64,000 nucleotides of DNA from Deltaproteobacteria bacterium (GTDB taxonomy: Bacteria > Desulfobacterota > GWC2-55-46). The stretch's first letter is position 1. Every line of letters starts with the position of its first letter. Below the pieces are notes generated by a model that saw only the letters and a list, made by a program, of their open reading frames with translations, made no database searches and was not told the DNA's origin. The DNA lies in assembly GCA_016182655.1 (NCBI GenBank), contig JACPGB010000001.1:1-64000 (forward strand), in the 5' to 3' direction. The translations under genes and the position numbers were made by a program. Below, piece after piece: positions 1-64,000 of this stretch.

Positions 1-98
1 CGGGTCGCGCCTTCGGCCTGAAAGGATTTGAGCTCTTCTATTTTTTTGGCTATCTCTTCTACCGGTTTTTCAAAATCGAGCCAATGCCTGTATACCAT
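1..98 (-). CDS. accA: Acetyl-CoA carboxylase carboxyltransferase subunit alpha, N-terminal fragment
   Basis: Only the first 32 codons are inside the window; the gene continues past position 1. The start is ATG at 98, preceded by an AAGGAGAG ribosome binding site about 10 bases upstream. The visible peptide (MVYRHWLDFEKPVEEIAKKI...) matches the LDFE-P-aEl-aKIeeL opening of AccA, the alpha half of the carboxyltransferase that moves the carboxyl group from biotin to acetyl-CoA in the first step of fatty acid synthesis. It lies 33 bases downstream of dnaE on the same strand, a dnaE-accA order seen in several Deltaproteobacteria. Identification rests on a short stretch, but this N-terminus is characteristic. 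Confidence 0.8.
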   Translation of the reverse strand, partial: MVYRHWLDFEKPVEEIAKKIEELKSFQAEGAT

Positions 99-131
99 CT
101 AAGGTCTTCTCTCCTTGGCGAATATTAAATA

Positions 132-3100
132 TTATAGTATTTTTATTTCCGCCCCGTCTACAATCTCTTTTATTCTAGTTTTCATCGCTTCATCAATCGG
201 GTTTACCTTGAGCTCGTCGGAAAGCCCAAGGACCACCTCGCGGTCGGGCGGAAGATATATATGCAGGATGATCGGAGAGGCCCCTTTGGCCGCCTCGAAC
301 GCGGCTTTAAGGGCCGTCAGCTTTTCTGTTGTAAGGGACTCGCCGTCAACGTGCAGGTGCATTGAACGGGTCTTTACCTTTTTGTCCATCTTCCCGGCGT
401 CTTCGAGGAGGGCTATGTCATTGGCGACTATCTTTACGTCCTCGCCTTCCTTGTCCAGCCTGCCGATTATGAGAAGGGGCCTGTCGGAGGTGATATTTTC
501 CCGTGACTTTCTGTATAGCTCGGCGAAGACGACTATCTCGACGGACCCCGAGAGGTCCTCGACACGGAGGAAGGCCATCCTGTCGCCCTTCTTTGTCGTG
601 ACCTCTTTTGTCTCGGTCACGATGCCGCCGATAGTCACTTCGGCTTCGTTCTGCTTATCCACAAGGTTCTCTATCGGCCCTGTCGTGTATAGCTCGAGCT
701 CGGATTTCAGGTTCGCAAGCGGATGCGACGAGAAGAAGAACCCGAGCGTCTCTTTTTCGAACGAGAGCGTCTCCTTATCAGACCAGTCCGGGTAGGAGCC
801 CGAGGCGAGCGCCGCCGCCTTCGATGCCGGGGGGGCCGAAGCGCCGCCTAAAACATCGAATATGGACTTTTGCCCGATGTCCCGGTCCCTCTGTACGCCC
901 TGTGCCATCTCCATGGCGGCGTCGAGAGAGCCGAAAAGCGCGGAGCGCTTCTCTCCCGTAAAGTCAAAGGCCCCGCACTTTATTAGGGACTCGACGACCT
1001 TCTTGTTGACCTTGCGGGAGTCCTGACGGCTCAGAAAATCTATGAGGGACGTAAAGGGGCCGGACTCCCTGACCGAGAGTATCTCATCTATCGCCGCGTC
1101 CCCGACGTTCTTTATCGCCGCGAGGCCGAAACGGATGCGCTTGCCCGAGACCGTGAACTCTTTCGAGGACTTGTTAAGGTCCGGGGGGTCTACGGGTATC
1201 GAGCGTTCCTTGCATTCGTTTATATACTTTACGACCTGGTCGGTATTGCCCATGTCGGAACTTAAGAGCGCGGCCGTGAACTCGACTGTATAGTGGGCCT
1301 TCAGATACCCGGTCTGGTAGGCGATAAGCGCGTATGCGGCGCTGTGGCTCTTGTTGAAACCGTAGCCCGCGAACTTGGCCATGAGGTCGTAGATCTTCTC
1401 GGCCTTCTTCGGCGGGATGTTCATCTTCTTCGCGCCATCGAGGAACTTATTCCTTTGGACGACCATCTCCTCGGCGAGCTTCTTGCCCATGGCTTTACGG
1501 AGCACATCGGCGTCGCCCGGCGTATAACAGGCGAGCACCTTGGCTATCTCCATGACCTGCTCCTGGTAGACCATTACGCCGTAGGTGTTCTCGAGGATGT
1601 CCTTGAGCTCCGGGACCTCGTAGACTATCGGGACCTTCTTGTGTTTCCTGTTTATGAAGTCGTCGACCATGCCGCTCTGGAGCGGGCCGGGCCTGTAGAG
1701 CGCGACGGCGGCTATCAAGTCCTCGAAGGTCTCGGGCTTGAGCTTACGGAGGAGTTCTTTCAAACCGGAGGATTCTAATTGGAATATGCCGTTGGTGTCG
1801 CCCGAGGCGATCTGTGCGTATGTGGCAGAGTCGTCAAGCGAGAGGTTTTCTATATCGAGAATCTCTCCCCTGTTCTCTTTTACTATTTTCTTGGTCTTTT
1901 CGATAACGGTAAGGGTCTTCAGGCCCAGGAAGTCGAACTTCACAAGCCCGATCTTCTCGACGTCCTTCATCGGGAACTGTGTCGTGATGACGTCTTCCTT
2001 CTGGCTCTTATACAGTGGGAGGTACTCTACAAGCGGCTTATTAGAGATGACCACACCCGCCGCGTGCGTGGAGGCGTGGCGCGGGAGGCCTTCGAGCGCT
2101 ATGGCCACATCGATCAGCTCCCTTACCCTCGGGTCGTCCTCGGTGAGCTTCTTGAGCTTAGGCTCCTGCTCAATGGCGTCGCTTATGGTGATGTTAAGGG
2201 TGTTCGGGACGAGCTTGGCAATTTTATCGACGTCGCCGTAGGGCATGTCGAGGGCCCTGCCCACGTCCCTTATGCACGCCTTGGCCTTCATCTGACCGAA
2301 GGTGATTATCTGCGTGACGTTGTCGGCCCCGTACATGTTGGTCACATACTTTATGACCTCGTCGCGCTTTTCGAAGCAGAAGTCGATATCGATATCCGGG
2401 AGGCTTATACGGTCGGGGTTCAAGAACCTCTCGAAGAGGAGGTTGTATTTTATCGGGTCGAGGTTCGTAATGCCGAGCGAGTACGCCACAAGCGAGCCAG
2501 CGGCGGAGCCCCTGCCGGGCCCGACCGGTATGCCCTTTGAGCGGGCGTGTTCGATGAAGTCGTTGACTATCAGGAAGTAGCCGGGAAAACCCATCCCCTT
2601 TATGACCTTGAGCTCCTTTTGAAGCCTTTCGTGGTAATGCCATTTGACGGAATCGACGTCTATGCCCTTCCCTGCCATGGCCGAGAGCCTTTTTTCCAGC
2701 CCTTCGAGCGCCTTTCTCTCAATGATCGAGTCGAGCGTCTCCCCCTTGGGCACAGGGAACTCGGGGAGATGGTTCTGCCCGAGCTTTAGCTCCAGGTTGC
2801 AACGCTCGGCGATCTCTATTGTGGCGGCTATCGCATCCGGGGTGTCCTTGAAAGACGCGTTCATCTCATCCGGCGACTTCACATAGAGCTCGTCGGTCGT
2901 AAAGCGCATCCTGTTGGGGGTGTTGACGGTCGCGCCCGTCTGTATGCAGAGGAGTATGTCGTGGATGCGTGAGTCTTCTTTTTTAAGATAATGGCAATCG
3001 TTTGTGGCGACAAGCGGTATGTCGAGCTTTTTGCCGAGCTCTATGAGGCCCTTATTCACCTTCTCCTGTTCCTCAAGGCCGTTGTGCTGGATCTCGAGGA

Positions 3101-3620
3101 AGAAACGCCTGTCGGTGAATATCTCCCTGTACTCTGATGCGACGCGCTCCGCGGTCTCGATCTGCCCGCGGTTCAGGTTATACGCGACCTCCCCGTGGAG
3201 GCAGGCGGATAGCGCTATGAGCCCCTCGTTCATCTCCCTTAAGAGGTCCTTATCGACCCTCGGGCGGTAGTAGAAGCCTTCAAGGTAGGCCTTTGTGAGG
3301 AGTTTGCAGAGGTTCTGGTAGCCCTTGGCGTTCTTTACGAGGAGCACGAGGTGGAAGGCCGCCTCGCCCTTTACTTGCGTCCTGTCGGTGCGCGACCCCG
3401 GCGCGACATATACCTCGCACCCGATTATCGGCTTTATCCCTGCCTTTATAGCCTTCTGGTAGAACTCGACGGCGCCGAACAGGTTGCCGTGGTCCGTCAT
3501 GGCGACCGCAGGCATCTTGTACTCCTTGGCAAGGGAAATAAGCGCCTCGGGCCTTATCGCGCCGTCAAGGAGGCTGTACTGCGTGTGCAGGTGTAGGTGG
3601 ACGAAATTGGCGTGGTGCAT
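132..3620 (-). CDS. dnaE: DNA polymerase III alpha subunit
   Basis: Replicative DNA polymerase catalytic subunit, 1162 residues from ATG at 3620; an in-frame GTG at 3638 would add six residues, and neither start has a good ribosome binding site. The N-terminal PHP domain keeps its metal-site motifs: HLHLHTQYSLLDG (residues 8-20), TDHGN and NDCHYL. The polymerase core shows GPGRGSAAGS and the catalytic PDIDIDF motif, then GYGFNKSHSAAYA, helix-hairpin-helix and a C-terminal OB-fold region (VTIGGIVTETKEVTTKKGDRMAF). Length is normal for DnaE1. Because the PHP ligands look intact, unlike in E. coli, this subunit may carry its own PHP-type 3'-5' exonuclease; that is inference from family knowledge. 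It is followed by accA. Confidence 0.97.
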   Translation of the reverse strand: MHHANFVHLHLHTQYSLLDGAIRPEALISLAKEYKMPAVAMTDHGNLFGAVEFYQKAIKAGIKPIIGCEVYVAPGSRTDRTQVKGEAAFHLVLLVKNAKGYQNLCKLLTKAYLEGFYYRPRVDKDLLREMNEGLIALSACLHGEVAYNLNRGQIETAERVASEYREIFTDRRFFLEIQHNGLEEQEKVNKGLIELGKKLDIPLVATNDCHYLKKEDSRIHDILLCIQTGATVNTPNRMRFTTDELYVKSPDEMNASFKDTPDAIAATIEIAERCNLELKLGQNHLPEFPVPKGETLDSIIERKALEGLEKRLSAMAGKGIDVDSVKWHYHERLQKELKVIKGMGFPGYFLIVNDFIEHARSKGIPVGPGRGSAAGSLVAYSLGITNLDPIKYNLLFERFLNPDRISLPDIDIDFCFEKRDEVIKYVTNMYGADNVTQIITFGQMKAKACIRDVGRALDMPYGDVDKIAKLVPNTLNITISDAIEQEPKLKKLTEDDPRVRELIDVAIALEGLPRHASTHAAGVVISNKPLVEYLPLYKSQKEDVITTQFPMKDVEKIGLVKFDFLGLKTLTVIEKTKKIVKENRGEILDIENLSLDDSATYAQIASGDTNGIFQLESSGLKELLRKLKPETFEDLIAAVALYRPGPLQSGMVDDFINRKHKKVPIVYEVPELKDILENTYGVMVYQEQVMEIAKVLACYTPGDADVLRKAMGKKLAEEMVVQRNKFLDGAKKMNIPPKKAEKIYDLMAKFAGYGFNKSHSAAYALIAYQTGYLKAHYTVEFTAALLSSDMGNTDQVVKYINECKERSIPVDPPDLNKSSKEFTVSGKRIRFGLAAIKNVGDAAIDEILSVRESGPFTSLIDFLSRQDSRKVNKKVVESLIKCGAFDFTGEKRSALFGSLDAAMEMAQGVQRDRDIGQKSIFDVLGGASAPPASKAAALASGSYPDWSDKETLSFEKETLGFFFSSHPLANLKSELELYTTGPIENLVDKQNEAEVTIGGIVTETKEVTTKKGDRMAFLRVEDLSGSVEIVVFAELYRKSRENITSDRPLLIIGRLDKEGEDVKIVANDIALLEDAGKMDKKVKTRSMHLHVDGESLTTEKLTALKAAFEAAKGASPIILHIYLPPDREVVLGLSDELKVNPIDEAMKTRIKEIVDGAEIKIL

Positions 3621-3699
3621 AAGGTGGAAGGGTAACACAATTTCAGGGGGTTTTGTAGAGGAGAATTGAAGAGGGATTTAGCGGTCTTGCAGGGTTTTA

Positions 3700-3735
3700 G
3701 GGTTCAGGCTTGTACCTGAATCCATAAATTCGTAC
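3700..3735. repeat. Degenerate copy of the MITE terminal inverted repeat
   Basis: The stretch begins GGGTTCAGG, forms a short hairpin (TTCAGG/CCTGAA) and continues into CCATAAATTCGTAC. It resembles the terminal repeat of the element at 3821-4133 (GGGTTCAGGTT, CATTAATTCGTAAC), so it is probably a decayed third copy of that repeat end. Confidence 0.6.
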
Positions 3736-3741
3736 AAAGTC

Positions 3742-3766
3742 TGTCATTCCCGCGAAAGCGGGAATC
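3742..3766. repeat. Dispersed hairpin repeat, TGTCATTCCCG family
   Basis: A perfect hairpin starting TGTCATTCCCGC with the loop GAAA region and ending GCGGGAATC. Related copies with a different loop lie at 17309-17336 and, inverted, at about 59187-59217; a partial copy is at 25676-25692. It is a short intergenic palindrome of a kind common in proteobacterial genomes, with no coding content. Confidence 0.65.
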
Positions 3767-3820
3767 GAGTGTATTTCAGTTCTAATTTGATATGAATTTA
3801 ATTCGTAACCGTATCGCTTA

Positions 3821-4133
3821 TGCGGGTTCAGGTTTGCAACCTGAACACATTAATTCGTAACCCGAATAGCGCTTGTATTGGCCATTCGAATCTTTCGCCA
3901 AAAGCCTTTTTGCGCGCTCCGCGCGCTTTCGGCGATGGCTCCGAGCGCTTCCATCCTCCCCCGCGCCGAGCGGGGAGGGGGAGGGCGGAGGGAGCGAAGC
4001 CCCATGCCGAAAAAAAGCCCGGCAGGGCGCTAAATGGCCTTGGGCAGAGGGTTCGTATAGCCAACGCAGTAGCCGATACAAGCTCTGTTAGGGTTACGAA
4101 TTAATGGGTTCAGGTTACAAACCTGAACCCGCA
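3821..4133. mobile_element. MITE-like element with 40-bp terminal inverted repeats
   Basis: The left end 3824-3863 and right end 4091-4130 are inverted copies of one another with only two mismatches over 40 bases, and the match continues outward as TGC/GCA to 3821 and 4133. Each end contains a nested palindrome (3826-3846; 4106-4130, 11-bp stem with a 3-base loop) next to a 15-bp segment ATTAATTCGTAACCC. Inward, an imperfect match (AGCGCTTGTATTGG against CCGATACAAGCTCT) lengthens the repeat. The GC-rich middle holds more palindromes and no credible gene; open frames there on both strands are by-products. No transposase and no clear target duplication are visible. It fills most of the 549-base gap between dnaE and the DtxR-type gene. 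Confidence 0.7.
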
Positions 4134-4169
4134 AAAATGTATCTGAATTTTAAAAAGGAAGCGTAGCGC

Positions 4170-4829
4170 TCAAAACACCCTCTTTACGTATATCTCCTTG
4201 ATTATCTCCGGGTCGAGGGCGAGTGTGGTCTCGCCTATCTGGATGACGAAGGCCGGGCGTTTCTGGTGGACGCGGACCGATGATCCTGGGACGATGCCGA
4301 GGGTCCCGAGCTTGTCGAGCCTTGAGTGGACGTTCGATACAATGAAAGCGATCCTCCCGGTCTCCCCCACGTCGAGAGCGCTCAATTGCTGGAGGATCGG
4401 CTTTAATTCCCCGCCCGTCTTCCTGCAACAATCGCCCTTTGGAATGGGCAGGCCGTGCGGGCAGGTGGGCGGGTGCCCGAGGAGCGTGCAGATGGAATCG
4501 GTTACCTCGTGCGATAGGGTATGTTCGAAACTGCAGGCGTTCCTTTCGATAGAGTAGGCGTCCAACGACAAGACCTCGGTAAGGAGCCTCTCCGCGAGCC
4601 TGTGGCGGCGTATCGCGGCCTCGGCGAGCTTTTCTCCGTCGAGCGTGAGGACCACTGTGTCGCCGTCGATGCGTATGAGGTTATTGGACGCCATGCGCCG
4701 GAGAGTCTCGATATCCGCCTCTTCGGCGACTTCTTCTATGGCGAGGAGCTCCCTTATCGAGTTTGAGCCCTGCTCCCTCTGCGACCAGACGAACTCGAGC
4801 ACCTCTTCCACACCCTTGTCCTTTAACAT
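4170..4829 (-). CDS. DtxR/MntR-family metal-dependent repressor with C-terminal FeoA domain
   Basis: 219-residue transcription factor of the DtxR type. Residues 1-70 form the winged helix-turn-helix, 70-130 the metal-binding dimerisation domain, and roughly 150-219 a FeoA/SH3-like domain (VGETGRIAFIV...LGIVPGSSVRV). Likely metal ligands are visible: the HRLAE motif of the ancillary site and ACSFEH (the Cys-x2-Glu-His of the primary site); the usual His four residues before that Cys is replaced by Glu. The CPHGLPIP turn typical of iron-type members is present. It starts 8 bases after the feoB stop and is surely co-transcribed with it, so it probably senses Fe2+ or Mn2+ and controls uptake. No free-standing FeoA gene is seen nearby, so this domain is the only FeoA-like module here. 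Confidence 0.9.
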   Translation of the reverse strand: MLKDKGVEEVLEFVWSQREQGSNSIRELLAIEEVAEEADIETLRRMASNNLIRIDGDTVVLTLDGEKLAEAAIRRHRLAERLLTEVLSLDAYSIERNACSFEHTLSHEVTDSICTLLGHPPTCPHGLPIPKGDCCRKTGGELKPILQQLSALDVGETGRIAFIVSNVHSRLDKLGTLGIVPGSSVRVHQKRPAFVIQIGETTLALDPEIIKEIYVKRVF

Positions 4830-4837
4830 GAAGCCTC

Positions 4838-6808
4838 CTATAACAGAGTAATTCCCAGTATCTTGAATATGAAGTTCAATAGCCCGCCTACGAGCACCGC
4901 GAACGGGAATATGAAAAGCGTCATGAGGAGCGCGGCCTTAAGCCCCCTCTCCTTTATCATCATGAAAAAGTTCGCTATGCACGGCACGAAAAGCGTCATG
5001 GTGACAAGCGAGACTACCGTCTGGACGGGCGTCAGGAGGCCGCTCTTCTGGAGCGCGAACAACCCGGCGGCACCGTAATCCCTCCTCAGGAACCCGACGA
5101 TGAACGCCTGAGTCGATTCGACCGGGAGGTTGAGGAAGTTGACGATTATGGGAGACCCCGCCGCCTCAAGGTACTTAAGCGCGTGGGTCTTGTCGAGCGT
5201 AAAGAGGAAGAGCGTACCGAGTACGAAGAGCGGGACCGCCTCTTTAAGGTACCACTCGACACGGACGATCGTCTTAAGGAAGATATTCGATATCTGGGGC
5301 ATCCTCATCGGCGGTATCTCCAGGATAAAATCGGAGGCCTCACCGGGAAGTACCTTCGAGGCGAGGAGCCCGACTATGAACATCACGACGATAACGACAC
5401 CGGCCCACCAGAGGGTCGCCGTGAGGGATACCGCGCCGAGCATCCCGAGTATGACGCCGAGCTGGGCCGAGCACGGCACGCCGAGCGCAAGCAGGAGCGT
5501 GACTATCACCCGCTCTTTTTTTGTCTCCAATATGCGAGTCGTCATGGTGGCCATTGTGTCGCACCCGAGCCCGAGGACCATCGGGAGGACCGCCTTGCCG
5601 TTAAGGCCCATGAGCTTGAATATCCTGTCGACCATGACCGCGAGCCTCGGGAGATACCCCGAGTCCTCGAGGAAGCTGAAGAATATGAAAAAGAAACCGA
5701 CTATGGGGAGGACTATGGCTATGGCGTAGGTGAAGGCCATGGTCACTATGCCGTACTGGCCTACGATGAGGTCGTGTATGAGGCCCGAGGGCAATACAAG
5801 CTCCACGACGCGCGCGGCCCAGGGGTTCACGAACCCCTCGAATATCGTCGTCTCAAAAAAGTCGACGGACACCCCGGCCCCGAGCACTCCCACGAACTCG
5901 TACATGAGGAAGAGCACGGCGAAGAGTATCGGTATCCCCCACACAGGGTGCATGGATAGCGACCCTATGGTCGTTGAGAGCTTCGATTTGCCGAGCTTCT
6001 CCTGCGTGACGACGTCAGAGACGATCGAGTCGACGGTCTTCAGCCTTACCCTGTTGATGAGATAGCCTACGGGCTCCTTGAACCTCGTCTGCACGCCCGA
6101 GCGGATATCCTCTATCTCCCCGGCCTTGCCCGGGATGTTCTTTTCGACCCACCCGGACAAAGTCGGGTCGCCTGAAAGGAGCATGATGGCTATGGAGCGC
6201 GCGGAGATCCGCGCCGAAGGCAGTAAGGCCTCTATCCGTCTTATGCCGTCCTCTATGGACTCGGGGTATTTGATGGCCGAGCTTGGCCTGGACCTGTGAT
6301 GGAAGGCGTCGGAGAGCTTATCGAGGTTCCACCGCTGGGTGGCTATCGTCGGGACGACATTGAGGCCGAGCGTCTTCGAGAGCCTCTCGGTATCCACGGA
6401 AATGCCCCTCTCGCCCGCTTCGTCGTACATGTTCAAGGCGAGCGTTATGGGGAGGTTCATCTCGACGAGCTGGAGGGTTATAAGGAGGCTCCGGCGGAGG
6501 TTCTTGGAGTCCATCACCTGGATGACGGAGCCGATCTTTTCATTCAACAGTATGTCGCGCGTTACCTTCTCGTCCTCGGACATGGGGACGAGCGAGTTGA
6601 CGCCGGGGCTGTCGATTATGCCCTGCTTTTTACCCCCGATGCGGGCGGTGCCCCGCGAGACCTCGACCGTCGTGCCGGGATAGTTGGAGACCGTCGCGTA
6701 CCTGCCGGTAAGCGCGCCGAATATGACGCTTTTGCCGACGTTCGGGTTGCCGACGAGGACCAGCCACTCGCCGTCTATCGCTTGCGCCTTCGCGCCTCCG
6801 TGGTTCAT
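4838..6808 (-). CDS. feoB: Ferrous iron transporter FeoB
   Basis: Inner-membrane Fe2+ uptake protein, 656 residues. The N-terminal GTPase domain shows G1 GNPNVGKS (residues 20-27), the PGTTVEVSRG switch region, G3 DSPGVNSL and G4 NMYD. After the guanine-dissociation-inhibitor spacer come the two gate halves with about eight to ten membrane segments, including LGLGCDTMATMTTRILETKKER and the PCSAQLG loop. It is shorter than the 773-residue E. coli protein and lacks an extended C-terminus. ATG at 6808 has no ribosome binding site; a promoter places the transcript start at or next to this codon. It lies between a Fur-family gene upstream and a DtxR-family gene downstream, consistent with iron-responsive control. 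Confidence 0.95.
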   Translation of the reverse strand: MNHGGAKAQAIDGEWLVLVGNPNVGKSVIFGALTGRYATVSNYPGTTVEVSRGTARIGGKKQGIIDSPGVNSLVPMSEDEKVTRDILLNEKIGSVIQVMDSKNLRRSLLITLQLVEMNLPITLALNMYDEAGERGISVDTERLSKTLGLNVVPTIATQRWNLDKLSDAFHHRSRPSSAIKYPESIEDGIRRIEALLPSARISARSIAIMLLSGDPTLSGWVEKNIPGKAGEIEDIRSGVQTRFKEPVGYLINRVRLKTVDSIVSDVVTQEKLGKSKLSTTIGSLSMHPVWGIPILFAVLFLMYEFVGVLGAGVSVDFFETTIFEGFVNPWAARVVELVLPSGLIHDLIVGQYGIVTMAFTYAIAIVLPIVGFFFIFFSFLEDSGYLPRLAVMVDRIFKLMGLNGKAVLPMVLGLGCDTMATMTTRILETKKERVIVTLLLALGVPCSAQLGVILGMLGAVSLTATLWWAGVVIVVMFIVGLLASKVLPGEASDFILEIPPMRMPQISNIFLKTIVRVEWYLKEAVPLFVLGTLFLFTLDKTHALKYLEAAGSPIIVNFLNLPVESTQAFIVGFLRRDYGAAGLFALQKSGLLTPVQTVVSLVTMTLFVPCIANFFMMIKERGLKAALLMTLFIFPFAVLVGGLLNFIFKILGITLL

Positions 6809-6814
6809 GCCGTT

Positions 6815-6843
6815 ATGATATTAATATTCATTTTCAATTGCAA
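6815..6843 (-). promoter_or_regulatory. Sigma70-type promoter of feoB, predicted leaderless
   Basis: On the minus strand, TTGCAA (6838-6843), a 17-base spacer and TATCAT (6815-6820). The -10 box ends 7 bases before the feoB ATG at 6808, so transcription should begin at the start codon itself. This fits the lack of a ribosome binding site. Confidence 0.55.
6817..6835 (-). promoter_or_regulatory. Fur box overlapping the feoB promoter
   Basis: The 19 bases read GAAAATGAATATTAATATC on the minus strand and match the classical Fur consensus GATAATGATAATCATTATC at 14 positions. The site covers the spacer and part of the -10 box, exactly where a repressor would block polymerase. The adjacent upstream gene encodes a Fur-family protein. 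Confidence 0.6.
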
Positions 6844-6854
6844 GGAAAATTTTT

Positions 6855-7286
6855 TCAGGAACAGTCGGAGCAGTAGCCGTACAACTCCAGCTTGTGGTTC
6901 ACGACCGTAAAACCGAGTTTCTTCGCCGCCTCGGCCTGCAGCTGTTCTATCTTCTGGTTCTGGAACTCGGCTATCTTCGAGCACTTGATGCAGATGATGT
7001 GGTCGTGGTGGCCGTTCTCGGGGAGGTTCTCGTACCGGGTCTGCCCGTCGCCGAACTGCCGGGATATGGCAAGGCCGCATTCGGTAAGCAGCTTCATCGT
7101 CCTGTAGACGGTCGCGTAGCCGATGTTCGGGGTCTTGCGTTTGACCTTTTTAAGGAGCTCTTCGAGGCTTATGTGGGTATTGGTCTTGAAAAAGACGTCG
7201 GCGATGTAGTCGCGCTGGGCCGTGGACTTGAGCCCCTTGGTCTCAAGGTAGGATTTGAGGATATCCATCTTGCTTAATTCTTTCAT
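6855..7286 (-). CDS. fur: Fur-family metal-responsive repressor
   Basis: 143-residue regulator. ATG at 7286 is chosen because an AAGGTGGAG ribosome binding site precedes it; extending further upstream would run into the tRNA gene. The N-terminal winged helix carries TSAQRDYIADVFF-like sequence (here STAQRDYIADVFF) and HISLEELL; the middle has YATVYRTMKLL; the metal region reads GHHDHIICIKCSKIAEF, with a second cysteine pair CSDCS at the C-terminus for the structural zinc. It sits 46 bases upstream of feoB, with a Fur box in between, so Fe2+-dependent repression of feoB is the simplest reading. A PerR- or Zur-type specificity cannot be excluded from sequence alone. Confidence 0.92.
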   Translation of the reverse strand: MKELSKMDILKSYLETKGLKSTAQRDYIADVFFKTNTHISLEELLKKVKRKTPNIGYATVYRTMKLLTECGLAISRQFGDGQTRYENLPENGHHDHIICIKCSKIAEFQNQKIEQLQAEAAKKLGFTVVNHKLELYGYCSDCS

Positions 7287-7340
7287 GCTCCACCTTGGGC
7301 GGCGAGAAGGGCTAAAACTGAAACGGGGGTTTAAAAAAAA

Positions 7341-7416
7341 TGGAGCGGGAGACGGGGCTCGAACCCGCGACCTCAACCTTGGCAAGGTTGCGCTCTACCA
7401 ACTGAGCTACTCCCGC
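7341..7416 (-). tRNA. tRNA-Gly (anticodon GCC)
   Basis: A 76-base cloverleaf on the minus strand: acceptor GCGGGAG pairing with CTCCCGC, D-arm AGCTCAGTTGGTAGAGC, anticodon stem CAACC/GGTTG with loop TTGCCAA (anticodon GCC), T-arm GCGGGTTCGAGCCCCGT and an encoded CCA end. It lies upstream of the fur gene on the same strand. No integrated element adjoins it. Confidence 0.96.
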
Positions 7417-7551
7417 GTATAAAATGAATTTTGGCTTGGTGTCCGTTAAAAAGGGCTTCCTTGCGGTAAAACCGGCAGATGGAAGGCCAAAACGAGAACC
7501 GATTTTATCATAATGGACGGGTCTGTCAAGTAGATAATGGGATTTTAAAGG

Positions 7552-8607
7552 CTATTTCTCCCTCCTCATCCAGGCGTCGTGTATCTCTATGAATGTCGCG
7601 GAGAGGTCCTTCGTTATGGTCCACTTCGGGTAGTGCCTTTTCATTTTCGACAGGTCGGAGATGTAGCAGATATGGTCTCCCTGCCTGTTCTCCTCGACGT
7701 ACTCCGATATCATGGGTCTCCCCGATATAGACTCTATGAGCTTGAAGGCCTCGAGTATGGAAACCGAGTTCGCCCTGCCGCCCCCTATGTTGTAGACCTC
7801 TGCCACTCTCGGCGCTGAGATGAACTCGGAGATGAACTGCGCTACGTCGTACGAGTGGATGTTGTCCCTCACCTGCTTGCCCTTGTACCCGAATATGCGG
7901 TACTTGCGGCCTTCGAGGTTGCACTTGATGAGGTAGCTCAAGAACCCGTGGAGCTCTACCCCGCTGTGGTTGGGGCCGGTCAGGCACCCTCCCCGGAGAC
8001 AACACGTCGGCATGTTGAAGTATCTGCCGTACTCCTGCACCATGACGTCTGCCGCGACCTTGGAGGCCCCGAATAGCGAGTGCTTTGACTGGTCGATCCT
8101 AAAGTCTTCCTTTATCCCGTCCCTGTATTCCGGGTCTGAGTAATCCCAACGGGTGGGTAGTTCCGAGAGCTTGAGCTCATTAGGCGCATCCCCATAGACC
8201 TTGTTCGTGGACATGTGTACGAAGGGAGCTTCAGGGCATGAGCGCCGCGCGGCCTCAAGGAGGTTGAGCGTGCCTACCGCGTTCGTGTCGAAGTCGTCGA
8301 AAGGCCTGCTTGCCGCAAGGTCGTGGCTCGGCTGGGCCGCGGTGTGGACGATGCAGTCGGGCCTTAGCGCGGCCATCTCCCTCAATACGCCTTCCCTGTC
8401 GCGGATATCGAGCTCGATATGGCGGAAGTTTTTGTATTTTTCAAGAAGCCTCAACTGGTTCCAGCGCGTGTCGCCCTTTTCTCCGAAGAAAGATGCCCTC
8501 ATGTTGCTGTCTATGCCGTAGACGTCATATCCGTTCGTGCAGAAGTGGACTACGACCTCGCTTCCTATGAGCCCGCTTGAGCCGGTGACCAGCATCTTTT
8601 TTGGCAT
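7552..8607 (-). CDS. NAD-dependent sugar-nucleotide epimerase/dehydratase (CDP-tyvelose/paratose 2-epimerase-like)
   Basis: 351-residue extended short-chain dehydrogenase/reductase. ATG at 8607 has an AGAGGGG ribosome binding site. The Rossmann motif TGSSGLIG opens the protein, with [13 protein letters not shown] and STNKVYGD following. Its closest recognisable relatives are CDP-paratose 2-epimerase-like enzymes that interconvert sugar nucleotides for surface polysaccharides. The active-site YxxxK segment reads HSLFGASK: the lysine is kept but the tyrosine position is phenylalanine, which I recall as typical of one subgroup rather than damage here. It follows the Wzi-like gene by 23 bases, so it belongs to the polysaccharide operon. 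The exact substrate is unknown. Confidence 0.82.
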
Positions 8608-8630
8608 CTGAATTCCCCTCTGTTTATTTC

Positions 8631-10127
8631 CTAAAACGAATATTCGAGACCTGTCCACCCGACCACCCCGCCCTCGCCTTCTTCGTCGCTCTCCTCGTTT
8701 CCGATACCTGCCTTCAATATTATATTATCCTTGGCCTGATATTCAATATCGGCGGCGTACCACCTTCTCTTCAGGTTAGAAGTATGTACCTCGGAGCGCT
8801 CGAAGTCGGCCTCTGCTCCGACGACCGTCCCGCTCGTAAAGCGGTACTCTGCCCTTAAAAACAGGTCTACGGCGTCAGGGCCCATGTGGTGACCTATGAC
8901 ACGCCCGTTATAGGTGTAGCCGTCAGTATAGATGTGGTGGCGGTACCAGGCCCTGTCTCCAAGCCTGTCCCACCTCGCGGTCTGGGCCCACTCGGCGCGC
9001 AAATTCACATTTTCCAGCCAGAACGGCTCGTCCACAAGGACGCCCGCGAGATAGGCCCTGGAGGTCGGCGTTTTCGTGTCGCCGGAGGAGTCCTCGGCCC
9101 CTATCTCGCCGTAGAGCTTCAGCGAGCTGAAAGGGATAAAGCGCGCGTCGTTCAGGAACAGATACGAGAAGTCGACGGACGCTATCTGGTCTCCGTCGAT
9201 GACCGAGGCCGAATGCTCGGCGTCGTCCGCGGCGATAAAGAGGCTCGTGAGGTCGCCTGGATCGAGTCCGGCCCTGCCCTCTCCGCCGAAGAGGAGGACC
9301 CTGCTAAGGGCGAATTCGAAAGACGGCGCCGGCTTGAATGCGAGCCTCATGCCGAAGAGATCGGGGTTGGGGAAGTCGCGGTCGTCATCGAGGGTCGCGA
9401 GGAAAATCGTCGGCCTCACCGGGCCGAGCCGACTGAATATCCACGGGAGGAGAAACGGGTGTTGGGATGTGGCCTTGACCAAATTGAGAGGCTCGGCGTT
9501 GTTCGAAAGTATCAGGGAGCCGTGATACCCCGGCCCCCACCAGAGCAAGTCCCTGCCCGCCTCGACCTCAAGGCCGAAGATGTCGGCCTGCGCGTAGCCG
9601 GTCTTGAGCTCGGTCCGCGAGCCGTCGTCTATCCTGTACTCGGGGTTCAGATATATGGAGAGAGCGCCGAAGGCCTCGGCCTTGAACGCAAACCCGGCCC
9701 TCGCGTTCGCCCCCTCCTTGAACTCGTCACCGTTGTTGTTTATTGACGGAAAGTGAGGCACGGAGCCCGAGTACAGGAATCTGGCGTAGGCCCTGTCAAC
9801 GGGCTTTATTATGAAGGCGCCGGTCTTGTCCGTCTCCTCGCGGAGCTCGCGTTCGAGCCTTTTGATGACGGAAGCGGCCCTCTCTTTTTTCCTGCCTGTG
9901 AGCGATTGAAGGTTGTATTGGGCCTCGAAAAGGAGCCTTGCGGCCTCAAGCCTCGATATCGGACGGGTGGAAAGAAGGGATGACGGAAGGAGCCCCATGA
10001 CCTCGAGCGCGTCAAGGTCGCGGTAGACGGTGGAGCCGGACTCGACATTGACGGATGTGGCCGGGTATGAGACCGCCGGTATTGCGAGGATGGAGATGAA
10101 GAGGACTAAGAGACTAAAACGCCACAA
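8631..10127 (-). CDS. Wzi-like outer-membrane capsule assembly protein
   Basis: 498-residue protein with an N-terminal signal peptide (about 1-23, ending VSYPA) and a body rich in alternating amphipathic strands ending in the aromatic C-terminus GLEYSF, as expected of an outer-membrane beta-barrel. Family hallmarks include the N-terminal helical segment ([12 protein letters not shown]...[12 protein letters not shown]), the conserved [24 protein letters not shown] stretch around residues 200-220 (quoted here by its core WWGPG) and late WAQT and [13 protein letters not shown] motifs. Wzi holds capsular polysaccharide on the cell surface. The start is TTG and its reading frame overlaps the end of the Wza-like gene by 14 bases, so translation is probably coupled. 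Confidence 0.85.
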
Positions 10128-12246
10128 TCAGGACCCCGGCGGTGACGGCGATCTGATAGAGTATCTGGGTCATGTCCTTGACCTCTCTCAGCCAGTTTAC
10201 CTTCTCGATCTTCTCGGGTATTACAATCGTATCGCCCGGGTCGAGCCTCGTGGACATGAAACCGCCGCTCTCCCAGCGGTTTTCATCTGAGTCCCAGCCG
10301 AAGCTCAGGAACCCCTTCTCGCGGGCGCTTACGGCGGTGCCGTCGACCTTGAGTATGTATATTTCGGACTTGTCCGCGTCCCTGTTCACGCCACCGGCCT
10401 TCTGGATGTAGTTGGAGAGCGAGAGCTTCGGGGAATGGACGAAGGCGGTCTGGTTGTAGACAGCGCCTATGACCTGGACCTGCGACGGCCTCTCCGGTAT
10501 GTAGACTATGTCTCCCTGTTCGAGCAATATATCCGAAGGCGAGCCGGTGAGCTTCCGCGGCTCCTCCATGCGTAGAGATATCCTGCCCTTCGCCTTCGCG
10601 GCCCTCATCTTGGCGATGAGCGCCTTCCTCTGCTCGACACCCGCCCTCTGGAGGGCGATCTCTTCCGCGCTGAGCGAGGCCTCTATCGACTGTGCTGATT
10701 CTGAAATGAGCTGGAACTCGAGCCTGTCGATCGACTCGTTCAGCTGTCTCTGCTGGAGTATCTTGACCGACTCCCTCTCGAAGACCGCGCCCTTCAAGTA
10801 CGCCCTTTCGGTGAAGCCGCCCGCGCGCTCTATTAACGAGGAGAGCCTGTCGCCCTTCTTTATCGTGTAGGTGCCGGGATATTTGACCTCGCCAATGACG
10901 TCGACGGTCTTGAACTTCTCCCACTCGGGTACGGGCTTTACGAGGAGGAAGTCGTCTTCCTTAAGTTCAAGATTAGCCGACTGGTCGCCTTCGAGCGCCT
11001 TTTTCAGTTTTATAATTATCTTCTCGGTCTTCGGGCCTTCGGGGGTCGCCGTGACCCTCGTAAGCTCTGCCTCGTCGTCAAGCGCGAAGTACTTGAGCCC
11101 GCCTGCGAGGTTCACGAGGTCCTTTACCTTAAGCCCCTTGCCTATGCCGTACTCGCCGGGGTTCTGGACCGCGCCCATGAGCTTTACGAAGCGCCTGTCC
11201 TCGGAGACCGTATATATCTGCACGATGTCGCCCTGCTGGACGGCCATCTTCCGCATGGCGGGGTCTTCGAGGTTCGCCTCGAAGACGGTCCCCTTGCCGC
11301 CCTCTATCCTCTCTATCTGGAGCCTGCCCTTGAAGGCTATGTCGTTCAAGCCCCCTGCAAGATCGATGAGCCCGGCTATGTCGAGGTCGCCCTTGAGCTC
11401 GTATACGGCGGGAGTCCTGACGTCCCCGGATATGCCCGCGAGCGGCCCGGCAGTCGGGATGAATATGACGTCCTCTGCCATGAGCCTTATGTCCCTGGTC
11501 TTATCCCCCTTTATGAGGAGGTCGTAGAGGTCGAAGCTTACGATGGTCTTGCCGTCCCTCTTGACCTGTATGTCCCTCATGGTGCCGGACTTGGACGGAC
11601 CGCCCGCCGCGAAGAGCGCGTTGACGAGGGTAGAGAGCGACGAGAGCGAATAGCTTCCGGGGTGGCGCGCCTTGCCGACGACGAATACCCTTATCGAGCG
11701 GAGCGCGCCCATGCTGACGTTCATCTTGACTTCGGAGGCGAGGTAGTACCGGCTGAGTTCTTTCTCAAGGGACGTTTTCGCCTCTGAGAATGTTAGGCCG
11801 GAGACGTTCAGAACCCCGACCTGAGGGATGATTATCTTGCCTTCGCGGTCGATGCGCACCAGATAGTCGGCATTGAGCTTGCCCCAGAGGCTTATGCGTA
11901 GCTCGTCGCCGGGGCCGAGCATATATCCGGGGCCCACGGGGACGGTATCGACCGGGGCGAATGTAGTGGGGGCTTCCCTGAAGAGGTCGTAGCCGAACTG
12001 TTGGATCTCCGGCCCCCTCTGGCGGATGTATTCCTCGAAAGAAGAGACTTTTTCGGGTGACGCCGCAGGTTTCTCAACGGGTTTTTCGGCGGATATGCCG
12101 GCCTCCCTCGCCTTTTCCATCAATTCAACGGGGATTCTGGGTTCTTCGGCCAGAGAGGTCCTGAAAGACAGAAGGGTCAGTACCGCCACGAGGGCGATGA
12201 CCGATACTGAAAAGGTTTTTGTGATGCGTCCGGGTTGTCTTGTCAC
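10114..12246 (-). CDS. Wza-like polysaccharide export protein with multiple SLBB domains
   Basis: About 710 residues from GTG at 12246; a TTG at 12276 would add ten residues but has no ribosome binding site. A signal anchor (TFSVSVIALVAVLTLLSF) is followed by the Poly_export domain (YMLGPGDELRISLWG) and at least four SLBB repeats, each with the pattern x-P-x-Y...L-x-x-LI-x-x-AGG (for example VQNPGEYGIGKG, VKYPGTYTIKKG). The C-terminus carries a hydrophobic helix ([12 protein letters not shown]). Such proteins form the periplasmic and outer-membrane channel for capsule or exopolysaccharide. It heads the operon with the Wzi-like protein and the epimerase, and has a good promoter 80 bases upstream. 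No lipobox cysteine is visible. Confidence 0.9.
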   Translation of the reverse strand: MTRQPGRITKTFSVSVIALVAVLTLLSFRTSLAEEPRIPVELMEKAREAGISAEKPVEKPAASPEKVSSFEEYIRQRGPEIQQFGYDLFREAPTTFAPVDTVPVGPGYMLGPGDELRISLWGKLNADYLVRIDREGKIIIPQVGVLNVSGLTFSEAKTSLEKELSRYYLASEVKMNVSMGALRSIRVFVVGKARHPGSYSLSSLSTLVNALFAAGGPSKSGTMRDIQVKRDGKTIVSFDLYDLLIKGDKTRDIRLMAEDVIFIPTAGPLAGISGDVRTPAVYELKGDLDIAGLIDLAGGLNDIAFKGRLQIERIEGGKGTVFEANLEDPAMRKMAVQQGDIVQIYTVSEDRRFVKLMGAVQNPGEYGIGKGLKVKDLVNLAGGLKYFALDDEAELTRVTATPEGPKTEKIIIKLKKALEGDQSANLELKEDDFLLVKPVPEWEKFKTVDVIGEVKYPGTYTIKKGDRLSSLIERAGGFTERAYLKGAVFERESVKILQQRQLNESIDRLEFQLISESAQSIEASLSAEEIALQRAGVEQRKALIAKMRAAKAKGRISLRMEEPRKLTGSPSDILLEQGDIVYIPERPSQVQVIGAVYNQTAFVHSPKLSLSNYIQKAGGVNRDADKSEIYILKVDGTAVSAREKGFLSFGWDSDENRWESGGFMSTRLDPGDTIVIPEKIEKVNWLREVKDMTQILYQIAVTAGVLIVAF

Positions 12247-12333
12247 CAGGTGATAAGCTCTTGTTTTACGGCCCAAAAAGAGACAAGCGCGGCTTGCGCC
12301 TTTTTATCGGGCCGGATTTTGCGTTCGTGCGTT

Positions 12334-12362
12334 AAGATATGAAAAAAACGAGGTTTTGTCAA
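12334..12362 (-). promoter_or_regulatory. Sigma70-type promoter for the polysaccharide export operon
   Basis: On the minus strand, a perfect TTGACA (12357-12362), 17-base spacer and TATCTT (12334-12339). It leaves a leader of about 80 bases before the Wza-like gene. Confidence 0.55.
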
Positions 12363-12393
12363 TAGATAAATCCCCTCGCCGATTGCCTGAAAC

Positions 12394-13137
12394 TTAATAA
12401 ATGAGCGAGAATGAGACAAAGGCCCCATCCTTGTAGGGAGAGATTGACAGGGCCGGGGCAGACCCCTTTTCCACGGCGGATGCGCTCAAGTACGCGAGAT
12501 ACCATCCGAGCGCGGCCTGGGAGAGGTAGTGTTCGTCGTCGTTTATCCTTGACAAGGCCGGGAGCGCGGAGCCCCCGTAATAAAGCCATTTGACACAGGC
12601 CCGCTCTTCCATCTTTGCGGCCGTTATGAACGGGACAGCCCCAATGAACGAGTGTCCGCTAAGCCCGTTGTTGTTTAAAAAGGGCTTCCAGTCGGAGCCG
12701 CCCTCTGTCGGTCTTCCCCCGCCTGTTGCGGACCTCAGAAAGAGGCCGAGCGGCCCTCCGAGAAAGAGCGCGCGGAGCGACCTCTCGGCCCAGGGGTTCT
12801 CCGTTGAGAGATATAAGGCCGCAAGCGCCGGGACGGTAAAGAGCGCTTCCCCCGGAATGCGTGCGAAATCGGATAGACCGTCGGTTGCGGAGCTCCGGAT
12901 ATTTGCCTGATAATAATCCCTCACCTCTTTGTCGGCGTCCGTATTGGCGAGCGCGCCTGCAACTACGAGCCCTCCCCCGAGCCTCAAGTAAGTATTGGAA
13001 TCGAGGTAAAACGCCCTGTAGTCGCCGTAGAGCCTCTCGCCCGCGCCGCCGAGCCTTTCAAGCACGCCTGCGGCGCGTGCCGCCAGAGGCGCTATCGAAA
13101 ATGAAACGGTGAAGATAACCGCGATAATCGCCCTCAT
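12394..13137 (-). CDS. PAP2-superfamily membrane protein (phosphatidic acid phosphatase-like)
   Basis: 247 residues; ATG at 13137 has a GGGAGGAAT ribosome binding site. A signal peptide (1-22, ending LAARA) precedes several hydrophobic helices. The three PAP2 motifs can be traced: R135-x6-RP (142-143, Arg in place of the usual Lys), SGH at 160-162 and SR(196-197)-x5-H203. The acidic residue normally four after that histidine is Gln207, so the catalytic relay may be altered. Members dephosphorylate lipid-linked phosphates such as undecaprenyl pyrophosphate or lipid A. It is read toward the Wza-like gene but has its own promoter-sized gap on both sides. A role in polysaccharide lipid-carrier recycling is plausible but unproven. 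Confidence 0.8.
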   Translation of the reverse strand: MRAIIAVIFTVSFSIAPLAARAAGVLERLGGAGERLYGDYRAFYLDSNTYLRLGGGLVVAGALANTDADKEVRDYYQANIRSSATDGLSDFARIPGEALFTVPALAALYLSTENPWAERSLRALFLGGPLGLFLRSATGGGRPTEGGSDWKPFLNNNGLSGHSFIGAVPFITAAKMEERACVKWLYYGGSALPALSRINDDEHYLSQAALGWYLAYLSASAVEKGSAPALSISPYKDGAFVSFSLIY

Positions 13138-13230
13138 TATTCCTCCCCGCAAAGGAGACAAGATTACAACACATGGGCGCGTATCGCAAGGTTTCTAAAG
13201 CGGTCCCGCCGGGAGCAGTTGTGGATATAA

Positions 13231-13259
13231 TTGACTCCGGGCCCTTCACTTGATAGAAT
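13231..13259 (+). promoter_or_regulatory. Sigma70-type promoter of the MoxR operon, predicted leaderless
   Basis: TTGACT (13231-13236), 17-base spacer, TAGAAT (13254-13259). The -10 box ends 7 bases before the ATG at 13266. The in-frame stop codon TAG at 13254-13256 lies inside the -10 box, so no earlier start is possible. Confidence 0.6.
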
Positions 13260-13265
13260 TTCTCA

Positions 13266-14171
13266 ATGCCTGAAGTCAAGGTAATACGCGGAAAGCCCGG
13301 TATAATAGACCTCGCAATAACCGCCCTCCTCTCAAGGGGGCACCTCCTCCTAGAAGACGTCCCCGGTGTCGGAAAGACCACCCTCGCACACGGGCTCGCA
13401 AAGTCGATCAACTGCTCGTTCCAGCGGATACAGTTCACGAGCGACCTCCTGCCCTCAGATGTCATAGGCGTAACGGTCTATAACCAGGCCCTTAACGCCT
13501 TCGAGTTCAGGGAGGGGCCGCTATTCGCCAACGTCGTCCTTGCCGACGAGATAAACAGGGCGACACCCAAGACGCAGAGTGCTCTACTGGAAGCAATGAA
13601 CGACAGGCAAGTCTCGGTCGACAGGAACACCTACAGGCTCCCCAAACCCTTCATGCTCCTTGCGACCCAGAACCCTATCGAGTTCTCCGGGACCTTCCCT
13701 TTACCGGAATCCCAGCTCGACAGGTTCACGATGTGCATAAGGATAGGCTACCCGGACGAATCCCACGAACGGGAGATAATCACGCGCTCTGCTTCATCCG
13801 CCTCGGCGGTCGATGGACTCTCTGCGGTCCTCACGACCGATGACGTTGAAAGGATGCAGACGCTCGTCGAGAAGGTAAAGGTCGATGAGGACCTCGTAGG
13901 CTACATAATGGCGATAGCAAACGCCACGAGGAACCACAGGTCGATAAGGCTCGGCGTGAGCCCGCGAGCGACTATGACGCTTTACAAGGCCGCGCAGGCA
14001 CGCGCGCTTATCTCCGGCAGGGACTACTGCATACCCGACGATGTGAAGGTCTTGAGCGTGCCGGTATTCGCGCACAGGCTCATAACCGTCGAGCACGGCG
14101 TTGACGAAGGGACCGAGGCCTCGACTGCCGTTATCGAAGAGATACTTTCCTCCATCGCCGTGCCCGTATAA
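13266..14171 (+). CDS. MoxR-family AAA+ ATPase
   Basis: 301 residues. Walker A is DVPGVGKTT (31-39), Walker B with sensor region is VVLADEINRATPKTQSALLEAM, followed by MLLATQNPIE (sensor 1) and the C-terminal lid with SPRATMTLYKAAQA. MoxR ATPases act as chaperones for maturation of complexes, usually with a DUF58 partner. The protein starts directly at VKVIRGK, some 15-25 residues shorter at the N-terminus than many relatives, and has no ribosome binding site; the promoter geometry suggests a leaderless transcript. It is followed by a DUF58 gene 20 bases on and a transglutaminase-like gene, the standard MoxR-DUF58-TgpA arrangement. Confidence 0.93.
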   Translation: MPEVKVIRGKPGIIDLAITALLSRGHLLLEDVPGVGKTTLAHGLAKSINCSFQRIQFTSDLLPSDVIGVTVYNQALNAFEFREGPLFANVVLADEINRATPKTQSALLEAMNDRQVSVDRNTYRLPKPFMLLATQNPIEFSGTFPLPESQLDRFTMCIRIGYPDESHEREIITRSASSASAVDGLSAVLTTDDVERMQTLVEKVKVDEDLVGYIMAIANATRNHRSIRLGVSPRATMTLYKAAQARALISGRDYCIPDDVKVLSVPVFAHRLITVEHGVDEGTEASTAVIEEILSSIAVPV

Positions 14172-14191
14172 CCGTCTTATCAAGGGTCTCC

Positions 14192-15247
14192 ATGAACCTC
14201 CGCCCCGCCATCTCCGTGCCTCTCCCCTGGCTCATCATCCTATTCGGCAAGGTCTTCGGCAAGAAGGGGGTGGAGCCTCGGTCAAGAAAGAGGCTCTTTA
14301 AGTTCCCCCGCTCCCTTTCCGTCACCCGCGAGGGCAAGTGGTTCATAGGCATACTCCTCTTCATAGGTGTGGCCGCGATAAACACCGGCAACAACCTCCT
14401 CTATCTCGTAGTGGCCACCCTCCTTTCGCTCATAGTCATCTCGGGCATCATGTCGGAATCCACGATAAGGGCGGTCACGGTAGAAAGGACGCTCCCAAAA
14501 CGGGTCTTCAAGAACACCCCGGTTGTAGCGAGGCTCAAGGCGACTAACGGGAAACGGATCTTCCCTTCGTTCTCTTTTTCAGTAAGGGAGATCCTTGATG
14601 AGTCCGTCAGGGCCGAGTCCGCGTATTTTCTCAAACTCGAGCCCGAGGCAGAGGCAACGAAGACCGCGAAGTATACATTCAGGGAAAGAGGCCTTCATAC
14701 CCTTACGGCATTCAAGGTGGAGACGAGGTTCCCGTTCGGGCTCTTCCTTAAGGGCCGCGAGGAGGCGTCACTCCAGGAGGTCCTCGTATATCCTTCGACA
14801 ATGCTCAAATCGAAGCCGACGCTCCTTCAGGCTGACTCGGCCTCCGGGGCCGATAGGGCAAGGGGCAAGGGCTCGGGCGCGCAGTTGTGGGGGCTACGCG
14901 ACTACACCTTTGCCGACGACGCCCGCCACATACACTGGAGGTCGGCGGCGCGGACCGGGAAGCTCCTCGTAAAGGAGTTTGAGCGCGAGAGCGAAAAGAA
15001 GGCCGTCATCGTCTTCGAGAACCTTTCATCGAAAAGAAAGAACGCATTCGAGGACGCGGTGGACGAGGCGGCCTCCTACGCCGGCTATCTCCTAAAGGAA
15101 GGCTACGCCGTGGGGCTGAAGACCCTGTCTAACGAGATAGCCCCGCGAGCCGGCAAGGACCAGCTGGAGAGGATATTGTATTCGCTCGCGCTCATCTCTC
15201 CCGCTGAATCGAAGGGTACTCCAGCGGTAAAGGTCATCTCTTCATGA
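14192..15247 (+). CDS. DUF58 domain-containing membrane protein
   Basis: 351 residues. Two adjacent membrane helices near residues 50-85 (WFIGILLFIGVAAI and LLYLVVATLLSLIVISG) precede a beta-rich segment and the DUF58 (VWA-like) domain, recognised by the stretch LWGLRDYTFADDARHIHWR and LLVKEFERE around residues 230-265. DUF58 proteins are partners of MoxR ATPases and are thought to act in assembly or regulation of envelope or protein complexes; the biochemical role is not settled. Its stop overlaps the start of the next gene (ATGA, 15244-15247), so the two are translationally coupled. Confidence 0.9.
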   Translation: MNLRPAISVPLPWLIILFGKVFGKKGVEPRSRKRLFKFPRSLSVTREGKWFIGILLFIGVAAINTGNNLLYLVVATLLSLIVISGIMSESTIRAVTVERTLPKRVFKNTPVVARLKATNGKRIFPSFSFSVREILDESVRAESAYFLKLEPEAEATKTAKYTFRERGLHTLTAFKVETRFPFGLFLKGREEASLQEVLVYPSTMLKSKPTLLQADSASGADRARGKGSGAQLWGLRDYTFADDARHIHWRSAARTGKLLVKEFERESEKKAVIVFENLSSKRKNAFEDAVDEAASYAGYLLKEGYAVGLKTLSNEIAPRAGKDQLERILYSLALISPAESKGTPAVKVISS

Positions 15248-17241
15248 ACCTTAACTCCTACACGCTCATAGTCACATACTTCATGGCCGCGCTCGGGCTT
15301 GCGGCGATCTCGCTCGTCGAGTCCGTCGGCGCGGCCTTTACGCTCGCAATGGCCGGGGTCTCTGCCTTTACGCTCGCCCTGAACCTTAAAGGAAGGAAGG
15401 TAATACCAGGCGCGATATGGAACCTCCTTGCCGCCGGGGTCTTCGCCTTCTTCGTAGCCGATTATCTCGCCTTTTCAGGGAGCCTCGTCGTAGCGGCCTC
15501 GAGGTTCCTTACGATACTGCTCGTCCTTAAGCTATTCGATCTCAACCGGAACCGCGACTTCGTCATTGCCTACGCGATAGTCTTTTTCCAGATACTCTCG
15601 GCCGCCGCCTCGACCGTGAGCCCGCTCTTCCTCCTCATACTCTCTCTTTTCATAATAGGCGCGATATGGGCTATGATACTCTTCAACATGAAGAGGGACT
15701 ACCAGGAGGTCCACCCCACGGAAAAGGCCTTTCCGAAGGTGGCCTTCGGGGGGCCGTTCTTCGCCTATGTCATAGGCGCGTCCGTTTTTTCGATAACCGT
15801 AACATTCATGCTCTTCTTCATAATGCCGAGGATGGAGTTCGGTTTCTTGCAGAGCAAGTCTCTCAACACCGTCAAGGTCTCGGGTTTTTCGGACCGGGTC
15901 GATCTCGGGACCATCGGGCCGGTCAAGGAGGACCCGACCATAGTCATGCGCGTGGGAATGGACCCCAAGGCGCGCCCGGCGGGGCTCGTCTATTTCAGGG
16001 GCATGACTCTTGAGAGTTACGACGGCAAGGGGTGGGTAAAGGCCGTAAAGGACGAGACGCTCGTAAGGAGGGACACCGGGGGCGTATTCAACTTCGAGCG
16101 GCTCGAAGGCAAAGTGGTCGAGCAGTCTGTCCTCCTTGAGCCGCTCGATACCGATGTCCTATTCGCGGCTGGGAACCCCGTCTCCGTAGAAGGCCCTTTT
16201 CAGAATGTCTGGCTCGACAGGTCCGGGACGATGCGTCTGCCCTCGCCCCCGTACTCGCGCATACAGTACAGGGCGAGCTCGGTCCTCTCTCCGGTACGGA
16301 AAGACCTGTCAACGCCTCTCCCGCAGTATGGCGACACTTCTCATCTCGACGGGAGCCCTGAAGGTGAACGGATAAAAGCGCTTGCGGAATCGGTGGCTGA
16401 CGGAGCTAACGGCGCGAGAGATAAGGCAGAGGCGATTCAAGCGCACCTCAAAAAAAATTACTCATACACGCTCAACCCGAAACCGGGCGCAGGATTGAGC
16501 CCCCTTGACGACTTCCTCTTCAACTCAAGGCAGGGCTACTGCGAGCACTACGCGACGGCGATGGCGATAATGCTCCGCTCAAACTCCATCCCTTCGCGTA
16601 TTGTCACCGGATTTCTGAACGGCGAGTGGAACGAACTCGGGTCGTACTACATCGTAAGACAGCAGGACGCGCACAGCTGGGTCGAGGCGTTTATAGCTGA
16701 CGAAGGCTGGGTGAGGTTCGACCCCACGCCGGAGGCCGGGGTCTCCTTATACAGGCCATCAACGGTATCGCTCTACATGGACCTCCTTCGCTGGAGGTGG
16801 AACAGGTACATCATACAATTTTCTCTGGACGACCAGAGGCAGATGGCAATAAGGTTCGAGGGCGTTGGCGCGGGCGTGTTCGAGGGGCTTAAGGGCGCGC
16901 TCTCGAAGAAGACCACCGAAGGCGCGGCTTCGCCTTTAGCGCTCGGGGCCGTTGTCGCCGTACTACTCATCTCGCTCATCGCGTGGAGGGTCTACACGCG
17001 CAAAAAAGTGCGGACTCGAATGCCCCATTTCTACGCGGAGATGCTGAGGACGCTTAAAAGAAAGGGGCTCTCGAAAGGGCCAACGGAGACCCCGCTCGAG
17101 TTCGCGGAGAGGACAGGGATTGCGGAGGTAAAAGACATAACCCTTGCCCTCCACATCGAGAGATACGGCGGCAGGAATTTGAATGAGGCGGAGCGCAGGA
17201 GCGTGGACGCGGCGATGGAGCGGCTTAGGAGAAGCGCTTGA
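15244..17241 (+). CDS. TgpA-like membrane transglutaminase (DUF3488 + transglutaminase core)
   Basis: 665 residues. Five or six membrane helices fill residues 5-195 (DUF3488), a periplasmic transglutaminase-like domain follows, and a last helix lies near 570-590 with a short cytosolic tail (DUF4129-like). The cysteine-protease-type triad is visible: Cys433 in QGYCEHYATAM, His477 in DAHSWVEAF and Asp493 in RFDPTP. TgpA of Pseudomonas is an essential periplasmic-facing protein with transglutaminase activity; transfer of that role is inference. It ends the MoxR-DUF58 operon, and a dispersed palindrome cluster follows. Confidence 0.92.
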   Translation: MNLNSYTLIVTYFMAALGLAAISLVESVGAAFTLAMAGVSAFTLALNLKGRKVIPGAIWNLLAAGVFAFFVADYLAFSGSLVVAASRFLTILLVLKLFDLNRNRDFVIAYAIVFFQILSAAASTVSPLFLLILSLFIIGAIWAMILFNMKRDYQEVHPTEKAFPKVAFGGPFFAYVIGASVFSITVTFMLFFIMPRMEFGFLQSKSLNTVKVSGFSDRVDLGTIGPVKEDPTIVMRVGMDPKARPAGLVYFRGMTLESYDGKGWVKAVKDETLVRRDTGGVFNFERLEGKVVEQSVLLEPLDTDVLFAAGNPVSVEGPFQNVWLDRSGTMRLPSPPYSRIQYRASSVLSPVRKDLSTPLPQYGDTSHLDGSPEGERIKALAESVADGANGARDKAEAIQAHLKKNYSYTLNPKPGAGLSPLDDFLFNSRQGYCEHYATAMAIMLRSNSIPSRIVTGFLNGEWNELGSYYIVRQQDAHSWVEAFIADEGWVRFDPTPEAGVSLYRPSTVSLYMDLLRWRWNRYIIQFSLDDQRQMAIRFEGVGAGVFEGLKGALSKKTTEGAASPLALGAVVAVLLISLIAWRVYTRKKVRTRMPHFYAEMLRTLKRKGLSKGPTETPLEFAERTGIAEVKDITLALHIERYGGRNLNEAERRSVDAAMERLRRSA

Positions 17242-17308
17242 GGGATGTTTTAGTGCGCACGGCGCACCCTACCCGGCTTTCGCGGAGATGACGATATGGA
17301 ATAATTTG

Positions 17309-17405
17309 TCATTCCCGAGGTTTTAATCGGGAATCCATTTTTTTTAAAAAAGATAGGCGGGACTTTCCAGTCCCGCCAGGCGCGGTTAGAAAACCGCGCC
17401 TATCG
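17309..17405. repeat. Composite intergenic palindrome cluster (TGTCATTCCCG + GGCGGGACT/GGCGCGG hairpins)
   Basis: A TGTCATTCCCGAGG...CGGGAATCC hairpin (17309-17336) is followed by two hairpins, GGCGGGACT/AGTCCCGCC (17356-17377) and AGGCGCGGTT/AACCGCGCCT (17378-17401). The pair is enclosed by GATAGGCG and CGCCTATC, making a nested palindrome. The same two-hairpin unit occurs in the opposite order at 25725-25780, and a single-hairpin relative at 32397-32423. It may act as a bidirectional terminator between the converging TgpA-like and receiver genes. Confidence 0.75.
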
Positions 17406-17425
17406 AAAAACCAAAACCGGCGACA

Positions 17426-17830
17426 TTACCCCGCCGCCTCTCCCTCGCCTTTCCTGTTCGCGAGGCTCTCCGTTATCGCCTCGAGGAGCTTTTTTACCTC
17501 GATCGGCTTTGCCACGTAGCCGTCGAAGCCCTTGTTCAATATCTTGTCCTCTTCGCCCTTCATGGCGGAGGCGGTGAGCGCGAGGACCGGGATGGACCTG
17601 TTCTTCTCGTCAGACTTTATGATCCGTGTCGCGGTTATCCCGTCCATCTCGGGGAGATGGAGGTCCATGAGAATGAGGTCCGGGCGGTCGGTGGATACCT
17701 TCACGAGCGCTTCCGTGCCGCTCTTCGCCTCGACGATGTCGTAGCCGTTAAGCGTAAGTATCTCTCTGACGAGGACCTTGTTCATGTAGTTGTCCTCGAC
17801 GAGGAGGACCTTTGCCTTGCCTGACATCAC
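17426..17830 (-). CDS. Stand-alone response regulator receiver (CheY-like)
   Basis: 134 residues consisting of one receiver domain. The acidic pocket is Glu12-Asp13, the phosphoacceptor is Asp56 in LILMDLHLPEMDG, with Thr86 and Lys108 (VAKPI) completing the active site. No output domain follows; the tail is GEGEAAG. A GGAGAAGTG ribosome binding site precedes the ATG. It ends the signalling operon, 15 bases after the hybrid kinase, and is the obvious phosphorylation target because the kinase's own receiver lacks the aspartate. The DLHLPEMDG and PI-x-x-xLL pattern resembles receivers that receive phosphate from hybrid kinases. Confidence 0.93.
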   Translation of the reverse strand: MMSGKAKVLLVEDNYMNKVLVREILTLNGYDIVEAKSGTEALVKVSTDRPDLILMDLHLPEMDGITATRIIKSDEKNRSIPVLALTASAMKGEEDKILNKGFDGYVAKPIEVKKLLEAITESLANRKGEGEAAG

Positions 17831-17845
17831 TTCTCCTGGAAGGGA

Positions 17846-19867
17846 TCAGCTGTTGAGCTTGTCAAGAACGCTCAGGAGCCTCTCCCTGTTTATCGGTTTT
17901 TCCATGTACTCTATCGCCCCGAGCTCGTAGCCCATCTCTTTTTTATCGAGCGACGATATGACGACGACGGGTATGGAGTTCGTCTCCGGGCTGTTCTTGA
18001 GCTCTCTTAAGGCCTCCCAGCCGTCCTTCTTGGGCAGGGCTATGCCCATGATTATCGCGAATGGCTTCTGTTCCTGGGCCTTCCGGAGCAGATCCAATCC
18101 GTCGGTTGCCGTAAAGACCTCGTAGACGCCTCCGGCGAGGTATATTTCAAGAAGATGGTTTATGTCCTGGCTCTCGCTCGCGATGAGCACAAGGGGCTTC
18201 TTTACGCGCCCCCGTGGGGAGTAGAGCCTCCCGGTCATCACCGGCATGTCTATCTCCTCGGTCCCCTGCGGGAGCTTTACGAAGAAGGTCGAGCCTTTCC
18301 CCGGCTCGCTCTCTACGCGGATAGACCCCTTGTGGAGCTCGACGAGCCTTTTGGTGAGCACGAGCCCGAGTCCCGTGCCGCCGTATTCCCTGGTGATGGA
18401 CGAGTCTATCTGCTCGAACTCCTTGAAAAGCTTCCCCTTGTCCTCTTCCTTTATGCCTATGCCGGTGTCCGTGACCCTGAAGACCACGAACCTCTCCATC
18501 TTCATGCCGAGCGGCTCTTCCGATATGTCCCAGTCTACCGCCACCCTGCCGCCGTCGACGTTGAACTTCACGGCGTTGGACAGGAGGTTCGTCATTATCT
18601 GCTTGAACTTCGCCCTGTCGGCGTGGAGCTTGGGAGAGGCCGGGACGGTCTTGCACTCCATTACGATGTTCCTCTCGTGCGCCATGGGCCGGACGTTCCC
18701 GAGGAGCTCGCCAAGGACCTCCATGATGGAGAAGTCCTCGGTCGAGAGCTCCATCCTGCCTGCCTCTATGCGGGAGAGGTCGAGTATGTTGTTTATGAGC
18801 TGGAGGAGGTGCGCGCCGCTCGAATGGACGTACTCGACGTACTGGAGCTGTCGCTCGTTCAGGTCCCCGAAGGCCTTCTCCTGAAGGAGCTCTGAAAACC
18901 CGATGATGGAGTTAAGGGGTGTCCGGAGCTCGTGCGAGACGTTCGCAAGGAACTGGCTCTTCATCTTGTTAGCCTCGAGGAGCTCGATGTTGGCGGTCTC
19001 GAGCTCGTGCTTCTTCGTCGAGAGCTCCTCGTTCGCGACTTTGAGCGCCTCGGTCCTCTCCTCGACCTTCTTTTCAAGTGTCGCGTAGTAGTTCTCTATC
19101 GAGACGGCCATCTTGTTGAACTCGATGGCGAGGTTGCCTATCTCGTCCTCGGTCATGACCGGGACCCTCTCCTTAAGGTCCCCCTGCCCTATCTTTTTCG
19201 CCGACTCCTCTATGGATAGTATCGGGCGGACTATCGAGCGCGTGAGCGCGAACCAGAGGCCGCCGGCGGTGATTATCGCAAGGAGCGTGAAGGCGAGCGT
19301 GACCGCTATGATGACGGACGCGAAGAAGTCGCTCTTCTGATAGGCGGTAAAAGCCGTGTCGCGCTCTTCCTTGATAAGGCTCTTAAGCGCGTTTATCGCC
19401 TCGGAGAAGGTCTTGTTTCCTTCGGTCCTTATGAGGCTCAGCGCCTCGTCCCTCGTCCTGTCCCCTATCCTCGAGTGCATGGACCAGTAGAGGCCTATAT
19501 GGGTATCGAGCTCCTCGAAGAGCCTTTCGTGCCCCTTGGCGATGCCGAGAGCCTTGTACTCGTTAAGTAGCCTGTCTATCTTGGCCTTGTGCTCGGCTAT
19601 CGACCCCTCGAGAAATGATTTGGAGGCCACGTCGCTCGTAATGGTGTGGAGAAAGAGCTCCTGCCGGGCGGACAGAAACTCGTTCTCGACGGCGGTAAGC
19701 GTCTCTCCCCGCTTGAACGAGTCGGAGTAGAGCCTGCGCGTGAGGTTGGCGAGCTGGCCCGCGTTATAGAGCCCTACGAGGCCGCCGACACCCATCATGA
19801 AAAGTAGGAAGAGGAAGACGACCGCGAGCTTATTCGATATGCTTAAGGAGTTGAATACCTTTTTCAT
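17846..19867 (-). CDS. Membrane histidine kinase with degenerate C-terminal receiver
   Basis: 673 residues. A transmembrane helix (11-33), a periplasmic four-helix-type sensor (about 35-180), a second helix (182-207), HAMP (208-260) and a coiled coil (260-303) lead to HisKA with His312 in VSHELRTPLN, then the ATPase domain with DTGIGI (467-472) and GGTGLGL (496-502). The C-terminal receiver (557-672) has Gly608 where the phosphoacceptor Asp should stand (IIMGIALPKKDGW) but keeps Lys657 (EKPI). Its ATG overlaps the stop of the upstream sensor gene by one base (TGATG). It probably phosphorylates the separate receiver encoded next, with its own receiver acting as a regulatory domain. Confidence 0.94.
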   Translation of the reverse strand: MKKVFNSLSISNKLAVVFLFLLFMMGVGGLVGLYNAGQLANLTRRLYSDSFKRGETLTAVENEFLSARQELFLHTITSDVASKSFLEGSIAEHKAKIDRLLNEYKALGIAKGHERLFEELDTHIGLYWSMHSRIGDRTRDEALSLIRTEGNKTFSEAINALKSLIKEERDTAFTAYQKSDFFASVIIAVTLAFTLLAIITAGGLWFALTRSIVRPILSIEESAKKIGQGDLKERVPVMTEDEIGNLAIEFNKMAVSIENYYATLEKKVEERTEALKVANEELSTKKHELETANIELLEANKMKSQFLANVSHELRTPLNSIIGFSELLQEKAFGDLNERQLQYVEYVHSSGAHLLQLINNILDLSRIEAGRMELSTEDFSIMEVLGELLGNVRPMAHERNIVMECKTVPASPKLHADRAKFKQIMTNLLSNAVKFNVDGGRVAVDWDISEEPLGMKMERFVVFRVTDTGIGIKEEDKGKLFKEFEQIDSSITREYGGTGLGLVLTKRLVELHKGSIRVESEPGKGSTFFVKLPQGTEEIDMPVMTGRLYSPRGRVKKPLVLIASESQDINHLLEIYLAGGVYEVFTATDGLDLLRKAQEQKPFAIIMGIALPKKDGWEALRELKNSPETNSIPVVVISSLDKKEMGYELGAIEYMEKPINRERLLSVLDKLNS

Positions 19868-21561
19868 CAGGCCATGCCTCCGGACCCGGCCCCGCCCGCG
19901 GGCGTCTCCGACTGGTCGATCAAGTCCTCATAAAGTAGCGCTATGTTCGATATCTCTCCGCCCCCGTCATAGAGCGGGATGGAGCGGATCTTGAGTCTTT
20001 TGGCGGCCCCCATGAAGCCGCACCGCAAGAGGAGCGAGGGGTCGTAGTTGATGATGAACTCGGTTGCGTACCCCTCGTACGCCTTTTTTATCGATGTGAT
20101 CATGCCCTGGGCCGAGAGTACCTCGTCCTCGAAGATGCTGTAACGGCGGTGGATGACCGGCCTCGGGTCCGCGCCGAGGAGCTTTTTAAGGACCGAGTTC
20201 ATCATCACGCACGAGCCGTCCCTGCCGAATACCGCTACCCCGAACGGGACCTGGTTCACCACCCTCTCGAGGAATTTTCTCTGGACCATCTCGGCCTGCA
20301 TGAGGCCGACGTGTCCGGCCGAGACGCCGAGGGAAGCGGCTATCGCCCCGTAGAATGCGACGGAAGCGCCTGAAGCCTCCTTAATGGCGGCGAGGAGCAC
20401 GCCGGTGTGCTTGCCGTCGTACTCTATCGGCGCCACGACGAGCCCGGCAAAGCCGCGCGTTCTCAGATGCGCGGCGAGCCCAGAGGGCCTTACGCGGTCG
20501 ATAGCCTTGAATACGGCCTCCCCCTTGTCGAGGGAGTCGAAGGCGGACTGGTCCGCGGACGCCCATTCCCTCAGGAAGTTATCGTCAAAGCCCTCGGAGG
20601 CCTTGAGCCTTAATGCGCCATCCTCAATGGCATAGACCGCCACGGCCCCCGTGCCGAAGGCGGAAGCCGATTCCCTCGCCGCGGCCTTGAAGACGTCGGG
20701 GAGCGAGAGCGATCGGCCCGCGAACCTGAGCACCGAGCCGACGGCCTCCAAAGCGATCCCGGCCGTCTTGAGCTCCCCTTCTATATCCAGCTTCCTCCTG
20801 TCCTTCCGCTCGCTGTCTTCCTTGAAGGAGCCGACCATCCTGTTGAGCTCTATCGAGAGGTGGCCGAGCGTGCTTCTATCCTCCCTGAAGCTCGCGCTTC
20901 CGTCCCCGTCAGCGAGCCTTCGCGCCGCAAGCGCCGCGCGCTCCAGCGGGCGGATGTAGCGCCTGTAGGCAAGGAAGGCCGCGCCCAGTATGAAGAGCAC
21001 GAACCCTATGATGCTTGTACGCGCAAGCGACCTCGTCTCTTCGAATATCCTCGCCCTCTCGGCGGATATCTGCCCCATGAGCCGCTCGGTCTTCTCGATG
21101 ACGAGGACGGCATTGACGTCGACCGCGTTGTGCACGAGTATTATCTCGTCCTGGGAGAGGGCGTCGTTGAGCCTCCTTATCTCGGCCTTGATCGTCCGCC
21201 AGTCTTCGGTTATGGAACCGAACACCTCGGAGATCTGGGCGTTGGAGCCCATCGCCTCCTTGAACCTGGGGTTATTGGAGACGAGGCCTATCGATTCGTC
21301 AAGCTTCTCGACGTCGTGCCTTATGAGCTCGACGGAGGTGTTCTCGAACCTCCTGGCGACGGTGAACATGTCGAGGATGTACTCAAGCTGGGTTATGGAG
21401 ACCCTTATCGAGCTTATCCTGGCGTTCAGGTCGTCGTAGAGCTCGACCTGCCTGTGCCTGGACGTGAACGATCGGTAGTCGAGGAACGCGATAGCGAAAA
21501 GGACGGCGAGGGAGAGGAACAGCTTCTGTTTATTGGATAGGCCCCTGAAATTCAGTTTCAT
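19867..21561 (-). CDS. Membrane sensor protein with HAMP, GAF and PAS domains, no kinase domain
   Basis: 564 residues. Transmembrane helix 12-28, a helical periplasmic region (about 35-180), second helix (183-201), HAMP-like segment (202-255), GAF domain (about 285-420) and PAS domain (430-550, including RVVNQVPFGVAVFGRDGSCVMMN). The chain ends in a Gly/Ala-rich tail without histidine kinase, diguanylate cyclase or methyl-accepting signature. Its stop overlaps the start of the hybrid kinase by one base, so the two are almost certainly made together and may form one receptor complex. The ligand is unknown. Confidence 0.85.
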   Translation of the reverse strand: MKLNFRGLSNKQKLFLSLAVLFAIAFLDYRSFTSRHRQVELYDDLNARISSIRVSITQLEYILDMFTVARRFENTSVELIRHDVEKLDESIGLVSNNPRFKEAMGSNAQISEVFGSITEDWRTIKAEIRRLNDALSQDEIILVHNAVDVNAVLVIEKTERLMGQISAERARIFEETRSLARTSIIGFVLFILGAAFLAYRRYIRPLERAALAARRLADGDGSASFREDRSTLGHLSIELNRMVGSFKEDSERKDRRKLDIEGELKTAGIALEAVGSVLRFAGRSLSLPDVFKAAARESASAFGTGAVAVYAIEDGALRLKASEGFDDNFLREWASADQSAFDSLDKGEAVFKAIDRVRPSGLAAHLRTRGFAGLVVAPIEYDGKHTGVLLAAIKEASGASVAFYGAIAASLGVSAGHVGLMQAEMVQRKFLERVVNQVPFGVAVFGRDGSCVMMNSVLKKLLGADPRPVIHRRYSIFEDEVLSAQGMITSIKKAYEGYATEFIINYDPSLLLRCGFMGAAKRLKIRSIPLYDGGGEISNIALLYEDLIDQSETPAGGAGSGGMA

Positions 21562-21610
21562 CTTGTACCCTGGTCGAAACCCCGCGGGAGAGCTTTGAAG
21601 GAAGCGGCGA

Positions 21611-22177
21611 TCAGCTCAGTAGCCGCTGGACGTTTTTCTGAAAGTCCTTGAGCTTAATGGGCTTTGGAAGGCAATAGTCGGCGCCGCATTGCATGATCCT
21701 GTCTATGTCCTCCTTGCCGTATGCGGTCACGGCGAGGATCTTTATGGACTTGGTGTGCTCGTCGGTCTTTATCCTCCTGCAGACCTCGAAGCCGTCTATC
21801 TTCGGCATCCTGATGTCGAGCACCATCAGCTCGGGCTTGAAGTCCCCGACCTTTATGAGCGCTTCATACCCGTCGCCGGCGGTCTCGATGATGTAATCCG
21901 CGCCCAACGCCTCGATCGCCCCCTTGATGAACTCGATGATCGACTTCTCGTCGTCTATGATGAGCACCTTTTTCCTGTCGGGGAACGCCTGGTCTTTTAT
22001 GTCAAGCTTGTACTTGCCAAGGAACTCCATGAATTCCCCCTGGTTGACCCTGTAGTGGCCGCCGGGCGTCCTGAAGGCCCCGAGCTTGCCGGAGGCGATC
22101 CACTTCTTGACCGCGTTAATGGTGACATGGCATATGCTCGCGATCTCGCCGGTCGTATATGGTTTCTTGTTTTCCAT
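21611..22177 (-). CDS. MerR/excisionase-type HTH fused to a receiver domain
   Basis: 188 residues. Residues 6-55 form a small helix-turn-helix of the excisionase/MerR type (YTTGEIASICHVTINAVKKW, then RTPGGHYR as the wing). A linker leads to a receiver (69-188) with Asp75-Asp76, phosphoacceptor Asp121 in LMVLDIRMPKIDG, Thr151 and Lys172 (LPKPI). DNA-binding before the receiver is the reverse of the usual response-regulator order. It is the first gene of the signalling operon, 49 bases ahead of the GAF/PAS sensor, and is the likely transcriptional output of the system. A good promoter lies about 100 bases upstream. Confidence 0.92.
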   Translation of the reverse strand: MENKKPYTTGEIASICHVTINAVKKWIASGKLGAFRTPGGHYRVNQGEFMEFLGKYKLDIKDQAFPDRKKVLIIDDEKSIIEFIKGAIEALGADYIIETAGDGYEALIKVGDFKPELMVLDIRMPKIDGFEVCRRIKTDEHTKSIKILAVTAYGKEDIDRIMQCGADYCLPKPIKLKDFQKNVQRLLS

Positions 22178-22278
22178 AGTGGCAGAGAAATTGTAGGATA
22201 AAAGTTAAAGGCGTGCCCGGAAAAAAACTGCAACGGAAACCGGTACCAGGGATAGAGGTTCTATTTTTTCTAATTCTA

Positions 22279-22307
22279 ATAATATCTTTAAAGAAATTTA
22301 TCGTCAA
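22279..22307 (-). promoter_or_regulatory. Sigma70-type promoter of the signalling operon
   Basis: On the minus strand, TTGACG (22302-22307), 17-base spacer, TATTAT (22279-22284). It leaves about 95 bases of leader before the HTH-receiver gene; the leader contains the palindrome GGTACC but nothing else I recognise. Confidence 0.6.
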
Positions 22308-22433
22308 GCCCTTTTTATGATTTTCAAGGCTTTATTGAACTGAAAGGGTCACGGGCGGGACACGCGCGCCCCGAGAAGGCCCCTGAAGCAAAAAATAACG
22401 AATATTTCAACATATTATAAATTCAAGGACTGC

Positions 22434-25058
22434 TTATTCCACGGCGTTCCAGTTTATCCCTGACTTAACGTTGACTTTAACGGGGACCTTGAGCTCTATA
22501 GTCCCCTCCATCTCCTCGCGGATGAGCGCCTCGATCGCGTCGAACTCAGCATCGGCTACCTCAAAAAGGAGCTCGTCATGGATCTGGAGTATCATCCGGG
22601 AAGCGTACCCCCCTTGCTTAAGCCGCCTCTCTATCGTCACCATGGCGGCCTTTATCATGTCCGCGGCCGTGCCCTGGATCGGCGTGTTGATGGCGAGCCT
22701 CTGGCCGAGCCTCATCGTCTGCTCGACGGGGCTCTTTAGCTCCGGTATGAACCTGCGTCTGCCGAAGAGCGTCACCGTATACCCGCGCTCGGCGGCTTCA
22801 CCCACGGTCCTGTCTATGAGCTCCTTGACCGCCTTATAGTGGACAAAGTACCTCTCGATGTATTCGAGCGCCTCTTTCATCGATATGCCGAGCTCGGTGG
22901 ACAGGCCATACGGCCCCATGCCGTAGATGATGCCGAAGTTTATAGCCTTTGCGCGCCTCCTCATCTCGCCTGTCACAAGCGCGGGGAGCACCCCGAAGAC
23001 CTCCGACGCGGTCCTCGAGTGTATGTCCTCGCCCTTGGTGAACGCGTCTATGAGGACCGGGTCGCCGGACATGTGGGCGACTATCCGGAGCTCTATCTGA
23101 GAGTAGTCGGCGGACAGAAACCTGAAACCCTTCTCGGCGACGAACGCCTCCCTGATGCGCCCGGCTGACCCGCTCCTTACCGGGATGTTCTGGAGGTTCG
23201 GACGCGAGCTTGAGAGCCTGCCGGTTGCCGTGACCGTCTGGTTGAAAGAGGTATGAACGCGGCCCGTTGCCGGGTCGATGAGCTCGAGGAGAGCGTCGAC
23301 ATATGTGGATTTGAGCTTCGAGAGCTGTCTGAACCCTATGATGAGGGCCGGGACTTCGTGCCGGGCCGCGAGCTGGGTCAAAACCTCCTCGTCGGTCGAA
23401 AACCCGGTCTTGGTCTTCCTGATTGGCTTCAACTTCAACTTTTCGAAGAGGAGCTCCGAGAGCTGTTTCGGAGAGTTTATGTTGAACTCCATCCCGGCTG
23501 AGGCGTATATACGCCCTTCCATGGCGGAGAGCTCTATCTCCATCTCCTTTGAGAGGTCTGAGAGGAGGTCTCTGTCGACCTTTATCCCGGCGGTCTCCAT
23601 CCCGGCGAGGACTTCGGATAACGGCAGTTCCATCTCGCTGTAGAGCCTGTAGAGCCCGGTGTCCTTAAGTTCCTTCTCAAGGATTTCAGATACCCTGAAG
23701 ATCTGGCAGGCCTTTTTGCACGCGAAAGACGCCGCTTCTTCAAGCGTCATATCCTCGACGTCTCCCTCCACGACGGCGGAGCCGAGGTATTCGTGCGCAA
23801 GCGCGTCTATCGTGTGGCCGGGCTTCGAGGGGTTTATTACATAAGAGGCAAGGGAAGTATCGATGCCGATACCCACTGCCTTTATCGAATGCCCCATGGA
23901 GAATATATGGAGCGCCTTGGCGTTGTCGGTATCTTTTCTTATCATGCCGTCTTCGAGCATGTTTTTCATGATCGATGCCAGCGTTTCGACCGGGACGGAT
24001 GAGGCTGGCGCGTAAAAGGCCTTGTCGGTCCTCGCGGCGACCGCCACCCCGGCAACGCCGCCCAACGGCCCTTCGTCCTTCATAAAGACCGCGATGGAGG
24101 CCCTGTCTTTTACTTCCGCTATCTCCCTTGAGAGAGCCTCGGCGTCCGTGATCAGACTGAACTCACCCTTCTCTTCCTCTACGAGCGATGGCTCCTCTGG
24201 GACGATCTCCTTGATGAGTTTCCTGAACTCGAGCTCGTTAAGAAGTATCTCAAGCTCCTTGTAGTCAGGCCCTGTGTACTTAAGGGTATCGAGGCCGCAC
24301 TCAAAAGGCACCTCGGGGTGGAGGGTGGCAAGGTCTCTGGAAAGGAACGCGGTGTCCCGGGAAGACCTCAGGCTCTCCCTCAACTTTTCCTTGGAAATGC
24401 ACTCCAGGCTTTCAAAAACACCCTCAAGAGAGCCGAATTCATTTAATAGTTTCGCGGCTGTCTTGAAGCCTATGCCCATGACCCCTGGGATGGAGTCGGA
24501 GGTGTCGCCCGCAAGGCCCAGGAGGTCCCTTATGCGGCCCGGCTCTACCCCGAACTTCTCTATCACCTCCTTGAATCCGTGTTCCTTGCCGCTGAGGTAG
24601 TCGAGTATGACGGTCTTGTCGTCAACGAGCTGGTACATGTCCTTGTCGCCCGTGATGATCGCGCAATCCACGCCCTCGCCCTCGAGCCTCTTTACAATGG
24701 TCGCGATTATGTCGTCGGCCTCGAACGAGTTCTTCTCGAGGACCGGGATGTTGAAGGCGCGGGTCATCCTCTTTACATAAGGTATCTGTACCGAGAGGAG
24801 GTCGGGCATCGGTTTTCTTTCTGCCTTGTATCCCGTGAACATCTCGTGCCTGAACGAGGGGCCCTTGACATCAAAGGCTATGCCGATGTACTCGGGCTTG
24901 AAGTCGTTAAGGATCTTACGGAGCGACTGAGTGAAGCCGTACACGGCGTTCGTGGGGAGCCCGGCGGAGGTGGTGAACGCCGCGGGGACCGCGTGGAAGG
25001 CACGGTAGATGAGGTAACTGCCGTCTATTATAAAGACCCTTTTCCGTTGTTCGTTCAT
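22434..25058 (-). CDS. polA: DNA polymerase I
   Basis: 874 residues for repair and Okazaki-fragment processing. The 5' nuclease domain (1-290) shows IIDGSYLIYRAFHA, EADDIIATIV, TGDKDMYQLV and GDTSDSIPG. The polymerase domain has motif A SADYSQIELRIVAH, motif B RRRAKAINFGIIYGMGPYGLS (core INFGIIYG) and motif C QIHDELLFEV. The middle 3'-5' exonuclease domain keeps its length but not its chemistry: the DxE of motif Exo I is replaced (IAVFMKDEG), and the later Asp positions (NxKxD and the AxxDA motif) are also gone. So this enzyme should lack proofreading, as in Taq and Bacillus Pol I. An AAGGAAG ribosome binding site precedes the ATG. Confidence 0.97.
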   Translation of the reverse strand: MNEQRKRVFIIDGSYLIYRAFHAVPAAFTTSAGLPTNAVYGFTQSLRKILNDFKPEYIGIAFDVKGPSFRHEMFTGYKAERKPMPDLLSVQIPYVKRMTRAFNIPVLEKNSFEADDIIATIVKRLEGEGVDCAIITGDKDMYQLVDDKTVILDYLSGKEHGFKEVIEKFGVEPGRIRDLLGLAGDTSDSIPGVMGIGFKTAAKLLNEFGSLEGVFESLECISKEKLRESLRSSRDTAFLSRDLATLHPEVPFECGLDTLKYTGPDYKELEILLNELEFRKLIKEIVPEEPSLVEEEKGEFSLITDAEALSREIAEVKDRASIAVFMKDEGPLGGVAGVAVAARTDKAFYAPASSVPVETLASIMKNMLEDGMIRKDTDNAKALHIFSMGHSIKAVGIGIDTSLASYVINPSKPGHTIDALAHEYLGSAVVEGDVEDMTLEEAASFACKKACQIFRVSEILEKELKDTGLYRLYSEMELPLSEVLAGMETAGIKVDRDLLSDLSKEMEIELSAMEGRIYASAGMEFNINSPKQLSELLFEKLKLKPIRKTKTGFSTDEEVLTQLAARHEVPALIIGFRQLSKLKSTYVDALLELIDPATGRVHTSFNQTVTATGRLSSSRPNLQNIPVRSGSAGRIREAFVAEKGFRFLSADYSQIELRIVAHMSGDPVLIDAFTKGEDIHSRTASEVFGVLPALVTGEMRRRAKAINFGIIYGMGPYGLSTELGISMKEALEYIERYFVHYKAVKELIDRTVGEAAERGYTVTLFGRRRFIPELKSPVEQTMRLGQRLAINTPIQGTAADMIKAAMVTIERRLKQGGYASRMILQIHDELLFEVADAEFDAIEALIREEMEGTIELKVPVKVNVKSGINWNAVE

Positions 25059-25079
25059 GTAGTCTTCCTTATCCCTTCA

Positions 25080-25107
25080 ATATTACAGTATCAGGGGACC
25101 GTTTCAA
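25080..25107 (-). promoter_or_regulatory. Candidate promoter of polA
   Basis: On the minus strand, TTGAAA (25102-25107), 16-base spacer, TAATAT (25080-25085), leaving about 15-20 bases of leader that contain the polA ribosome binding site. The -10 match is moderate. Confidence 0.4.
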
Positions 25108-25124
25108 AATAAAAAAAGCCTCCT

Positions 25125-25152
25125 TTGACACGGATTCGATTTTATATATACT
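25125..25152 (+). promoter_or_regulatory. Sigma70-type promoter of the small exported protein gene, predicted leaderless
   Basis: A perfect TTGACA (25125-25130), 16-base spacer and TATACT (25147-25152). The -10 box ends 7 bases before the ATG at 25159. Confidence 0.6.
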
Positions 25153-25158
25153 TTGGGT

Positions 25159-25665
25159 ATGAGACCACTCATCTTCATATCCGTTTTCATCTCCTTCCTT
25201 ACATTCTCCCTCTTCAAATCCACGGCAATCGCAGGAGAGCTAAACAGCGCGAAGACCGCGGCAGAGGTGGTCGAGGACTTCCACGACGAGGCCGAAAACA
25301 TGGCAGGAGAGACCGCAAGCGCCGGTACAACCGACCGGATGAACAGTCTCAAGGAGAAGGCATTAAAGGAGATAGAAGGGATAAACCTTTCTCAAAAGCC
25401 CGGAGAGGCCCGATACAACAACCTGAGGGACGCGGTCACCGGCTACATGGACGGGGTGATATCCATACTGGAAGGCTCTGGCGGAGATGGCGAGCTTAAG
25501 GCCGCCGCCAGAAGGCTCAAGGTCTCGAAGGCTCAGGGGTTTTCGAGGCTCGAAGAGGCCCACAAGCAGGAGATGTCCAAAGGCACGGAAGGCCCTCCGG
25601 TGCCCTCCGTCGACCGCCCGCGCTATGAGGACAAAGACGGCGCGGCGGACATATGGTACAGGTGA
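25159..25665 (+). CDS. Small exported protein of unknown function
   Basis: 168 residues from ATG at 25159; a TTG two codons upstream is a weaker start because it overlaps the promoter. The first 24 residues form a signal peptide (MRPLIFISVFISFLTFSLF, cleavage near STAIA). The mature part is charged and helical (DFHDEAENMAGE, SLKEKALKEIEGI, AARRLKVSKAQGFSRLEEAHKQE) and would be a small periplasmic or surface protein; no domain is recognised. The tail DRPRYEDKDGAADIWYR may be conserved. It is transcribed divergently from polA and stands alone, followed by a dispersed palindrome cluster. Confidence 0.7.
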   Translation: MRPLIFISVFISFLTFSLFKSTAIAGELNSAKTAAEVVEDFHDEAENMAGETASAGTTDRMNSLKEKALKEIEGINLSQKPGEARYNNLRDAVTGYMDGVISILEGSGGDGELKAAARRLKVSKAQGFSRLEEAHKQEMSKGTEGPPVPSVDRPRYEDKDGAADIWYR

Positions 25666-25675
25666 AGAAGTCAGG

Positions 25676-25780
25676 ACTGGATTCCCGATTAAGACCTTTG
25701 TTTTGTTCTTACAAATACACGGACGATAGGCGCGGTTTTCCAACCGCGCCTGATGCGGGACTGGAAAGTCCCGCCTATCG
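25676..25780. repeat. Composite intergenic palindrome cluster, inverted arrangement
   Basis: A partial GGATTCCCGATTAAGACC arm (25678 on) is followed by the two-hairpin unit GATAGGCGCGGTT/AACCGCGCC and GCGGGACT/AGTCCCGCCTATCG at 25725-25780. It is the same pair as at 17356-17405 but inverted. It lies between converging genes (exported protein and yraN). Confidence 0.7.
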
Positions 25781-25819
25781 TTTTACACCTCCGGGCTGAC
25801 AAATGACTTTTAGCAAGGC

Positions 25820-26203
25820 CTACACCTCCACCGCCTCGAAGGCGTCCTTTATAAGCTCTGTCTTATACGCGCCGTCCTTTACGACTATGCTCACCACGTC
25901 GAACCGGAGGTCTGTGTCTCTGATCCCGCGCTCGGCTATGTAGTGGACGGCGACCTCTGTCAGCTTTCTCTGCTTCCTCTTATCGACGCTGTATTTGGGC
26001 CCGCCGAAGTCCTCGGAGCTACGCGTCTTGACCTCCACGAATGCGATGGTCTCTCCGTCTCTCGCGACTATGTCTATCTCGCCGCGAGCACAACGGTAGT
26101 TCCTCTCTATTATCCTGTAGCCGTTTTTTCTAAGGAGCGCTTCGGCCCTGTCCTCGCCCCGTTCACCGGTCAGGAGCCTCAGTATCCCCTTTATCGGCGT
26201 CAT
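25820..26203 (-). CDS. yraN: YraN/UPF0102 family nuclease-fold protein
   Basis: 127 residues with the family signature spread over the protein: GERGEDRAEALLRKNGYRI-type opening, NYRCARGEIDIVARDGETIAFVEVKTR in the middle (core RGEIDIVARD and FVEVKTR) and a late DLRFDVVSI. The D...ExK pattern places it in the restriction-endonuclease-like fold, although the cellular role of YraN proteins is uncertain; DNA repair or Holliday-junction processing has been suggested. The gene overlaps the end of rnhB by 4 bases, the usual neighbour in Gram-negative and Gram-positive genomes, and is the last gene of the translation operon. Confidence 0.92.
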   Translation of the reverse strand: MTPIKGILRLLTGERGEDRAEALLRKNGYRIIERNYRCARGEIDIVARDGETIAFVEVKTRSSEDFGGPKYSVDKRKQRKLTEVAVHYIAERGIRDTDLRFDVVSIVVKDGAYKTELIKDAFEAVEV

Positions 26204-26796
26204 CCCTGTACTACACCCCTGAAAGAGCGCCTGTGGATGGGGGATGGACCGTGAGCCGAAAGGGCCGACAAATGCTCTTTCGTAGGATAACCCTTGTGGG
26301 ACGCAAAATTGTACACGGGGTAAGAGCGGTGGTAGGCGTCCATTATCCGGTCCCTCGCGGTCTTGGCGATAATAGAAGCCGCGGCGATCGATACGCTCAA
26401 GGCGTCTCCGGAGACTATCGTCTTCTGGTCTATGGCGCTGTTTATTTTAAACGACCCGTCTATGAGGAGCATGTCGGGGCGAACGCGCAAGGCCGCTACG
26501 GCCCTATCCATGGCCAAAAGGGACGCCCTGTGTATGTTTATTGCGTCTATTTCGACGGGCCAGACGAGGCCGACTCCGACTGAAACTGCGTTAAGGTAGA
26601 TATCGATGACGAGGGAGGTGCGTTTTGCGGGCCTTACGGTCTTCGAGTCGCGGATCCCGAGGTCCAGCGGGAGCGGGCGGGCCAATATTACAGCCGCGGC
26701 TACGACCGGCCCGGCAAGGGGGCCCCTTCCGGCCTCGTCGAGGCCCGCGATGAGCCTCTTCCCTTTTGAGTGGGCCTCGTTCTCGTGGAAGTCCAT
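26200..26796 (-). CDS. rnhB: Ribonuclease HII
   Basis: 198 residues. The catalytic acidic residues are in the opening motif LIAGLDEAGRGPLAGPVVAA (Asp-Glu of DEAGRGPLAG), in LIDGSFKI (Asp) and the later Asp of the ARDRIMD segment. The enzyme nicks RNA-DNA hybrids 5' of single ribonucleotides during genome maintenance. It starts at ATG 26796 with a weak ribosome binding site and is separated from rplS by a strong hairpin, so its expression may depend on read-through. It is coupled to yraN by a 4-base overlap. Confidence 0.95.
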   Translation of the reverse strand: MDFHENEAHSKGKRLIAGLDEAGRGPLAGPVVAAAVILARPLPLDLGIRDSKTVRPAKRTSLVIDIYLNAVSVGVGLVWPVEIDAINIHRASLLAMDRAVAALRVRPDMLLIDGSFKINSAIDQKTIVSGDALSVSIAAASIIAKTARDRIMDAYHRSYPVYNFASHKGYPTKEHLSALSAHGPSPIHRRSFRGVVQG

Positions 26797-26822
26797 AGGC
26801 TTGAAAGGGGTAAGAAAAGACA

Positions 26823-26847
26823 GGCGCGCGCGGACTCCGCGCGCGCC
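26823..26847 (-). terminator. GC-rich hairpin after rplS
   Basis: A perfect 12-bp stem (GGCGCGCGCGGA with TCCGCGCGCGCC) and single-base loop, followed on the minus strand by TGTCTTTTCTT. It lies between rplS and rnhB and looks like a rho-independent terminator with an imperfect U-tract, probably giving partial read-through. Confidence 0.6.
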
Positions 26848-26876
26848 TCGGACATTTAAAACATCGGCGTCGAATA

Positions 26877-27215
26877 TTACTTGGTCTTGAGTCTTGCGGC
26901 CTTGCCCTTGAGGTCGCGGAGGAAGTAGAGCTTCGCCCTCCTGACCTTTCCGCTGCTAAGGATCTTTATCGACTCGATCGCCGGGGAGTTCAAGGGAAAA
27001 ATCCTCTCGACACCCACGCCGTAGGAGACCTTGCGGAGCGTGAAGGTCGCCCTCATGCCGCTGCCGCGCTTCTTTATGACCGTACCCTCGAAGGGCTGGA
27101 TCCTCTCCTTGTCGCCTTCCTTTATCTTCACCCTTACAAGAAGGGTATCGCCGGGGTTGAACTCCGGGATGTCCGTCCTTATGTACTGCCTGTCGATCTC
27201 CTGTATTACGCCCAT
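26877..27215 (-). CDS. rplS: 50S ribosomal protein L19
   Basis: 112 residues, normal length. The sequence has the L19 pattern [28 protein letters not shown] (core FNPGDT and RIQPFEG), [13 protein letters not shown] and [13 protein letters not shown], ending in the basic tail [20 protein letters not shown]19 sits at the 30S-50S interface. ATG at 27215 follows a GGAGGG ribosome binding site. A 131-base gap separates it from trmD, so it may have its own promoter, but I cannot point to one with confidence. Confidence 0.97.
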
Positions 27216-27346
27216 ACTACCCTCCGTTTTTGTTCGTTCGTAGATAATAATTCAAAGACCGGAAAAAAGCCAAACATTTTTATAATCATACCTTAAAAAA
27301 CAAGACCGCATCGTCAGCTTGCGATGACTGTTTTTTTACCGGCCCC

Positions 27347-28138
27347 CTATTCCTCGTTTTCGAGCTCCGCTATCAGAAGCTCGTCCGCCGGAGAAAGGTC
27401 GGCCTTTTTAAGGAGCCCGGGCCTTTTAAGGCAAGTCCTTTTTACAGACTCCCTCCTCCTCCATTTGGCGATCTCCGCGTGGTTGCCGGAGAGCAGGACT
27501 TCCGGGACCTTCAGCCCCTGCCACTCTTCGGGCCTCGTGTACTGCGGGTACTCAAGCAGTCCGTCAGAGAACGAATCGTGTTCCGAAGCCGCCTCGGCCC
27601 CGAGCACGCCCGGGATGAAACGGCAGACAGCGTCGATGATGGCAAGCGCAGGTATCTCCCCTCCAGTCAAGACATAGTCGCCGGTCGAGACCTCGAGGTC
27701 GACAAGCTCCATTACGCGCTCATCGACCCCCTCGTACCTGCCGCATACTATGACGAGCCTCTCTTCCTTCGAGAGCTCGCGAGCGAGAGAATGGCTCAAC
27801 GGCACGCCCTGAGGAGAAGTCAAGATGACCCTTGGCGCGGTTTTCTCTATCGCCGAAACATCTCCTCCGCTTACTGCCTTATCCCCCACGCCTCCCCCGG
27901 CCACGCCTTCGGAGAATACGGCATCGAGGGCCCTTGCCACGGGCTCAACCTTCATGACCATCCCGTGGCCGCCGCCGTAGGGGTAGTCGTCGGTGGTCCT
28001 GTGCTTGTCCGTCGTATAGTCCCTTATATCAAAGGTCTTTACGACAAGTAGCCCCTTTTCCGCCGCCTTCCCTATGATGGATTGCCTGAGGGGTGAGTCG
28101 AAAAAACCGGGGAAGAGCGTGAGGACGTCGAACCTCAC
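27347..28138 (-). CDS. trmD: tRNA (guanine-N1)-methyltransferase TrmD
   Basis: 263 residues. It methylates G37 of tRNAs reading CNN codons and prevents +1 frameshifting. The trefoil-knot SAM site is visible in [15 protein letters not shown] and the [15 protein letters not shown] loop; the N-terminus [13 protein letters not shown] and [16 protein letters not shown] are also diagnostic. The insert between residues 97 and 117 ([20 protein letters not shown]) is Gly-rich and longer than in E. coli. The start is GTG, overlapping the rimM stop by 4 bases (GTGA). Confidence 0.97.
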
Positions 28139-28665
28139 TGCTCCGTCTCCCCGGGGAGGAGCCCTTCCATGAGGCGGACCGTGACCTTTCTGCCGACCGC
28201 GTCCACCTCGATTATTATGTTGTCGAGGGCCGGTATGAGGACCGGGCCGAAAGGCCCGTCCACATCGAGGACGTCGTTACTGCCGGTCGATATGACGTCC
28301 TTGATCGACCCAAGGTACTTGCCCTCGTCGGTCATGACGTCCATGCCGACGAGGTCCATGTAGTAGTACTCGTCCTCGTCGAGCTCCGGGAGGTCGTCCT
28401 TGGGGACTCGCACCTCCGCGCCTATGAGCGCCTCGGCGTCGTTCCTGACGGAGACACCCTCGAGCTCGAGGATATAGACGTCCTTGTGCTTCCGCACCCG
28501 CTTGACAACGAAGCTCTTTACAGCCTCCTTGGCCGAGACGAGCACGGTCTTCAGTTCGAAGTCCTCGAGTTCCCCGTAGGGGAAGACCTTTACCTCGCCC
28601 TTGATGCCGTGGACGCCTATTATCTTCCCTATGGGGACGAGTCCGTCCTTATTCAATGATCTCAA
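28135..28665 (-). CDS. rimM: 16S rRNA processing protein RimM
   Basis: 176 residues, 30S maturation factor that binds S19. The N-terminal domain starts with the family signature [20 protein letters not shown] ([14 protein letters not shown]); the C-terminal PRC-barrel has [21 protein letters not shown] and DVLDVDG. The exact start is uncertain: TTG at 28665 overlaps khpA by 17 bases, and a second TTG at 28656 overlaps by 8. Its stop overlaps trmD. Confidence 0.95.
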
Positions 28666-28879
28666 GAACGGAGCGCTTCCTGAGTTTCGTCGAGGCCGCG
28701 GTAAGTATCGTCCTTATCGCCCTCGCCGTGCGCCCCTGTTTGCCTATTATTTTGCCCAAGTCCTCTTTTGCGACAGCCAGCTCGATGACTGAAGTCCTCT
28801 CTCCTACGATCTCAGTCACCTTGACGTGCTCCGGATGATCGACAAGCGCCTTCGCGATGTACTCGATTAGGTCCCTCAT
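28649..28879 (-). CDS. khpA: KH-domain RNA-binding protein KhpA
   Basis: 76 residues made of one type-II KH domain, with the GxxG loop in [19 protein letters not shown] and the upstream [19 protein letters not shown]. KhpA (YlqC) is a small RNA chaperone that often pairs with KhpB and is found between rpsP and rimM in many bacteria, as here. A GGAGGCATCGC ribosome binding site precedes the ATG. Confidence 0.94.
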
Positions 28880-28918
28880 GCGATGCCTCCGTGTTCACTC
28901 GGGTTAACGGCTGAGGTG

Positions 28919-29173
28919 TCAGGCTGCTTTTTCGCTTTTCTGGGCCTTCTTGATGATCTGCCTTACGGTGTCGGTCGGAGTGGCGCCTTTCCCGAGCCAG
29001 AACGAAACCCTGTCATCCTTCAACTCCACCTTCGGCGGGTTCGACATCGGGTTGTAGAGGCCTACTACCTCGAGGAAACTGCCGTCCCTCGGGGCCTCGG
29101 AGTCCGCGACTACTATGCGGTAGAACGGTTTCTTCTTGCCACCCTGCCTTGTGAGCCTGATCTTTACAGCCAT
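28919..29173 (-). CDS. rpsP: 30S ribosomal protein S16
   Basis: 84 residues. The opening [20 protein letters not shown] and the following [19 protein letters not shown] and ERVSFWL-like segment (here [11 protein letters not shown]) are those of S16, which stabilises 30S assembly. GGAGG lies 12 bases before the ATG. It follows ffh by 40 bases in the conserved ffh-rpsP-khpA-rimM-trmD-rplS order. Confidence 0.97.
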
Positions 29174-29213
29174 TTTAAGCCTTACCTCCGTTTGTTTTTC
29201 TTCTTGAACGAAC

Positions 29214-30545
29214 CTACATGAACTTCTGGAAAAGACCCTTTATGCCCTTGGGGCCAGCGGCCTTGAGCTTTTTTATCATCTTCCGCATGTCCTGGTACTG
29301 GTTTATGAGCTTGTTCACGTCCTGTACCCTGGTGCCGGAGCCTTTGGCTATCCTCTGCCGTCTGGAAGCGTTCAACACCCCTGGCTCGGCCTTCTCCCTG
29401 GGCGTCATGGAGTTTATGATGGCCTCTATCCTCGATATCTCTTTTTCGTCTATCTTGATGTCCTTGGCCTGTTTCAATGCGCTGAAGCCCGGTATCATGG
29501 AGAGTATGGAGTCCATCGAACCGAGTTTCTTTATCTGCTGTAGCTGTCCCTTGAAGTCGTCGAGGGTGAAGGTGTCCTTCTTGAGCTTCTTCTGCAGCTC
29601 CTTGGTCTCTTTCTCGTCAAACGTCGCCTGTGCCTTCTCGACGAGCGTAAGTATGTCGCCCATGTCGAGGATGCGGCCGGCGAGGCGCGACGGGTGGAAG
29701 ACCTCGATGCAGTCGACCTTCTCTCCGGTGCCGATGAACTTGATGGGTTTCCCCGTGGTCATCCTCATCGAGAGCGCGGCGCCGCCTCTCGCGTCGCCGT
29801 CGAACTTGGTGAGTATGACGCCGGTTATCCCGACCGACTCGTTAAACCCCTTGGCGGTATTTACCGCGTCCTGTCCGGTCATGGAGTCGGCGACGAACAA
29901 TATCTCGCTCGGCTTGAGTATCGCCTTCAAGGACTCGAGCTGGTGCATGAGCGTATTGTCAATGTGCAAGCGTCCGGCTGTGTCGACAAGTAGTATGTCA
30001 TAGCCCTTAAGGCTTGCTACCCTCAACGCCTCCTTGCAAATATCCTCCGGGTCCTTGTAGTTATCGCTGTCGAAGCAGTCTACCTTTATCTCCTGGGAGA
30101 GCTTCTTGAGCTGTAATACGGCCGCAAGTCTAAAAAGGTCCGCCGGAACTATATAGGGGTTCCTCCCCTTGCTCTTAAGGTGCAGGGCGAGCTTGGCGGT
30201 GGTAGTCGTCTTTCCAGAGCCCTGGAGCCCGACGAGCATTATTACCGACGGCTTGCCCTTGAGCTCAAGAGAGGAGTCCTCGCCTCCGAGGAGGTTCGCA
30301 AGCTCGTCGTGGACGACCTTAGTGAACTGCTGGCCGGGGGTGAGGCTCTCAAGGACATCCTTCCCCATCGCCTTCTCTTTGACCGATGCTACGAAGTCCT
30401 TTACGACCGTAAAGTTGACATCGGCCTCCAGAAGGGCGAGCCTGACTTCCTTCAGGGCCTCCTGGATATTGGCCTCGGAGAGGGAGCCCTGCCCCCTGAC
30501 GTCGCGGAGTATCTTCCTGAATTTATCCGATAAAGACTCAAGCAT
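29214..30545 (-). CDS. ffh: Signal recognition particle protein Ffh
   Basis: 443 residues. N domain (1-90), GTPase G domain with [16 protein letters not shown] (P-loop), [15 protein letters not shown] and the closing [24 protein letters not shown] (core FHP-R-A-RILDMGD), then the Met-rich M domain ([50 protein letters not shown]). Ffh binds 4.5S RNA and nascent signal sequences and delivers ribosomes to FtsY. It heads the operon; the 4.5S RNA gene is not in this window. Confidence 0.98.
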
Positions 30546-30708
30546 AACTACCTGTATTCCTTAGAAAAAACAAGTCCCTCAGGGGCTCTGCACCTGTTCT
30601 GCCCCCAACGAACTTACCAAATAGATTATAGCCCAAATATCGTTCCGCCGCTTATAAGGAAGGCCCTTTTGATAATTATCATCGTCGCGGAACTACGCAA
30701 ATTATATA

Positions 30709-30738
30709 ATAATATAAGATAAACACGGCCGGTGTCAA
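30709..30738 (-). promoter_or_regulatory. Sigma70-type promoter of the ffh operon
   Basis: On the minus strand, TTGACA (30733-30738), 18-base spacer and TATTAT (30709-30714) in an AT-rich tract. It leaves about 155 bases of untranslated leader before ffh; I see no named regulatory RNA in that leader. A 16-base alternative -10 (TTATAT) is also possible. Confidence 0.5.
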
Positions 30739-30795
30739 GGTATTTAATTCCTGGACAGAAACAGCCGAAGAGGTGGGTGACAGAGGGTTTCCGAG

Positions 30796-30889
30796 TCCCC
30801 TCTCCCCTTGTGGGAGAGGGCGGAGGGTAAGGGGATCATCTTTATTTCACCCTCCCCTCAATCCCCTCCCGTCAAGGGAGGGGAAGTAT
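30796..30889. repeat. Dispersed GC-rich palindromes, CCCTCCCGTCAAGGGAGGGG family
   Basis: Two inverted units: CCCTCTCCCC/GGGAGAGGG near 30798-30820 and TTTCACCCTCCCC...CCCTCCCGTCAAGGGAGGGG near 30844-30884. The second unit recurs, inverted, at 55030-55078 and, direct, at 58682-58726, always in intergenic DNA. With the ffh promoter this accounts for most of the 402-base gap 30546-30947. Confidence 0.7.
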
Positions 30890-30947
30890 GCCCCTCCAGT
30901 CGAGGAGTTGACATAATGACTATCAATCTGTTACCTTAGTAGGCGCC

Positions 30948-31208
30948 ATGGTTACTTGGGATACCGTATTTCTCCTTTCTCTCATTGTCTTAGCCGCGCT
31001 TGTCCTGAACCTTCCTTTCGGATATTTGAGGGTAAAGACCAGGAAATTCTCATTGGCGTGGTTCCTCTATATACACCTGCCCATACCCGCGATCTTCCTT
31101 TTGAGGACGGCGGCGGGTTTCAGCGCAAAGGTCATCCCCATTATTATCGTCGGCGCGGTCCTGGGCCAGATGCTCGGCGGAAGGCTCAACAGATCAAGGG
31201 TCTCCTGA
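30948..31208 (+). CDS. Small membrane protein of unknown function
   Basis: 86 residues with three hydrophobic helices (about 5-24, 36-53 and 59-78): VFLLSLIVLAALVLNLPFGYL, then WFLYIHLPIPAIFLLR (read as WFLYIHLPIPAIF) and IPIIIVGAVLGQMLGG. The motif LPFGYLR...TRKFSLAWFLYIHLP looks conserved in similar small proteins I recall from Deltaproteobacteria and Nitrospirae, with no assigned function. It ends 2 bases before the DciA-like gene, so the two form a small operon. A TTGACA at 30908-30913 may be the -35 box, but the -10 is poor. Confidence 0.7.
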   Translation: MVTWDTVFLLSLIVLAALVLNLPFGYLRVKTRKFSLAWFLYIHLPIPAIFLLRTAAGFSAKVIPIIIVGAVLGQMLGGRLNRSRVS

Positions 31209-31210
31209 GC

Positions 31211-31717
31211 ATGACGAGGCGCGGCCCGGGCGGGTGGCGAAAGGGCTCCTCGGGGAAAGACCCTGCCTTGAAGGTAGACTCCATCCTCTCGTCTTCTTTT
31301 CCCAACCTCAGTATCGCGGTAAAACTAAAAGAATACAAGCTGATAAAGGCCTGGAAAGAATGCGTGGGGCCGAATATCGCCAAGAGGGCCATGCCAAAGA
31401 GGCTCATCGGCGGCACTCTACATTGCGCGGTATCGTCATCACCATGGATGACCGAGCTCAATTACCAGAAGAGGGAGATAATCGAGCGGCTGAACAGGAT
31501 ATTGGGCGAGCCTGTGGTCAAGGAGATGATACTTAAGGTCGGTGAGGTCGTTCAGACGGAGCCGCCCGCGCCGCCGCCTCTGCCTTCCATAAGGCGCGAG
31601 CTCACCAGGGAAGAGATGAAAGAGATAGAAGAGGCGACGAAGGGGATAAAGGACAAGGGCCTTAAGGATATCCTTAAAAGGATAATGGGGAAGGCGAAGG
31701 GAGAAGAGTCAGATTAA
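31211..31717 (+). CDS. DciA-like DUF721 protein
   Basis: 168 residues from ATG at 31211; longer upstream reading is blocked by the neighbouring gene. The DUF721 core (about 17-100) reads KVDSILSSSFPNLSIAVKLKEY...AWKECVGPNIAKRAMPKRL...LHCAVSSSPWMTELNY, matching the DciA pattern W-x-x-vVG-x-ia-x-h-t-p...g-L-xV-v-x-s-x-W. DciA is the ancestral replicative-helicase operator that helps load DnaB. A Pro-rich linker and a charged helix follow. Its end overlaps the converging methyltransferase gene by 9 bases. Confidence 0.82.
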   Translation: MTRRGPGGWRKGSSGKDPALKVDSILSSSFPNLSIAVKLKEYKLIKAWKECVGPNIAKRAMPKRLIGGTLHCAVSSSPWMTELNYQKREIIERLNRILGEPVVKEMILKVGEVVQTEPPAPPPLPSIRRELTREEMKEIEEATKGIKDKGLKDILKRIMGKAKGEESD

Positions 31718-32374
31718 CACCGGCTCCTCTATCACAAGCCCGCCTTGCCTCCCCGCCTCTATAAGGAACAGCTTCGCCGGTTTTGATCGGCTCGTGCGGA
31801 TAAATCTAAGCCTCCTCACCTTCAGCCCCGCCCCCCTCACCTCTTCCAACATCTCGAAAATACGGGCGACTGGAAAGACATAGGCTATCCGGCCTTTATC
31901 GCCTGCGAGATATCTTGAGACCTCAATAAGCTCCTTAAAGCCCCCCGCTACTTCAGTCCGCGCAAGCGCCCTGTCTTGTTTGGGAGAGACCCTTCCGGCA
32001 CCGGCCTTTATGTAAGGAGGGTTCGCGACGACAAGCGAAAACTCGCCCTCTTTATATTTCGATTTTAATGCCCTGTAATCGGCCAGGACCGCATCGACCC
32101 TGTGCTCAAGCCCGTTATCCGCGATGTTCCTTACAAAGACCGAACAAGCCTCCCTGTCAATCTCAACGCCTGTTATCCGTTTTGCTCTCGACTTCGAGGC
32201 AAGGAGAAAGGGTATTATGCCCGCTCCAGTCCCCAAGTCTATCACCCGGTCGTTGTCATTTAACGGCAATACAAAATCCACAAGCATGAGCGGGTCGTTC
32301 GTGACCTTCTGGCCGCCAGACTGAATGAATGAGTACGGGCCGATTTTCTCAGTAGCCTTGTCTTTTGAAGTCAT
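31709..32374 (-). CDS. TrmN6-like SAM-dependent methyltransferase
   Basis: 221 residues. Class I fold with motif I VIDLGTGAGIIPFLLA, GVEIDREA for the ribose of SAM, and the N6-adenine catalytic motif NPPY in LVVANPPYI. This pattern, with the opening PYSFIQSGGQKVTNDPLMLVDF (core QKVTNDPLMLVDF), is that of YfiC/TrmN6, which methylates A37 of tRNA-Val, and of related rRNA enzymes. ATG at 32374; the start is not strongly marked. The gene stands alone and its 3' end overlaps the DciA-like gene. Confidence 0.88.
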   Translation of the reverse strand: MTSKDKATEKIGPYSFIQSGGQKVTNDPLMLVDFVLPLNDNDRVIDLGTGAGIIPFLLASKSRAKRITGVEIDREACSVFVRNIADNGLEHRVDAVLADYRALKSKYKEGEFSLVVANPPYIKAGAGRVSPKQDRALARTEVAGGFKELIEVSRYLAGDKGRIAYVFPVARIFEMLEEVRGAGLKVRRLRFIRTSRSKPAKLFLIEAGRQGGLVIEEPVLI

Positions 32375-32396
32375 TTGGACGCGCCTTCAAAAAAAA

Positions 32397-32423
32397 GGCG
32401 GGGTTGGAAAACCCCGCCTATCG
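32397..32423. repeat. Single-hairpin relative of the GGCGGG palindrome family
   Basis: GGCGGGGTT (32397-32405), loop, AACCCCGCC (32410-32418) followed by TATCG. This corresponds to one half of the composite unit at 17356-17405 and 25725-25780. Confidence 0.6.
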
Positions 32424-32487
32424 AATATTTGCATTTGGTTTTAAGCAAGCTCACTTCGACAGTCATACGACTGCATAAGACCCGCGC

Positions 32488-33843
32488 CTACCTGCCTGCC
32501 GCCGCCGGGGCGGAGCCAAGGAGGTTTATGACGAGACCGGAGAGGAGCTTCGGATAGAAGTATGTCGACTTCTGCGGCATGACGAGCCCGGCTTCCGCAA
32601 CGGTCTTTACCTGCTCGATCCTCGTGGGGTTCAAGAGGAAGACGAGCTGGTTTTCGTCCTTCTGCATGGCGGAGAGCGCCTCTTCGTAGCTCTTCACATA
32701 GACGAGGTTCGTCTGCTTCTCCTGCGCCTCCTGCGTGATGCCGAGGATGCGGTTGAATATCAGCGAGTGGAGGACAGTCACATCGAGCGACTTGAACTGC
32801 TCGGGAATGGCAGTCCCGAATACCTTGTCCATTACTTCCTTTGATTTGAGGGTGAAGACATAATAGACGTCTCTCGCCCTTATGTGGAGGCCAAGGGCTA
32901 TCCCCCTCTTTCCGGCCTCCTCGTGCTTCTTTAAAAACGCCGCCCTGACCGTCGGCTCGTTCGCTTTATCATACTGGAACTCCTCTATGTCGAAGTGCTT
33001 GGCGCACTCGGCGAGAAAACCTGCCGGGTCGAAGGAGGGGAGGCTGTGGATGACCCTGTGCGTCGGCCATATTGTCATGCCCTCGTCGTCCATGTTGGAG
33101 AAATACATCATCACATAATTATAAGGCTCGAGCCCGGTGGGGTTCGTCTCCTTCTCCCTCATCATGTTCCTGTAGTTGAGGGCGGTCTCGTACCTGTGGT
33201 GTCCGTCGGCTATAAAGAGGGGCTTGCCCTTCATGGCCTCGACGACCTTATTTACCGTCTCGGGGTCGGCGATCCTCCAGAGACGGTTCTCTATCCCGTC
33301 GTCGTCGGCGACATCTATCAAGGCCGGGCCTTTAGCGGCGGAGTCGAGCTCGCGGTTTATTGCAAGCGACGGCTCGGAATAGAGAGAGAATATACAGCTC
33401 AAATTGACATTGCAGGCCTGCATCAATTTAAGCCTGTCGGCCTTGGGGCCGGAAAGGGTCCGCTCGTGCGGGTGTATGCCTTTGCCGAAGTCGACGAGTC
33501 TGGCAAGCGCGATGAAGCCCTTACGGGTCTGCTTCTTGCCGCTCTTCAAGGTATAGGTCTGGGTATAGTAGTAGATGGCGGGCTTATCGTCCTTTGTGAG
33601 GGTCCCGTCGGCGAGCCATTTTTTGAGGTCCGCCGCGGCGCGGGAGTACCTGTCGTTGCCCTCTGTGTCCCCGTCCGCGCCCTTGCTCAGGATGAGCCTT
33701 ATGACGTTCTGCGGGTGCCTCGCATATAAGTCGTCCTGCTTCTTCGGCGGGATGACGTCGTAAGGCGGGGCCATGACCTTATTAAGGTCATTGACCTTCT
33801 CCGCGTTATACAGCACACCCTGAAAAGGCATTATGTCGGCCAT
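32488..33843 (-). CDS. DUF1015 family protein
   Basis: 451 residues. The signature regions are APPYDVI near the N-terminus (residues 26-32), HPHERT-type segment (here GIHPHERTLSGPKADRL), LFIADGHHRYETAL and a late VTVLHSLIFNRILG. DUF1015 proteins are conserved in Deltaproteobacteria, Firmicutes and others and are sometimes annotated as putative HTH or SpoOJ/ParA-related proteins; no biochemical role is established. An intact, full-length example with a GGGAG ribosome binding site at ATG 33843. It is not tightly linked to a neighbour. Confidence 0.93.
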   Translation of the reverse strand: MADIMPFQGVLYNAEKVNDLNKVMAPPYDVIPPKKQDDLYARHPQNVIRLILSKGADGDTEGNDRYSRAAADLKKWLADGTLTKDDKPAIYYYTQTYTLKSGKKQTRKGFIALARLVDFGKGIHPHERTLSGPKADRLKLMQACNVNLSCIFSLYSEPSLAINRELDSAAKGPALIDVADDDGIENRLWRIADPETVNKVVEAMKGKPLFIADGHHRYETALNYRNMMREKETNPTGLEPYNYVMMYFSNMDDEGMTIWPTHRVIHSLPSFDPAGFLAECAKHFDIEEFQYDKANEPTVRAAFLKKHEEAGKRGIALGLHIRARDVYYVFTLKSKEVMDKVFGTAIPEQFKSLDVTVLHSLIFNRILGITQEAQEKQTNLVYVKSYEEALSAMQKDENQLVFLLNPTRIEQVKTVAEAGLVMPQKSTYFYPKLLSGLVINLLGSAPAAAGR

Positions 33844-34023
33844 TGAATTACTCCCATCTTTGTATGTAGGATTAAGGCGATTGGAATTTATAAATTTACT
33901 ATTTCGGGGAGGAGTAAGTCAATGGAAAAGGGAGCTGGCAAAAATACTTATCACTAATTTTCCTTATCAAGCAATTCCGGCAACTACTTGATAAACTTAT
34001 CTTTTTCTGCAAAGCCGACCATT

Positions 34024-34635
34024 TCAATCTGCCTTCAGAATAATTGAGGCATAGCGCCCAAATCCTCCGATGCCAATTTCCAGAACATAAATAACTAAGA
34101 CGATGATGGCGAGGTTGCCCCTCTCAGGTTTAAGCAGAGTTCCCAGCCCAAGCCACAAAAGGACCGCTCTCCATATCGAGAATACATTGACGCTCGATAT
34201 CATCCCGTAAAGTACCGGGTCTGAGCCAGATAGGTGCTTGAAAATTACGGCAGGCCCGAAGAAAGTGTGATCTATAAAGCTTCTCAGGATTGCATATACA
34301 AGATGCGGAGTCGATGCCAGAAGCATCATAGCAAAGACTTGCCTGAATTTCAGTCCTTTATTCTTTCCACCGAAAAAATGTATACAGGCAGACTCAATAA
34401 GATGCGGGTATATCAGGAGGCCACCCGTGGCGGAGACCCCCATAAAAAAGCCAAACAAGACACCGTAGAGCACATCTGGATAAAAAACTTTAGTTGTACC
34501 CTTGATGGCAAATATTGCAAATACAGCAAAAACAAATATTACAAAGACCTTCACCTCCCCATTGTACCTGTCCCTTATGGCCTCGAAAACTTTAATTGGC
34601 TCGTAGAAGACTCTGTAGATAATCGTAAAGTCCAA
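34024..34635 (-). CDS. Yip1-type multi-spanning membrane protein
   Basis: 203 residues from TTG at 34635, chosen because a perfect GGAGG ribosome binding site lies 5-6 bases before it; an upstream TTG at 34665 has none. Five hydrophobic helices are visible, starting with FVIFVFAVFAIFAI and including VLYGVLFGFFMGVSATGGLLIYP (core GVLFGFFMGVS). The opening IIYRVFYEPIKVFEAI and the later FRQVFAMMLLASTPHLVY match the Yip1 domain family. Function unknown; Yip1 proteins in bacteria are poorly studied. The gene is noticeably more AT-rich than its neighbours, and lies 174 bases beyond recG on the same strand. Confidence 0.8.
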   Translation of the reverse strand: MDFTIIYRVFYEPIKVFEAIRDRYNGEVKVFVIFVFAVFAIFAIKGTTKVFYPDVLYGVLFGFFMGVSATGGLLIYPHLIESACIHFFGGKNKGLKFRQVFAMMLLASTPHLVYAILRSFIDHTFFGPAVIFKHLSGSDPVLYGMISSVNVFSIWRAVLLWLGLGTLLKPERGNLAIIVLVIYVLEIGIGGFGRYASIILKAD

Positions 34636-34809
34636 AGTGACCTCCGATTGGAAGTTATTGGGCAAAAAGAAACAATCATACGCAAGTTCAGGCTGCTCAA
34701 AAAGCTCCAGATGCGAGGCGTCGAGGAGCGAGGAGGGAGGCGTACTCTTTTGTACGCCGCAGTGACGAACGACGAAGACAACAAAGCAGATGGACCTTTT
34801 GAGCGCCTG

Positions 34810-37236
34810 CTACCCGATCTCCGCAAGCTCCAGCCTCCCCTCCCACCGCGCCTTCAAAACCTCTTTTATCCGCCCTCCTTCGGGGCTTCCGAGCGACGGG
34901 TCATTCTCAAGGAATCTAAACGCCTCCTCGCGCGCGGTCTTGAGGAGGTTTACATCCGTAAGCGCCTCTGACATGCGAAAGTCCGGGAGGCCCGACTGCC
35001 TCGTGCCGATGAAGTCTCCGGGGCCCCGGATGTTCAAGTCTTCTTCCGCTATCCTGAAGCCGTCGTTCGTCTCCTCCATGACCTTGAGACGCTTGAATGT
35101 ATCCTCGGACTTTGTCCACGCGGCAAGGAGCAAACAGATGGAGCGCTTCTCCCCTCTCCCGACCCTGCCCCTCAGCTGATGCAACTGCGCGAGCCCGAAC
35201 CTCTCTGCGTGCTCTATGAGCATGACGGTCGCGTTCGGCACGTCCACGCCGACCTCTATGACGGTAGTGGATACCAGTATATCGAGCCTCTTTTTCTTGA
35301 AGGCGTCCATGACCGTTTCTTTCTCGGTTGCGTCCATCCTGCCGTGGAGCAACCCCACCCTGTGCTCAGGGAATATGTCCCTTTGCAGGTGCTCGCTCAT
35401 GTTGGTCGCGTCCTTGAGGCTCAGCTCCTCTGACTCCTCCACAAGCGGGTAGACGATGTAGCACTGGGAGCCGCCTGCAAGCTCGCGCCTTATTATGTCG
35501 TATGCCTCTTTCCTGTCCTTTTCACGGATAAGGCGAGTTGCGACAGGTTTTCTACCCGGCGGGAGCTCGTCGATTATCGAGACATCGAGATCGCCGAATA
35601 CTGTCATCGATAGCGTCCTCGGAATAGGTGTGGCCGTCATAATGAGTATGTCAGGTGAGACCCCCTCGCCTGAGCGCCAGCCCTTTTTCTTGAGCACAGC
35701 CCTCTGGACGACCCCGAAGCGGTGCTGTTCGTCGATGACGGCAAGGCCCAAATGAGCAAACTCGACGTCCTTTTGAATGAGCGCGTGCGTGCCTACGACG
35801 AGGTCGCATCTACCCTCTTTAACGGCAAAAAGGGATTCCCGCCTTTCGGCCCTTCCGAGCCCGCCTTTAAGGAGCATGGCCCTTATGCCGAGCGCCTCGG
35901 CGTACCTGTGGATGTTAAGGTAGTGCTGTTCGGCGAGTATCTCGGTCGGGGCCATTATCGCGGCCTGATATCCGGCTTCCACCGCGGTCAGCGCGGCTAC
36001 AAAGCTTACGACCGTCTTGCCTGAGCCCACATCGCCCTGCACGAGCCTGTTCATCGGGTGGTGGGACGCCATGTCGGCCTTTATCTCGCTTAAGACCTTT
36101 TCCTGCGCGCGCGTAAGGTTAAACGGTATGAGCCCCCGGAGACGCCCTTCAAGCACGGACTTTCCGGCTAACGCGATCCCCTCTTCCTTTTTAGCCCCTC
36201 TCTTCTTAAGTCCGAGCATGAGCTCCAACACAAAGAGCTCGTCGAAGACGAGGGCCCTCCGTGCCTTTGCCGTGTTAATGTCGTCCTCAAACCCCGTGGT
36301 CTTGTGTAGGGCGCGGAAGGCGTCGGATAAGTCCGGGAGGTCGAGCGCGTCCATGACGGAGTCCGGCGCGCCGCTTACTGCGTAGGCCGAATACCTCTCG
36401 GCTATGTCCTTTACGATCTTCCTTACGGTCTTCTGATGGAACCGCTCTATCTGGGAATATATCGGGACTATGCCGGGGGCCTGTGAGGCGTCCTCTTCGT
36501 CAAAAAGCTCTATGTCGGGGTGTATTATTTCCTTCTGCAAGCCGAAGGCCGATACTGGGCCGAAGACGATGAGCCTCTGCCCGTTCTTGAACCTGTTTCT
36601 CATATATACAGGGCGGTAGTTGAACCACTTGAGCTTGAGTATCGCCGAGCCGTCGCCGAGCGCCACCTCGAAGACTCTCCTTTTTCCGTAACGCGCCTCG
36701 CCGGAGGCAAGGACCTCCCCTGTCGTAAGGCCGTGGACTCCGGGCAGAAGCTCTTTTATCCGCTTTATGTCCCTCCTGTCATCGTACCTGATGGGCAGGA
36801 AGTAGAGGATGTCCTCGACGGTAGAGAGCCCTTTTTTGGCGAAAAGCTCCGAGAGCTTCGGGCCTATTCCCTTTACGGACGAAAGCGGGACCTTGAGAGT
36901 CTTTAAAGACTCTCTCGCCTTCAGGGCCGTGAGAACCGGCCTCTTGCGCGACGGGCTCAAGATGGATGAAGCGATAGAGAGGGCCTTTTTTACCCGCTCT
37001 ATCTTGTCTTCCTTTGAGAGAGAGTCGAAACCCTTGAAGGCTTCTTTGAGCTCTGAGAGTGTATTGCCGGGGCCGCTGGCGGCATCGGCCTCTTCGATGA
37101 GCCTGTTTGCGAGCGGCTCGATGCCTTTAAGCGATTCTATTTTAGAGAAGTGGTCTCTGGAGGCGAAGCCGAGCGGCTTCATGAGGGACTCGATTATGCG
37201 CTTGAGCGTTTCGTTTGCGCCCTCTCGCGTCCCCAC
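34810..37236 (-). CDS. recG: ATP-dependent DNA helicase RecG
   Basis: 808 residues, longer than the 693 of E. coli because of an N-terminal helical extension (about 110 residues) before the wedge domain. Wedge/OB region near 180-250 (LKLKWFNYRPVYMRNRFKNG, core WFNYRPVYM). Helicase motifs: Walker A VQGDVGSGKT, TEILAEQH, DEQHRFGV, TATPIPRTL, and in the second RecA domain VEVGVDVPNATVM and QLHQLRGRVGRG. RecG reverses stalled forks and branch-migrates Holliday junctions. Start is GTG with GGAG 9 bases upstream. It follows kup by 3 bases, so it is at the end of the long carB-kup-recG stretch. Confidence 0.96.
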   Translation of the reverse strand: MGTREGANETLKRIIESLMKPLGFASRDHFSKIESLKGIEPLANRLIEEADAASGPGNTLSELKEAFKGFDSLSKEDKIERVKKALSIASSILSPSRKRPVLTALKARESLKTLKVPLSSVKGIGPKLSELFAKKGLSTVEDILYFLPIRYDDRRDIKRIKELLPGVHGLTTGEVLASGEARYGKRRVFEVALGDGSAILKLKWFNYRPVYMRNRFKNGQRLIVFGPVSAFGLQKEIIHPDIELFDEEDASQAPGIVPIYSQIERFHQKTVRKIVKDIAERYSAYAVSGAPDSVMDALDLPDLSDAFRALHKTTGFEDDINTAKARRALVFDELFVLELMLGLKKRGAKKEEGIALAGKSVLEGRLRGLIPFNLTRAQEKVLSEIKADMASHHPMNRLVQGDVGSGKTVVSFVAALTAVEAGYQAAIMAPTEILAEQHYLNIHRYAEALGIRAMLLKGGLGRAERRESLFAVKEGRCDLVVGTHALIQKDVEFAHLGLAVIDEQHRFGVVQRAVLKKKGWRSGEGVSPDILIMTATPIPRTLSMTVFGDLDVSIIDELPPGRKPVATRLIREKDRKEAYDIIRRELAGGSQCYIVYPLVEESEELSLKDATNMSEHLQRDIFPEHRVGLLHGRMDATEKETVMDAFKKKRLDILVSTTVIEVGVDVPNATVMLIEHAERFGLAQLHQLRGRVGRGEKRSICLLLAAWTKSEDTFKRLKVMEETNDGFRIAEEDLNIRGPGDFIGTRQSGLPDFRMSEALTDVNLLKTAREEAFRFLENDPSLGSPEGGRIKEVLKARWEGRLELAEIG

Positions 37237-37239
37237 CGG

Positions 37240-39033
37240 TCACATCTCCACGCGGGTTACTACACCGTGGAGCTTGTTCGTCGGGAGCTTATAGAAGATG
37301 AGGAATGTCGGGGTGAGCTTCTTGATAAGAGAGAATATCTTCCATACGATGTTCGAGGTCGTAATCTCCTCGACACCGTAGAATATGGTCTTCTCGACGA
37401 GGCCTGCCTCCTTTAGCACGGCCTCGACATCGATGACCTCCATATAGCCTGCCTGTATTTCGAAAGCGCGTAGCCCAGGCGCGAGAGGCTCTCTGAAGAA
37501 GTAATTCGAGCCGAAGGGCGCGTCAGACCTGACGATTGAGACGATGACGTTGTCCTCGTATATGATGTTGTTCTTGAACATCGTGTGGACTATGTACGGG
37601 GCTATGTCATTGGCGTCCTTGGCAAAGAATAGCGCCATGCCCCTTATCTTCGGCAGGGCCTTGTATATCTGGTTGTAGCTTATGAGGAAGGCGTCGAGGT
37701 TAAGCGGGCGGAGCGACCTGTAAAGCTTCTTCTGGCCTATAGTATAGATGAGGATTAGCGCGAACGGGAGCGCGGCGATTATTATCGACCAGTAGCCTCC
37801 GTGCGGGATCTTGAAGAGGTTGGCGAAGAGGAAGACAAAGTTGATAACCGTCACCAGGGCCGCTACAAGGGCGCGGAGGAAGTTCCGCCGGATATAGAAT
37901 ATCCATGTCATCATGATGCCGGTCAAGCTCATGGTCCCGGTAACGGCAAGGCCGTAGGCCGCGGCGAGGTTGTGCGACTCCCTGAACTCATACATGATGA
38001 ATATGACGCATGCGAGGAGGAACCAGTTGACGAACGGTATGTATATCTGGCTCCTCATCTCCGTCGAGGTGTAATCGACCTTGAAAAGAGGCATTATGTG
38101 CGTGGTGATGCCCTGGTATACTACCGAGAACATGCCGCTAATCATCGCCTGCGAGGCTATTATAGTCGCGCAAATGCTAAGGAGGAGGAAAGGCACGTAG
38201 AGGAGGCGCGCCTGGCTGAATATCATCTCGAAGAGGACGTTATGGGTATCGGGGTTCCTCATTACGAACGCGCCCTGTCCGAGGTAGTTGATAATGAGGA
38301 CGACGAAGACGATGTACCAGGCCTTGACTATCGGCCACCTGCCGAGGTGCCCCATGTCGGCGTAGAGCGCCTCGCCTCCCGTGGCGCAGAGTATGACCTC
38401 GGAGAGGACTATGAAACCGGCAAGGCCGTTGGTCAAAAGAAACTTTATTCCGTAGTAGGGGCTCAAGGCCCAGAGGACCGACGGGGAGTAATATATCGAC
38501 GCTATCCCCGAGAGCGCGAGCGCGCCGAACCATACGAGCATCAAGGGCCCGAAGACCCACGCGACCTTCTCGGTCCCCCTCTTCTGGAAGACGAAAAGCA
38601 GGACGGCTATCATCGCGGCGACGAGTATGAGTTTCCCCTGGCTTACGTCCTCGAAGCCGGGGATTAGGAGCGTGCCTTCGACGGCGGATAAGATGCTTAT
38701 CGCCGGGGTTATGACGCCGTCGCCGACGAGGAGAGAGATGCCGAGAAATGAGAGGAGCGTTATGAAGGCTATGCTCCTGCCGGTCTTGAGATACGGGACG
38801 AGTATCTCTTTGAGGACTATCGTGCCTCCCTCGCCCTTGTGGGAAAGGGATGTGGCGAGCCAGGCGTACTCAGCCGTAACGAGAGTGACGAGAGTCCAGA
38901 CGATCAGAGAGAGGATCGCCGTAACGTTCTCAGGCGTAGGAGAGGTCAGGAGGAATATGACCGTAAGGGTATATATCGGGGAGGTGCCTATGTCCCCGAA
39001 GACTATGCCCAGCGATTTGATTATCTTCTGCAT
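37240..39033 (-). CDS. kup: Kup/HAK-family potassium uptake permease
   Basis: 597 residues. The opening LGIVFGDIGTSPIYTL is the Kup signature; about twelve membrane helices follow to residue 430, with GEGGTIVLKEIL, GDGVITPAISILSAVEG and GGEALYADMGHLG motifs, and a C-terminal cytosolic domain of about 160 residues (shorter than some relatives). Kup imports K+ by proton symport, important at low pH. Its ATG immediately follows the carB stop codon (TAGATG), so it is co-transcribed with the pyrimidine genes; a functional link is not obvious. Confidence 0.95.
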   Translation of the reverse strand: MQKIIKSLGIVFGDIGTSPIYTLTVIFLLTSPTPENVTAILSLIVWTLVTLVTAEYAWLATSLSHKGEGGTIVLKEILVPYLKTGRSIAFITLLSFLGISLLVGDGVITPAISILSAVEGTLLIPGFEDVSQGKLILVAAMIAVLLFVFQKRGTEKVAWVFGPLMLVWFGALALSGIASIYYSPSVLWALSPYYGIKFLLTNGLAGFIVLSEVILCATGGEALYADMGHLGRWPIVKAWYIVFVVLIINYLGQGAFVMRNPDTHNVLFEMIFSQARLLYVPFLLLSICATIIASQAMISGMFSVVYQGITTHIMPLFKVDYTSTEMRSQIYIPFVNWFLLACVIFIMYEFRESHNLAAAYGLAVTGTMSLTGIMMTWIFYIRRNFLRALVAALVTVINFVFLFANLFKIPHGGYWSIIIAALPFALILIYTIGQKKLYRSLRPLNLDAFLISYNQIYKALPKIRGMALFFAKDANDIAPYIVHTMFKNNIIYEDNVIVSIVRSDAPFGSNYFFREPLAPGLRAFEIQAGYMEVIDVEAVLKEAGLVEKTIFYGVEEITTSNIVWKIFSLIKKLTPTFLIFYKLPTNKLHGVVTRVEM

Positions 39034-42000
39034 CTATGCGCGGCCTGGGACTTCCGGCTTGCGTGAGCCTGCGGCGTAATTGCCGAGTTCCTCGTGATAC
39101 TCCTGCACCGACTTAACATCAAGCCCGCCCTTGAGCATGGCCCTTATCCCGTGCGCCGCGGCCCGTGCCCCCGCGACTGTCGTAAAATAAGGGAGCCCGA
39201 GGTCGATCGACGACCTCCTGATGGAATAGGAGTCTGCGACACTCTTCGCGCCAAACGACGTATTGATGACCATCGCTATCTCCCTGCTCTTTATCTTGTC
39301 GACTATGTTGGGTCTGCCCTCAGTGACCTTGTAGACGCTCTCGACCTCTATGCCGCGCTCCTTAAGATACCGCGCCGTGCCTCCGGTGGCGATGAGCCTG
39401 AACCCGAGGTCCGAGAGGTCCCTTGCTACATTTAATATCTCCGCCTTGTCCGCGTCCCTGACGCTTATGAAGACCATGCCCTTTTGCGGGAGCTTGTTCC
39501 CTGCCGCTATCTGGGACTTCGCGAAGGCGACTCCGAAGCCCTCGCCAATGCCCATGACCTCTCCGGTCGACTTCATCTCCGGGCCGAGGAGCGTATCCAC
39601 CCCGGGGAACTTTATGAACGGGAAGACCGCCTCCTTGACCGATGTGTAGGACGGCGTTATCTCCTCGGTGAAGCCGAGGTCTTTAAGTGTGCGCCCCACC
39701 ATGAGCTTTGTGGCGAGCTTGGCGAGCGGCTGGCCTATCGCCTTGCTGACGAAGGGTATCGTCCTCGAAGCCCTCGGGTTCACCTCAAGCACATATATTA
39801 CGCCGTCCTTTACCGCGAACTGGACGTTCATGAGGCCCACGACCTTAAGCTCCCGAGCCATGATCTTCGCCTGCCGCCTTATCTCATCCAGAATCGAAGC
39901 GTCGAGAGAATACGGCGGTATCGAGCAGGCGGAATCCCCTGAATGCACCCCGGCCTCCTCTATATGCTCCATGATGCCGCCGATGACGACGGTCCCGCCG
40001 TCGCTTATGCAGTCGACGTCGACCTCTACGGCGTTCTGGAGGAAGCTGTCGACGAGCACCGGGTGCTCCGGGGAGGCCTCGACCGCGCGCGTCATATAGT
40101 TTATAAGGCTCATCTCGTCGTAGACTATCTCCATGGCCCTGCCGCCCAATACGTAAGAGGGCCTCACCATTACCGGATAGCCTATGGTCCCTGCTATCCT
40201 TACCGCCTCGTCAATGGAGCGCGCGGTGCCGCTCTCGGGTTTTTTAAGCTCAAGCCTCTCAAGGAGCGCGTCGAACCGCTCCCTGTCCTCCGCCATGTCT
40301 ATTGAATCCGACGAAGTGCCTATCACCTTTACCCCGGCCTTCTCGAGCGGGACAGAGAGCCTTAAGGGCGTTTGCCCCCCGAGTTGAACGATAACGCCGT
40401 AAGGTTTTTCCTTTTTGACGATAGCCATGACATCCTCGAATGTCAAAGGCTCGAAGTATAGCCTGTCCGAGGTGTCGTAGTCGGTAGAAACCGTCTCGGG
40501 GTTGCAGTTGACCATGATCGACTCAAACCCCTCTTCCTTAAGCGCGAACGAGGCGTGAACACAGCAGTAGTCGAACTCTATCCCCTGCCCTATCCTGTTA
40601 GGGCCCGAGCCGAGTATCATGACCTTCTTCCTCTCCGTCGGAGCGGCCTCGCACTCGGGCTCTTTCGACCCGTCGGAGATGTTGAAGAACGGCCGCTCGT
40701 AGGTGGAATAAAGATAAGGCGTGAATGCCTCGAACTCGGCCGCGCAGGTGTCTACCGTCTTGAAGACCGGCTCTATCCCGGCATTTTCAAGCAAGGCCAT
40801 GACCTCGTGCTCGGTCTTGTTGAGGAGTGTGGCGAGCGTCCTGTTGGAAAAGCCGTTCTCCTTGGCGCGTCTAAGCATCTCGGGCGGGACCGTCGCGCCG
40901 ATGGACGCGGCCCTGCCTATCCCCTCTTCGATCTCGGCTATCTCTCTCAAGTTATGGAGGAACCAACGGTCTATTTTGGTGAACTCGTGTATCTCATCGA
41001 CATGCATCCCGACCCTCAAGGCCTCCATTATATACCAGAGCCTCTCGGCTTGCGGGGTTTTGAGCATATTCTTTATGGCGTCGAGCTCATCCGGCGTGGC
41101 CCTGAAGTTGACCTCGCTACGGGTCTTTCTCACTTTCCTGTCGAACCCGTGGCCGCCTATTTCAAGCGAGCGCACCGCCTTCTGGACCGACTCCTTGAAG
41201 GTCCTGCCCATTGCCATAGCTTCACCCACCGACTTCATCTGGACGGTGAGCGTCGAGTCTGCCTTGGGGAACTTTTCGAAGGCGAACCTCGGGATCTTCA
41301 CGACCACATAGTCTATGGTCGGCTCGAAGCAGGCCGGGGTCTTCTCGGTTATGTCGTTAGGTATCTCGTCGAGCGTATATCCCACGGCGAGCTTCGCGGC
41401 GATCTTCGCTATCGGGAAGCCCGTGGCCTTGGACGCCAGGGCGGATGATCGAGAGACCCTCGGGTTCATCTCGATCACATATATCTTCCCGTTCTCGGGG
41501 TTCATCGAGAACTGGATGTTCGAGCCGCCGGTATCGACGCCTATCTCGCGTATTATCTTTATCGATGCATCACGGAGGAGCTGATATTCCTTATCGGTAA
41601 GCGTCTGCGCCGGGGCGACGGTGATGGAGTCGCCGGTGTGTACGCCCATTGGGTCGAAGTTCTCTATCGAGCAGATGATGACGACGTTGTCGTTTTTGTC
41701 CCTCATCACCTCGAGCTCGAACTCCTTCCAGCCGATGACCGACTCTTCTATCAAAAGCTCGCTTACCGGGGACGCCTCAAGCCCGTACTTGACCATCTCC
41801 TCGTATTCCTGCCTGTTGTAGGCGATGCCTCCGCCGGTGCCGCCGAGCGTGAAGGACGGACGGATGATGACGGGAAAATCCATGCGCTCGATTATCTCCA
41901 TCGCCTGCGGAAAGTTACGGGCGTTCCCGGACCTCGGGACTTCCAACCCTATCTTCTGCATCGCGAGCTTGAAGAGCTCCCGCTCCTCGGCCTTCTTTAT

Positions 42001-42366
42001 TGCAGGGAGCTTCGCGCCTATCATCTCGACGTTATACTTATCGAGTATCCCGGCCTCGGCGAGCTTGACCGAGACGTTCAACGCGGTCTGCCCGCCCATC
42101 GTGGGCAGAAGCGCGTCCGGCCTCTCGCGCTCGATGATCTTCTCTACCATCTCGACGGTTATAGGCTCTATATAGGTCCTGTCCGCGAGCGTCGGGTCGG
42201 TCATGATCGTCGCCGGGTTGGAGTTGACGAGTACGACTTCGTAGCCGTCTTCCTTCAACGCCTTGCACGCCTGCGTGCCCGAATAGTCGAACTCGCATGC
42301 CTGCCCTATGACGATCGGCCCCGAGCCGATGATGAGTATCTTTTTTATGTCCGTACGCTTAGGCAA
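39034..42366 (-). CDS. carB: Carbamoyl-phosphate synthase large subunit
   Basis: 1110 residues, slightly longer than the 1073 of E. coli. The two homologous ATP-grasp halves begin with [21 protein letters not shown] and [20 protein letters not shown] (cores GSGPIVIGQ and [10 protein letters not shown]) and each contains a PSFTLGG/PSYVLGG ATP loop; the C-terminal domain is the methylglyoxal-synthase-like allosteric region ([17 protein letters not shown]). It makes carbamoyl phosphate for pyrimidines and arginine from ammonia delivered by CarA. The start is TTG, 8 bases after GGAGGG. Last biosynthetic gene of the pyr operon. Confidence 0.98.
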
Positions 42367-42407
42367 ACAACCCTCCGTTAAAAAAGGACCTGTGTCCGTA
42401 ATATTTC

Positions 42408-43532
42408 CTACTTCTTCGAAGCCTCCATCATGTCGACAAACCTCTTGAAGAGGTACTGCGAGTCGTGCGGGCCGGGGGAGGCCTCTGGGTGGTACTGGAC
42501 CGAGAAGAGCGGCAGTTCCTTATGGGCAAGCCCTTCGACCGTCCTGTCGTTCAGGTTGATATGAGTGATATCGACGATGCCGAACAACGACTCGCTGTCC
42601 ACCGCGAAGCCGTGGTTCTGGGAGGTTATCTCGACCTTGCCGGTCGTCAGGTCCTGCACCGGCTGGTTCCCTCCCCTGTGGCCGAATTTCATCTTGAATG
42701 TCCTGCCGCCGAGCGCGAGCGACAATATCTGGTGTCCGAGGCATATCCCGAATATCGGTTTCTTGCCGATGAGCTTCTCGACATTCTTTTTCGCGTATGT
42801 GACCGCACTCGGGTCTCCGGGGCCGTTGGACAGGAATATCCCGTCCGGGTTGGATTGCAGGACGGACTCGGCCGGGGTGGAGGCCGGGACGACCGCGACG
42901 TCGCACCCTGCCTCGGCGAGGTTCCTTAATATATTTCTCTTTATCCCGAAGTCGTAGGCGACGACCTTGAACCGCTTCGTGGCAGTCCCATGCGGGTATC
43001 CGCGACCGATCCTCCAGAGCTCTTCCTCCCATCTGTAGGGGCCCTTGCAGGTGACGGCCTTAACAAGGTCCACGCCTACGAGCCCCCTGGAGGCTCGCGC
43101 CTTCTCGACGAGCCGCTTATAATCCGGATCCGTCGTGGATATCACCGCCTGCATCGCGCCCTTGTCCCTTATTATGCGCGTAAGCGCCCTCGTATCTATG
43201 CCGGATATCCCGACTATGCCGTGGCGAGCGAGATAGCCCATGAGACTGTCGGTGGAGCGCCAGTTGGATGGGTACATGCAGGCTTCTTTTACGATGAACC
43301 CCTCGACCCAGGGATTTACTGATTCTATGTCTTCCTCGTTGATACCGTAGTTGCCCTGCTGAGAGTATGTCATGCAGACCAACTGCCCGTTGTAGGACGG
43401 GTCTGTCAGGACCTCCTGGTAGCCCATCATCGAGGTGTTGAATACCACCTCTCCTGTCGTTTCGCCTTGCGCGCCGAAGGCGGTCCCTTCGAATACGGTC
43501 CCGTCCGCGAGCGCCAGAATGGCCTTTCTCAA
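42408..43532 (-). CDS. carA: Carbamoyl-phosphate synthase small subunit
   Basis: 374 residues. N-terminal CPSase_sm domain ([41 protein letters not shown]) and C-terminal class I glutamine amidotransferase with nucleophile Cys in [20 protein letters not shown] and the His-Glu pair in [11 protein letters not shown]. It releases ammonia from glutamine and channels it to CarB. Start codon TTG at 43532 with AGAGAGG upstream. Lies 15 bases after pyrC and 41 before carB. Confidence 0.98.
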
Positions 43533-43547
43533 TCGTCTACCTCTCTA

Positions 43548-44858
43548 CTAATTTACTTTGGAAGCGTCGTATACGACACTTCCGTTTACAACCGTCTTTA
43601 CCACGACGCCCTTCAAAGTCTTAACGGCGTAAGGCGTGTTCTTCGACTTCGATTTTAATTTCCTCGGGTCTACGGTCCATGTCTTGTTCAAATCGACTAT
43701 TGCGATATCCGCCTGCGATCCGACGCGGAGGCTACCCTTGTTCAGAGAGAACGCCTTCGAAGGGTTTATCGTGAGCGCGCGGATGATGTCGTGGAGAGTA
43801 AGGATCCCTTCTTCAACCAGCCCGTACGCGAGCGAAAAGGCCGTCTCAAGCCCGACGATGCCGTTAGCCGCCTTGTCGAACTCGACGTCTTTTTCTACCG
43901 TCGACTGCGGGGCGTGGTCTGTCGCTATGCAATCTATGGTGCCGTCCTTGAGGCCCGCGCGGAGCGCGTCCACATCATCTTGAGTACGGAGCGGCGGGTT
44001 CATCTTGGTAAAGGTGGAGTAGCCGGATACGGCCTCATCGGTCAGCGTCAAATGGTGCGGGGTCGCCTCAGCCGTGACATTCACGCCCCTCGCCTTGGCC
44101 GCCCTTATGAGCTCGACCGCGCCCCTGGTGGAGACATGGGCTATGTGGAGCCTGCCTCCGGTGAGCTCGGCGAGGGACAGGTCGCGGGCGACTATCGTAT
44201 CTTCCGCCGCGTTCGGTATGCCCTTGAGTCCCAGGCGCGTTGATACCGCGCCCTCGTTCATGACGCCTGAGAGAGCGAGCCTGGGGTCTTCGGCGTGGCT
44301 TATTATCGGGAGACCGAATATTTTAGAATATTCGAGGGCGCGCCTCATGACGGTCCCGTCGGTTATTGGTACGCCGTCGTCGGATAACGCCACGCACCCG
44401 GCATTCTTAAGCTCCCCGAACTCCGTCAAACGCTCGCCCTTTTGCCCTACCGTCACAGCGCCTATCGGATTAACGCTCGCAATGCCCTCGGCCTTTGCCT
44501 TGTCCAATATATACCTTGTCACCGACTCGTTATCGTTCACCGGGTTGGTGTTAGCCATGCAGAGGACTGAAGTAAAGCCGCCGGCTGAGGCCGCCTGCGT
44601 CCCGGTCTTTATCGTCTCTTTGTATTCAAAGCCCGGCTCTCTTAAGTGAGTGTGCGCGTCGATAAAACCGGGGAGCACGACAAGGCCCGTTGCGTCTATC
44701 ACCTCGAGCCCGGGCGCGCCTTCGACAAGCTCGGTCGTGTCCTTGTCAGCCGGCTTTATCGTGCCGACGCGCCCGCCCATGACGTAGATATTAAAAAGGC
44801 CGTCTACATTCACAGACGGGTCGATGAGACGCCCGCCCTTTATAACGAGTCTATTCAC
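43548..44858 (-). CDS. pyrC: Dihydroorotase
   Basis: 436 residues, class I dihydroorotase that closes carbamoyl aspartate to dihydroorotate. Metal ligands in [10 protein letters not shown], the later HAED and HIAHVST histidines and the ATDHAPQ aspartate are all present, so the enzyme should be active, unlike the inactive PyrC homologues that accompany some PyrB enzymes. Start is GTG overlapping the pyrB stop by 4 bases (GTGA). Confidence 0.97.
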
Positions 44859-45793
44859 TTGAGCGATTCCTCCCTCGTGCCGCCGAGGAGCATGTAGAAT
44901 ATCGCCATGCGGACGGCCACACCGTTCGTCACCTGGTCGAGTATCAGCGAATACGGCCCGTCGGCGACTTCTGACGATATCTCGACCCCGCGGTTTATGG
45001 GGCCGGGGTGCAATATTATCACGTCGTCCTTCGCAGATTTAAGCTTTGCTTCATCGAGCCCGTAGAGCCTCGAATACTCGCGTACCGACGGAAAGAGCGA
45101 CTCCTTCTGCCTCTCCATCTGTATGCGGAGCATCATCACAACATCGGCCCCTCGTAGCGCCGCATTCATGTCGGTCGTCACAGAGCACCCGAGCTTCTCT
45201 ATTCCCGGCGGGATCATCGTCGGCGGGCCGCAGACGGTCACTTCCGCCCCGAGCTTCGTAAACCCGTATATGTTCGACCGAGCGACGCGCGAGTGCGTGA
45301 TGTCGCCGATTATCGAGAGTTTGATCCCCTCGATACGCCCCTTCTTCTCCTTTACGGTGAGCATGTCGAGGAGCGCCTGGCTCGGGTGCTCGTGCGCGCC
45401 GTCCCCGGCGTTCACGACCGAGCAGGAGACGTATTTTGACAGCATCTCCGGCGTGCCCGAGGACGAATGCCTGACGACTATGCAGTCGGGCCTCATCGCT
45501 TCCAGGTTCTTCGCGGTGTCCCTTAGAGTCTCGCCCTTTGTGACCGAGCTCGTGGAGACCGATATATTTACCGCGTCCGCGCTCATCCTCTTGGCCGCTA
45601 TCTCAAAGGAGGTCCGCGTCCGGGTGGAAGGCTCGTAAAAGAGGTTTATGACGGTCTTGCCCCGAAGCGTGGGGACCTTCTTTATCTCCCTTGCCGAGAC
45701 CTCCTTGAAGGACTCGGCCGTGGAGAGTATCTGCTCTATCTCGGATCTGTCGAGCTCCTCGATGCCGAGGAGGTCTTTGCGTTTAAGTCTCAT
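44855..45793 (-). CDS. pyrB: Aspartate carbamoyltransferase catalytic subunit
   Basis: 312 residues from ATG at 45793, which lies 8 bases after the pyrR stop; an upstream in-frame start would overlap pyrR. Carbamoyl-phosphate site [13 protein letters not shown], the 80s-loop lysine in [26 protein letters not shown] and [11 protein letters not shown] are intact. It condenses carbamoyl phosphate with aspartate. No pyrI regulatory chain is encoded nearby, so control is probably by the PyrR attenuator rather than by allostery. Confidence 0.97.
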
Positions 45794-45800
45794 CCGCGCC

Positions 45801-46337
45801 TTAGTCCTCCTCGGTGACAACGACTTCGTTAACCCCGTCGACCTCTTTCAAATGGAGCTTTACGCCCTCTTTGGCCGAGGTCGGCAGGTTCTTGCCGATA
45901 TAATCCGCCTTTATGGGGAGCTCCCTGTGCCCCCTGTCGACGAGTACGGCGAGCTTTATTGCAAGCGGTCTCCCGAAGTCCATGAGGGCGTTCATCGCCG
46001 CGCGGATCGTGCGCCCGGTATAGAGCACATCATCGACCATGACGATGACCTTGCCGTCTATGGAGATCGGTATCTCCATTTTCTTGAGCGACGGCTGGGT
46101 CTTCTTTATGCCGAGGTCGTCGCGGTACAGGGTGGCGTCCACCGCGCCCACGGGGACGGCCGCTTTCTCTATCTCCTCTATCTTTTTCTGGAGACGGAGC
46201 GCGAGGTGGTAGCCCCTCGTGGGGATGCCGAGGAGGACGAGCCTTTCCGTCCCCTTGTTCCTCTCTAATATCTCGTGGGCGATCCTGGCGATGGCCCGCT
46301 CTATGGCCATCTCGTCCATTACGACCCTGGTCTTCAT
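45801..46337 (-). CDS. pyrR: PyrR pyrimidine operon attenuator / uracil phosphoribosyltransferase
   Basis: 178 residues from ATG at 46337 with a GGAGGGAG ribosome binding site; an earlier ATG at 46355 sits inside the attenuator terminator's U-tract and is rejected. The PRPP loop is [19 protein letters not shown], with [10 protein letters not shown] and [18 protein letters not shown] typical of PyrR. In Bacillus, UMP-bound PyrR binds the pyr leader RNA and promotes termination; many homologues also have weak uracil phosphoribosyltransferase activity. A matching binding loop and terminator lie directly upstream, so the RNA-binding role seems conserved here. Confidence 0.96.
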
Positions 46338-46355
46338 AGGCTCCCTCCAGGGCAT

Positions 46356-46390
46356 AAAAAAACCTCCGCGCCGTTGTGAAGGCGCGAAGG
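46356..46390 (-). terminator. Attenuator terminator ahead of pyrR
   Basis: On the minus strand, CCTTCGCGCC, an 8-base loop and GGCGCGGAGG (one G-U pair) followed by seven U. It ends 18 bases before the pyrR ATG, too close to belong to an upstream gene, so it is best read as the attenuator of the pyr operon. Confidence 0.8.
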
Positions 46391-46425
46391 TCCGGTTTTT
46401 GTGCAGATAGGCTTCAATATTCTCT

Positions 46426-46458
46426 CCCTTTTTAATCTCGCAGGATTAATTTAAAGGG
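46426..46458 (-). promoter_or_regulatory. PyrR binding loop (anti-antiterminator) in the pyr leader
   Basis: On the minus strand the segment folds as lower stem CCCTTT/AAAGGG, a three-A bulge on the 5' side, upper stem TTAATC/GATTAA and hexaloop CTGCGA. The loop fits the CNGNGA of Bacillus PyrR sites, the 14-base core AATCCTGCGAGATT matches ARUCCNGNGAGGYU at 13 positions, and UUUAA is present at the bulge. The mutually exclusive antiterminator pairing is not resolved by eye. Confidence 0.75.
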
Positions 46459-46512
46459 TGCATTTTATTTTATTCAGGCTGCCGCTAAAAATGACATTTT
46501 TTAGAGGTTGCC

Positions 46513-46896
46513 TTAAAGGACGCCGCTCGCGTCCTTGAGCGGCTTGGATACATCTATGTAGAACCTCTGTTGCTTCTCGTAACTGTTGAAGAAAGTGAAT
46601 GTGACCGTGTAATCCGCCTGGATGGAGATGAAGTCCCGGCCGCGCACTATCTCGAGGTTGTCCTCGTTTATCGGCACGCTCCAGGCATGTGCCTTCGTGA
46701 GTATGCGTTTCTGCAAGGCCTGATTCGAGTACATGTGGGCTATCTTGGCCTCGTCCTCTATCTCGGTCTTGAGCATCCAAAACGCGAGCCATGGAGGGGC
46801 TACGACCCAGGCCCCGTAAATGGAGAGACCGAAAAATGAGACCCAGAAAAGCGTCTTTAGCCTTGAGAACCCGCCCTCATTGCCGAATCTCTTCAC
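46513..46896 (-). CDS. Single-pass membrane protein, DUF4845-like
   Basis: 127 residues from GTG at 46896. One transmembrane helix near residues 14-36 (LKTLFWVSFFGLSIYGAWVV) is followed by a small soluble domain (MLKTEIEDEAKIAHMYSNQALQKRI...VRGRDFISIQADYTVTFTFFN) with the shape of DUF4845 proteins. No function is assigned. It lies upstream of the pyr leader on the same strand. Its promoter suggests a transcript starting at the GTG, and the gene has only a weak AGAAGA before the start. Confidence 0.7.
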   Translation of the reverse strand: MKRFGNEGGFSRLKTLFWVSFFGLSIYGAWVVAPPWLAFWMLKTEIEDEAKIAHMYSNQALQKRILTKAHAWSVPINEDNLEIVRGRDFISIQADYTVTFTFFNSYEKQQRFYIDVSKPLKDASGVL

Positions 46897-46903
46897 TCTT
46901 CTA

Positions 46904-46933
46904 CTGATACCACCTGAGGAAGACTCAAGTCAA
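46904..46933 (-). promoter_or_regulatory. Sigma70-type promoter of the DUF4845-like gene, predicted leaderless
   Basis: On the minus strand, TTGACT (46928-46933), 18-base spacer, TATCAG (46904-46909). The -10 box ends 8 bases before the GTG at 46896. Confidence 0.5.
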
Positions 46934-46947
46934 TACAATTTTTCAGT

Positions 46948-48306
46948 TCAGACCCTCTCCCGCGCCGGTGCGGATACCCCGCCCAGCCTCTCTACGTGCC
47001 TGTCTTTCCTTCCGACCGATACGTACTCGAACCCGAGCTTCGCCATCGCCTCAGGCTCGTAGACGTTCCTGAGATCGACTATCCTCGGCTCTTTAAGGAG
47101 GGTCTTTATCCGCGCAAGGTCGAGCTTCCTGAACTGGTTCCATTCGGTCATAAGTATGAGGGCGTCCGAGCCTTCGGCGACCTCGTATGAGTCGTTGCAG
47201 AACGTGACACCGGCCTTTACGACCCTCTTCGCGTTCTCCATGCCGGCCGGGTCGTAGGCCTTTACCGTCGCCCCTTCGGAGACGAGGTGGGCGACGATGT
47301 CCATGGCCGGGGACTCCCTTATGTCGTCGGTATTGGGCTTGAACGCGAGCCCGAGGACGCCGAACTTCTTGCCCTTGAGCCCGCCGGCAAGCGTCCTTAT
47401 CTTGCCTATCATGATCTCCCTCTGGCGGTCGTTTACGTCTATTACCGCCTCGACTATCCGGAAGGTATAGCCGTGGGCCTTGGCTATCCGCGTTATCGCC
47501 ATCGTGTCCTTGGGGAAGCACGACCCGCCGTAGCCGGGGCCGGGGTGGAGGAACTTGGGCCCTATCCTGTGGTCGAGGCCCATGCCCCTGGCGACCATGT
47601 GTATGTCCGCCCCTACCCTCTCGCATATGTTCGCCATCTCGTTTATGAACGATATCTTCGTCGCGAGGAAGGCGTTGGAGGCGTATTTGATGAGCTCGGA
47701 GGTCTCTATGTCGGTTACGACAAACGGGGTTTCGATGAGATAAAGGGGCGAATAGAGGTCTTTCATGATGGCGACGGCCTGAGGGGACCTCGCGCCTATG
47801 ACGACCCTGTTCGGCCTCATGAAGTCCTCGAGCGCCGAGCCCTCGCGGAGGAACTCGGGGTTGGAGGCGACGTCGAACTTGAACTCGCCCCTCTGCTCGC
47901 TCGATATTATCTTTTCAATGAGAGACCCCGTGCCGACCGGGACCGTGGACTTGGTCACTATCACCTTGTAGCCGTTCAGGTTCTCCGCGATGGTCCGGGC
48001 GACCTCTTCTATATAAGAGAGGTCGGCGGAGCCGTCCTCGCGGGGAGGGGTGCCTACGGCGATGAATATGACGAGCGACTTCTTTATGGCGTCGCTCAAG
48101 TCGGTAGTGAAGGTGAGCCTCTTTTCATTAATATTCTTGTCGACGAGCTCCTTAAGACCGGGCTCGTAAATAGGTATCTCGCCGCGCCTCAACATCTCTA
48201 TCTTCGATACGTCCTTGTCCACACAGCTCACATTGACGCCGAAATCGGCGAAGCAGGTCCCCGTGACAAGCCCCACATAACCTGTGCCGATGACGCAGAT
48301 ATTCAT
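46948..48306 (-). CDS. ugd: UDP-glucose 6-dehydrogenase
   Basis: 452 residues. Rossmann start MNICVIGTGYVGLVTGTCFA, SNPEFLREGSALEDFM with the active-site region, the catalytic cysteine in GPGYGGSCFPKD and LAFKPNTDDIRESP in the UDP-binding domain. It oxidises UDP-glucose twice to UDP-glucuronate, a precursor of acidic polysaccharides. GDP-mannose dehydrogenase is a possible alternative, but the TDDIRESP form favours UDP-glucose. The ribosome binding site is GGAGG. It is followed upstream by other polysaccharide genes on the same strand. Confidence 0.95.
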   Translation of the reverse strand: MNICVIGTGYVGLVTGTCFADFGVNVSCVDKDVSKIEMLRRGEIPIYEPGLKELVDKNINEKRLTFTTDLSDAIKKSLVIFIAVGTPPREDGSADLSYIEEVARTIAENLNGYKVIVTKSTVPVGTGSLIEKIISSEQRGEFKFDVASNPEFLREGSALEDFMRPNRVVIGARSPQAVAIMKDLYSPLYLIETPFVVTDIETSELIKYASNAFLATKISFINEMANICERVGADIHMVARGMGLDHRIGPKFLHPGPGYGGSCFPKDTMAITRIAKAHGYTFRIVEAVIDVNDRQREIMIGKIRTLAGGLKGKKFGVLGLAFKPNTDDIRESPAMDIVAHLVSEGATVKAYDPAGMENAKRVVKAGVTFCNDSYEVAEGSDALILMTEWNQFRKLDLARIKTLLKEPRIVDLRNVYEPEAMAKLGFEYVSVGRKDRHVERLGGVSAPARERV

Positions 48307-48461
48307 ATAACCGGAACCTCCGTTGTTATTAGCAATAACCGTCGCGCAAGGTAATAAATCTCGAAAACGCGCCCCAAGTGCCTGAAAAAGATACCAAAGT
48401 ATCGGTTCTTATGCAATCAATTAATGTATGACGGGATCAAGGCGCCATTGATGGAAAACGC

Positions 48462-49028
48462 CTACCCGCCCTTTCCGAGCCTGAGGAAGTCCTTTAAAAA
48501 CCTGAACAGGAGCGCCTCGGCGCGGCCCTTCCCTGTGTTCGAATAAAAGCCGCCCTCGTCCCTCAGGTATCCGCCCTCGACCATGTGGCCGAGCCTCCTT
48601 CTGAATATCCCCTCGAACGGATACGCGTTCCTGATCTCTTCGAAGCTCATCTTCCTTGCGGCCGAGTCCTCGATCTCTATCATGATCCTGACGGATATCG
48701 ACCTGTCGACTATGAAGTAGAACTGGCAGTAGCCGAGAAAGAGGAAGACGTAGAGGCCGAGCCCGGTAAGGAAGTTACCCCACCATGTGAGCCTGTAGAC
48801 GGTCTCGAGGGAGAGCCACTGGTCGGCCGGGGAATCTCCGAGGGGCGCAAGCACCATGTAGCCTGAAGGGATGAGCCAGTACCCGATGAGATATACGGGG
48901 ATGACGGAGAGGAATATTATCACGAGCGCGCGGAACCGCCCCTTAAGCTCTTTTGTCCTGAATACGATCACATGGACTGCGAGGAAGAGTATGAAGGAGA
49001 AGAGACCGAGTAGAGGGGCCTTTATCAT
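48462..49028 (-). CDS. Multi-spanning membrane protein with a C-terminal winged-helix-like tail
   Basis: 188 residues. Four hydrophobic helices (near 5-22, 33-52, 80-105) and then a soluble tail of about 75 residues: RIMIEIEDSAARKMSFEEIRNAYPFEGIFRRRLGHMVEGGYL and YSNTGKGRAEALLFRFLKDFL. The tail has the helix and strand order of a small winged-helix module, which in a membrane protein would be an unusual sensor or docking element; this is only a suggestion. It follows the WcaJ-like gene by 19 bases, so it belongs to the polysaccharide block. No ribosome binding site is visible, pointing to translational coupling. Confidence 0.7.
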   Translation of the reverse strand: MIKAPLLGLFSFILFLAVHVIVFRTKELKGRFRALVIIFLSVIPVYLIGYWLIPSGYMVLAPLGDSPADQWLSLETVYRLTWWGNFLTGLGLYVFLFLGYCQFYFIVDRSISVRIMIEIEDSAARKMSFEEIRNAYPFEGIFRRRLGHMVEGGYLRDEGGFYSNTGKGRAEALLFRFLKDFLRLGKGG

Positions 49029-49047
49029 TCGAAAGATGCGCCCATCA

Positions 49048-50448
49048 TCAGTAAGCGTTCCTGTTTATGAGGCCTTTCCAGATGGTGAGCCAGAGTATCT
49101 TGATGTCGAATACGAGCGACCAGTTCTCGATATAGTAAAGGTCGTGCTCTATCCTCTTTCCGAGGTCGGTATTGCCCCTCCAGCCGTTGACCTGCGCCCA
49201 GCCGGTGATGCCCGCCTTCATCTTGTGGCGGAGCATGTAGTGGGGGATGTTCTTCCTGAACTCCTGTATGAAGACCGGCCTCTCCGGGCGCGGCCCGACG
49301 AGCGACATGTCTCCCTTGAGGACGTTGAATAGCTGGGGCAGCTCGTCGATGCTCGTTGAGCGGAGCAAAGTACCGAGCCTCGTCCTCCTGGGGTCGTCCT
49401 TGGAGGCCCAGACGGCGCCTGTGGAGGCCTCGGCGTCGGTCCTCATGGAGCGGAATTTGAGTATCTGGAAGGTGTCGCCCCCGATGCCCATCCTCTCCTG
49501 CCTGAAGAGGACCGGGCCCCGGGAGGTGAGCTTTATAAGGAGCGCAATGGCGAGCATGACAGGGGCTACCACGGCGAGCGCAAATGATGCGAAGAGCACG
49601 TCGGCCGAGCGCTTGAATATCATGTTCCAGCCGTACAGGGGCGAGTTCTGGAGGTTCAGTATCGGCATCCCGTCGAACTCTTCGACCCCTCCCCTCAAGG
49701 TCATGAACTCGAAGAGGTCGGGTATGACCTTTATGTCAACGGCCTCGTCGCCTATGAGAGAGAGCACCTCTACAACCTTCGCGTGCTCTTCCCAGGTAAG
49801 CGCGATAAAGACCTGGTCTATGCGTCTGCTTACGATGAGCCACTTCAAATTCTTGTAGGTGTCGAGCACCGGGACACCGCCCGCGCTCGACCCGACGGTC
49901 TCGTCCTTGGTGCCTACCACGCCAAGGAGTTTTATGCCGACCTCGGGGTGGCGCTCGAGGCTTTTGACCACCGCCAAGGCCGGCTCCCCTGTGCCCACGA
50001 TAACGGCGAACCGGAGGTTATGGCCCTTCCTTCTTAAGTACCTCAAGACCTCCCTGAAGGTCCACCTGGCAAAACTCAACGAGATGATATTGATGACCAC
50101 GAAAAAGACGAAGACGAGCCTGGAGAACTCGTAATGGCGGAAAAAGAAGGTGATGGAGATGAGTATGAGGGCCGAGATCACGCACGCCTTCGTGATGTCG
50201 AATACCTCGGAGAGGTGCGAGCCGATCCTCTTCGGGCGGTACAGGCCGAAGCCCTTGAACGCGAAGCCCCAGATGACGATTATGGGGATGAGGAGAAGGC
50301 AGTATAGATAGAAGTCCGGCACGCCCTTTTCAACGGGGAGCCCCGAATAGAACCTTATATAGAACGAGGCTACCCATGAAAAGGCTATTATGAGGAGATC
50401 CGAGATGAATAGCAGGGACTCAAAAAGCTGGCTGTGCTTCTTAAGCAT
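49048..50448 (-). CDS. Undecaprenyl-phosphate hexose-1-phosphate transferase (WcaJ-like)
   Basis: 466 residues. Four or five N-terminal membrane helices with a CoA-binding-like domain between (VIVGTGEPALAVVKSLERHPEVGIKLLGVVG, core GTGEPA), then a re-entrant helix and the bacterial sugar transferase domain: KRSADVLFASFALAVVAPVM, RQERMGIGGDTFQILKFRSM, SIDELPQLFNVLKGDMSLVGPRPE and the late WAQVNGWRG. It starts polysaccharide repeat-unit synthesis by transferring hexose-1-phosphate to undecaprenyl phosphate at the inner membrane. Its ATG overlaps the glycosyltransferase stop by 8 bases. Confidence 0.95.
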   Translation of the reverse strand: MLKKHSQLFESLLFISDLLIIAFSWVASFYIRFYSGLPVEKGVPDFYLYCLLLIPIIVIWGFAFKGFGLYRPKRIGSHLSEVFDITKACVISALILISITFFFRHYEFSRLVFVFFVVINIISLSFARWTFREVLRYLRRKGHNLRFAVIVGTGEPALAVVKSLERHPEVGIKLLGVVGTKDETVGSSAGGVPVLDTYKNLKWLIVSRRIDQVFIALTWEEHAKVVEVLSLIGDEAVDIKVIPDLFEFMTLRGGVEEFDGMPILNLQNSPLYGWNMIFKRSADVLFASFALAVVAPVMLAIALLIKLTSRGPVLFRQERMGIGGDTFQILKFRSMRTDAEASTGAVWASKDDPRRTRLGTLLRSTSIDELPQLFNVLKGDMSLVGPRPERPVFIQEFRKNIPHYMLRHKMKAGITGWAQVNGWRGNTDLGKRIEHDLYYIENWSLVFDIKILWLTIWKGLINRNAY

Positions 50449-51577
50449 CGTACTCCTTCACCCGAGGACCGTTGTATAACCCGAAGATATGTTCCTTAAG
50501 CCTTTCCTTGAACAAGGGCCTGTCGAACTTAAGCGCGTGTCTCCTTATGCGTTCGGGGACGAACAACGCCTCGGACGCCTCGAAGGCCTTTACCGCCTCG
50601 ATCAGGGACCCGGCTGTCTGCTCGTTGAAAAACAGCCCCGTAGGCCCTTCCTCGCCTGAACCAGGCGCTACGACCGTCTCCAGCGCCCCGCCCCTCGCAA
50701 AGGCTATGACGGGCCTGCCGGATGCCATGGCCTCGAGAGGGACTATGCCGAAGTCCTCCTCGCCGGTAAAAAGGAGCGCTTTGCAACCTGCATAGTAAGA
50801 GGCGAGGTCTTTATCAGACTTCCAGCCGAGGAACTCTATGTTGCTTGAGGCCTTCGACCTAAGTAGCTTCTCGTCCTGCCCCGAGCCGATGATGACGAGC
50901 CTTTTGCCGAGCCGGTTGAATGCCTCGACCGCGATATCTATCCTCTTGTAAGGGGCGAATGCCGAGACGACGAGGTAATAGCCCCCGTCCCCCTTGCCTG
51001 CGCTGAACCTCGAGCAATCCACAGGCGGGTGTATTACGGCCGCCCCCCTCCTGTAGAACTTCTCGATCCTCCTTGCCACATGGGCGGAGTTGGCGATGTA
51101 ATGGTCGACCCGCGCGCTCGATGTGATGTCCCACATACGGAGATAATGAGAGAATACGCCTATCGCCTTCCTTTTGAAAAAACCCGTCCTCTCCGGGCCG
51201 AAGTAGTCGTTGTACATGTCCCATACATAGCGCATGGGCGTGTGCATGTACGAGACATGTAGCGCCTTCGACGGCGGCAACACCCCTTTGGCCGCGCAGT
51301 GACTGCTCGATACCACGAGGTCGTAGCCCGAGAGGTCGAACCCTTCCACGGCCATCGGAAAAAGGGGCAGGAACGACCTGTACCGCGACCTTGCCCCCGG
51401 AAGCCTCTGGATAAATGATGTTACGATCTTTCTATTCTCAATTATACCCGAAACCGAGCCTGGGACATGGATTATGGTGTAGAGGTCCGCCTCAGGGAAT
51501 ATCTCGCAAAGGACCTCAAGGACCTTCTCCCCGCCCCTCATGCCTGTCAGCCAGTCGTGTATGAGAGCGACCCTCAG
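50441..51577 (-). CDS. Family 4 glycosyltransferase with probable CTG start
   Basis: 378 residues if begun at CTG 51577. The first ATG in frame (51541) would remove RVALIHDWLTG, which forms the first beta strand and glycine loop of the GT-B fold and is conserved in relatives; upstream of CTG is a stop (TGA) with no ATG, GTG or TTG between, and GGGG stands about 9 bases before the CTG. The C-terminal half has the EX7E motif (EEDFGIVPLEAMASGRPVIA). It transfers a sugar in polysaccharide assembly; donor and acceptor unknown. The protein overlaps the WcaJ-like start by 8 bases. Confidence 0.85.
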   Translation of the reverse strand: MRVALIHDWLTGMRGGEKVLEVLCEIFPEADLYTIIHVPGSVSGIIENRKIVTSFIQRLPGARSRYRSFLPLFPMAVEGFDLSGYDLVVSSSHCAAKGVLPPSKALHVSYMHTPMRYVWDMYNDYFGPERTGFFKRKAIGVFSHYLRMWDITSSARVDHYIANSAHVARRIEKFYRRGAAVIHPPVDCSRFSAGKGDGGYYLVVSAFAPYKRIDIAVEAFNRLGKRLVIIGSGQDEKLLRSKASSNIEFLGWKSDKDLASYYAGCKALLFTGEEDFGIVPLEAMASGRPVIAFARGGALETVVAPGSGEEGPTGLFFNEQTAGSLIEAVKAFEASEALFVPERIRRHALKFDRPLFKERLKEHIFGLYNGPRVKEYDA

Positions 51578-51712
51578 GCGTCTACCCCACGGGAATCATA
51601 TAAAGATGCCACTGTTGCTCCGGTTGTTGAAATGCGCGCCCGGTTTCAAGTGTTATTGAGCGCAACGAAAATATATCATATAAGTCGCGTTTGTTCCAGC
51701 GCCTATAAGGCA

Positions 51713-51743
51713 AAGGCCCTTGGCGTTGCAAGCCAGGGGCCTT
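51713..51743 (-). terminator. Hairpin between spoVG and the glycosyltransferase gene
   Basis: A 12-bp stem AAGGCCCTTGGC/GCCAGGGGCCTT (one wobble) with a 7-base loop, followed on the minus strand by TTTGCCTTATAGG. It is a plausible but imperfect terminator downstream of spoVG. Confidence 0.4.
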
Positions 51744-51847
51744 GAGGTTTCAGTTATTTCATCATATTAATCAAAAAAGGTCAACTATTTCTGAAGACCC
51801 ATTCGGCGCGATAGGTATAAGTTTTCAATTTATTTTACAGGAACACG

Positions 51848-51879
51848 CCGTCCGCCCCCCTCGAAAGGGGGGCGGACGG
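51848..51879 (-). terminator. Perfect 14-bp GC hairpin with a TTCG loop downstream of spoVG
   Basis: CCGTCCGCCCCCCT and AGGGGGGCGGACGG flank the tetraloop TTCG on the minus strand. There is no U-tract directly after it, so it may pause polymerase or protect the 3' end of the spoVG transcript rather than terminate. A second hairpin with a TTCG loop (GGACCTCCC/GGGAGGTCC, near 51922-51942) overlaps the spoVG stop region. Together with the 51713 hairpin these are all I see in the 336-base gap 51578-51913. Confidence 0.55.
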
Positions 51880-51913
51880 GATGGGCGGGACCTGGGTGCT
51901 AAAAAAGGAGCTT

Positions 51914-52204
51914 CTAATGGACCTCCCGAAGGGAGGTCCTTACGTCATCTCTCTGTACCTTGTTGAACTCGTCGAGGATGAGTTCCTCGAGCTTCTGGCG
52001 GGTGGGTTTGTCGAGAGGGTGCACAAGGTCCCTGTAAGTCCCGTCCTTCATCTTCTTGGCTGGCATGGCGACGAAGTAGCCGGTAGTCCCCTTGATGATC
52101 TTCATGTCCCTTACTACAAAGCAGTCGTCGAGCTTGATAGTCACATAGGCCTTGAGCTTCTCGTCACCGTCCACCGGCAGGACCTTGATCTCCGTGATAC
52201 GCAT
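51914..52204 (-). CDS. spoVG: SpoVG family RNA/DNA-binding regulator
   Basis: 96 residues, intact. The SpoVG signature is MRITEIKVLPVDGDEKLKAYVTIKLDDCFVVRDMKII (core VTIKLDDCFVVRDMKII), GYFVAMPAKKMKDGTYRDLVHPL and TRQKLEELILDEF. In Bacillus and Borrelia SpoVG binds nucleic acid and affects many genes; the role outside spore formers is not settled. The ribosome binding site AAAGGAGG is near-perfect. The last codons form a TTCG-loop hairpin. Confidence 0.95.
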   Translation of the reverse strand: MRITEIKVLPVDGDEKLKAYVTIKLDDCFVVRDMKIIKGTTGYFVAMPAKKMKDGTYRDLVHPLDKPTRQKLEELILDEFNKVQRDDVRTSLREVH

Positions 52205-52510
52205 CCTCTACCTCCTTTAGATTGACTGGCTGACCGGGCCTAATGCCAAAACGCTCAAAACTGGTTGAAAGCGCGTGGCAAAATACCCTTCCCTAAACCC
52301 ACACCCTTACCGGTAAATCGACCACCCCCGCTCTCCATGCTTTTCGGATTTGCTTTTTTATGTAGTGCAACAGCGGTGCCAACAACCATTGTTTTAAAAA
52401 CATCAAAAAAATTGAAAGGATTAGACCTTTGGTTCAAATCCTGTGTATATGGCAATGAATGGTTTTCTGTTCAAAGAGGCACAAAAAAATGTGCGTAGGG
52501 GGGAATGAAA

Positions 52511-52796
52511 GGAGCCACACGGCGCGTTGCCAATATCCTGCGGAGACTATTTCAAACAGTCTCGATATGAACTTTGCCCGTTCACCATTGGATATGAACT
52601 TTGCCCGTCCGGCGAGGACCGCTCGGCGCGGGGCCAATGTCCTCCGGAAGCTACGAGGAGTGACTAATCAAGCCGTCTCGATACTAACTTTGCCCGTCCC
52701 CGAGGACCGCTCGGCGCGGGGCCAATGTCCTCCGGAAGCTACGAGGAGTGACTAATCAAGTCGTCTCGATACGAACTTTGCCCGTCCGGCGAGGAC
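52511..52796. repeat. Tandem 88/89-bp repeat upstream of purM
   Basis: Two nearly identical units, 52597-52685 (89 bp) and 52686-52773 (88 bp), each starting AACTTTGCCCGTCC and containing CGAGGACCGCTCGGCGCGG and GGAGTGACTAATCAAG, are followed by a truncated third unit (52774-52796). A diverged copy lies before them (about 52520-52596). An inverted match to the start of the unit occurs at 58591-58620. It is not a CRISPR: units are adjacent without spacers. The remaining part of the 632-base gap (52205-52510) holds nothing I can support. Confidence 0.75.
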
Positions 52797-52799
52797 TCA

Positions 52800-52828
52800 T
52801 TGACTTTGAAAATCGTTTCGATTAATCT
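52800..52828 (+). promoter_or_regulatory. Candidate promoter of purM, nearly leaderless
   Basis: TTGACT (52800-52805), 17-base spacer, TAATCT (52823-52828). The -10 box is weak, but an overlapping TATATA (52829-52834 region) is also present. Either choice puts the transcript start within a few bases of the purM ATG at 52837. Confidence 0.4.
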
Positions 52829-52836
52829 ATATAGCT

Positions 52837-53901
52837 ATGAAAAAACCACTTTCCTACAGAGACGCAGGGGTCGATATCGACGAAGGGATGAGGCTCGTAG
52901 ACCTCATCAAGCCGCATGTAAGGTCGAGCTACAGAAAGGAAGTCATCGGGGACATAGGCGCGTTCGGAGCGCTATTCTCCGCGAGGTTCAAAGGCCTCAA
53001 AGACCCGGTACTCGTATCATCCACAGACGGGGTCGGCACAAAACTCATGGTAGCCTTCATGGCCGACAGGCATGATACCGTCGGCATAGACCTCGTCGCG
53101 ATGAGCGTAAACGACATACTTGTGAGCGGGGCCGAGCCGCTCTTCTTCCTCGACTACTTCGCCACAGGCAAGCTCGACGCAAGGCGCGCCTCAGAGGTCG
53201 TTAAGGGCATTGCGAAAGGTTGCAAGGACGCCGGGTGCGCGCTCATAGGCGGAGAGACCGCCGAGATGCCGGGGCTGTACAAGAGCGGAGAGTATGACCT
53301 TGCGGGTTTCGCCGTAGGTGTCGTCGACAGGAAAAATATAATAAACGGGTCGAAGATAAGGCCCGGCGACGCCATAATAGGCCTTGCCTCGAGCGGGCTT
53401 CACTCCAACGGATATTCGCTGGCGAGAAAGGTCGTGTTCGAACGGCTGGGCCTTAAACCAAAGGACACGCCTCCGGGCTTTAAAAAAGACATCGGCTCGG
53501 TACTGCTCGCGCCGACGCGCATATATGTAAAGCCGGTATTAAAGCTCCTCAAGAAATACGCCGTCCTCGGCATGGCCCACATAACCGGCGGCGGGTTCCT
53601 CGACAACATCCCGCGCGTACTGCCAAAGAATGTAAAGGCTGTCATCGAGAAAGGCGCCTGGCCGATGCCCCCGGTATTCGAGCTCATCAGGGAGGGCGGG
53701 GAAATAGAGGAAGAGGAGATGTTCCGCACCTTCAACTGCGGCATAGGGCTTGTCATCGTCGTAAGGAAGAGAGACGCTGAAGGCGCGATAAAGGCATTAA
53801 AGGAATCCGGCGAACGGGCCTACCTCATCGGCAGGATCGCCTCCAGGAAGCCCCGTGAAAAGGATGTAGAGATCATTGGGCCTCCTTTCGGAGGAAAGTA
53901 A
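52837..53901 (+). CDS. purM: Phosphoribosylformylglycinamidine cyclo-ligase
   Basis: 354 residues. PurM uses ATP to close FGAM to aminoimidazole ribotide. Markers: SYRDAGVDIDEGMRLVDLI, VLVSSTDGVGTKLMVA, GIDLVAMSVNDILVSGAEPLFFLDYFA (core AMSVNDILVSGAEPLFFLDY), IGGETAEMPG, GLASSGLHSNGYSL and HITGGGFLDNIPR. Full length. No ribosome binding site. Its stop overlaps the purN ATG (TAATG). Confidence 0.97.
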   Translation: MKKPLSYRDAGVDIDEGMRLVDLIKPHVRSSYRKEVIGDIGAFGALFSARFKGLKDPVLVSSTDGVGTKLMVAFMADRHDTVGIDLVAMSVNDILVSGAEPLFFLDYFATGKLDARRASEVVKGIAKGCKDAGCALIGGETAEMPGLYKSGEYDLAGFAVGVVDRKNIINGSKIRPGDAIIGLASSGLHSNGYSLARKVVFERLGLKPKDTPPGFKKDIGSVLLAPTRIYVKPVLKLLKKYAVLGMAHITGGGFLDNIPRVLPKNVKAVIEKGAWPMPPVFELIREGGEIEEEEMFRTFNCGIGLVIVVRKRDAEGAIKALKESGERAYLIGRIASRKPREKDVEIIGPPFGGK

Positions 53902-54572
53902 TGGTCGATATAGGCGTCCTCGTTTCAGGCGGCGGCACTAACCTGCAATCGATCATCGATTCGATCGAAACGAAAAAGTGCTCGGCGAGGATAAAGGTCG
54001 TCATATCGAACAAGACCGATGTTTTCGCGCTTAAGCGCGCGGAGAAGCACGGCATAGCGACCGAGGTAATTAAAAAAGAAGACTTCCTAACGCGCGAATC
54101 ATTTGATACCGAGCTTGCGGCGAGGCTAAAGAAGTATGGTGTGGGCCTCGTGGTCCTCGCCGGGTTCATGCGCATAATCACCCGCCCGATGCTCGAAGCC
54201 TTCCCCATGCGCATCATCAACATCCACCCAGCGCTCCTTCCCTCTTTTCCCGGTCTCGATGTACAAAAGAAAGCTATCGAGCACGGAGTAAAGTTCTCGG
54301 GTTGCACGGTCCACTTTGTGGACGAAGGCGTCGACAGCGGCCCCATCATCATACAGGCCGTCGTCCCGGTAAAAGACAACGACACCGTCGAGACCTTAAG
54401 CAAGCGCATCCTCGATGAAGAACACCGCATCTACCCCGAGGCTATCCACATCATCGGAGAAGGACGCCTGCAAGTGCTTGGCCGGAGGGTCGTTTTAAAA
54501 GACGGCCCCGAGCCGACCGGCGCGCTCGAGAACCCGCCGGTCTCTATATTTGCGGACAAGACCCTCCCCTGA
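53901..54572 (+). CDS. purN: Phosphoribosylglycinamide formyltransferase
   Basis: 223 residues, a little longer than the 212 of E. coli. Folate-dependent transfer of a formyl group to GAR. Signature parts: IGVLVSGGGTNLQSIID, VVISNKTDVFALKRA, LVVLAGFMRI, NIHPALLPSFPG (His-Pro) with the catalytic Asp in CTVHFVDEGVDSGPII. Coupled to purM by a 1-base overlap. Confidence 0.96.
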   Translation: MVDIGVLVSGGGTNLQSIIDSIETKKCSARIKVVISNKTDVFALKRAEKHGIATEVIKKEDFLTRESFDTELAARLKKYGVGLVVLAGFMRIITRPMLEAFPMRIINIHPALLPSFPGLDVQKKAIEHGVKFSGCTVHFVDEGVDSGPIIIQAVVPVKDNDTVETLSKRILDEEHRIYPEAIHIIGEGRLQVLGRRVVLKDGPEPTGALENPPVSIFADKTLP

Positions 54573-54578
54573 TATAGT
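54550..54578 (+). promoter_or_regulatory. Candidate promoter of the DUF523 gene, predicted leaderless
   Basis: TTGCGG (54550-54555), 17-base spacer, TATAGT (54573-54578), inside the end of purN. The -10 box ends 7 bases before the ATG at 54585; the -35 match is weak. Confidence 0.4.
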
Positions 54579-54584
54579 CTTAAA

Positions 54585-55019
54585 ATGACAAAAACAGTAA
54601 TCGTCAGCGCCTGCCTCATGGGCCTAAAGACCCGCTACGACGGAGGCGACGCGCTAAGCGCAGAGGCCCTGAAAGAGCTACAGGGCGCAATCCCCTTCCC
54701 TGTATGTCCCGAAGAGCTTGGCGGACTCCCGACACCGAGGCCGAGGGCCGAGATAGACCACGGCGATGGGACTGATGTGCTGAATGGCTCTTCACGCGTG
54801 GTCGATGAAAAGGGGCGCGACTGCACAGCCGCATTCTTAAGTGGCGCGGAAGCGGTCCTTGAGATAGCTCGCCTGACCGGCGCGCGCGCCGCGTTTCTGA
54901 AAGAAAAGAGCCCCTCGTGCGGCGTTGCGCTCATCTCTAAAAAAGGCGCGCAGGAGCCGGGCATGGGTGTGACGGCCGCACTACTCAAAAAAGATGGAGT
55001 GGAGATGAAGGGGTTTTAG
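54585..55019 (+). CDS. DUF523 domain-containing protein
   Basis: 144 residues. The family motifs VIVSACLMGLKTRYDGG (with Cys), FPVCPEELGGLPTPR and LKEKSPSCG are all present, with conserved cysteines at 10, about 39 and about 108. DUF523 proteins are widespread and have been proposed to bind metal or a nucleotide precursor; the reaction is unknown. It lies 12 bases after purN, so it may be read with it, but it also has its own promoter-like sequence. Confidence 0.93.
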   Translation: MTKTVIVSACLMGLKTRYDGGDALSAEALKELQGAIPFPVCPEELGGLPTPRPRAEIDHGDGTDVLNGSSRVVDEKGRDCTAAFLSGAEAVLEIARLTGARAAFLKEKSPSCGVALISKKGAQEPGMGVTAALLKKDGVEMKGF

Positions 55020-55029
55020 CAAAGTTTTT

Positions 55030-55078
55030 TCTCCCCTCCCTTGATGGGAGGGGATTATGGGGAGGGTGAAATCTTTAT
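55030..55078. repeat. Dispersed palindrome, CCCTCCCGTCAAGGGAGGGG family, inverted copy
   Basis: Read on the minus strand it gives TTTCACCCTCCCCATAATCCC followed by CCTCCCATCAAGGGAGGGG, the same layout as at 30844-30884. Confidence 0.65.
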
Positions 55079-55111
55079 ATCTTTAAGAAATCCGCGACGG
55101 AGGTATCCCGG

Positions 55112-55783
55112 ATGAAGCTCACCTATCAGGGCCATTCGTGCTTTATAGTAGAAGGCAAGGGTCAATCCATAATAATAGACCCGTTCCTCAACGGCAACCC
55201 GCTCGCCAAAATAAAACCGAAGGATGTTACCGTTAACGCCGTACTCGTCACGCACGGCCACGGCGATCATTTGGGTGATGCCGTCGAGATATCGAAGAAG
55301 AACAACGCGCCGGTAATTGGCACCTTCGAGCTCATCAATTACTGTCTTGCAAAGGGGGCCACCGGACACGCCATGCACATCGGAGGCGGACACAATTTTC
55401 CGTTCGGAAGGGTGAAACTCACGATCGCTCACCACGGCTCATCGACCGACACCGCCGCTACCGGAAACCCGTGCGGGTTTCTCGTAACGATTGACGGTAA
55501 GACCATTTATCACGCAGGAGACACCGGGCTTTTCTCTGACATGGCCTTGATAGGAGAGACGAACTCAATCGACTGCGCGCTCGTCCCCATAGGCGACAAC
55601 TTCACGATGGGGGTGGAGGACGCCATAAGGGCCGTGGGGATGCTCAAACCCAAGATAGCCGTCCCCATGCATTACAACACATTCGATGTGATAAAACAGG
55701 ACCCGGAGGCGTTTAGAAAAGGGCTTGCGGGAAAGCCGGTCAGGGTGGAGATATTGAAGCCGGGAGAGACGCTGGAGGTCTGA
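55112..55783 (+). CDS. UPF0173 metal-dependent hydrolase (UlaG-like metallo-beta-lactamase fold)
   Basis: 223 residues. Metal ligands in VLVTHGHGDHLGDAVE (HxHxDH), HHGSSTD, HAGDTGLFSDM and the C-terminal MHYNTF histidine. The opening YQGHSCF is the UPF0173 pattern. The family acts on phosphodiesters or lactones, but the physiological substrate is unknown. ATG at 55112 has a GGAGGTAT ribosome binding site. Confidence 0.94.
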   Translation: MKLTYQGHSCFIVEGKGQSIIIDPFLNGNPLAKIKPKDVTVNAVLVTHGHGDHLGDAVEISKKNNAPVIGTFELINYCLAKGATGHAMHIGGGHNFPFGRVKLTIAHHGSSTDTAATGNPCGFLVTIDGKTIYHAGDTGLFSDMALIGETNSIDCALVPIGDNFTMGVEDAIRAVGMLKPKIAVPMHYNTFDVIKQDPEAFRKGLAGKPVRVEILKPGETLEV

Positions 55784-55911
55784 GGCGGGGGCGTTTAGGG
55801 TAATATTGCATTGACAACTGACACGCGCGGAAAAACGGATTTGTTGGGTTACGCTCCGCTAACCCGACCTACGGCTACCACCTTATAAACATCATCAAAA
55901 GAGGATTTTTA

Positions 55912-55939
55912 TTGATATTTTCTTCATTTAATGTATAAA
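55912..55939 (+). promoter_or_regulatory. Sigma70-type promoter of the AT-rich orphan gene
   Basis: TTGATA (55912-55917), 16-base spacer, TATAAA (55934-55939). The transcript start falls about 17 bases before the ATG, leaving room for the GAGG ribosome binding site. Confidence 0.55.
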
Positions 55940-55962
55940 AGATTAAAACCTTTGAGGTCTCT

Positions 55963-56880
55963 ATGAAAAACGCTTTCTGCTCCAGCTGTAATAGACAAAC
56001 GGGCTTTAAAAGAGCTTTAGGGTGGGGAACTTTTTTTGCATGTATCTTAACGGGGGGTCTTTGGCTTCTAACAATCCCTTTTTATCCCAAAAGGTGTGTC
56101 ATTTGTGCTAATAAAACCTCAAAGGAGAATAAAGAAAAAAAAGAAATTTCTTTCGAGAGAATTGGGAAAGTCCTGATCGGTTTCGCTATATTCATAGTCG
56201 CAATGACAATCATCAGCGGAATTAATCAGTTGTTCTCTAAATCTGAAAAACCTCAAGACAACCAGATATCGGCAAAATTACAATCTAAACGGAAAGCTGC
56301 CGTGGAGAAATTCCGCAAGGAATTTACTGAGAATAGGGCTAGCTTTATGGCCCAGTTAGATGCGTCTTATCAGAAAAAAGATTACAAGGGAGTTATTAGC
56401 AAAGCGAGACCTTACCTTTTCATTGAGGATAATGAGCTTAAGAGTATGTATAAGAAATCTGTTAAACAAGCTTTTCTCAAGTCATCTTTCTTTGGTGATT
56501 GGAGTAATGCAAGAAGAATCAGTAAATCAGGAAACATTCATTTGAAAATTTGGGGACCTTATTTAGAATATGCCAATGAGCAGACCGATATCGCCAAACA
56601 GACGTTGCTTCGAGATTCGTTACCTGAGCTTAATATAATGTATGATGAAATTTGGGAGAAGGAAGTTGATTACTTGCTTACAAGTGAGGAGAAAAGGCGT
56701 TATAGAGGCAAATTGGACCGAGCCAAATTGTATTGGAAAAATGGAGAAGTGCAAGCCTTTACAATAGAAGGCCTTTACGATAGGAATCCCGTAACTGGGG
56801 CACGGATTTCGTCTGAGTTCAGGATTAAAAGTATAAACAATAAAGATACCGTAATAAACAATCTAATCCAGTTTGAGTGA
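55963..56880 (+). CDS. Zinc-ribbon membrane protein of unknown function, AT-rich
   Basis: 305 residues. The N-terminus has two CxxC pairs, Cys6-Cys9 and Cys45-Cys48, separated by a hydrophobic segment (about 20-41, GWGTFFACILTGGLWLLTIPF in part), a layout like the LITAF-type zinc fold in which a membrane-embedded helix sits between the cysteine knuckles. A second transmembrane helix follows (about 67-87). The remaining 215 residues are charged and helical with no recognised domain. Codon use and AT content differ strongly from the neighbours, suggesting recent transfer. It stands alone between dispersed repeats. Confidence 0.75.
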   Translation: MKNAFCSSCNRQTGFKRALGWGTFFACILTGGLWLLTIPFYPKRCVICANKTSKENKEKKEISFERIGKVLIGFAIFIVAMTIISGINQLFSKSEKPQDNQISAKLQSKRKAAVEKFRKEFTENRASFMAQLDASYQKKDYKGVISKARPYLFIEDNELKSMYKKSVKQAFLKSSFFGDWSNARRISKSGNIHLKIWGPYLEYANEQTDIAKQTLLRDSLPELNIMYDEIWEKEVDYLLTSEEKRRYRGKLDRAKLYWKNGEVQAFTIEGLYDRNPVTGARISSEFRIKSINNKDTVINNLIQFE

Positions 56881-57009
56881 GGAAAAGTTTCAGATGAAAC
56901 TGTTAACGTCTTCAATATAGGTTCATGAGGGATTTTCCCTTTACTTTACGGCTATTGCTAACTAACCCCGACAATTCTCCTTCGAAAAACCTCAATACAC
57001 CCCTCCTAA

Positions 57010-57076
57010 CCTCCCCTTGTAAAGGGGAGGAATAAAAAAAATCCCCTCCTTTACAAGGAGGGGCCAGGGGAGGTAG
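57010..57076. repeat. Paired GC-rich hairpins
   Basis: CCTCCCCTT/AAGGGGAGG (57010-57030) and CCCCTCCTT/AAGGAGGGG (57043-57063) are separated by an A/T run. They lie in the gap after the AT-rich gene and resemble the other CCCTCC palindromes. Confidence 0.6.
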
Positions 57077-57102
57077 ACTTTAAGCCCGCGCCTGTCAAAT
57101 GC

Positions 57103-57138
57103 AACAAACGGCGGGACTCATCCGTCCCGCCGTTTGTT
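57103..57138 (-). terminator. Terminator-like hairpin overlapping the stop of the 154-residue protein gene
   Basis: A perfect 15-bp stem (AACAAACGGCGGGAC with GTCCCGCCGTTTGTT) and a 6-base loop. The outer A/T pairs supply a U-rich side in either direction, so it could stop transcripts from both strands. Confidence 0.6.
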
Positions 57139-57601
57139 ACGTATGCCACCCGTACTTCAAATCCCCCTTGAGGGCAAGCGTCATGTCCTTCGTGTTCCCC
57201 AGGTCTCCGTCAGGGTGGTAATAGATGGTAATATAGTCCCAGTGGAAGTTGTCGATATCGTACTCGGACGACTGCGTCACATACCGCGCCTTTCCGTCCG
57301 CGCCTGTCTTGAAGTGGTGCTCGTCGACCCCGAGGGGTTTCAGTTCCCTCGGCTCCTTCCTCTCCAACCAAACCGTATAGACCGAGCCGGGTTTGAGGCC
57401 GGATAAGTCGATGCCGATCGATCTCTGGCCATAGGTGGTGCCCATCCTCTCAATTACGGCCTCGCCACTTCCGCCCCCGCCTGTAGCGTCCTTCAGGGGA
57501 AGTATCTTCTTTGCCGGATAGTCGAAGCCGAGCGTTATTGCCAGGAGGATTAACGAAACCAACAGAAAAACCGGTTTTTTATGCGAACGCGCCAAAAACA
57601 T
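57137..57601 (-). CDS. Small exported protein of unknown function
   Basis: 154 residues. A signal peptide or anchor (9-30, KPVFLLVSLILLAITLGFDYP) precedes a compact soluble domain: VIERMGTTYGQRSIGIDLSGLKPGSVYTVWLERKE and then IDNFHWDYITIYYHPDGD. The pattern G...L-x-P-x-x-x-Y-TVWL resembles Ig-like adhesion or anti-sigma K/periplasmic superoxide-type folds, but I cannot assign it. AAAGGAGGG precedes the ATG. It is followed by a strong hairpin and preceded 23 bases away by the ElyC-like gene. Confidence 0.65.
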   Translation of the reverse strand: MFLARSHKKPVFLLVSLILLAITLGFDYPAKKILPLKDATGGGGSGEAVIERMGTTYGQRSIGIDLSGLKPGSVYTVWLERKEPRELKPLGVDEHHFKTGADGKARYVTQSSEYDIDNFHWDYITIYYHPDGDLGNTKDMTLALKGDLKYGWHT

Positions 57602-57624
57602 AAGACCCTCCTTTCAAAAAGCCC

Positions 57625-58224
57625 TTAAAAGTGGTACGCCCCTATGCCGAACCCGGCGGCGTACCAGTAGAATTTAAGGAATTCTATCGTCAGGAGCCCG
57701 AGTGAAGTAGACCCCCACCACCTCGTCTCGTCAAAGTTTGGAGAATCCACGCTGTAAGGCATTATGACGTAATCATCCGGCATTATGCGCCGGAACAGGT
57801 AGAGCGCCCTCTTCATGTGATAGGCGGAGGTGATGAGGACCATCGACCTGTACCCCCTCTCCTCGAATATGCGCCTCACCTCGATGGCGTTCTCCATAGT
57901 AGAGCGAGAATTTTTCTCAAGTATTATCCTTAACCTGTCTTTTTCACTAAGTTTTTTCTTGAAAAAGATAGAATCCAGCTCCGCGTCCTCGTGTACCCCG
58001 CTCAATATCATCACCCCTGCAGAGCCTGAGGACAGGAGCGAGAGCCCGACTTCCGTCCTCCCGAGCCCGCCGGTGAGAACGACTATTGCGTCGGCCTTTC
58101 CCCTCGCTTCGATTGCGTCTATCGCCCTGACGTCCCCGATGAAGCCGGAGAAGAGATATATGATGTAGGACGCGACGAGCGCCGCAATGAGCGCGAGCCC
58201 CCTGTTATTTGCCCTATTATTCAT
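57625..58224 (-). CDS. YdcF/ElyC/SanA family (DUF218) membrane protein
   Basis: 199 residues. One N-terminal membrane helix ([19 protein letters not shown]) and a DUF218 domain with [42 protein letters not shown] and [13 protein letters not shown]. ElyC and SanA proteins affect envelope integrity and undecaprenyl-phosphate recycling; the activity is not fixed. It is transcribed divergently from rpmB and toward the exported protein gene. Confidence 0.88.
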
Positions 58225-58241
58225 TATACTTCAAAAATCCC

Positions 58242-58270
58242 TTGCAGAGTCCCGTCTTTTGTGCTATTTT
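58242..58270 (+). promoter_or_regulatory. Candidate promoter of rpmB
   Basis: TTGCAG (58242-58247), 17-base spacer, TATTTT (58265-58270). Moderate match only. Confidence 0.3.
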
Positions 58271-58304
58271 TTTTAGATTACAATTTTCCCCGGAGGAGAT
58301 CCAG

Positions 58305-58496
58305 ATGGCAGCCACTTGCGACATATGCAAAAAGGGCCCGACATTCGGCAACAATGTCAGCCACGCCCATAACAAGACCAGGAGGAGGTGGAACCCCAAC
58401 CTCCAGTCCGTCCGTGCCCTTCAGAACGGCAAGGTAAAGAAGATCAGGGTCTGCAGCAGATGCATCCGCTCAGGCGCGGTCACCAAGGCCGTCTGA
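58305..58496 (+). CDS. rpmB: 50S ribosomal protein L28
   Basis: 63 residues from ATG at 58305, with GGAGGAG 8 bases upstream. The zinc-binding form: [25 protein letters not shown] with CxxC and the C-terminal [10 protein letters not shown] pair. L28 is a late-assembling 50S protein. It is a single-gene transcript ended by a strong terminator. Confidence 0.96.
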
Positions 58497-58524
58497 TCCG
58501 TTCCAACCTCTTTCGCTTACAGGA

Positions 58525-58546
58525 CCCGCCGAAAGGCGGGTTTTTT
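58525..58546 (+). terminator. Rho-independent terminator after rpmB
   Basis: CCCGCC, GAAA loop, GGCGGG and six T, 28 bases beyond the rpmB stop. Confidence 0.9.
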
Positions 58547-58590
58547 GTTCTCTCTTGCGCACTTCAGGCATTTAGGGGAACAGGAGATAG

Positions 58591-58620
58591 TCCTGGCCGG
58601 ACGGGCAAAGTTCATATCCA
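58591..58620 (-). repeat. Inverted fragment of the 88/89-bp repeat
   Basis: On the minus strand it begins GGATATGAACTTTGCCCGTC and continues CCGGCCAGGAC, matching 52591-52620 with one mismatch. No full unit follows. Confidence 0.7.
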
Positions 58621-58681
58621 ACGATAGCGGGATGTTTAGATTTTAAGTCGTCTCCGGATACTCTGGCCCTGTGCCGAGCAG

Positions 58682-58726
58682 TCACCCTCACCTTAATCCC
58701 CTCCCGTCAAGGGATGGGAAGTATCT
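58682..58726. repeat. Dispersed palindrome, CCCTCCCGTCAAGGGAGGGG family
   Basis: TCACCCTCACCTTAATCCCC followed by CTCCCGTCAAGGGATGGGAAG; a direct copy of the unit at 30844-30884. Confidence 0.65.
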
Positions 58727-58767
58727 TATTGGGGATGATTTTCGACTTCTAACCACCCAGACACGCC

Positions 58768-59160
58768 CTACCCTTCATCCTCGATCACTGCTATCGCGTC
58801 TATCTCTACCTCGACGCCCTTCGGGAGCGCGCTTACTTCCACCGTCGCCCTCGCCGGGTAAGGCGGCGTGAAGAACTCTCCATACACTCCGTTCATGTCG
58901 GCGAACCTGGATAAGTCCTTGAGGAATACCGTCGTCTTCACTATGTCCTTTAGTCCCCCGCCGGCCTCGGCGAGGACCATCTGCAGGTTCCGTAATACCT
59001 GCCTCGTCTGTATCTTGATGTCCCCCGGCACGACCTCGCCCGTCATCGGCTCTATCGGTATCTGGCCCGAGAGATAAATATGCCGGCCTATCTGCACGGC
59101 CTGGGAGTACGGCCCTATCGCCTTCGGGGCCATGTCGGTCTTTATCTCTTTTCTCTGCAT
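58768..59160 (-). CDS. ridA: RidA family enamine/imine deaminase
   Basis: 130 residues from ATG at 59160 with a GGAGG ribosome binding site; an upstream start is rejected because it covers a dispersed repeat. Signature IGPYSQAVQIGRHIYLSGQIP and PYPARATVEVSALPKGVEVEIDAIA, with the substrate arginine in PARATVEV. RidA hydrolyses reactive 2-aminoacrylate and related imines. It follows the RelA/SpoT homologue by 64 bases. Confidence 0.95.
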   Translation of the reverse strand: MQRKEIKTDMAPKAIGPYSQAVQIGRHIYLSGQIPIEPMTGEVVPGDIKIQTRQVLRNLQMVLAEAGGGLKDIVKTTVFLKDLSRFADMNGVYGEFFTPPYPARATVEVSALPKGVEVEIDAIAVIEDEG

Positions 59161-59186
59161 CAAACCTCCTGTCCTTGTTAGAACTG

Positions 59187-59217
59187 GATTCCCGATAAAA
59201 ACCTCGGGAATGACAAA
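59187..59217 (-). repeat. TGTCATTCCCG family repeat, inverted copy
   Basis: On the minus strand TTGTCATTCCCGAGGTTTTT, then ATCGGGAATCCAG; the same element as at 17309-17336. Confidence 0.65.
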
Positions 59218-59224
59218 CAAAACA

Positions 59225-61396
59225 TCAGACCGTCCCCTCCGAGTCCTTGGCGACCCCCCGGAGCCTCTCCACCTTTATGACCTTCTTTATCTTCTGTAGC
59301 CCGGCTATGATGGATTTCAGGTGCTGGAGGTCGTTTACCTCGACCTCGAAGGTGCAGACGGCCTTGTTCTCCTGGTTGGTCTTTATGTCCGCGCTCGAGA
59401 TGTTGGCGTCAGCGGCCTTTATGGCGTTCGTCATCTCGGCGAGCAACCCCTTTTCATTACGGCAGAGGACCTCTATCTTAGCGGGCCTCGTCGTCCGCGC
59501 CTTCTTGTCCCACTCGACGTCGATCTTGCGTTCGTTGTCTATATTCATGAGGTTCGAGCACCCCATCGCGTGTATCGCCACCCCCTGCCCGTGCGTTATG
59601 AACCCGGCTATCTCGTCTCCGGGTAGCGGGTTACAGCATTTGGCGAACCTGACCATCACGTCCTCTACGCCCTTTACGATGACCGCGTTCCTCGTGGGCT
59701 TGGACTTGAACTTGTCGAGCACCTTCCTGAAAAAGAACTTCTGCTTTTGTTCGAGCTTCTCGGGCGGCAGTATCTTCCCCAGTATCTGGTGTATCGAGAC
59801 CTTGCCGTAACCGATGGACGCAAGGAGGCTGTCCAGATCCTTCAACCCAAGGTCTTTCCCTATCTTGTCGAGCTCCCCGGTCTTAAGGAGCTTCGCGTAC
59901 TCGACGCCGTGCTTGAAGAACTCCTTCTCGCAGATCTCTTTTCCGAGGTCGATGGACTTTTCCCTCTCCTCGGTCTTTATCCACTGCCTGATCCTCGCCT
60001 TTGCCTTGGAGCTCACGACGAACTTCAGCCAGTCCTTCGACGGGTGGTGCGACTGCGCGGTCACTATCTCGACGACGTCGCCGTTCCTGAGCTTGTACTT
60101 AAGGGGCACCATCCGCCCGTTGACCTTGGCGCTCGCGCACCTGTTGCCTATGTCGGTATGGATGGCAAACGCGAAGTCAACCGGGGTCGCGCCGACGGGA
60201 AACTCCTTTACCGCGCCCTTCGGGGTAAATACAAAGACCTCCTCGGGGAAGAGGTCGATCTTCAGCGACTCCATGAACTCGTCGGAGTCCTTGAGGTCTT
60301 TTTGCCATTCGAGGAGTTGCCGGAGCCACGCGAAGTTCCTGTCGTCCTTGCCCCCGGGCGCGACCCCCTCCTTGTACTTCCAGTGCGCGGCGATCCCGTA
60401 TTCCGCTATCCTGTGCATCTCCTCGGTCCGTATCTGGACCTCCATCCTGATCCCGTAAGGCCCGACTACCGTCGTGTGGAGAGACTGATACAGGTTGAGC
60501 TTCGGTATGGCTATGTAGTCCTTGAAACGCCCCGGCACCGGCTTCCATAAGGAATGCACGAGCCCCAGGACCTCGTAACAGTCCTTGATCTCCTTCACGA
60601 CGACCCTGAAGGCGATGATGTCGTGGATGTTCTCGAAGTCGACGTCCTGGTCGCTCATCTTCTTGAAGATGCTGTATATCTGCTTGAACCTTCCGGTGAC
60701 CTCGCCCGAGACCCCGTGCTCCTTGAGCTTCTCCTCGATTATCCCCTTTACCTCTTCTATGTAGCTCTCCCTCTGGAGCCGCTCCTTCGTGAGCTTGTCT
60801 TTGAGCCACGCGCACTTCTCGGGCTCAAGGTACATAAAGGCGAGGTCCTCGAGCTCGAACTTCATCCACCCGATGCCGAGCCTGTTGGCGAGCGGCGCGT
60901 AGATGTCGAGCGTCTCCCGCGCTATCTTTTTCTGCCTTGTCGGGTCGAGCGCGGAAAGTGTCCTCATGTTGTGGAGCCTGTCGCAGAGCTTTATGAGTAT
61001 GACGCGGATGTCCCGGCCCATGGCCAGTATCATCTTCCGGAAGTTCTCGGCCTCCTGGTCCTCCTTCTTCTCGAAGGTCATCCGGCTCAACTTGGTGAGG
61101 CCGTCGACGAGGTTCGCCACCTCGGAGCCGAAGACCTCCTCTATCTTTTCAATCGTTGTGTGCGTGTCCTCGACCGTGTCGTGGAGGAGGCCCGTTGCGA
61201 TGGACTCGGGGTCCATTTTGAGGGAAGTGAGTATGTTGGCTACTTCAAGGGGGTGGTTAAGATAGGGCTCTCCGGACATCCTCGTCTGGCCCTGATGGAC
61301 GACCCCGGAGAAGACATAGGCCTTCTTTATAATATCGAGGTCGGCGGACGGGTTGTAGGCGGCTACTTTTTCAAGGATTTCCTCTAATCTGACCAT
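59225..61396 (-). CDS. Bifunctional (p)ppGpp synthetase/hydrolase (RelA/SpoT homologue)
   Basis: 723 residues. HD hydrolase domain (FSGVVHQGQTRMSGEPYLNHPLEVA, HDTVEDT and LCDRLHNMRTL), synthetase domain with YQSLHTTVVGPYGIRMEVQIRT (core SLHTTVVG and QIRT) and AEYGIAAHWKYKEG, TGS domain (FVFTPKGAVKEFPVGATPVDFAF), zinc-finger/helical region with CCNPLPGD and a C-terminal ACT domain. Both catalytic halves look intact, so it should make and degrade the alarmone. No second RelA/SpoT gene is seen. Promoter and start codon are nearly adjacent. Confidence 0.97.
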   Translation of the reverse strand: MVRLEEILEKVAAYNPSADLDIIKKAYVFSGVVHQGQTRMSGEPYLNHPLEVANILTSLKMDPESIATGLLHDTVEDTHTTIEKIEEVFGSEVANLVDGLTKLSRMTFEKKEDQEAENFRKMILAMGRDIRVILIKLCDRLHNMRTLSALDPTRQKKIARETLDIYAPLANRLGIGWMKFELEDLAFMYLEPEKCAWLKDKLTKERLQRESYIEEVKGIIEEKLKEHGVSGEVTGRFKQIYSIFKKMSDQDVDFENIHDIIAFRVVVKEIKDCYEVLGLVHSLWKPVPGRFKDYIAIPKLNLYQSLHTTVVGPYGIRMEVQIRTEEMHRIAEYGIAAHWKYKEGVAPGGKDDRNFAWLRQLLEWQKDLKDSDEFMESLKIDLFPEEVFVFTPKGAVKEFPVGATPVDFAFAIHTDIGNRCASAKVNGRMVPLKYKLRNGDVVEIVTAQSHHPSKDWLKFVVSSKAKARIRQWIKTEEREKSIDLGKEICEKEFFKHGVEYAKLLKTGELDKIGKDLGLKDLDSLLASIGYGKVSIHQILGKILPPEKLEQKQKFFFRKVLDKFKSKPTRNAVIVKGVEDVMVRFAKCCNPLPGDEIAGFITHGQGVAIHAMGCSNLMNIDNERKIDVEWDKKARTTRPAKIEVLCRNEKGLLAEMTNAIKAADANISSADIKTNQENKAVCTFEVEVNDLQHLKSIIAGLQKIKKVIKVERLRGVAKDSEGTV

Positions 61397-61404
61397 ATCA
61401 TACC

Positions 61405-61433
61405 AATTTAACGTAAAAACAGGGACTTTTCAA
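61405..61433 (-). promoter_or_regulatory. Candidate promoter of the RelA/SpoT homologue, nearly leaderless
   Basis: On the minus strand, TTGAAA (61428-61433), 17-base spacer, TAAATT (61405-61410). The -10 box ends 9 bases before the ATG at 61396. Confidence 0.4.
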
Positions 61434-61629
61434 TAGACAACGCCTTTTGAGGTGTCCACTTATTTTACAACCCTGAAAATATGATAACCATTGGATTCTT
61501 ATTGGTTTTTAGCAGGCCGCCCACTTCGCTTAAAAAACTACCCATAATATCCTTTACACTTTACAGGATTTAAATACCTTTGAAAGTGGGATTTTTCAAT
61601 TAAATCAATAAGTTAAAAATTTAAAAAAC

Positions 61630-61645
61630 TGGTTCGTTTTTTGCA
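61630..61645 (+). promoter_or_regulatory. Sigma54 (RpoN)-type -24/-12 promoter
   Basis: TGGTTC (61630-61635), five bases, TTGCA (61641-61645). The spacing and the invariant GG and GC of the TGGCAC-N5-TTGCW consensus are met; CA of the first half is TT. The start point would fall near 61657, about 40 bases before the lipoprotein-like gene with its own ribosome binding site. A perfect TATAAT (61651-61656) overlaps but has no good -35. The rest of the 299-base gap 61397-61695 is AT-rich, without a gene. Confidence 0.5.
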
Positions 61646-61695
61646 TTAAATATAATGCCTTTATCAGCAAAAATTTAAAGAGGGGTCGAGATAAA

Positions 61696-62106
61696 ATGAA
61701 AACCAGGGATATCAAAACCGCGTTTCTGGCCCTGCTTGCGGCCTTTTTCATAATGACGGCCGAGGGGTGCGACAAGGGCCCAGTGGACGGCACGCTCCCC
61801 CGGAAGCTTACGGCTGACTACCACGCCGTCTTCCTTGACAACGGCCAGGTATTCTTTGGAAGGCTCAAGGCCCCCTCCTCCGATTTCATCGAGCTTACGG
61901 ATGTCTTCTATGTCAGGAGCGAGACGAATAAAGAAACAAAAGAAGTTAGGAGCGTGCTCATCAAGAGGGGGCAGGAGTGGCACGGCCCGGATATGATGTT
62001 CGTGAACTCGAAGCACGTCACCCTTATCGAGCCGGTATCCCCCGGCTCCAAGGTGGGCGAGCTCATAAAAGAGGCGGCCTCAAAGGGCGCAGGTACGGAC
62101 AAGTAG
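61696..62106 (+). CDS. Small exported protein, possible lipoprotein
   Basis: 136 residues with a GAGGGG ribosome binding site. A hydrophobic signal (KTAFLALLAAFFIMTAEGC) ends in Cys25; the TAEGC sequence is not an ideal lipobox (Glu at -2), so lipidation is only possible. The mature part (VDGTLPRKLTADYHAVFLDNGQVFFGRLKAPSSDFIELTDVFYV) resembles small beta-barrel domains that begin 'AV-LdNGqvyfGkL', found in many Deltaproteobacterial exported proteins. It precedes the repeat-rich surface protein by 49 bases and is probably co-transcribed. Confidence 0.75.
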   Translation: MKTRDIKTAFLALLAAFFIMTAEGCDKGPVDGTLPRKLTADYHAVFLDNGQVFFGRLKAPSSDFIELTDVFYVRSETNKETKEVRSVLIKRGQEWHGPDMMFVNSKHVTLIEPVSPGSKVGELIKEAASKGAGTDK

Positions 62107-62155
62107 GTTTTGCCCGATTTTGCATTTAACCCATGTTGAATAGCAGGGGAATCCC

Positions 62156-64000
62156 ATGAAAAGAAAGATGCTTTTGACGCTCTCGGCACTGCTCCTTTCG
62201 GCAACGTCTTTTTCCATAGCGAATGCGGAACCCAAGTTCTGGGATTCCGGGCTTTGCGGCTCGGGTGGTTCATGGACGACTGCGGACGCTTGCTGGTCAG
62301 GTAGCGGTCAGCCTGCAAGCGGGGATAGCGTTTATCTGAGACCTGGCCTAATAACCGGCGGCTACACGGTAACCTACGACAGCAACTCCAACATCACCCT
62401 TGAAGATATGAAGGTCGGAGAAGGGTCGCCCGGGACCGTCACGCTCGAGATCACGGCCCCATTCGCCTCTATAGATACCGTAAATTTCAGTGTAGGTGCA
62501 GGGAGCGGTTACTGGGCGGGGGCTGGCTCCGGCGTTGTAGCGCAGTCAGGCGGGACCGTCGGCTCTGACTCCCTTGTCCTCGGTTTAGGGAACGGCGACA
62601 GCGGCTCATACACGCTCACAGGCGGGAGCCTCTTTGCGGATACCGAAATCATCGGTGATTCCGGCTCCGGCGTATTTACCCATGACGGAGCGACAGGCTC
62701 CAGTAATACCACCAATGACGCCACTACTTTGTTTCTCGGACATAGTTACGGCTCAAACGGCACCTATAACCTCGGGGCCGGGGAGCTTACGTCGAATGTT
62801 CAGTACATAGGCTATGAAGGAACCGGGGAGTTCATCCAGACCTCGCCGCTAAACTCCCATAACACGACGAACAGTCTTTACCTCGGGTATGATAACAGTG
62901 GCACTGGCACATATACCATGATGGGTGGGTGGCTGACGGCCGGGTCCGAGTCCATAGGCGACGAAGGCACCGGCACATTTACACAATGGGGCGGGCTCAA
63001 TAGCGTCTCAGGCGATCTGACCATAGGCTTCTTTAGCGGCTCAAGCGGCGCGTATTCCATGATCGGCGTCCTCGGGGGCAACCCCACGCTCGCCGTTGCT
63101 GATGATATATACGTTGGAAAATATGGCGAAGGCACGTTCACCCAGGACGGCGGTTCAATTACGGCCGTGAACGAATATATAGGCTATCAAAGCGGGGGCG
63201 TAGGCTCCTTTACACAAAACAGCGGGACAAATACAGTCTCAGGCGCGCTTTACCTCGGCTATGTGGGTTCAGGCATAGGCACATACAACTTGAGCGGCGG
63301 CTGGACCTCCGTGCTCTCGGCAGGGGCCGAGGTTGTAGGCCATGACGGCAACGGCGTCTTCAACCAATCAGGCGGGTGGAACATCGTAAGCACCAACCTT
63401 ATTGTCGGCTCCGGCGCAGGCACGGGCGAATATAACTTGAGCGGAGGCACCGTTTCCGCCTCCAACGAGAACATCGGCATCGGTACAGGCCTCGGGGTCT
63501 TCGATCAGACCGGCGGTTCCAACCAGGTCTCAGGCACACTGACCATCGGCACCAACGGCACATACAACCTGAACTCCTTGATCATCGCCAGCCTCTACGC
63601 AGGGACCATCGTAAACAACGGCACCATCAACTACTCAGGCGGAAACGGTCACATCACCGCCACAGGCGGGAATATATGCACATACTGTGGAAACTATGAC
63701 CCCAACGCCACGACATTCGAAAACAACGGCACCTTGAACATCAGCGGCGCGGGCGCAAAGACCATAACCGGAAACGTCACGAATAACGGCACGGTTAACG
63801 CCGTCAACACCGACATCACCTTCAACGGAACCTTTGTCAATAATGGCGAATACTTTAGCGACCCGTCGTCGAGCTATTTCGACGACCTCATCATCAACCC
63901 GACCGGCTACCTCGTCGGCGGGACCGGGGACAACTTCTTCATCTCCGGCGACCTCATGAACTACAGCGACCAGACATCCCTCTGGTATACGGCTGACTCA
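62156..64000 (+). CDS. Repeat-rich secreted surface protein (T5SS/PEP-CTERM-type repeats), C-terminus outside window
   Basis: 615 codons without a stop reach the window edge. ATG at 62156 has AGGGGA upstream. Signal peptide 1-24 (cut after IANA). An opening typical of autotransporter passengers (FWDSGLCGSGGSWTTADACW) is followed by repeats of about 50 residues between 130 and 475. Each pairs G-x-Y-x-L-x-G-G (150, 202, 251, 375, 424) with G-x-F-x-Q-x-G-G (273, 326, 400, 447) and a LYLGY/IGxxGTG turn. This suggests a long beta-helix. After 480 the sequence changes to NNGTxN repeats. The missing C-terminus would tell whether it is an autotransporter barrel, a PEP-CTERM anchor or another type. 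Confidence 0.85.
   Translation, partial: MKRKMLLTLSALLLSATSFSIANAEPKFWDSGLCGSGGSWTTADACWSGSGQPASGDSVYLRPGLITGGYTVTYDSNSNITLEDMKVGEGSPGTVTLEITAPFASIDTVNFSVGAGSGYWAGAGSGVVAQSGGTVGSDSLVLGLGNGDSGSYTLTGGSLFADTEIIGDSGSGVFTHDGATGSSNTTNDATTLFLGHSYGSNGTYNLGAGELTSNVQYIGYEGTGEFIQTSPLNSHNTTNSLYLGYDNSGTGTYTMMGGWLTAGSESIGDEGTGTFTQWGGLNSVSGDLTIGFFSGSSGAYSMIGVLGGNPTLAVADDIYVGKYGEGTFTQDGGSITAVNEYIGYQSGGVGSFTQNSGTNTVSGALYLGYVGSGIGTYNLSGGWTSVLSAGAEVVGHDGNGVFNQSGGWNIVSTNLIVGSGAGTGEYNLSGGTVSASNENIGIGTGLGVFDQTGGSNQVSGTLTIGTNGTYNLNSLIIASLYAGTIVNNGTINYSGGNGHITATGGNICTYCGNYDPNATTFENNGTLNISGAGAKTITGNVTNNGTVNAVNTDITFNGTFVNNGEYFSDPSSSYFDDLIINPTGYLVGGTGDNFFISGDLMNYSDQTSLWYTADS

Follow-up and report, generated by a model that had tools for sequence, protein, structure and literature searches.

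An AT-rich single-gene insertion among conserved deltaproteobacterial genes encodes a protein that unites two separate sequence families

This work describes an open reading frame (ORF) and its surroundings in the window, i.e., the whole 64,000-nucleotide stretch of deltaproteobacterial DNA that was analysed. The locus comprises the following features (window positions).

55112-55783, forward strand: left-flanking gene for a metallo-beta-lactamase-fold protein, the last gene of a conserved run (Pfam, synteny)
55846-55874, forward strand: left dispersed repeat, GGGTTACGCTCCGCTAACCCGACCTACGG, with a 20-base core, GGGTTACGCTCCGCTAACCC, at 55846-55865
55875-56986, no strand: AT-rich insertion, approximate extent from BLASTN against empty sites
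55963-56880, forward strand: ORF under study, with an ATG start, encoding 305 amino acids plus a stop codon
55963-56112, forward strand: head, residues 1-50, with a CxxC, R17, G20, G22, T23, a hydrophobic stretch, and (P)FYPxRCxxC (alignments A4 and A6)
56161-56238, forward strand: second hydrophobic segment, about residues 67-92, a predicted membrane-crossing helix (Kyte-Doolittle up to 2.34 over 19 residues)
56254-56481, forward strand: predicted helical stalk, about residues 98-173, from model helices, most of it without aligned relatives
56455-56877, forward strand: C-domain, about residues 165-305, predicted mixed alpha/beta, with relatives that have signal-peptide-like N-termini
56999-57074, no strand: right palindromic dispersed repeat pair, with a 21-base near-palindromic core at 57043-57063
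57137-57601, reverse strand: right-flanking gene for a 154-amino-acid protein, followed by a DUF218 gene (synteny)

The ORF is a real gene, the ATG of which is preceded at a distance of 5 bases by GAGG (55954-55957), a plausible ribosome-binding site. Its base composition (GC 0.38, GC3 0.39) lies far below that of eight neighbouring genes (GC 0.53-0.60, GC3 0.65-0.84) in a window with an overall GC of 0.558, which confirms the AT-rich gene amid high-GC neighbours that was described in the initial annotation. The encoded protein contains cysteines at positions 6, 9, 27, 45, and 48 only, and Kyte-Doolittle values above 1.2 (19-residue windows) are reached in residues 18-42 and 61-94, the first of these stretches being enclosed by the pairs C6/C9 and C45/C48, as the same annotation had recognized. 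The strong promoter that it had also assigned to the gene was not borne out: the highest-scoring -35/-10-like pair upstream of the ORF, TTGATA-16-TATAAA at 55912-55939, matches at 10 of 12 positions, an unexceptional score that was also reached in 4 of 54 gene-body windows and, when the upstream sequence was shuffled by mononucleotides, in 96 of 1000 trials. This pair is absent from the output of the consensus promoter scan, which requires a T at the final -10 position.

The left-flanking gene closes a run of four, purM-purN-DUF523-MBL, in which the first two genes are presumably purM and purN and the other two were named by Pfam as 2-thiouracil desulfurase (DUF523) and metallo-beta-lactamase fold (MBL). 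The order of this run, followed by the genes for the 154-amino-acid protein and DUF218, is largely conserved among relatives. No Pfam match at 0.001 was obtained for the 154-amino-acid protein (57137-57601, reverse strand), the gene of which adjoins the DUF218 gene in all three same-genus genomes compared. Inspection of the locus in relatives revealed empty sites in all three same-genus genomes with an identifiable left flank (G001, G002, and G003), both flanking genes being present and the ORF absent; the left flank was not found in a further same-genus genome (G004). At the empty sites the flanking genes are separated by approximately 106 bases (G002), 360 bases (G001), and less than 200 bases (G003, where a run of N lies close to the end of the right-hand gene). 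By BLASTN, homology to the empty sites ends around position 55874 (G001) and restarts around 56987 (G003), and approximately 1.1 kb has thus been gained. The ends of the insertion are inexact, because G001 has some 170 bases of a different sequence between these points. The best direct and inverted repeats across the insertion measure 8 and 7 bases, respectively, and a Pfam scan that covered the ORF together with the four ORFs closest to it detected no transposase or integrase. A full-length match to the protein was found in 1 of 97 relative genomes, i.e., the genome of the window itself. The acquisition that had been proposed for this gene is thereby upheld by its absence from the syntenic site: an AT-rich segment of approximately 1.1 kb, with this one gene, has been inserted among conserved genes.

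Both repeats that border the insertion represent abundant dispersed palindromic families of the own genome. The left core gave 39 matches in this genome (at most 2 mismatches) and the right 21-base core gave 58, in which some sites are counted on both strands, with 0 matches for the reversed-pattern control in either case. G001 has both repeats at its empty site, and G003 has the right palindrome at its own; the repeats are therefore no sign of acquisition, and of the earlier statement on bordering dispersed repeats their presence holds and their interpretation does not. An apparent second, degenerate left repeat at the insert's right end was rejected, since 203 of 2000 shuffles scored equally.

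Separate homology searches with the two ends of the protein returned relatives for residues 1-50 and for the second half of residues 93-305. Residues 1-50 identified five loci in MAGs, four from deltaproteobacteria and one from Proteobacteria. In the window's phylum, a head profile of six rows matched 6 of 345 genomes, three of which were sources of profile rows (G276, G368, and the own genome) and three of which were new. Among the 97 relatives, nine genomes matched the head at E ≤ 0.1, with the own genome as the sole strong match and eight at E 0.008-0.094 that were not used. Small head proteins are encoded by open frames of 56-130 codons (loci L002, L003, L005, L006, L039, and L041), the head precedes a cysteine-rich C-terminal part in L004, L042, and L062, and in L040 it is followed by a different tail. 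L040:776-1450 and L042:1231-1653 form a tandem pair on one contig (C99 of genome G161), with diverged heads and unlike tails. In L005:4770-5159 and L006:4770-5159 the frame is open for about 77 codons upstream of the methionine that precedes the first CxxC, and because these upstream frames are alike the true start may lie further upstream. The 11 rows of alignment A4 share invariant residues C6, C9, R17, G20, G22, T23, G32, F40, Y41, R44, C45, and C48, and thus all four head cysteines are retained in every row. Over the head, every member scanned stays below the Pfam and NCBIfam cut-offs.

Heads were also encountered on viral contigs. The 11-row A4 profile detected five IMG/VR loci and a larger head profile recovered three of these five contigs; with the head as a single sequence no match was obtained in viral contigs. 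Two of the loci (L081 and L082) carry the same ORFs and one (L083) is truncated by a contig end. The head in L080 is surrounded, by eye, by replication-type genes, and L079:3001-3252 encodes an 84-amino-acid head protein with a second hydrophobic segment (by eye), directly before a phage-integrase gene. The head gene at L002:5001-5150 follows an ORF (L002:4397-4939) with a sub-cut-off match to Y1_Tnp, an IS200-like transposase (21.2 bits against 23), which we take to be of the REP-associated kind. For this Y1_Tnp-like gene, tblastn was negative at the other compared head loci, with the exception of L076, which is the L002 locus itself. In plasmids, a match of the head (H1, E 2) was rejected, as the annotated genes there run on the other strand, and L062 matched Salinibacter zinc-ribbon genes (E 5e-5) and, weakly, a Klebsiella sequence, through its C-terminal ribbons and not its head.

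The search with residues 93-305 matched 11 of 345 genomes at E ≤ 0.1, i.e., the own genome, four strong ones, and six with weak matches, which were set aside; the four strong genomes carry five C-domain loci, which match only the second half of the query. A C-domain profile matched 5 of 395 genomes, all of them already known and all of them sources of profile rows. In family f19, which includes G290, the full-length query matched 11 of 22 genomes, each match covering one end only: three genomes have a head and nine a C-domain, and the one that has both carries them on separate contigs. In total, 11 other C-domain proteins were collected, all in alignment A3, which are 28-36% identical to the window C-domain. 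Residues W197, D228, Y257, Q264, and E269 are invariant in this alignment. Each of the 11 has an N-terminal hydrophobic segment with an A-x-A-like site, a signal-peptide-like call made by a simple custom rule for these two elements and not by SignalP. In these relatives, of 152-165 or approximately 340 amino acids, the signal-peptide-like start replaces the head, membrane helix, and stalk of the window protein. Eight of the 11 are of the type of approximately 340 amino acids, one of them truncated by a contig end, and the longer ones have an extra C-terminal part. DUF2207 genes lie near this type at 6 of 8 loci and LemA genes at 5 of 8, contig ends limiting some; this neighbourhood was seen in L069, L072 (in which other ORFs intervene), L103, L104, L105, and L106, and the Pfam names were checked on the L069 copies only. 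These neighbours provide a possible functional hint for the longer C-domain proteins. None of the 5 (of 11) other C-domain proteins that were scanned reaches a Pfam or NCBIfam cut-off, and the C-domain had no match in viral contigs or plasmids. A second protein with both head and C-domain was absent from the full-length, head, C-domain, and f19 genome searches, and the fusion and the helices between its two ends were found only in the window protein. The designation as an orphan protein hence holds in that the fusion was found in no other protein and that an assigned family is lacking at cut-off, and it fails in that both ends have relatives.

Searching residues 64-171 against 297 genomes yielded, besides the protein itself, weak matches only (best E 0.0016 at 24% identity), and this middle segment had no plasmid match; in G075, a match to residues 102-182 (E 0.015) was dismissed as unrelated on visual inspection. 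The full-length query found no relative in genome contigs, viral contigs, plasmids, or phages, the best E in PHROGs (0.024) was not meaningful, and in phage searches the body appeared at E 0.5-4 and the L079 protein at 0.7-0.8 only. PDB searches gave a best E of 1 by sequence and no match by profile. A match to PF23241 (HAT repeat; E 0.0074, 16.8 bits against 33) was considered a coincidence of helical sequence. A structure model of residues 95-305 that was based on A3 (mean pLDDT 84.2, pTM 0.75) has helices at 98-137, 141-151, and 157-172, followed by a mixed alpha/beta domain at approximately 184-304; the helical body of 215 residues that had been proposed is thus retained for residues 98-172 and replaced for the remainder. 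AlphaFold modelling of the whole protein from its sequence alone gave a mean pLDDT of 45.7, and that model was not used. Foldseek gave 0 matches for the stalk and C-domain at E ≤ 0.001 in PDB and BFVD (viral models), and the best VIA-align result had a Z of 3.9, with an rmsd of 13.1 over 136 residues; START/NTF2-like and acetyltransferase rows had low scores and are not claimed. No function gains support from these fold searches, and the absence of a match does not show a new fold.

We consider the gene an acquired single-gene insertion that encodes a modular envelope protein composed of a knuckle head, one crossing helix, a stalk, and a periplasmic domain, a reading to which we assign a probability of roughly 0.55. 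Judged from sequence, two separate domain families are present and the C-domain relatives begin with signal-peptide-like starts. Zinc binding, topology, and a binding role of the C-domain are the predicted parts of this reading. Residues 1-50 would form a cytoplasm-facing zinc knuckle in which the two CxxC pairs are brought together, the hydrophobic stretch of the head dipping into the inner membrane without crossing it. Residues 67-92 (approximately) would provide the single membrane crossing and residues 98-173 a helical stalk, and residues 165-305 would fold into an alpha/beta domain in the periplasm, with some component of the envelope as its probable binding partner. The periplasmic position of the C-domain is proposed because its relatives look exported. 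If the four cysteines share one zinc, both pairs must lie on one side of the membrane, and the reducing cytoplasm is the likeliest side for cysteine pairs that share a zinc. A periplasmic C-domain combined with two cytoplasmic knuckles would rule out a membrane crossing by the first hydrophobic stretch.

As to its role, our likeliest guess is that mobile elements carry it as an accessory protein of the envelope, a guess that draws on distribution, base composition, and viral-contig heads only. In 3 of 10 relatives the G+C content of the gene is clearly below that of its flanks (gene/flank 0.30/0.65 in L045, 0.27/0.60 in L046, and 0.44/0.59 in L002), and in the other seven there is little contrast (0.37/0.45 in L044, 0.53/0.55 in L054, 0.56/0.61 in L047, 0.42/0.43 in L040, 0.46/0.41 in L042, 0.61/0.61 in L062, and 0.50/0.53 in L079). 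Because 7 of 10 relatives are this close to their flanks, neither domain is always foreign-looking and the case for a mobile-element role is weak; the small number of viral-contig heads and the absence of the C-domain from the viral contigs and plasmids searched also count against it. A bolder proposal, which we rate as a long shot, is that the head is a transferable LITAF-like in-plane zinc anchor of bacteria and their viruses that is put on varied working domains, the window head delivering a periplasmic domain to the inner membrane, e.g., to alter the envelope to the benefit or detriment of a phage or another element.

The charges that flank residues 67-92 (6 K+R and 4 D+E before, 6 K+R and 2 D+E after) do not favour an N-inside orientation and count against the proposed topology. 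They offer no argument for N-inside/C-outside over an arrangement in which the first hydrophobic stretch does cross and forms a hairpin with residues 67-92, as the presence of two hydrophobic segments would allow; the body would then be cytoplasmic and the cysteine pairs would lie on opposite sides of the membrane, without a shared zinc. The conservation of both CxxC pairs in 11 of 11 A4 rows, which suits one shared site, and the exported appearance of 11 of 11 other C-domain proteins make this arrangement unlikely. A chance fusion that is heading for decay and has no selected function would account for a fusion seen in one genome only, as a lone AT-rich insertion, and for departures from the family patterns at G49 of the head (A) and at positions 167 (V, mostly E) and 294 (K, mostly R) of the C-domain. 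Yet the frame has remained open over 305 codons behind its plausible ribosome-binding site, and four other nearly invariant head positions and 8 of 10 nearly invariant C-domain positions are kept, and we regard such a fusion as rather improbable.

A third alternative would place the head within the LITAF domain family proper. In both, two CxxC pairs flank a hydrophobic stretch of about 20 residues, and two of six heads gave a sub-cut-off match to PF10601 (zf-LITAF-like; best E 0.035). The window protein, however, scores 10.6 bits for residues 1-52 and 10.3 for residues 1-60 against a gathering score of 23.8, and hhalign against a bacterial PF10601 profile of two rows aligned only nine columns around one knuckle (probability 61). 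The spacing between the pairs is 35 residues in the window head versus 56 in two bacterial PF10601 proteins, and the head signature, GxGT...FYPxRCxxCG, is distinct from LITAF. Membership is consequently very improbable, and of the LITAF-like CxxC-helix-CxxC head in the initial annotation the shape is kept and the family assignment is not. Within the window's phylum, 2 of 198 genomes contain a PF10601 match above the cut-off of that family, and titles and abstracts on LITAF, queried with limited wordings, contained nothing on bacterial heads of the present kind.

The present analysis provides a first description of two small domain families that remain below Pfam and NCBIfam cut-offs in the members scanned, one of which is a short CxxC-hydrophobic-CxxC head that occurs in small proteins, on viral contigs, and in fusions to other domains. 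The C-terminal parts of L004 and L042 resemble the zinc ribbons DZR_2 (PF18912), UPF0547 (PF10571), and Zn_ribbon_3 (PF13248), below curated cut-offs, and the similar part of L062 matches PHROGs of unknown function; the window protein differs in lacking a C-terminal ribbon of these types, DZR_2 touching its residues 40-55 at 18.7 bits, below the curated cut-off. The ribbons of L042 (E 0.044) and L062 (E 0.0016) weakly match LmuB, and the window protein had no defence-model match at E ≤ 1 in PADLOC-DB 2.0.0. According to a study on LITAF (PMC5142333), the full-length protein resisted NMR and crystallography and its hydrophobic stretch was reported to adopt an in-plane position in the membrane; an in-plane membrane zinc knuckle is plausible for LITAF and is likewise proposed for the head. 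If the head proves to be in-plane and zinc-binding, it would give membrane anchors of the LITAF type a bacterial model of 50 residues.
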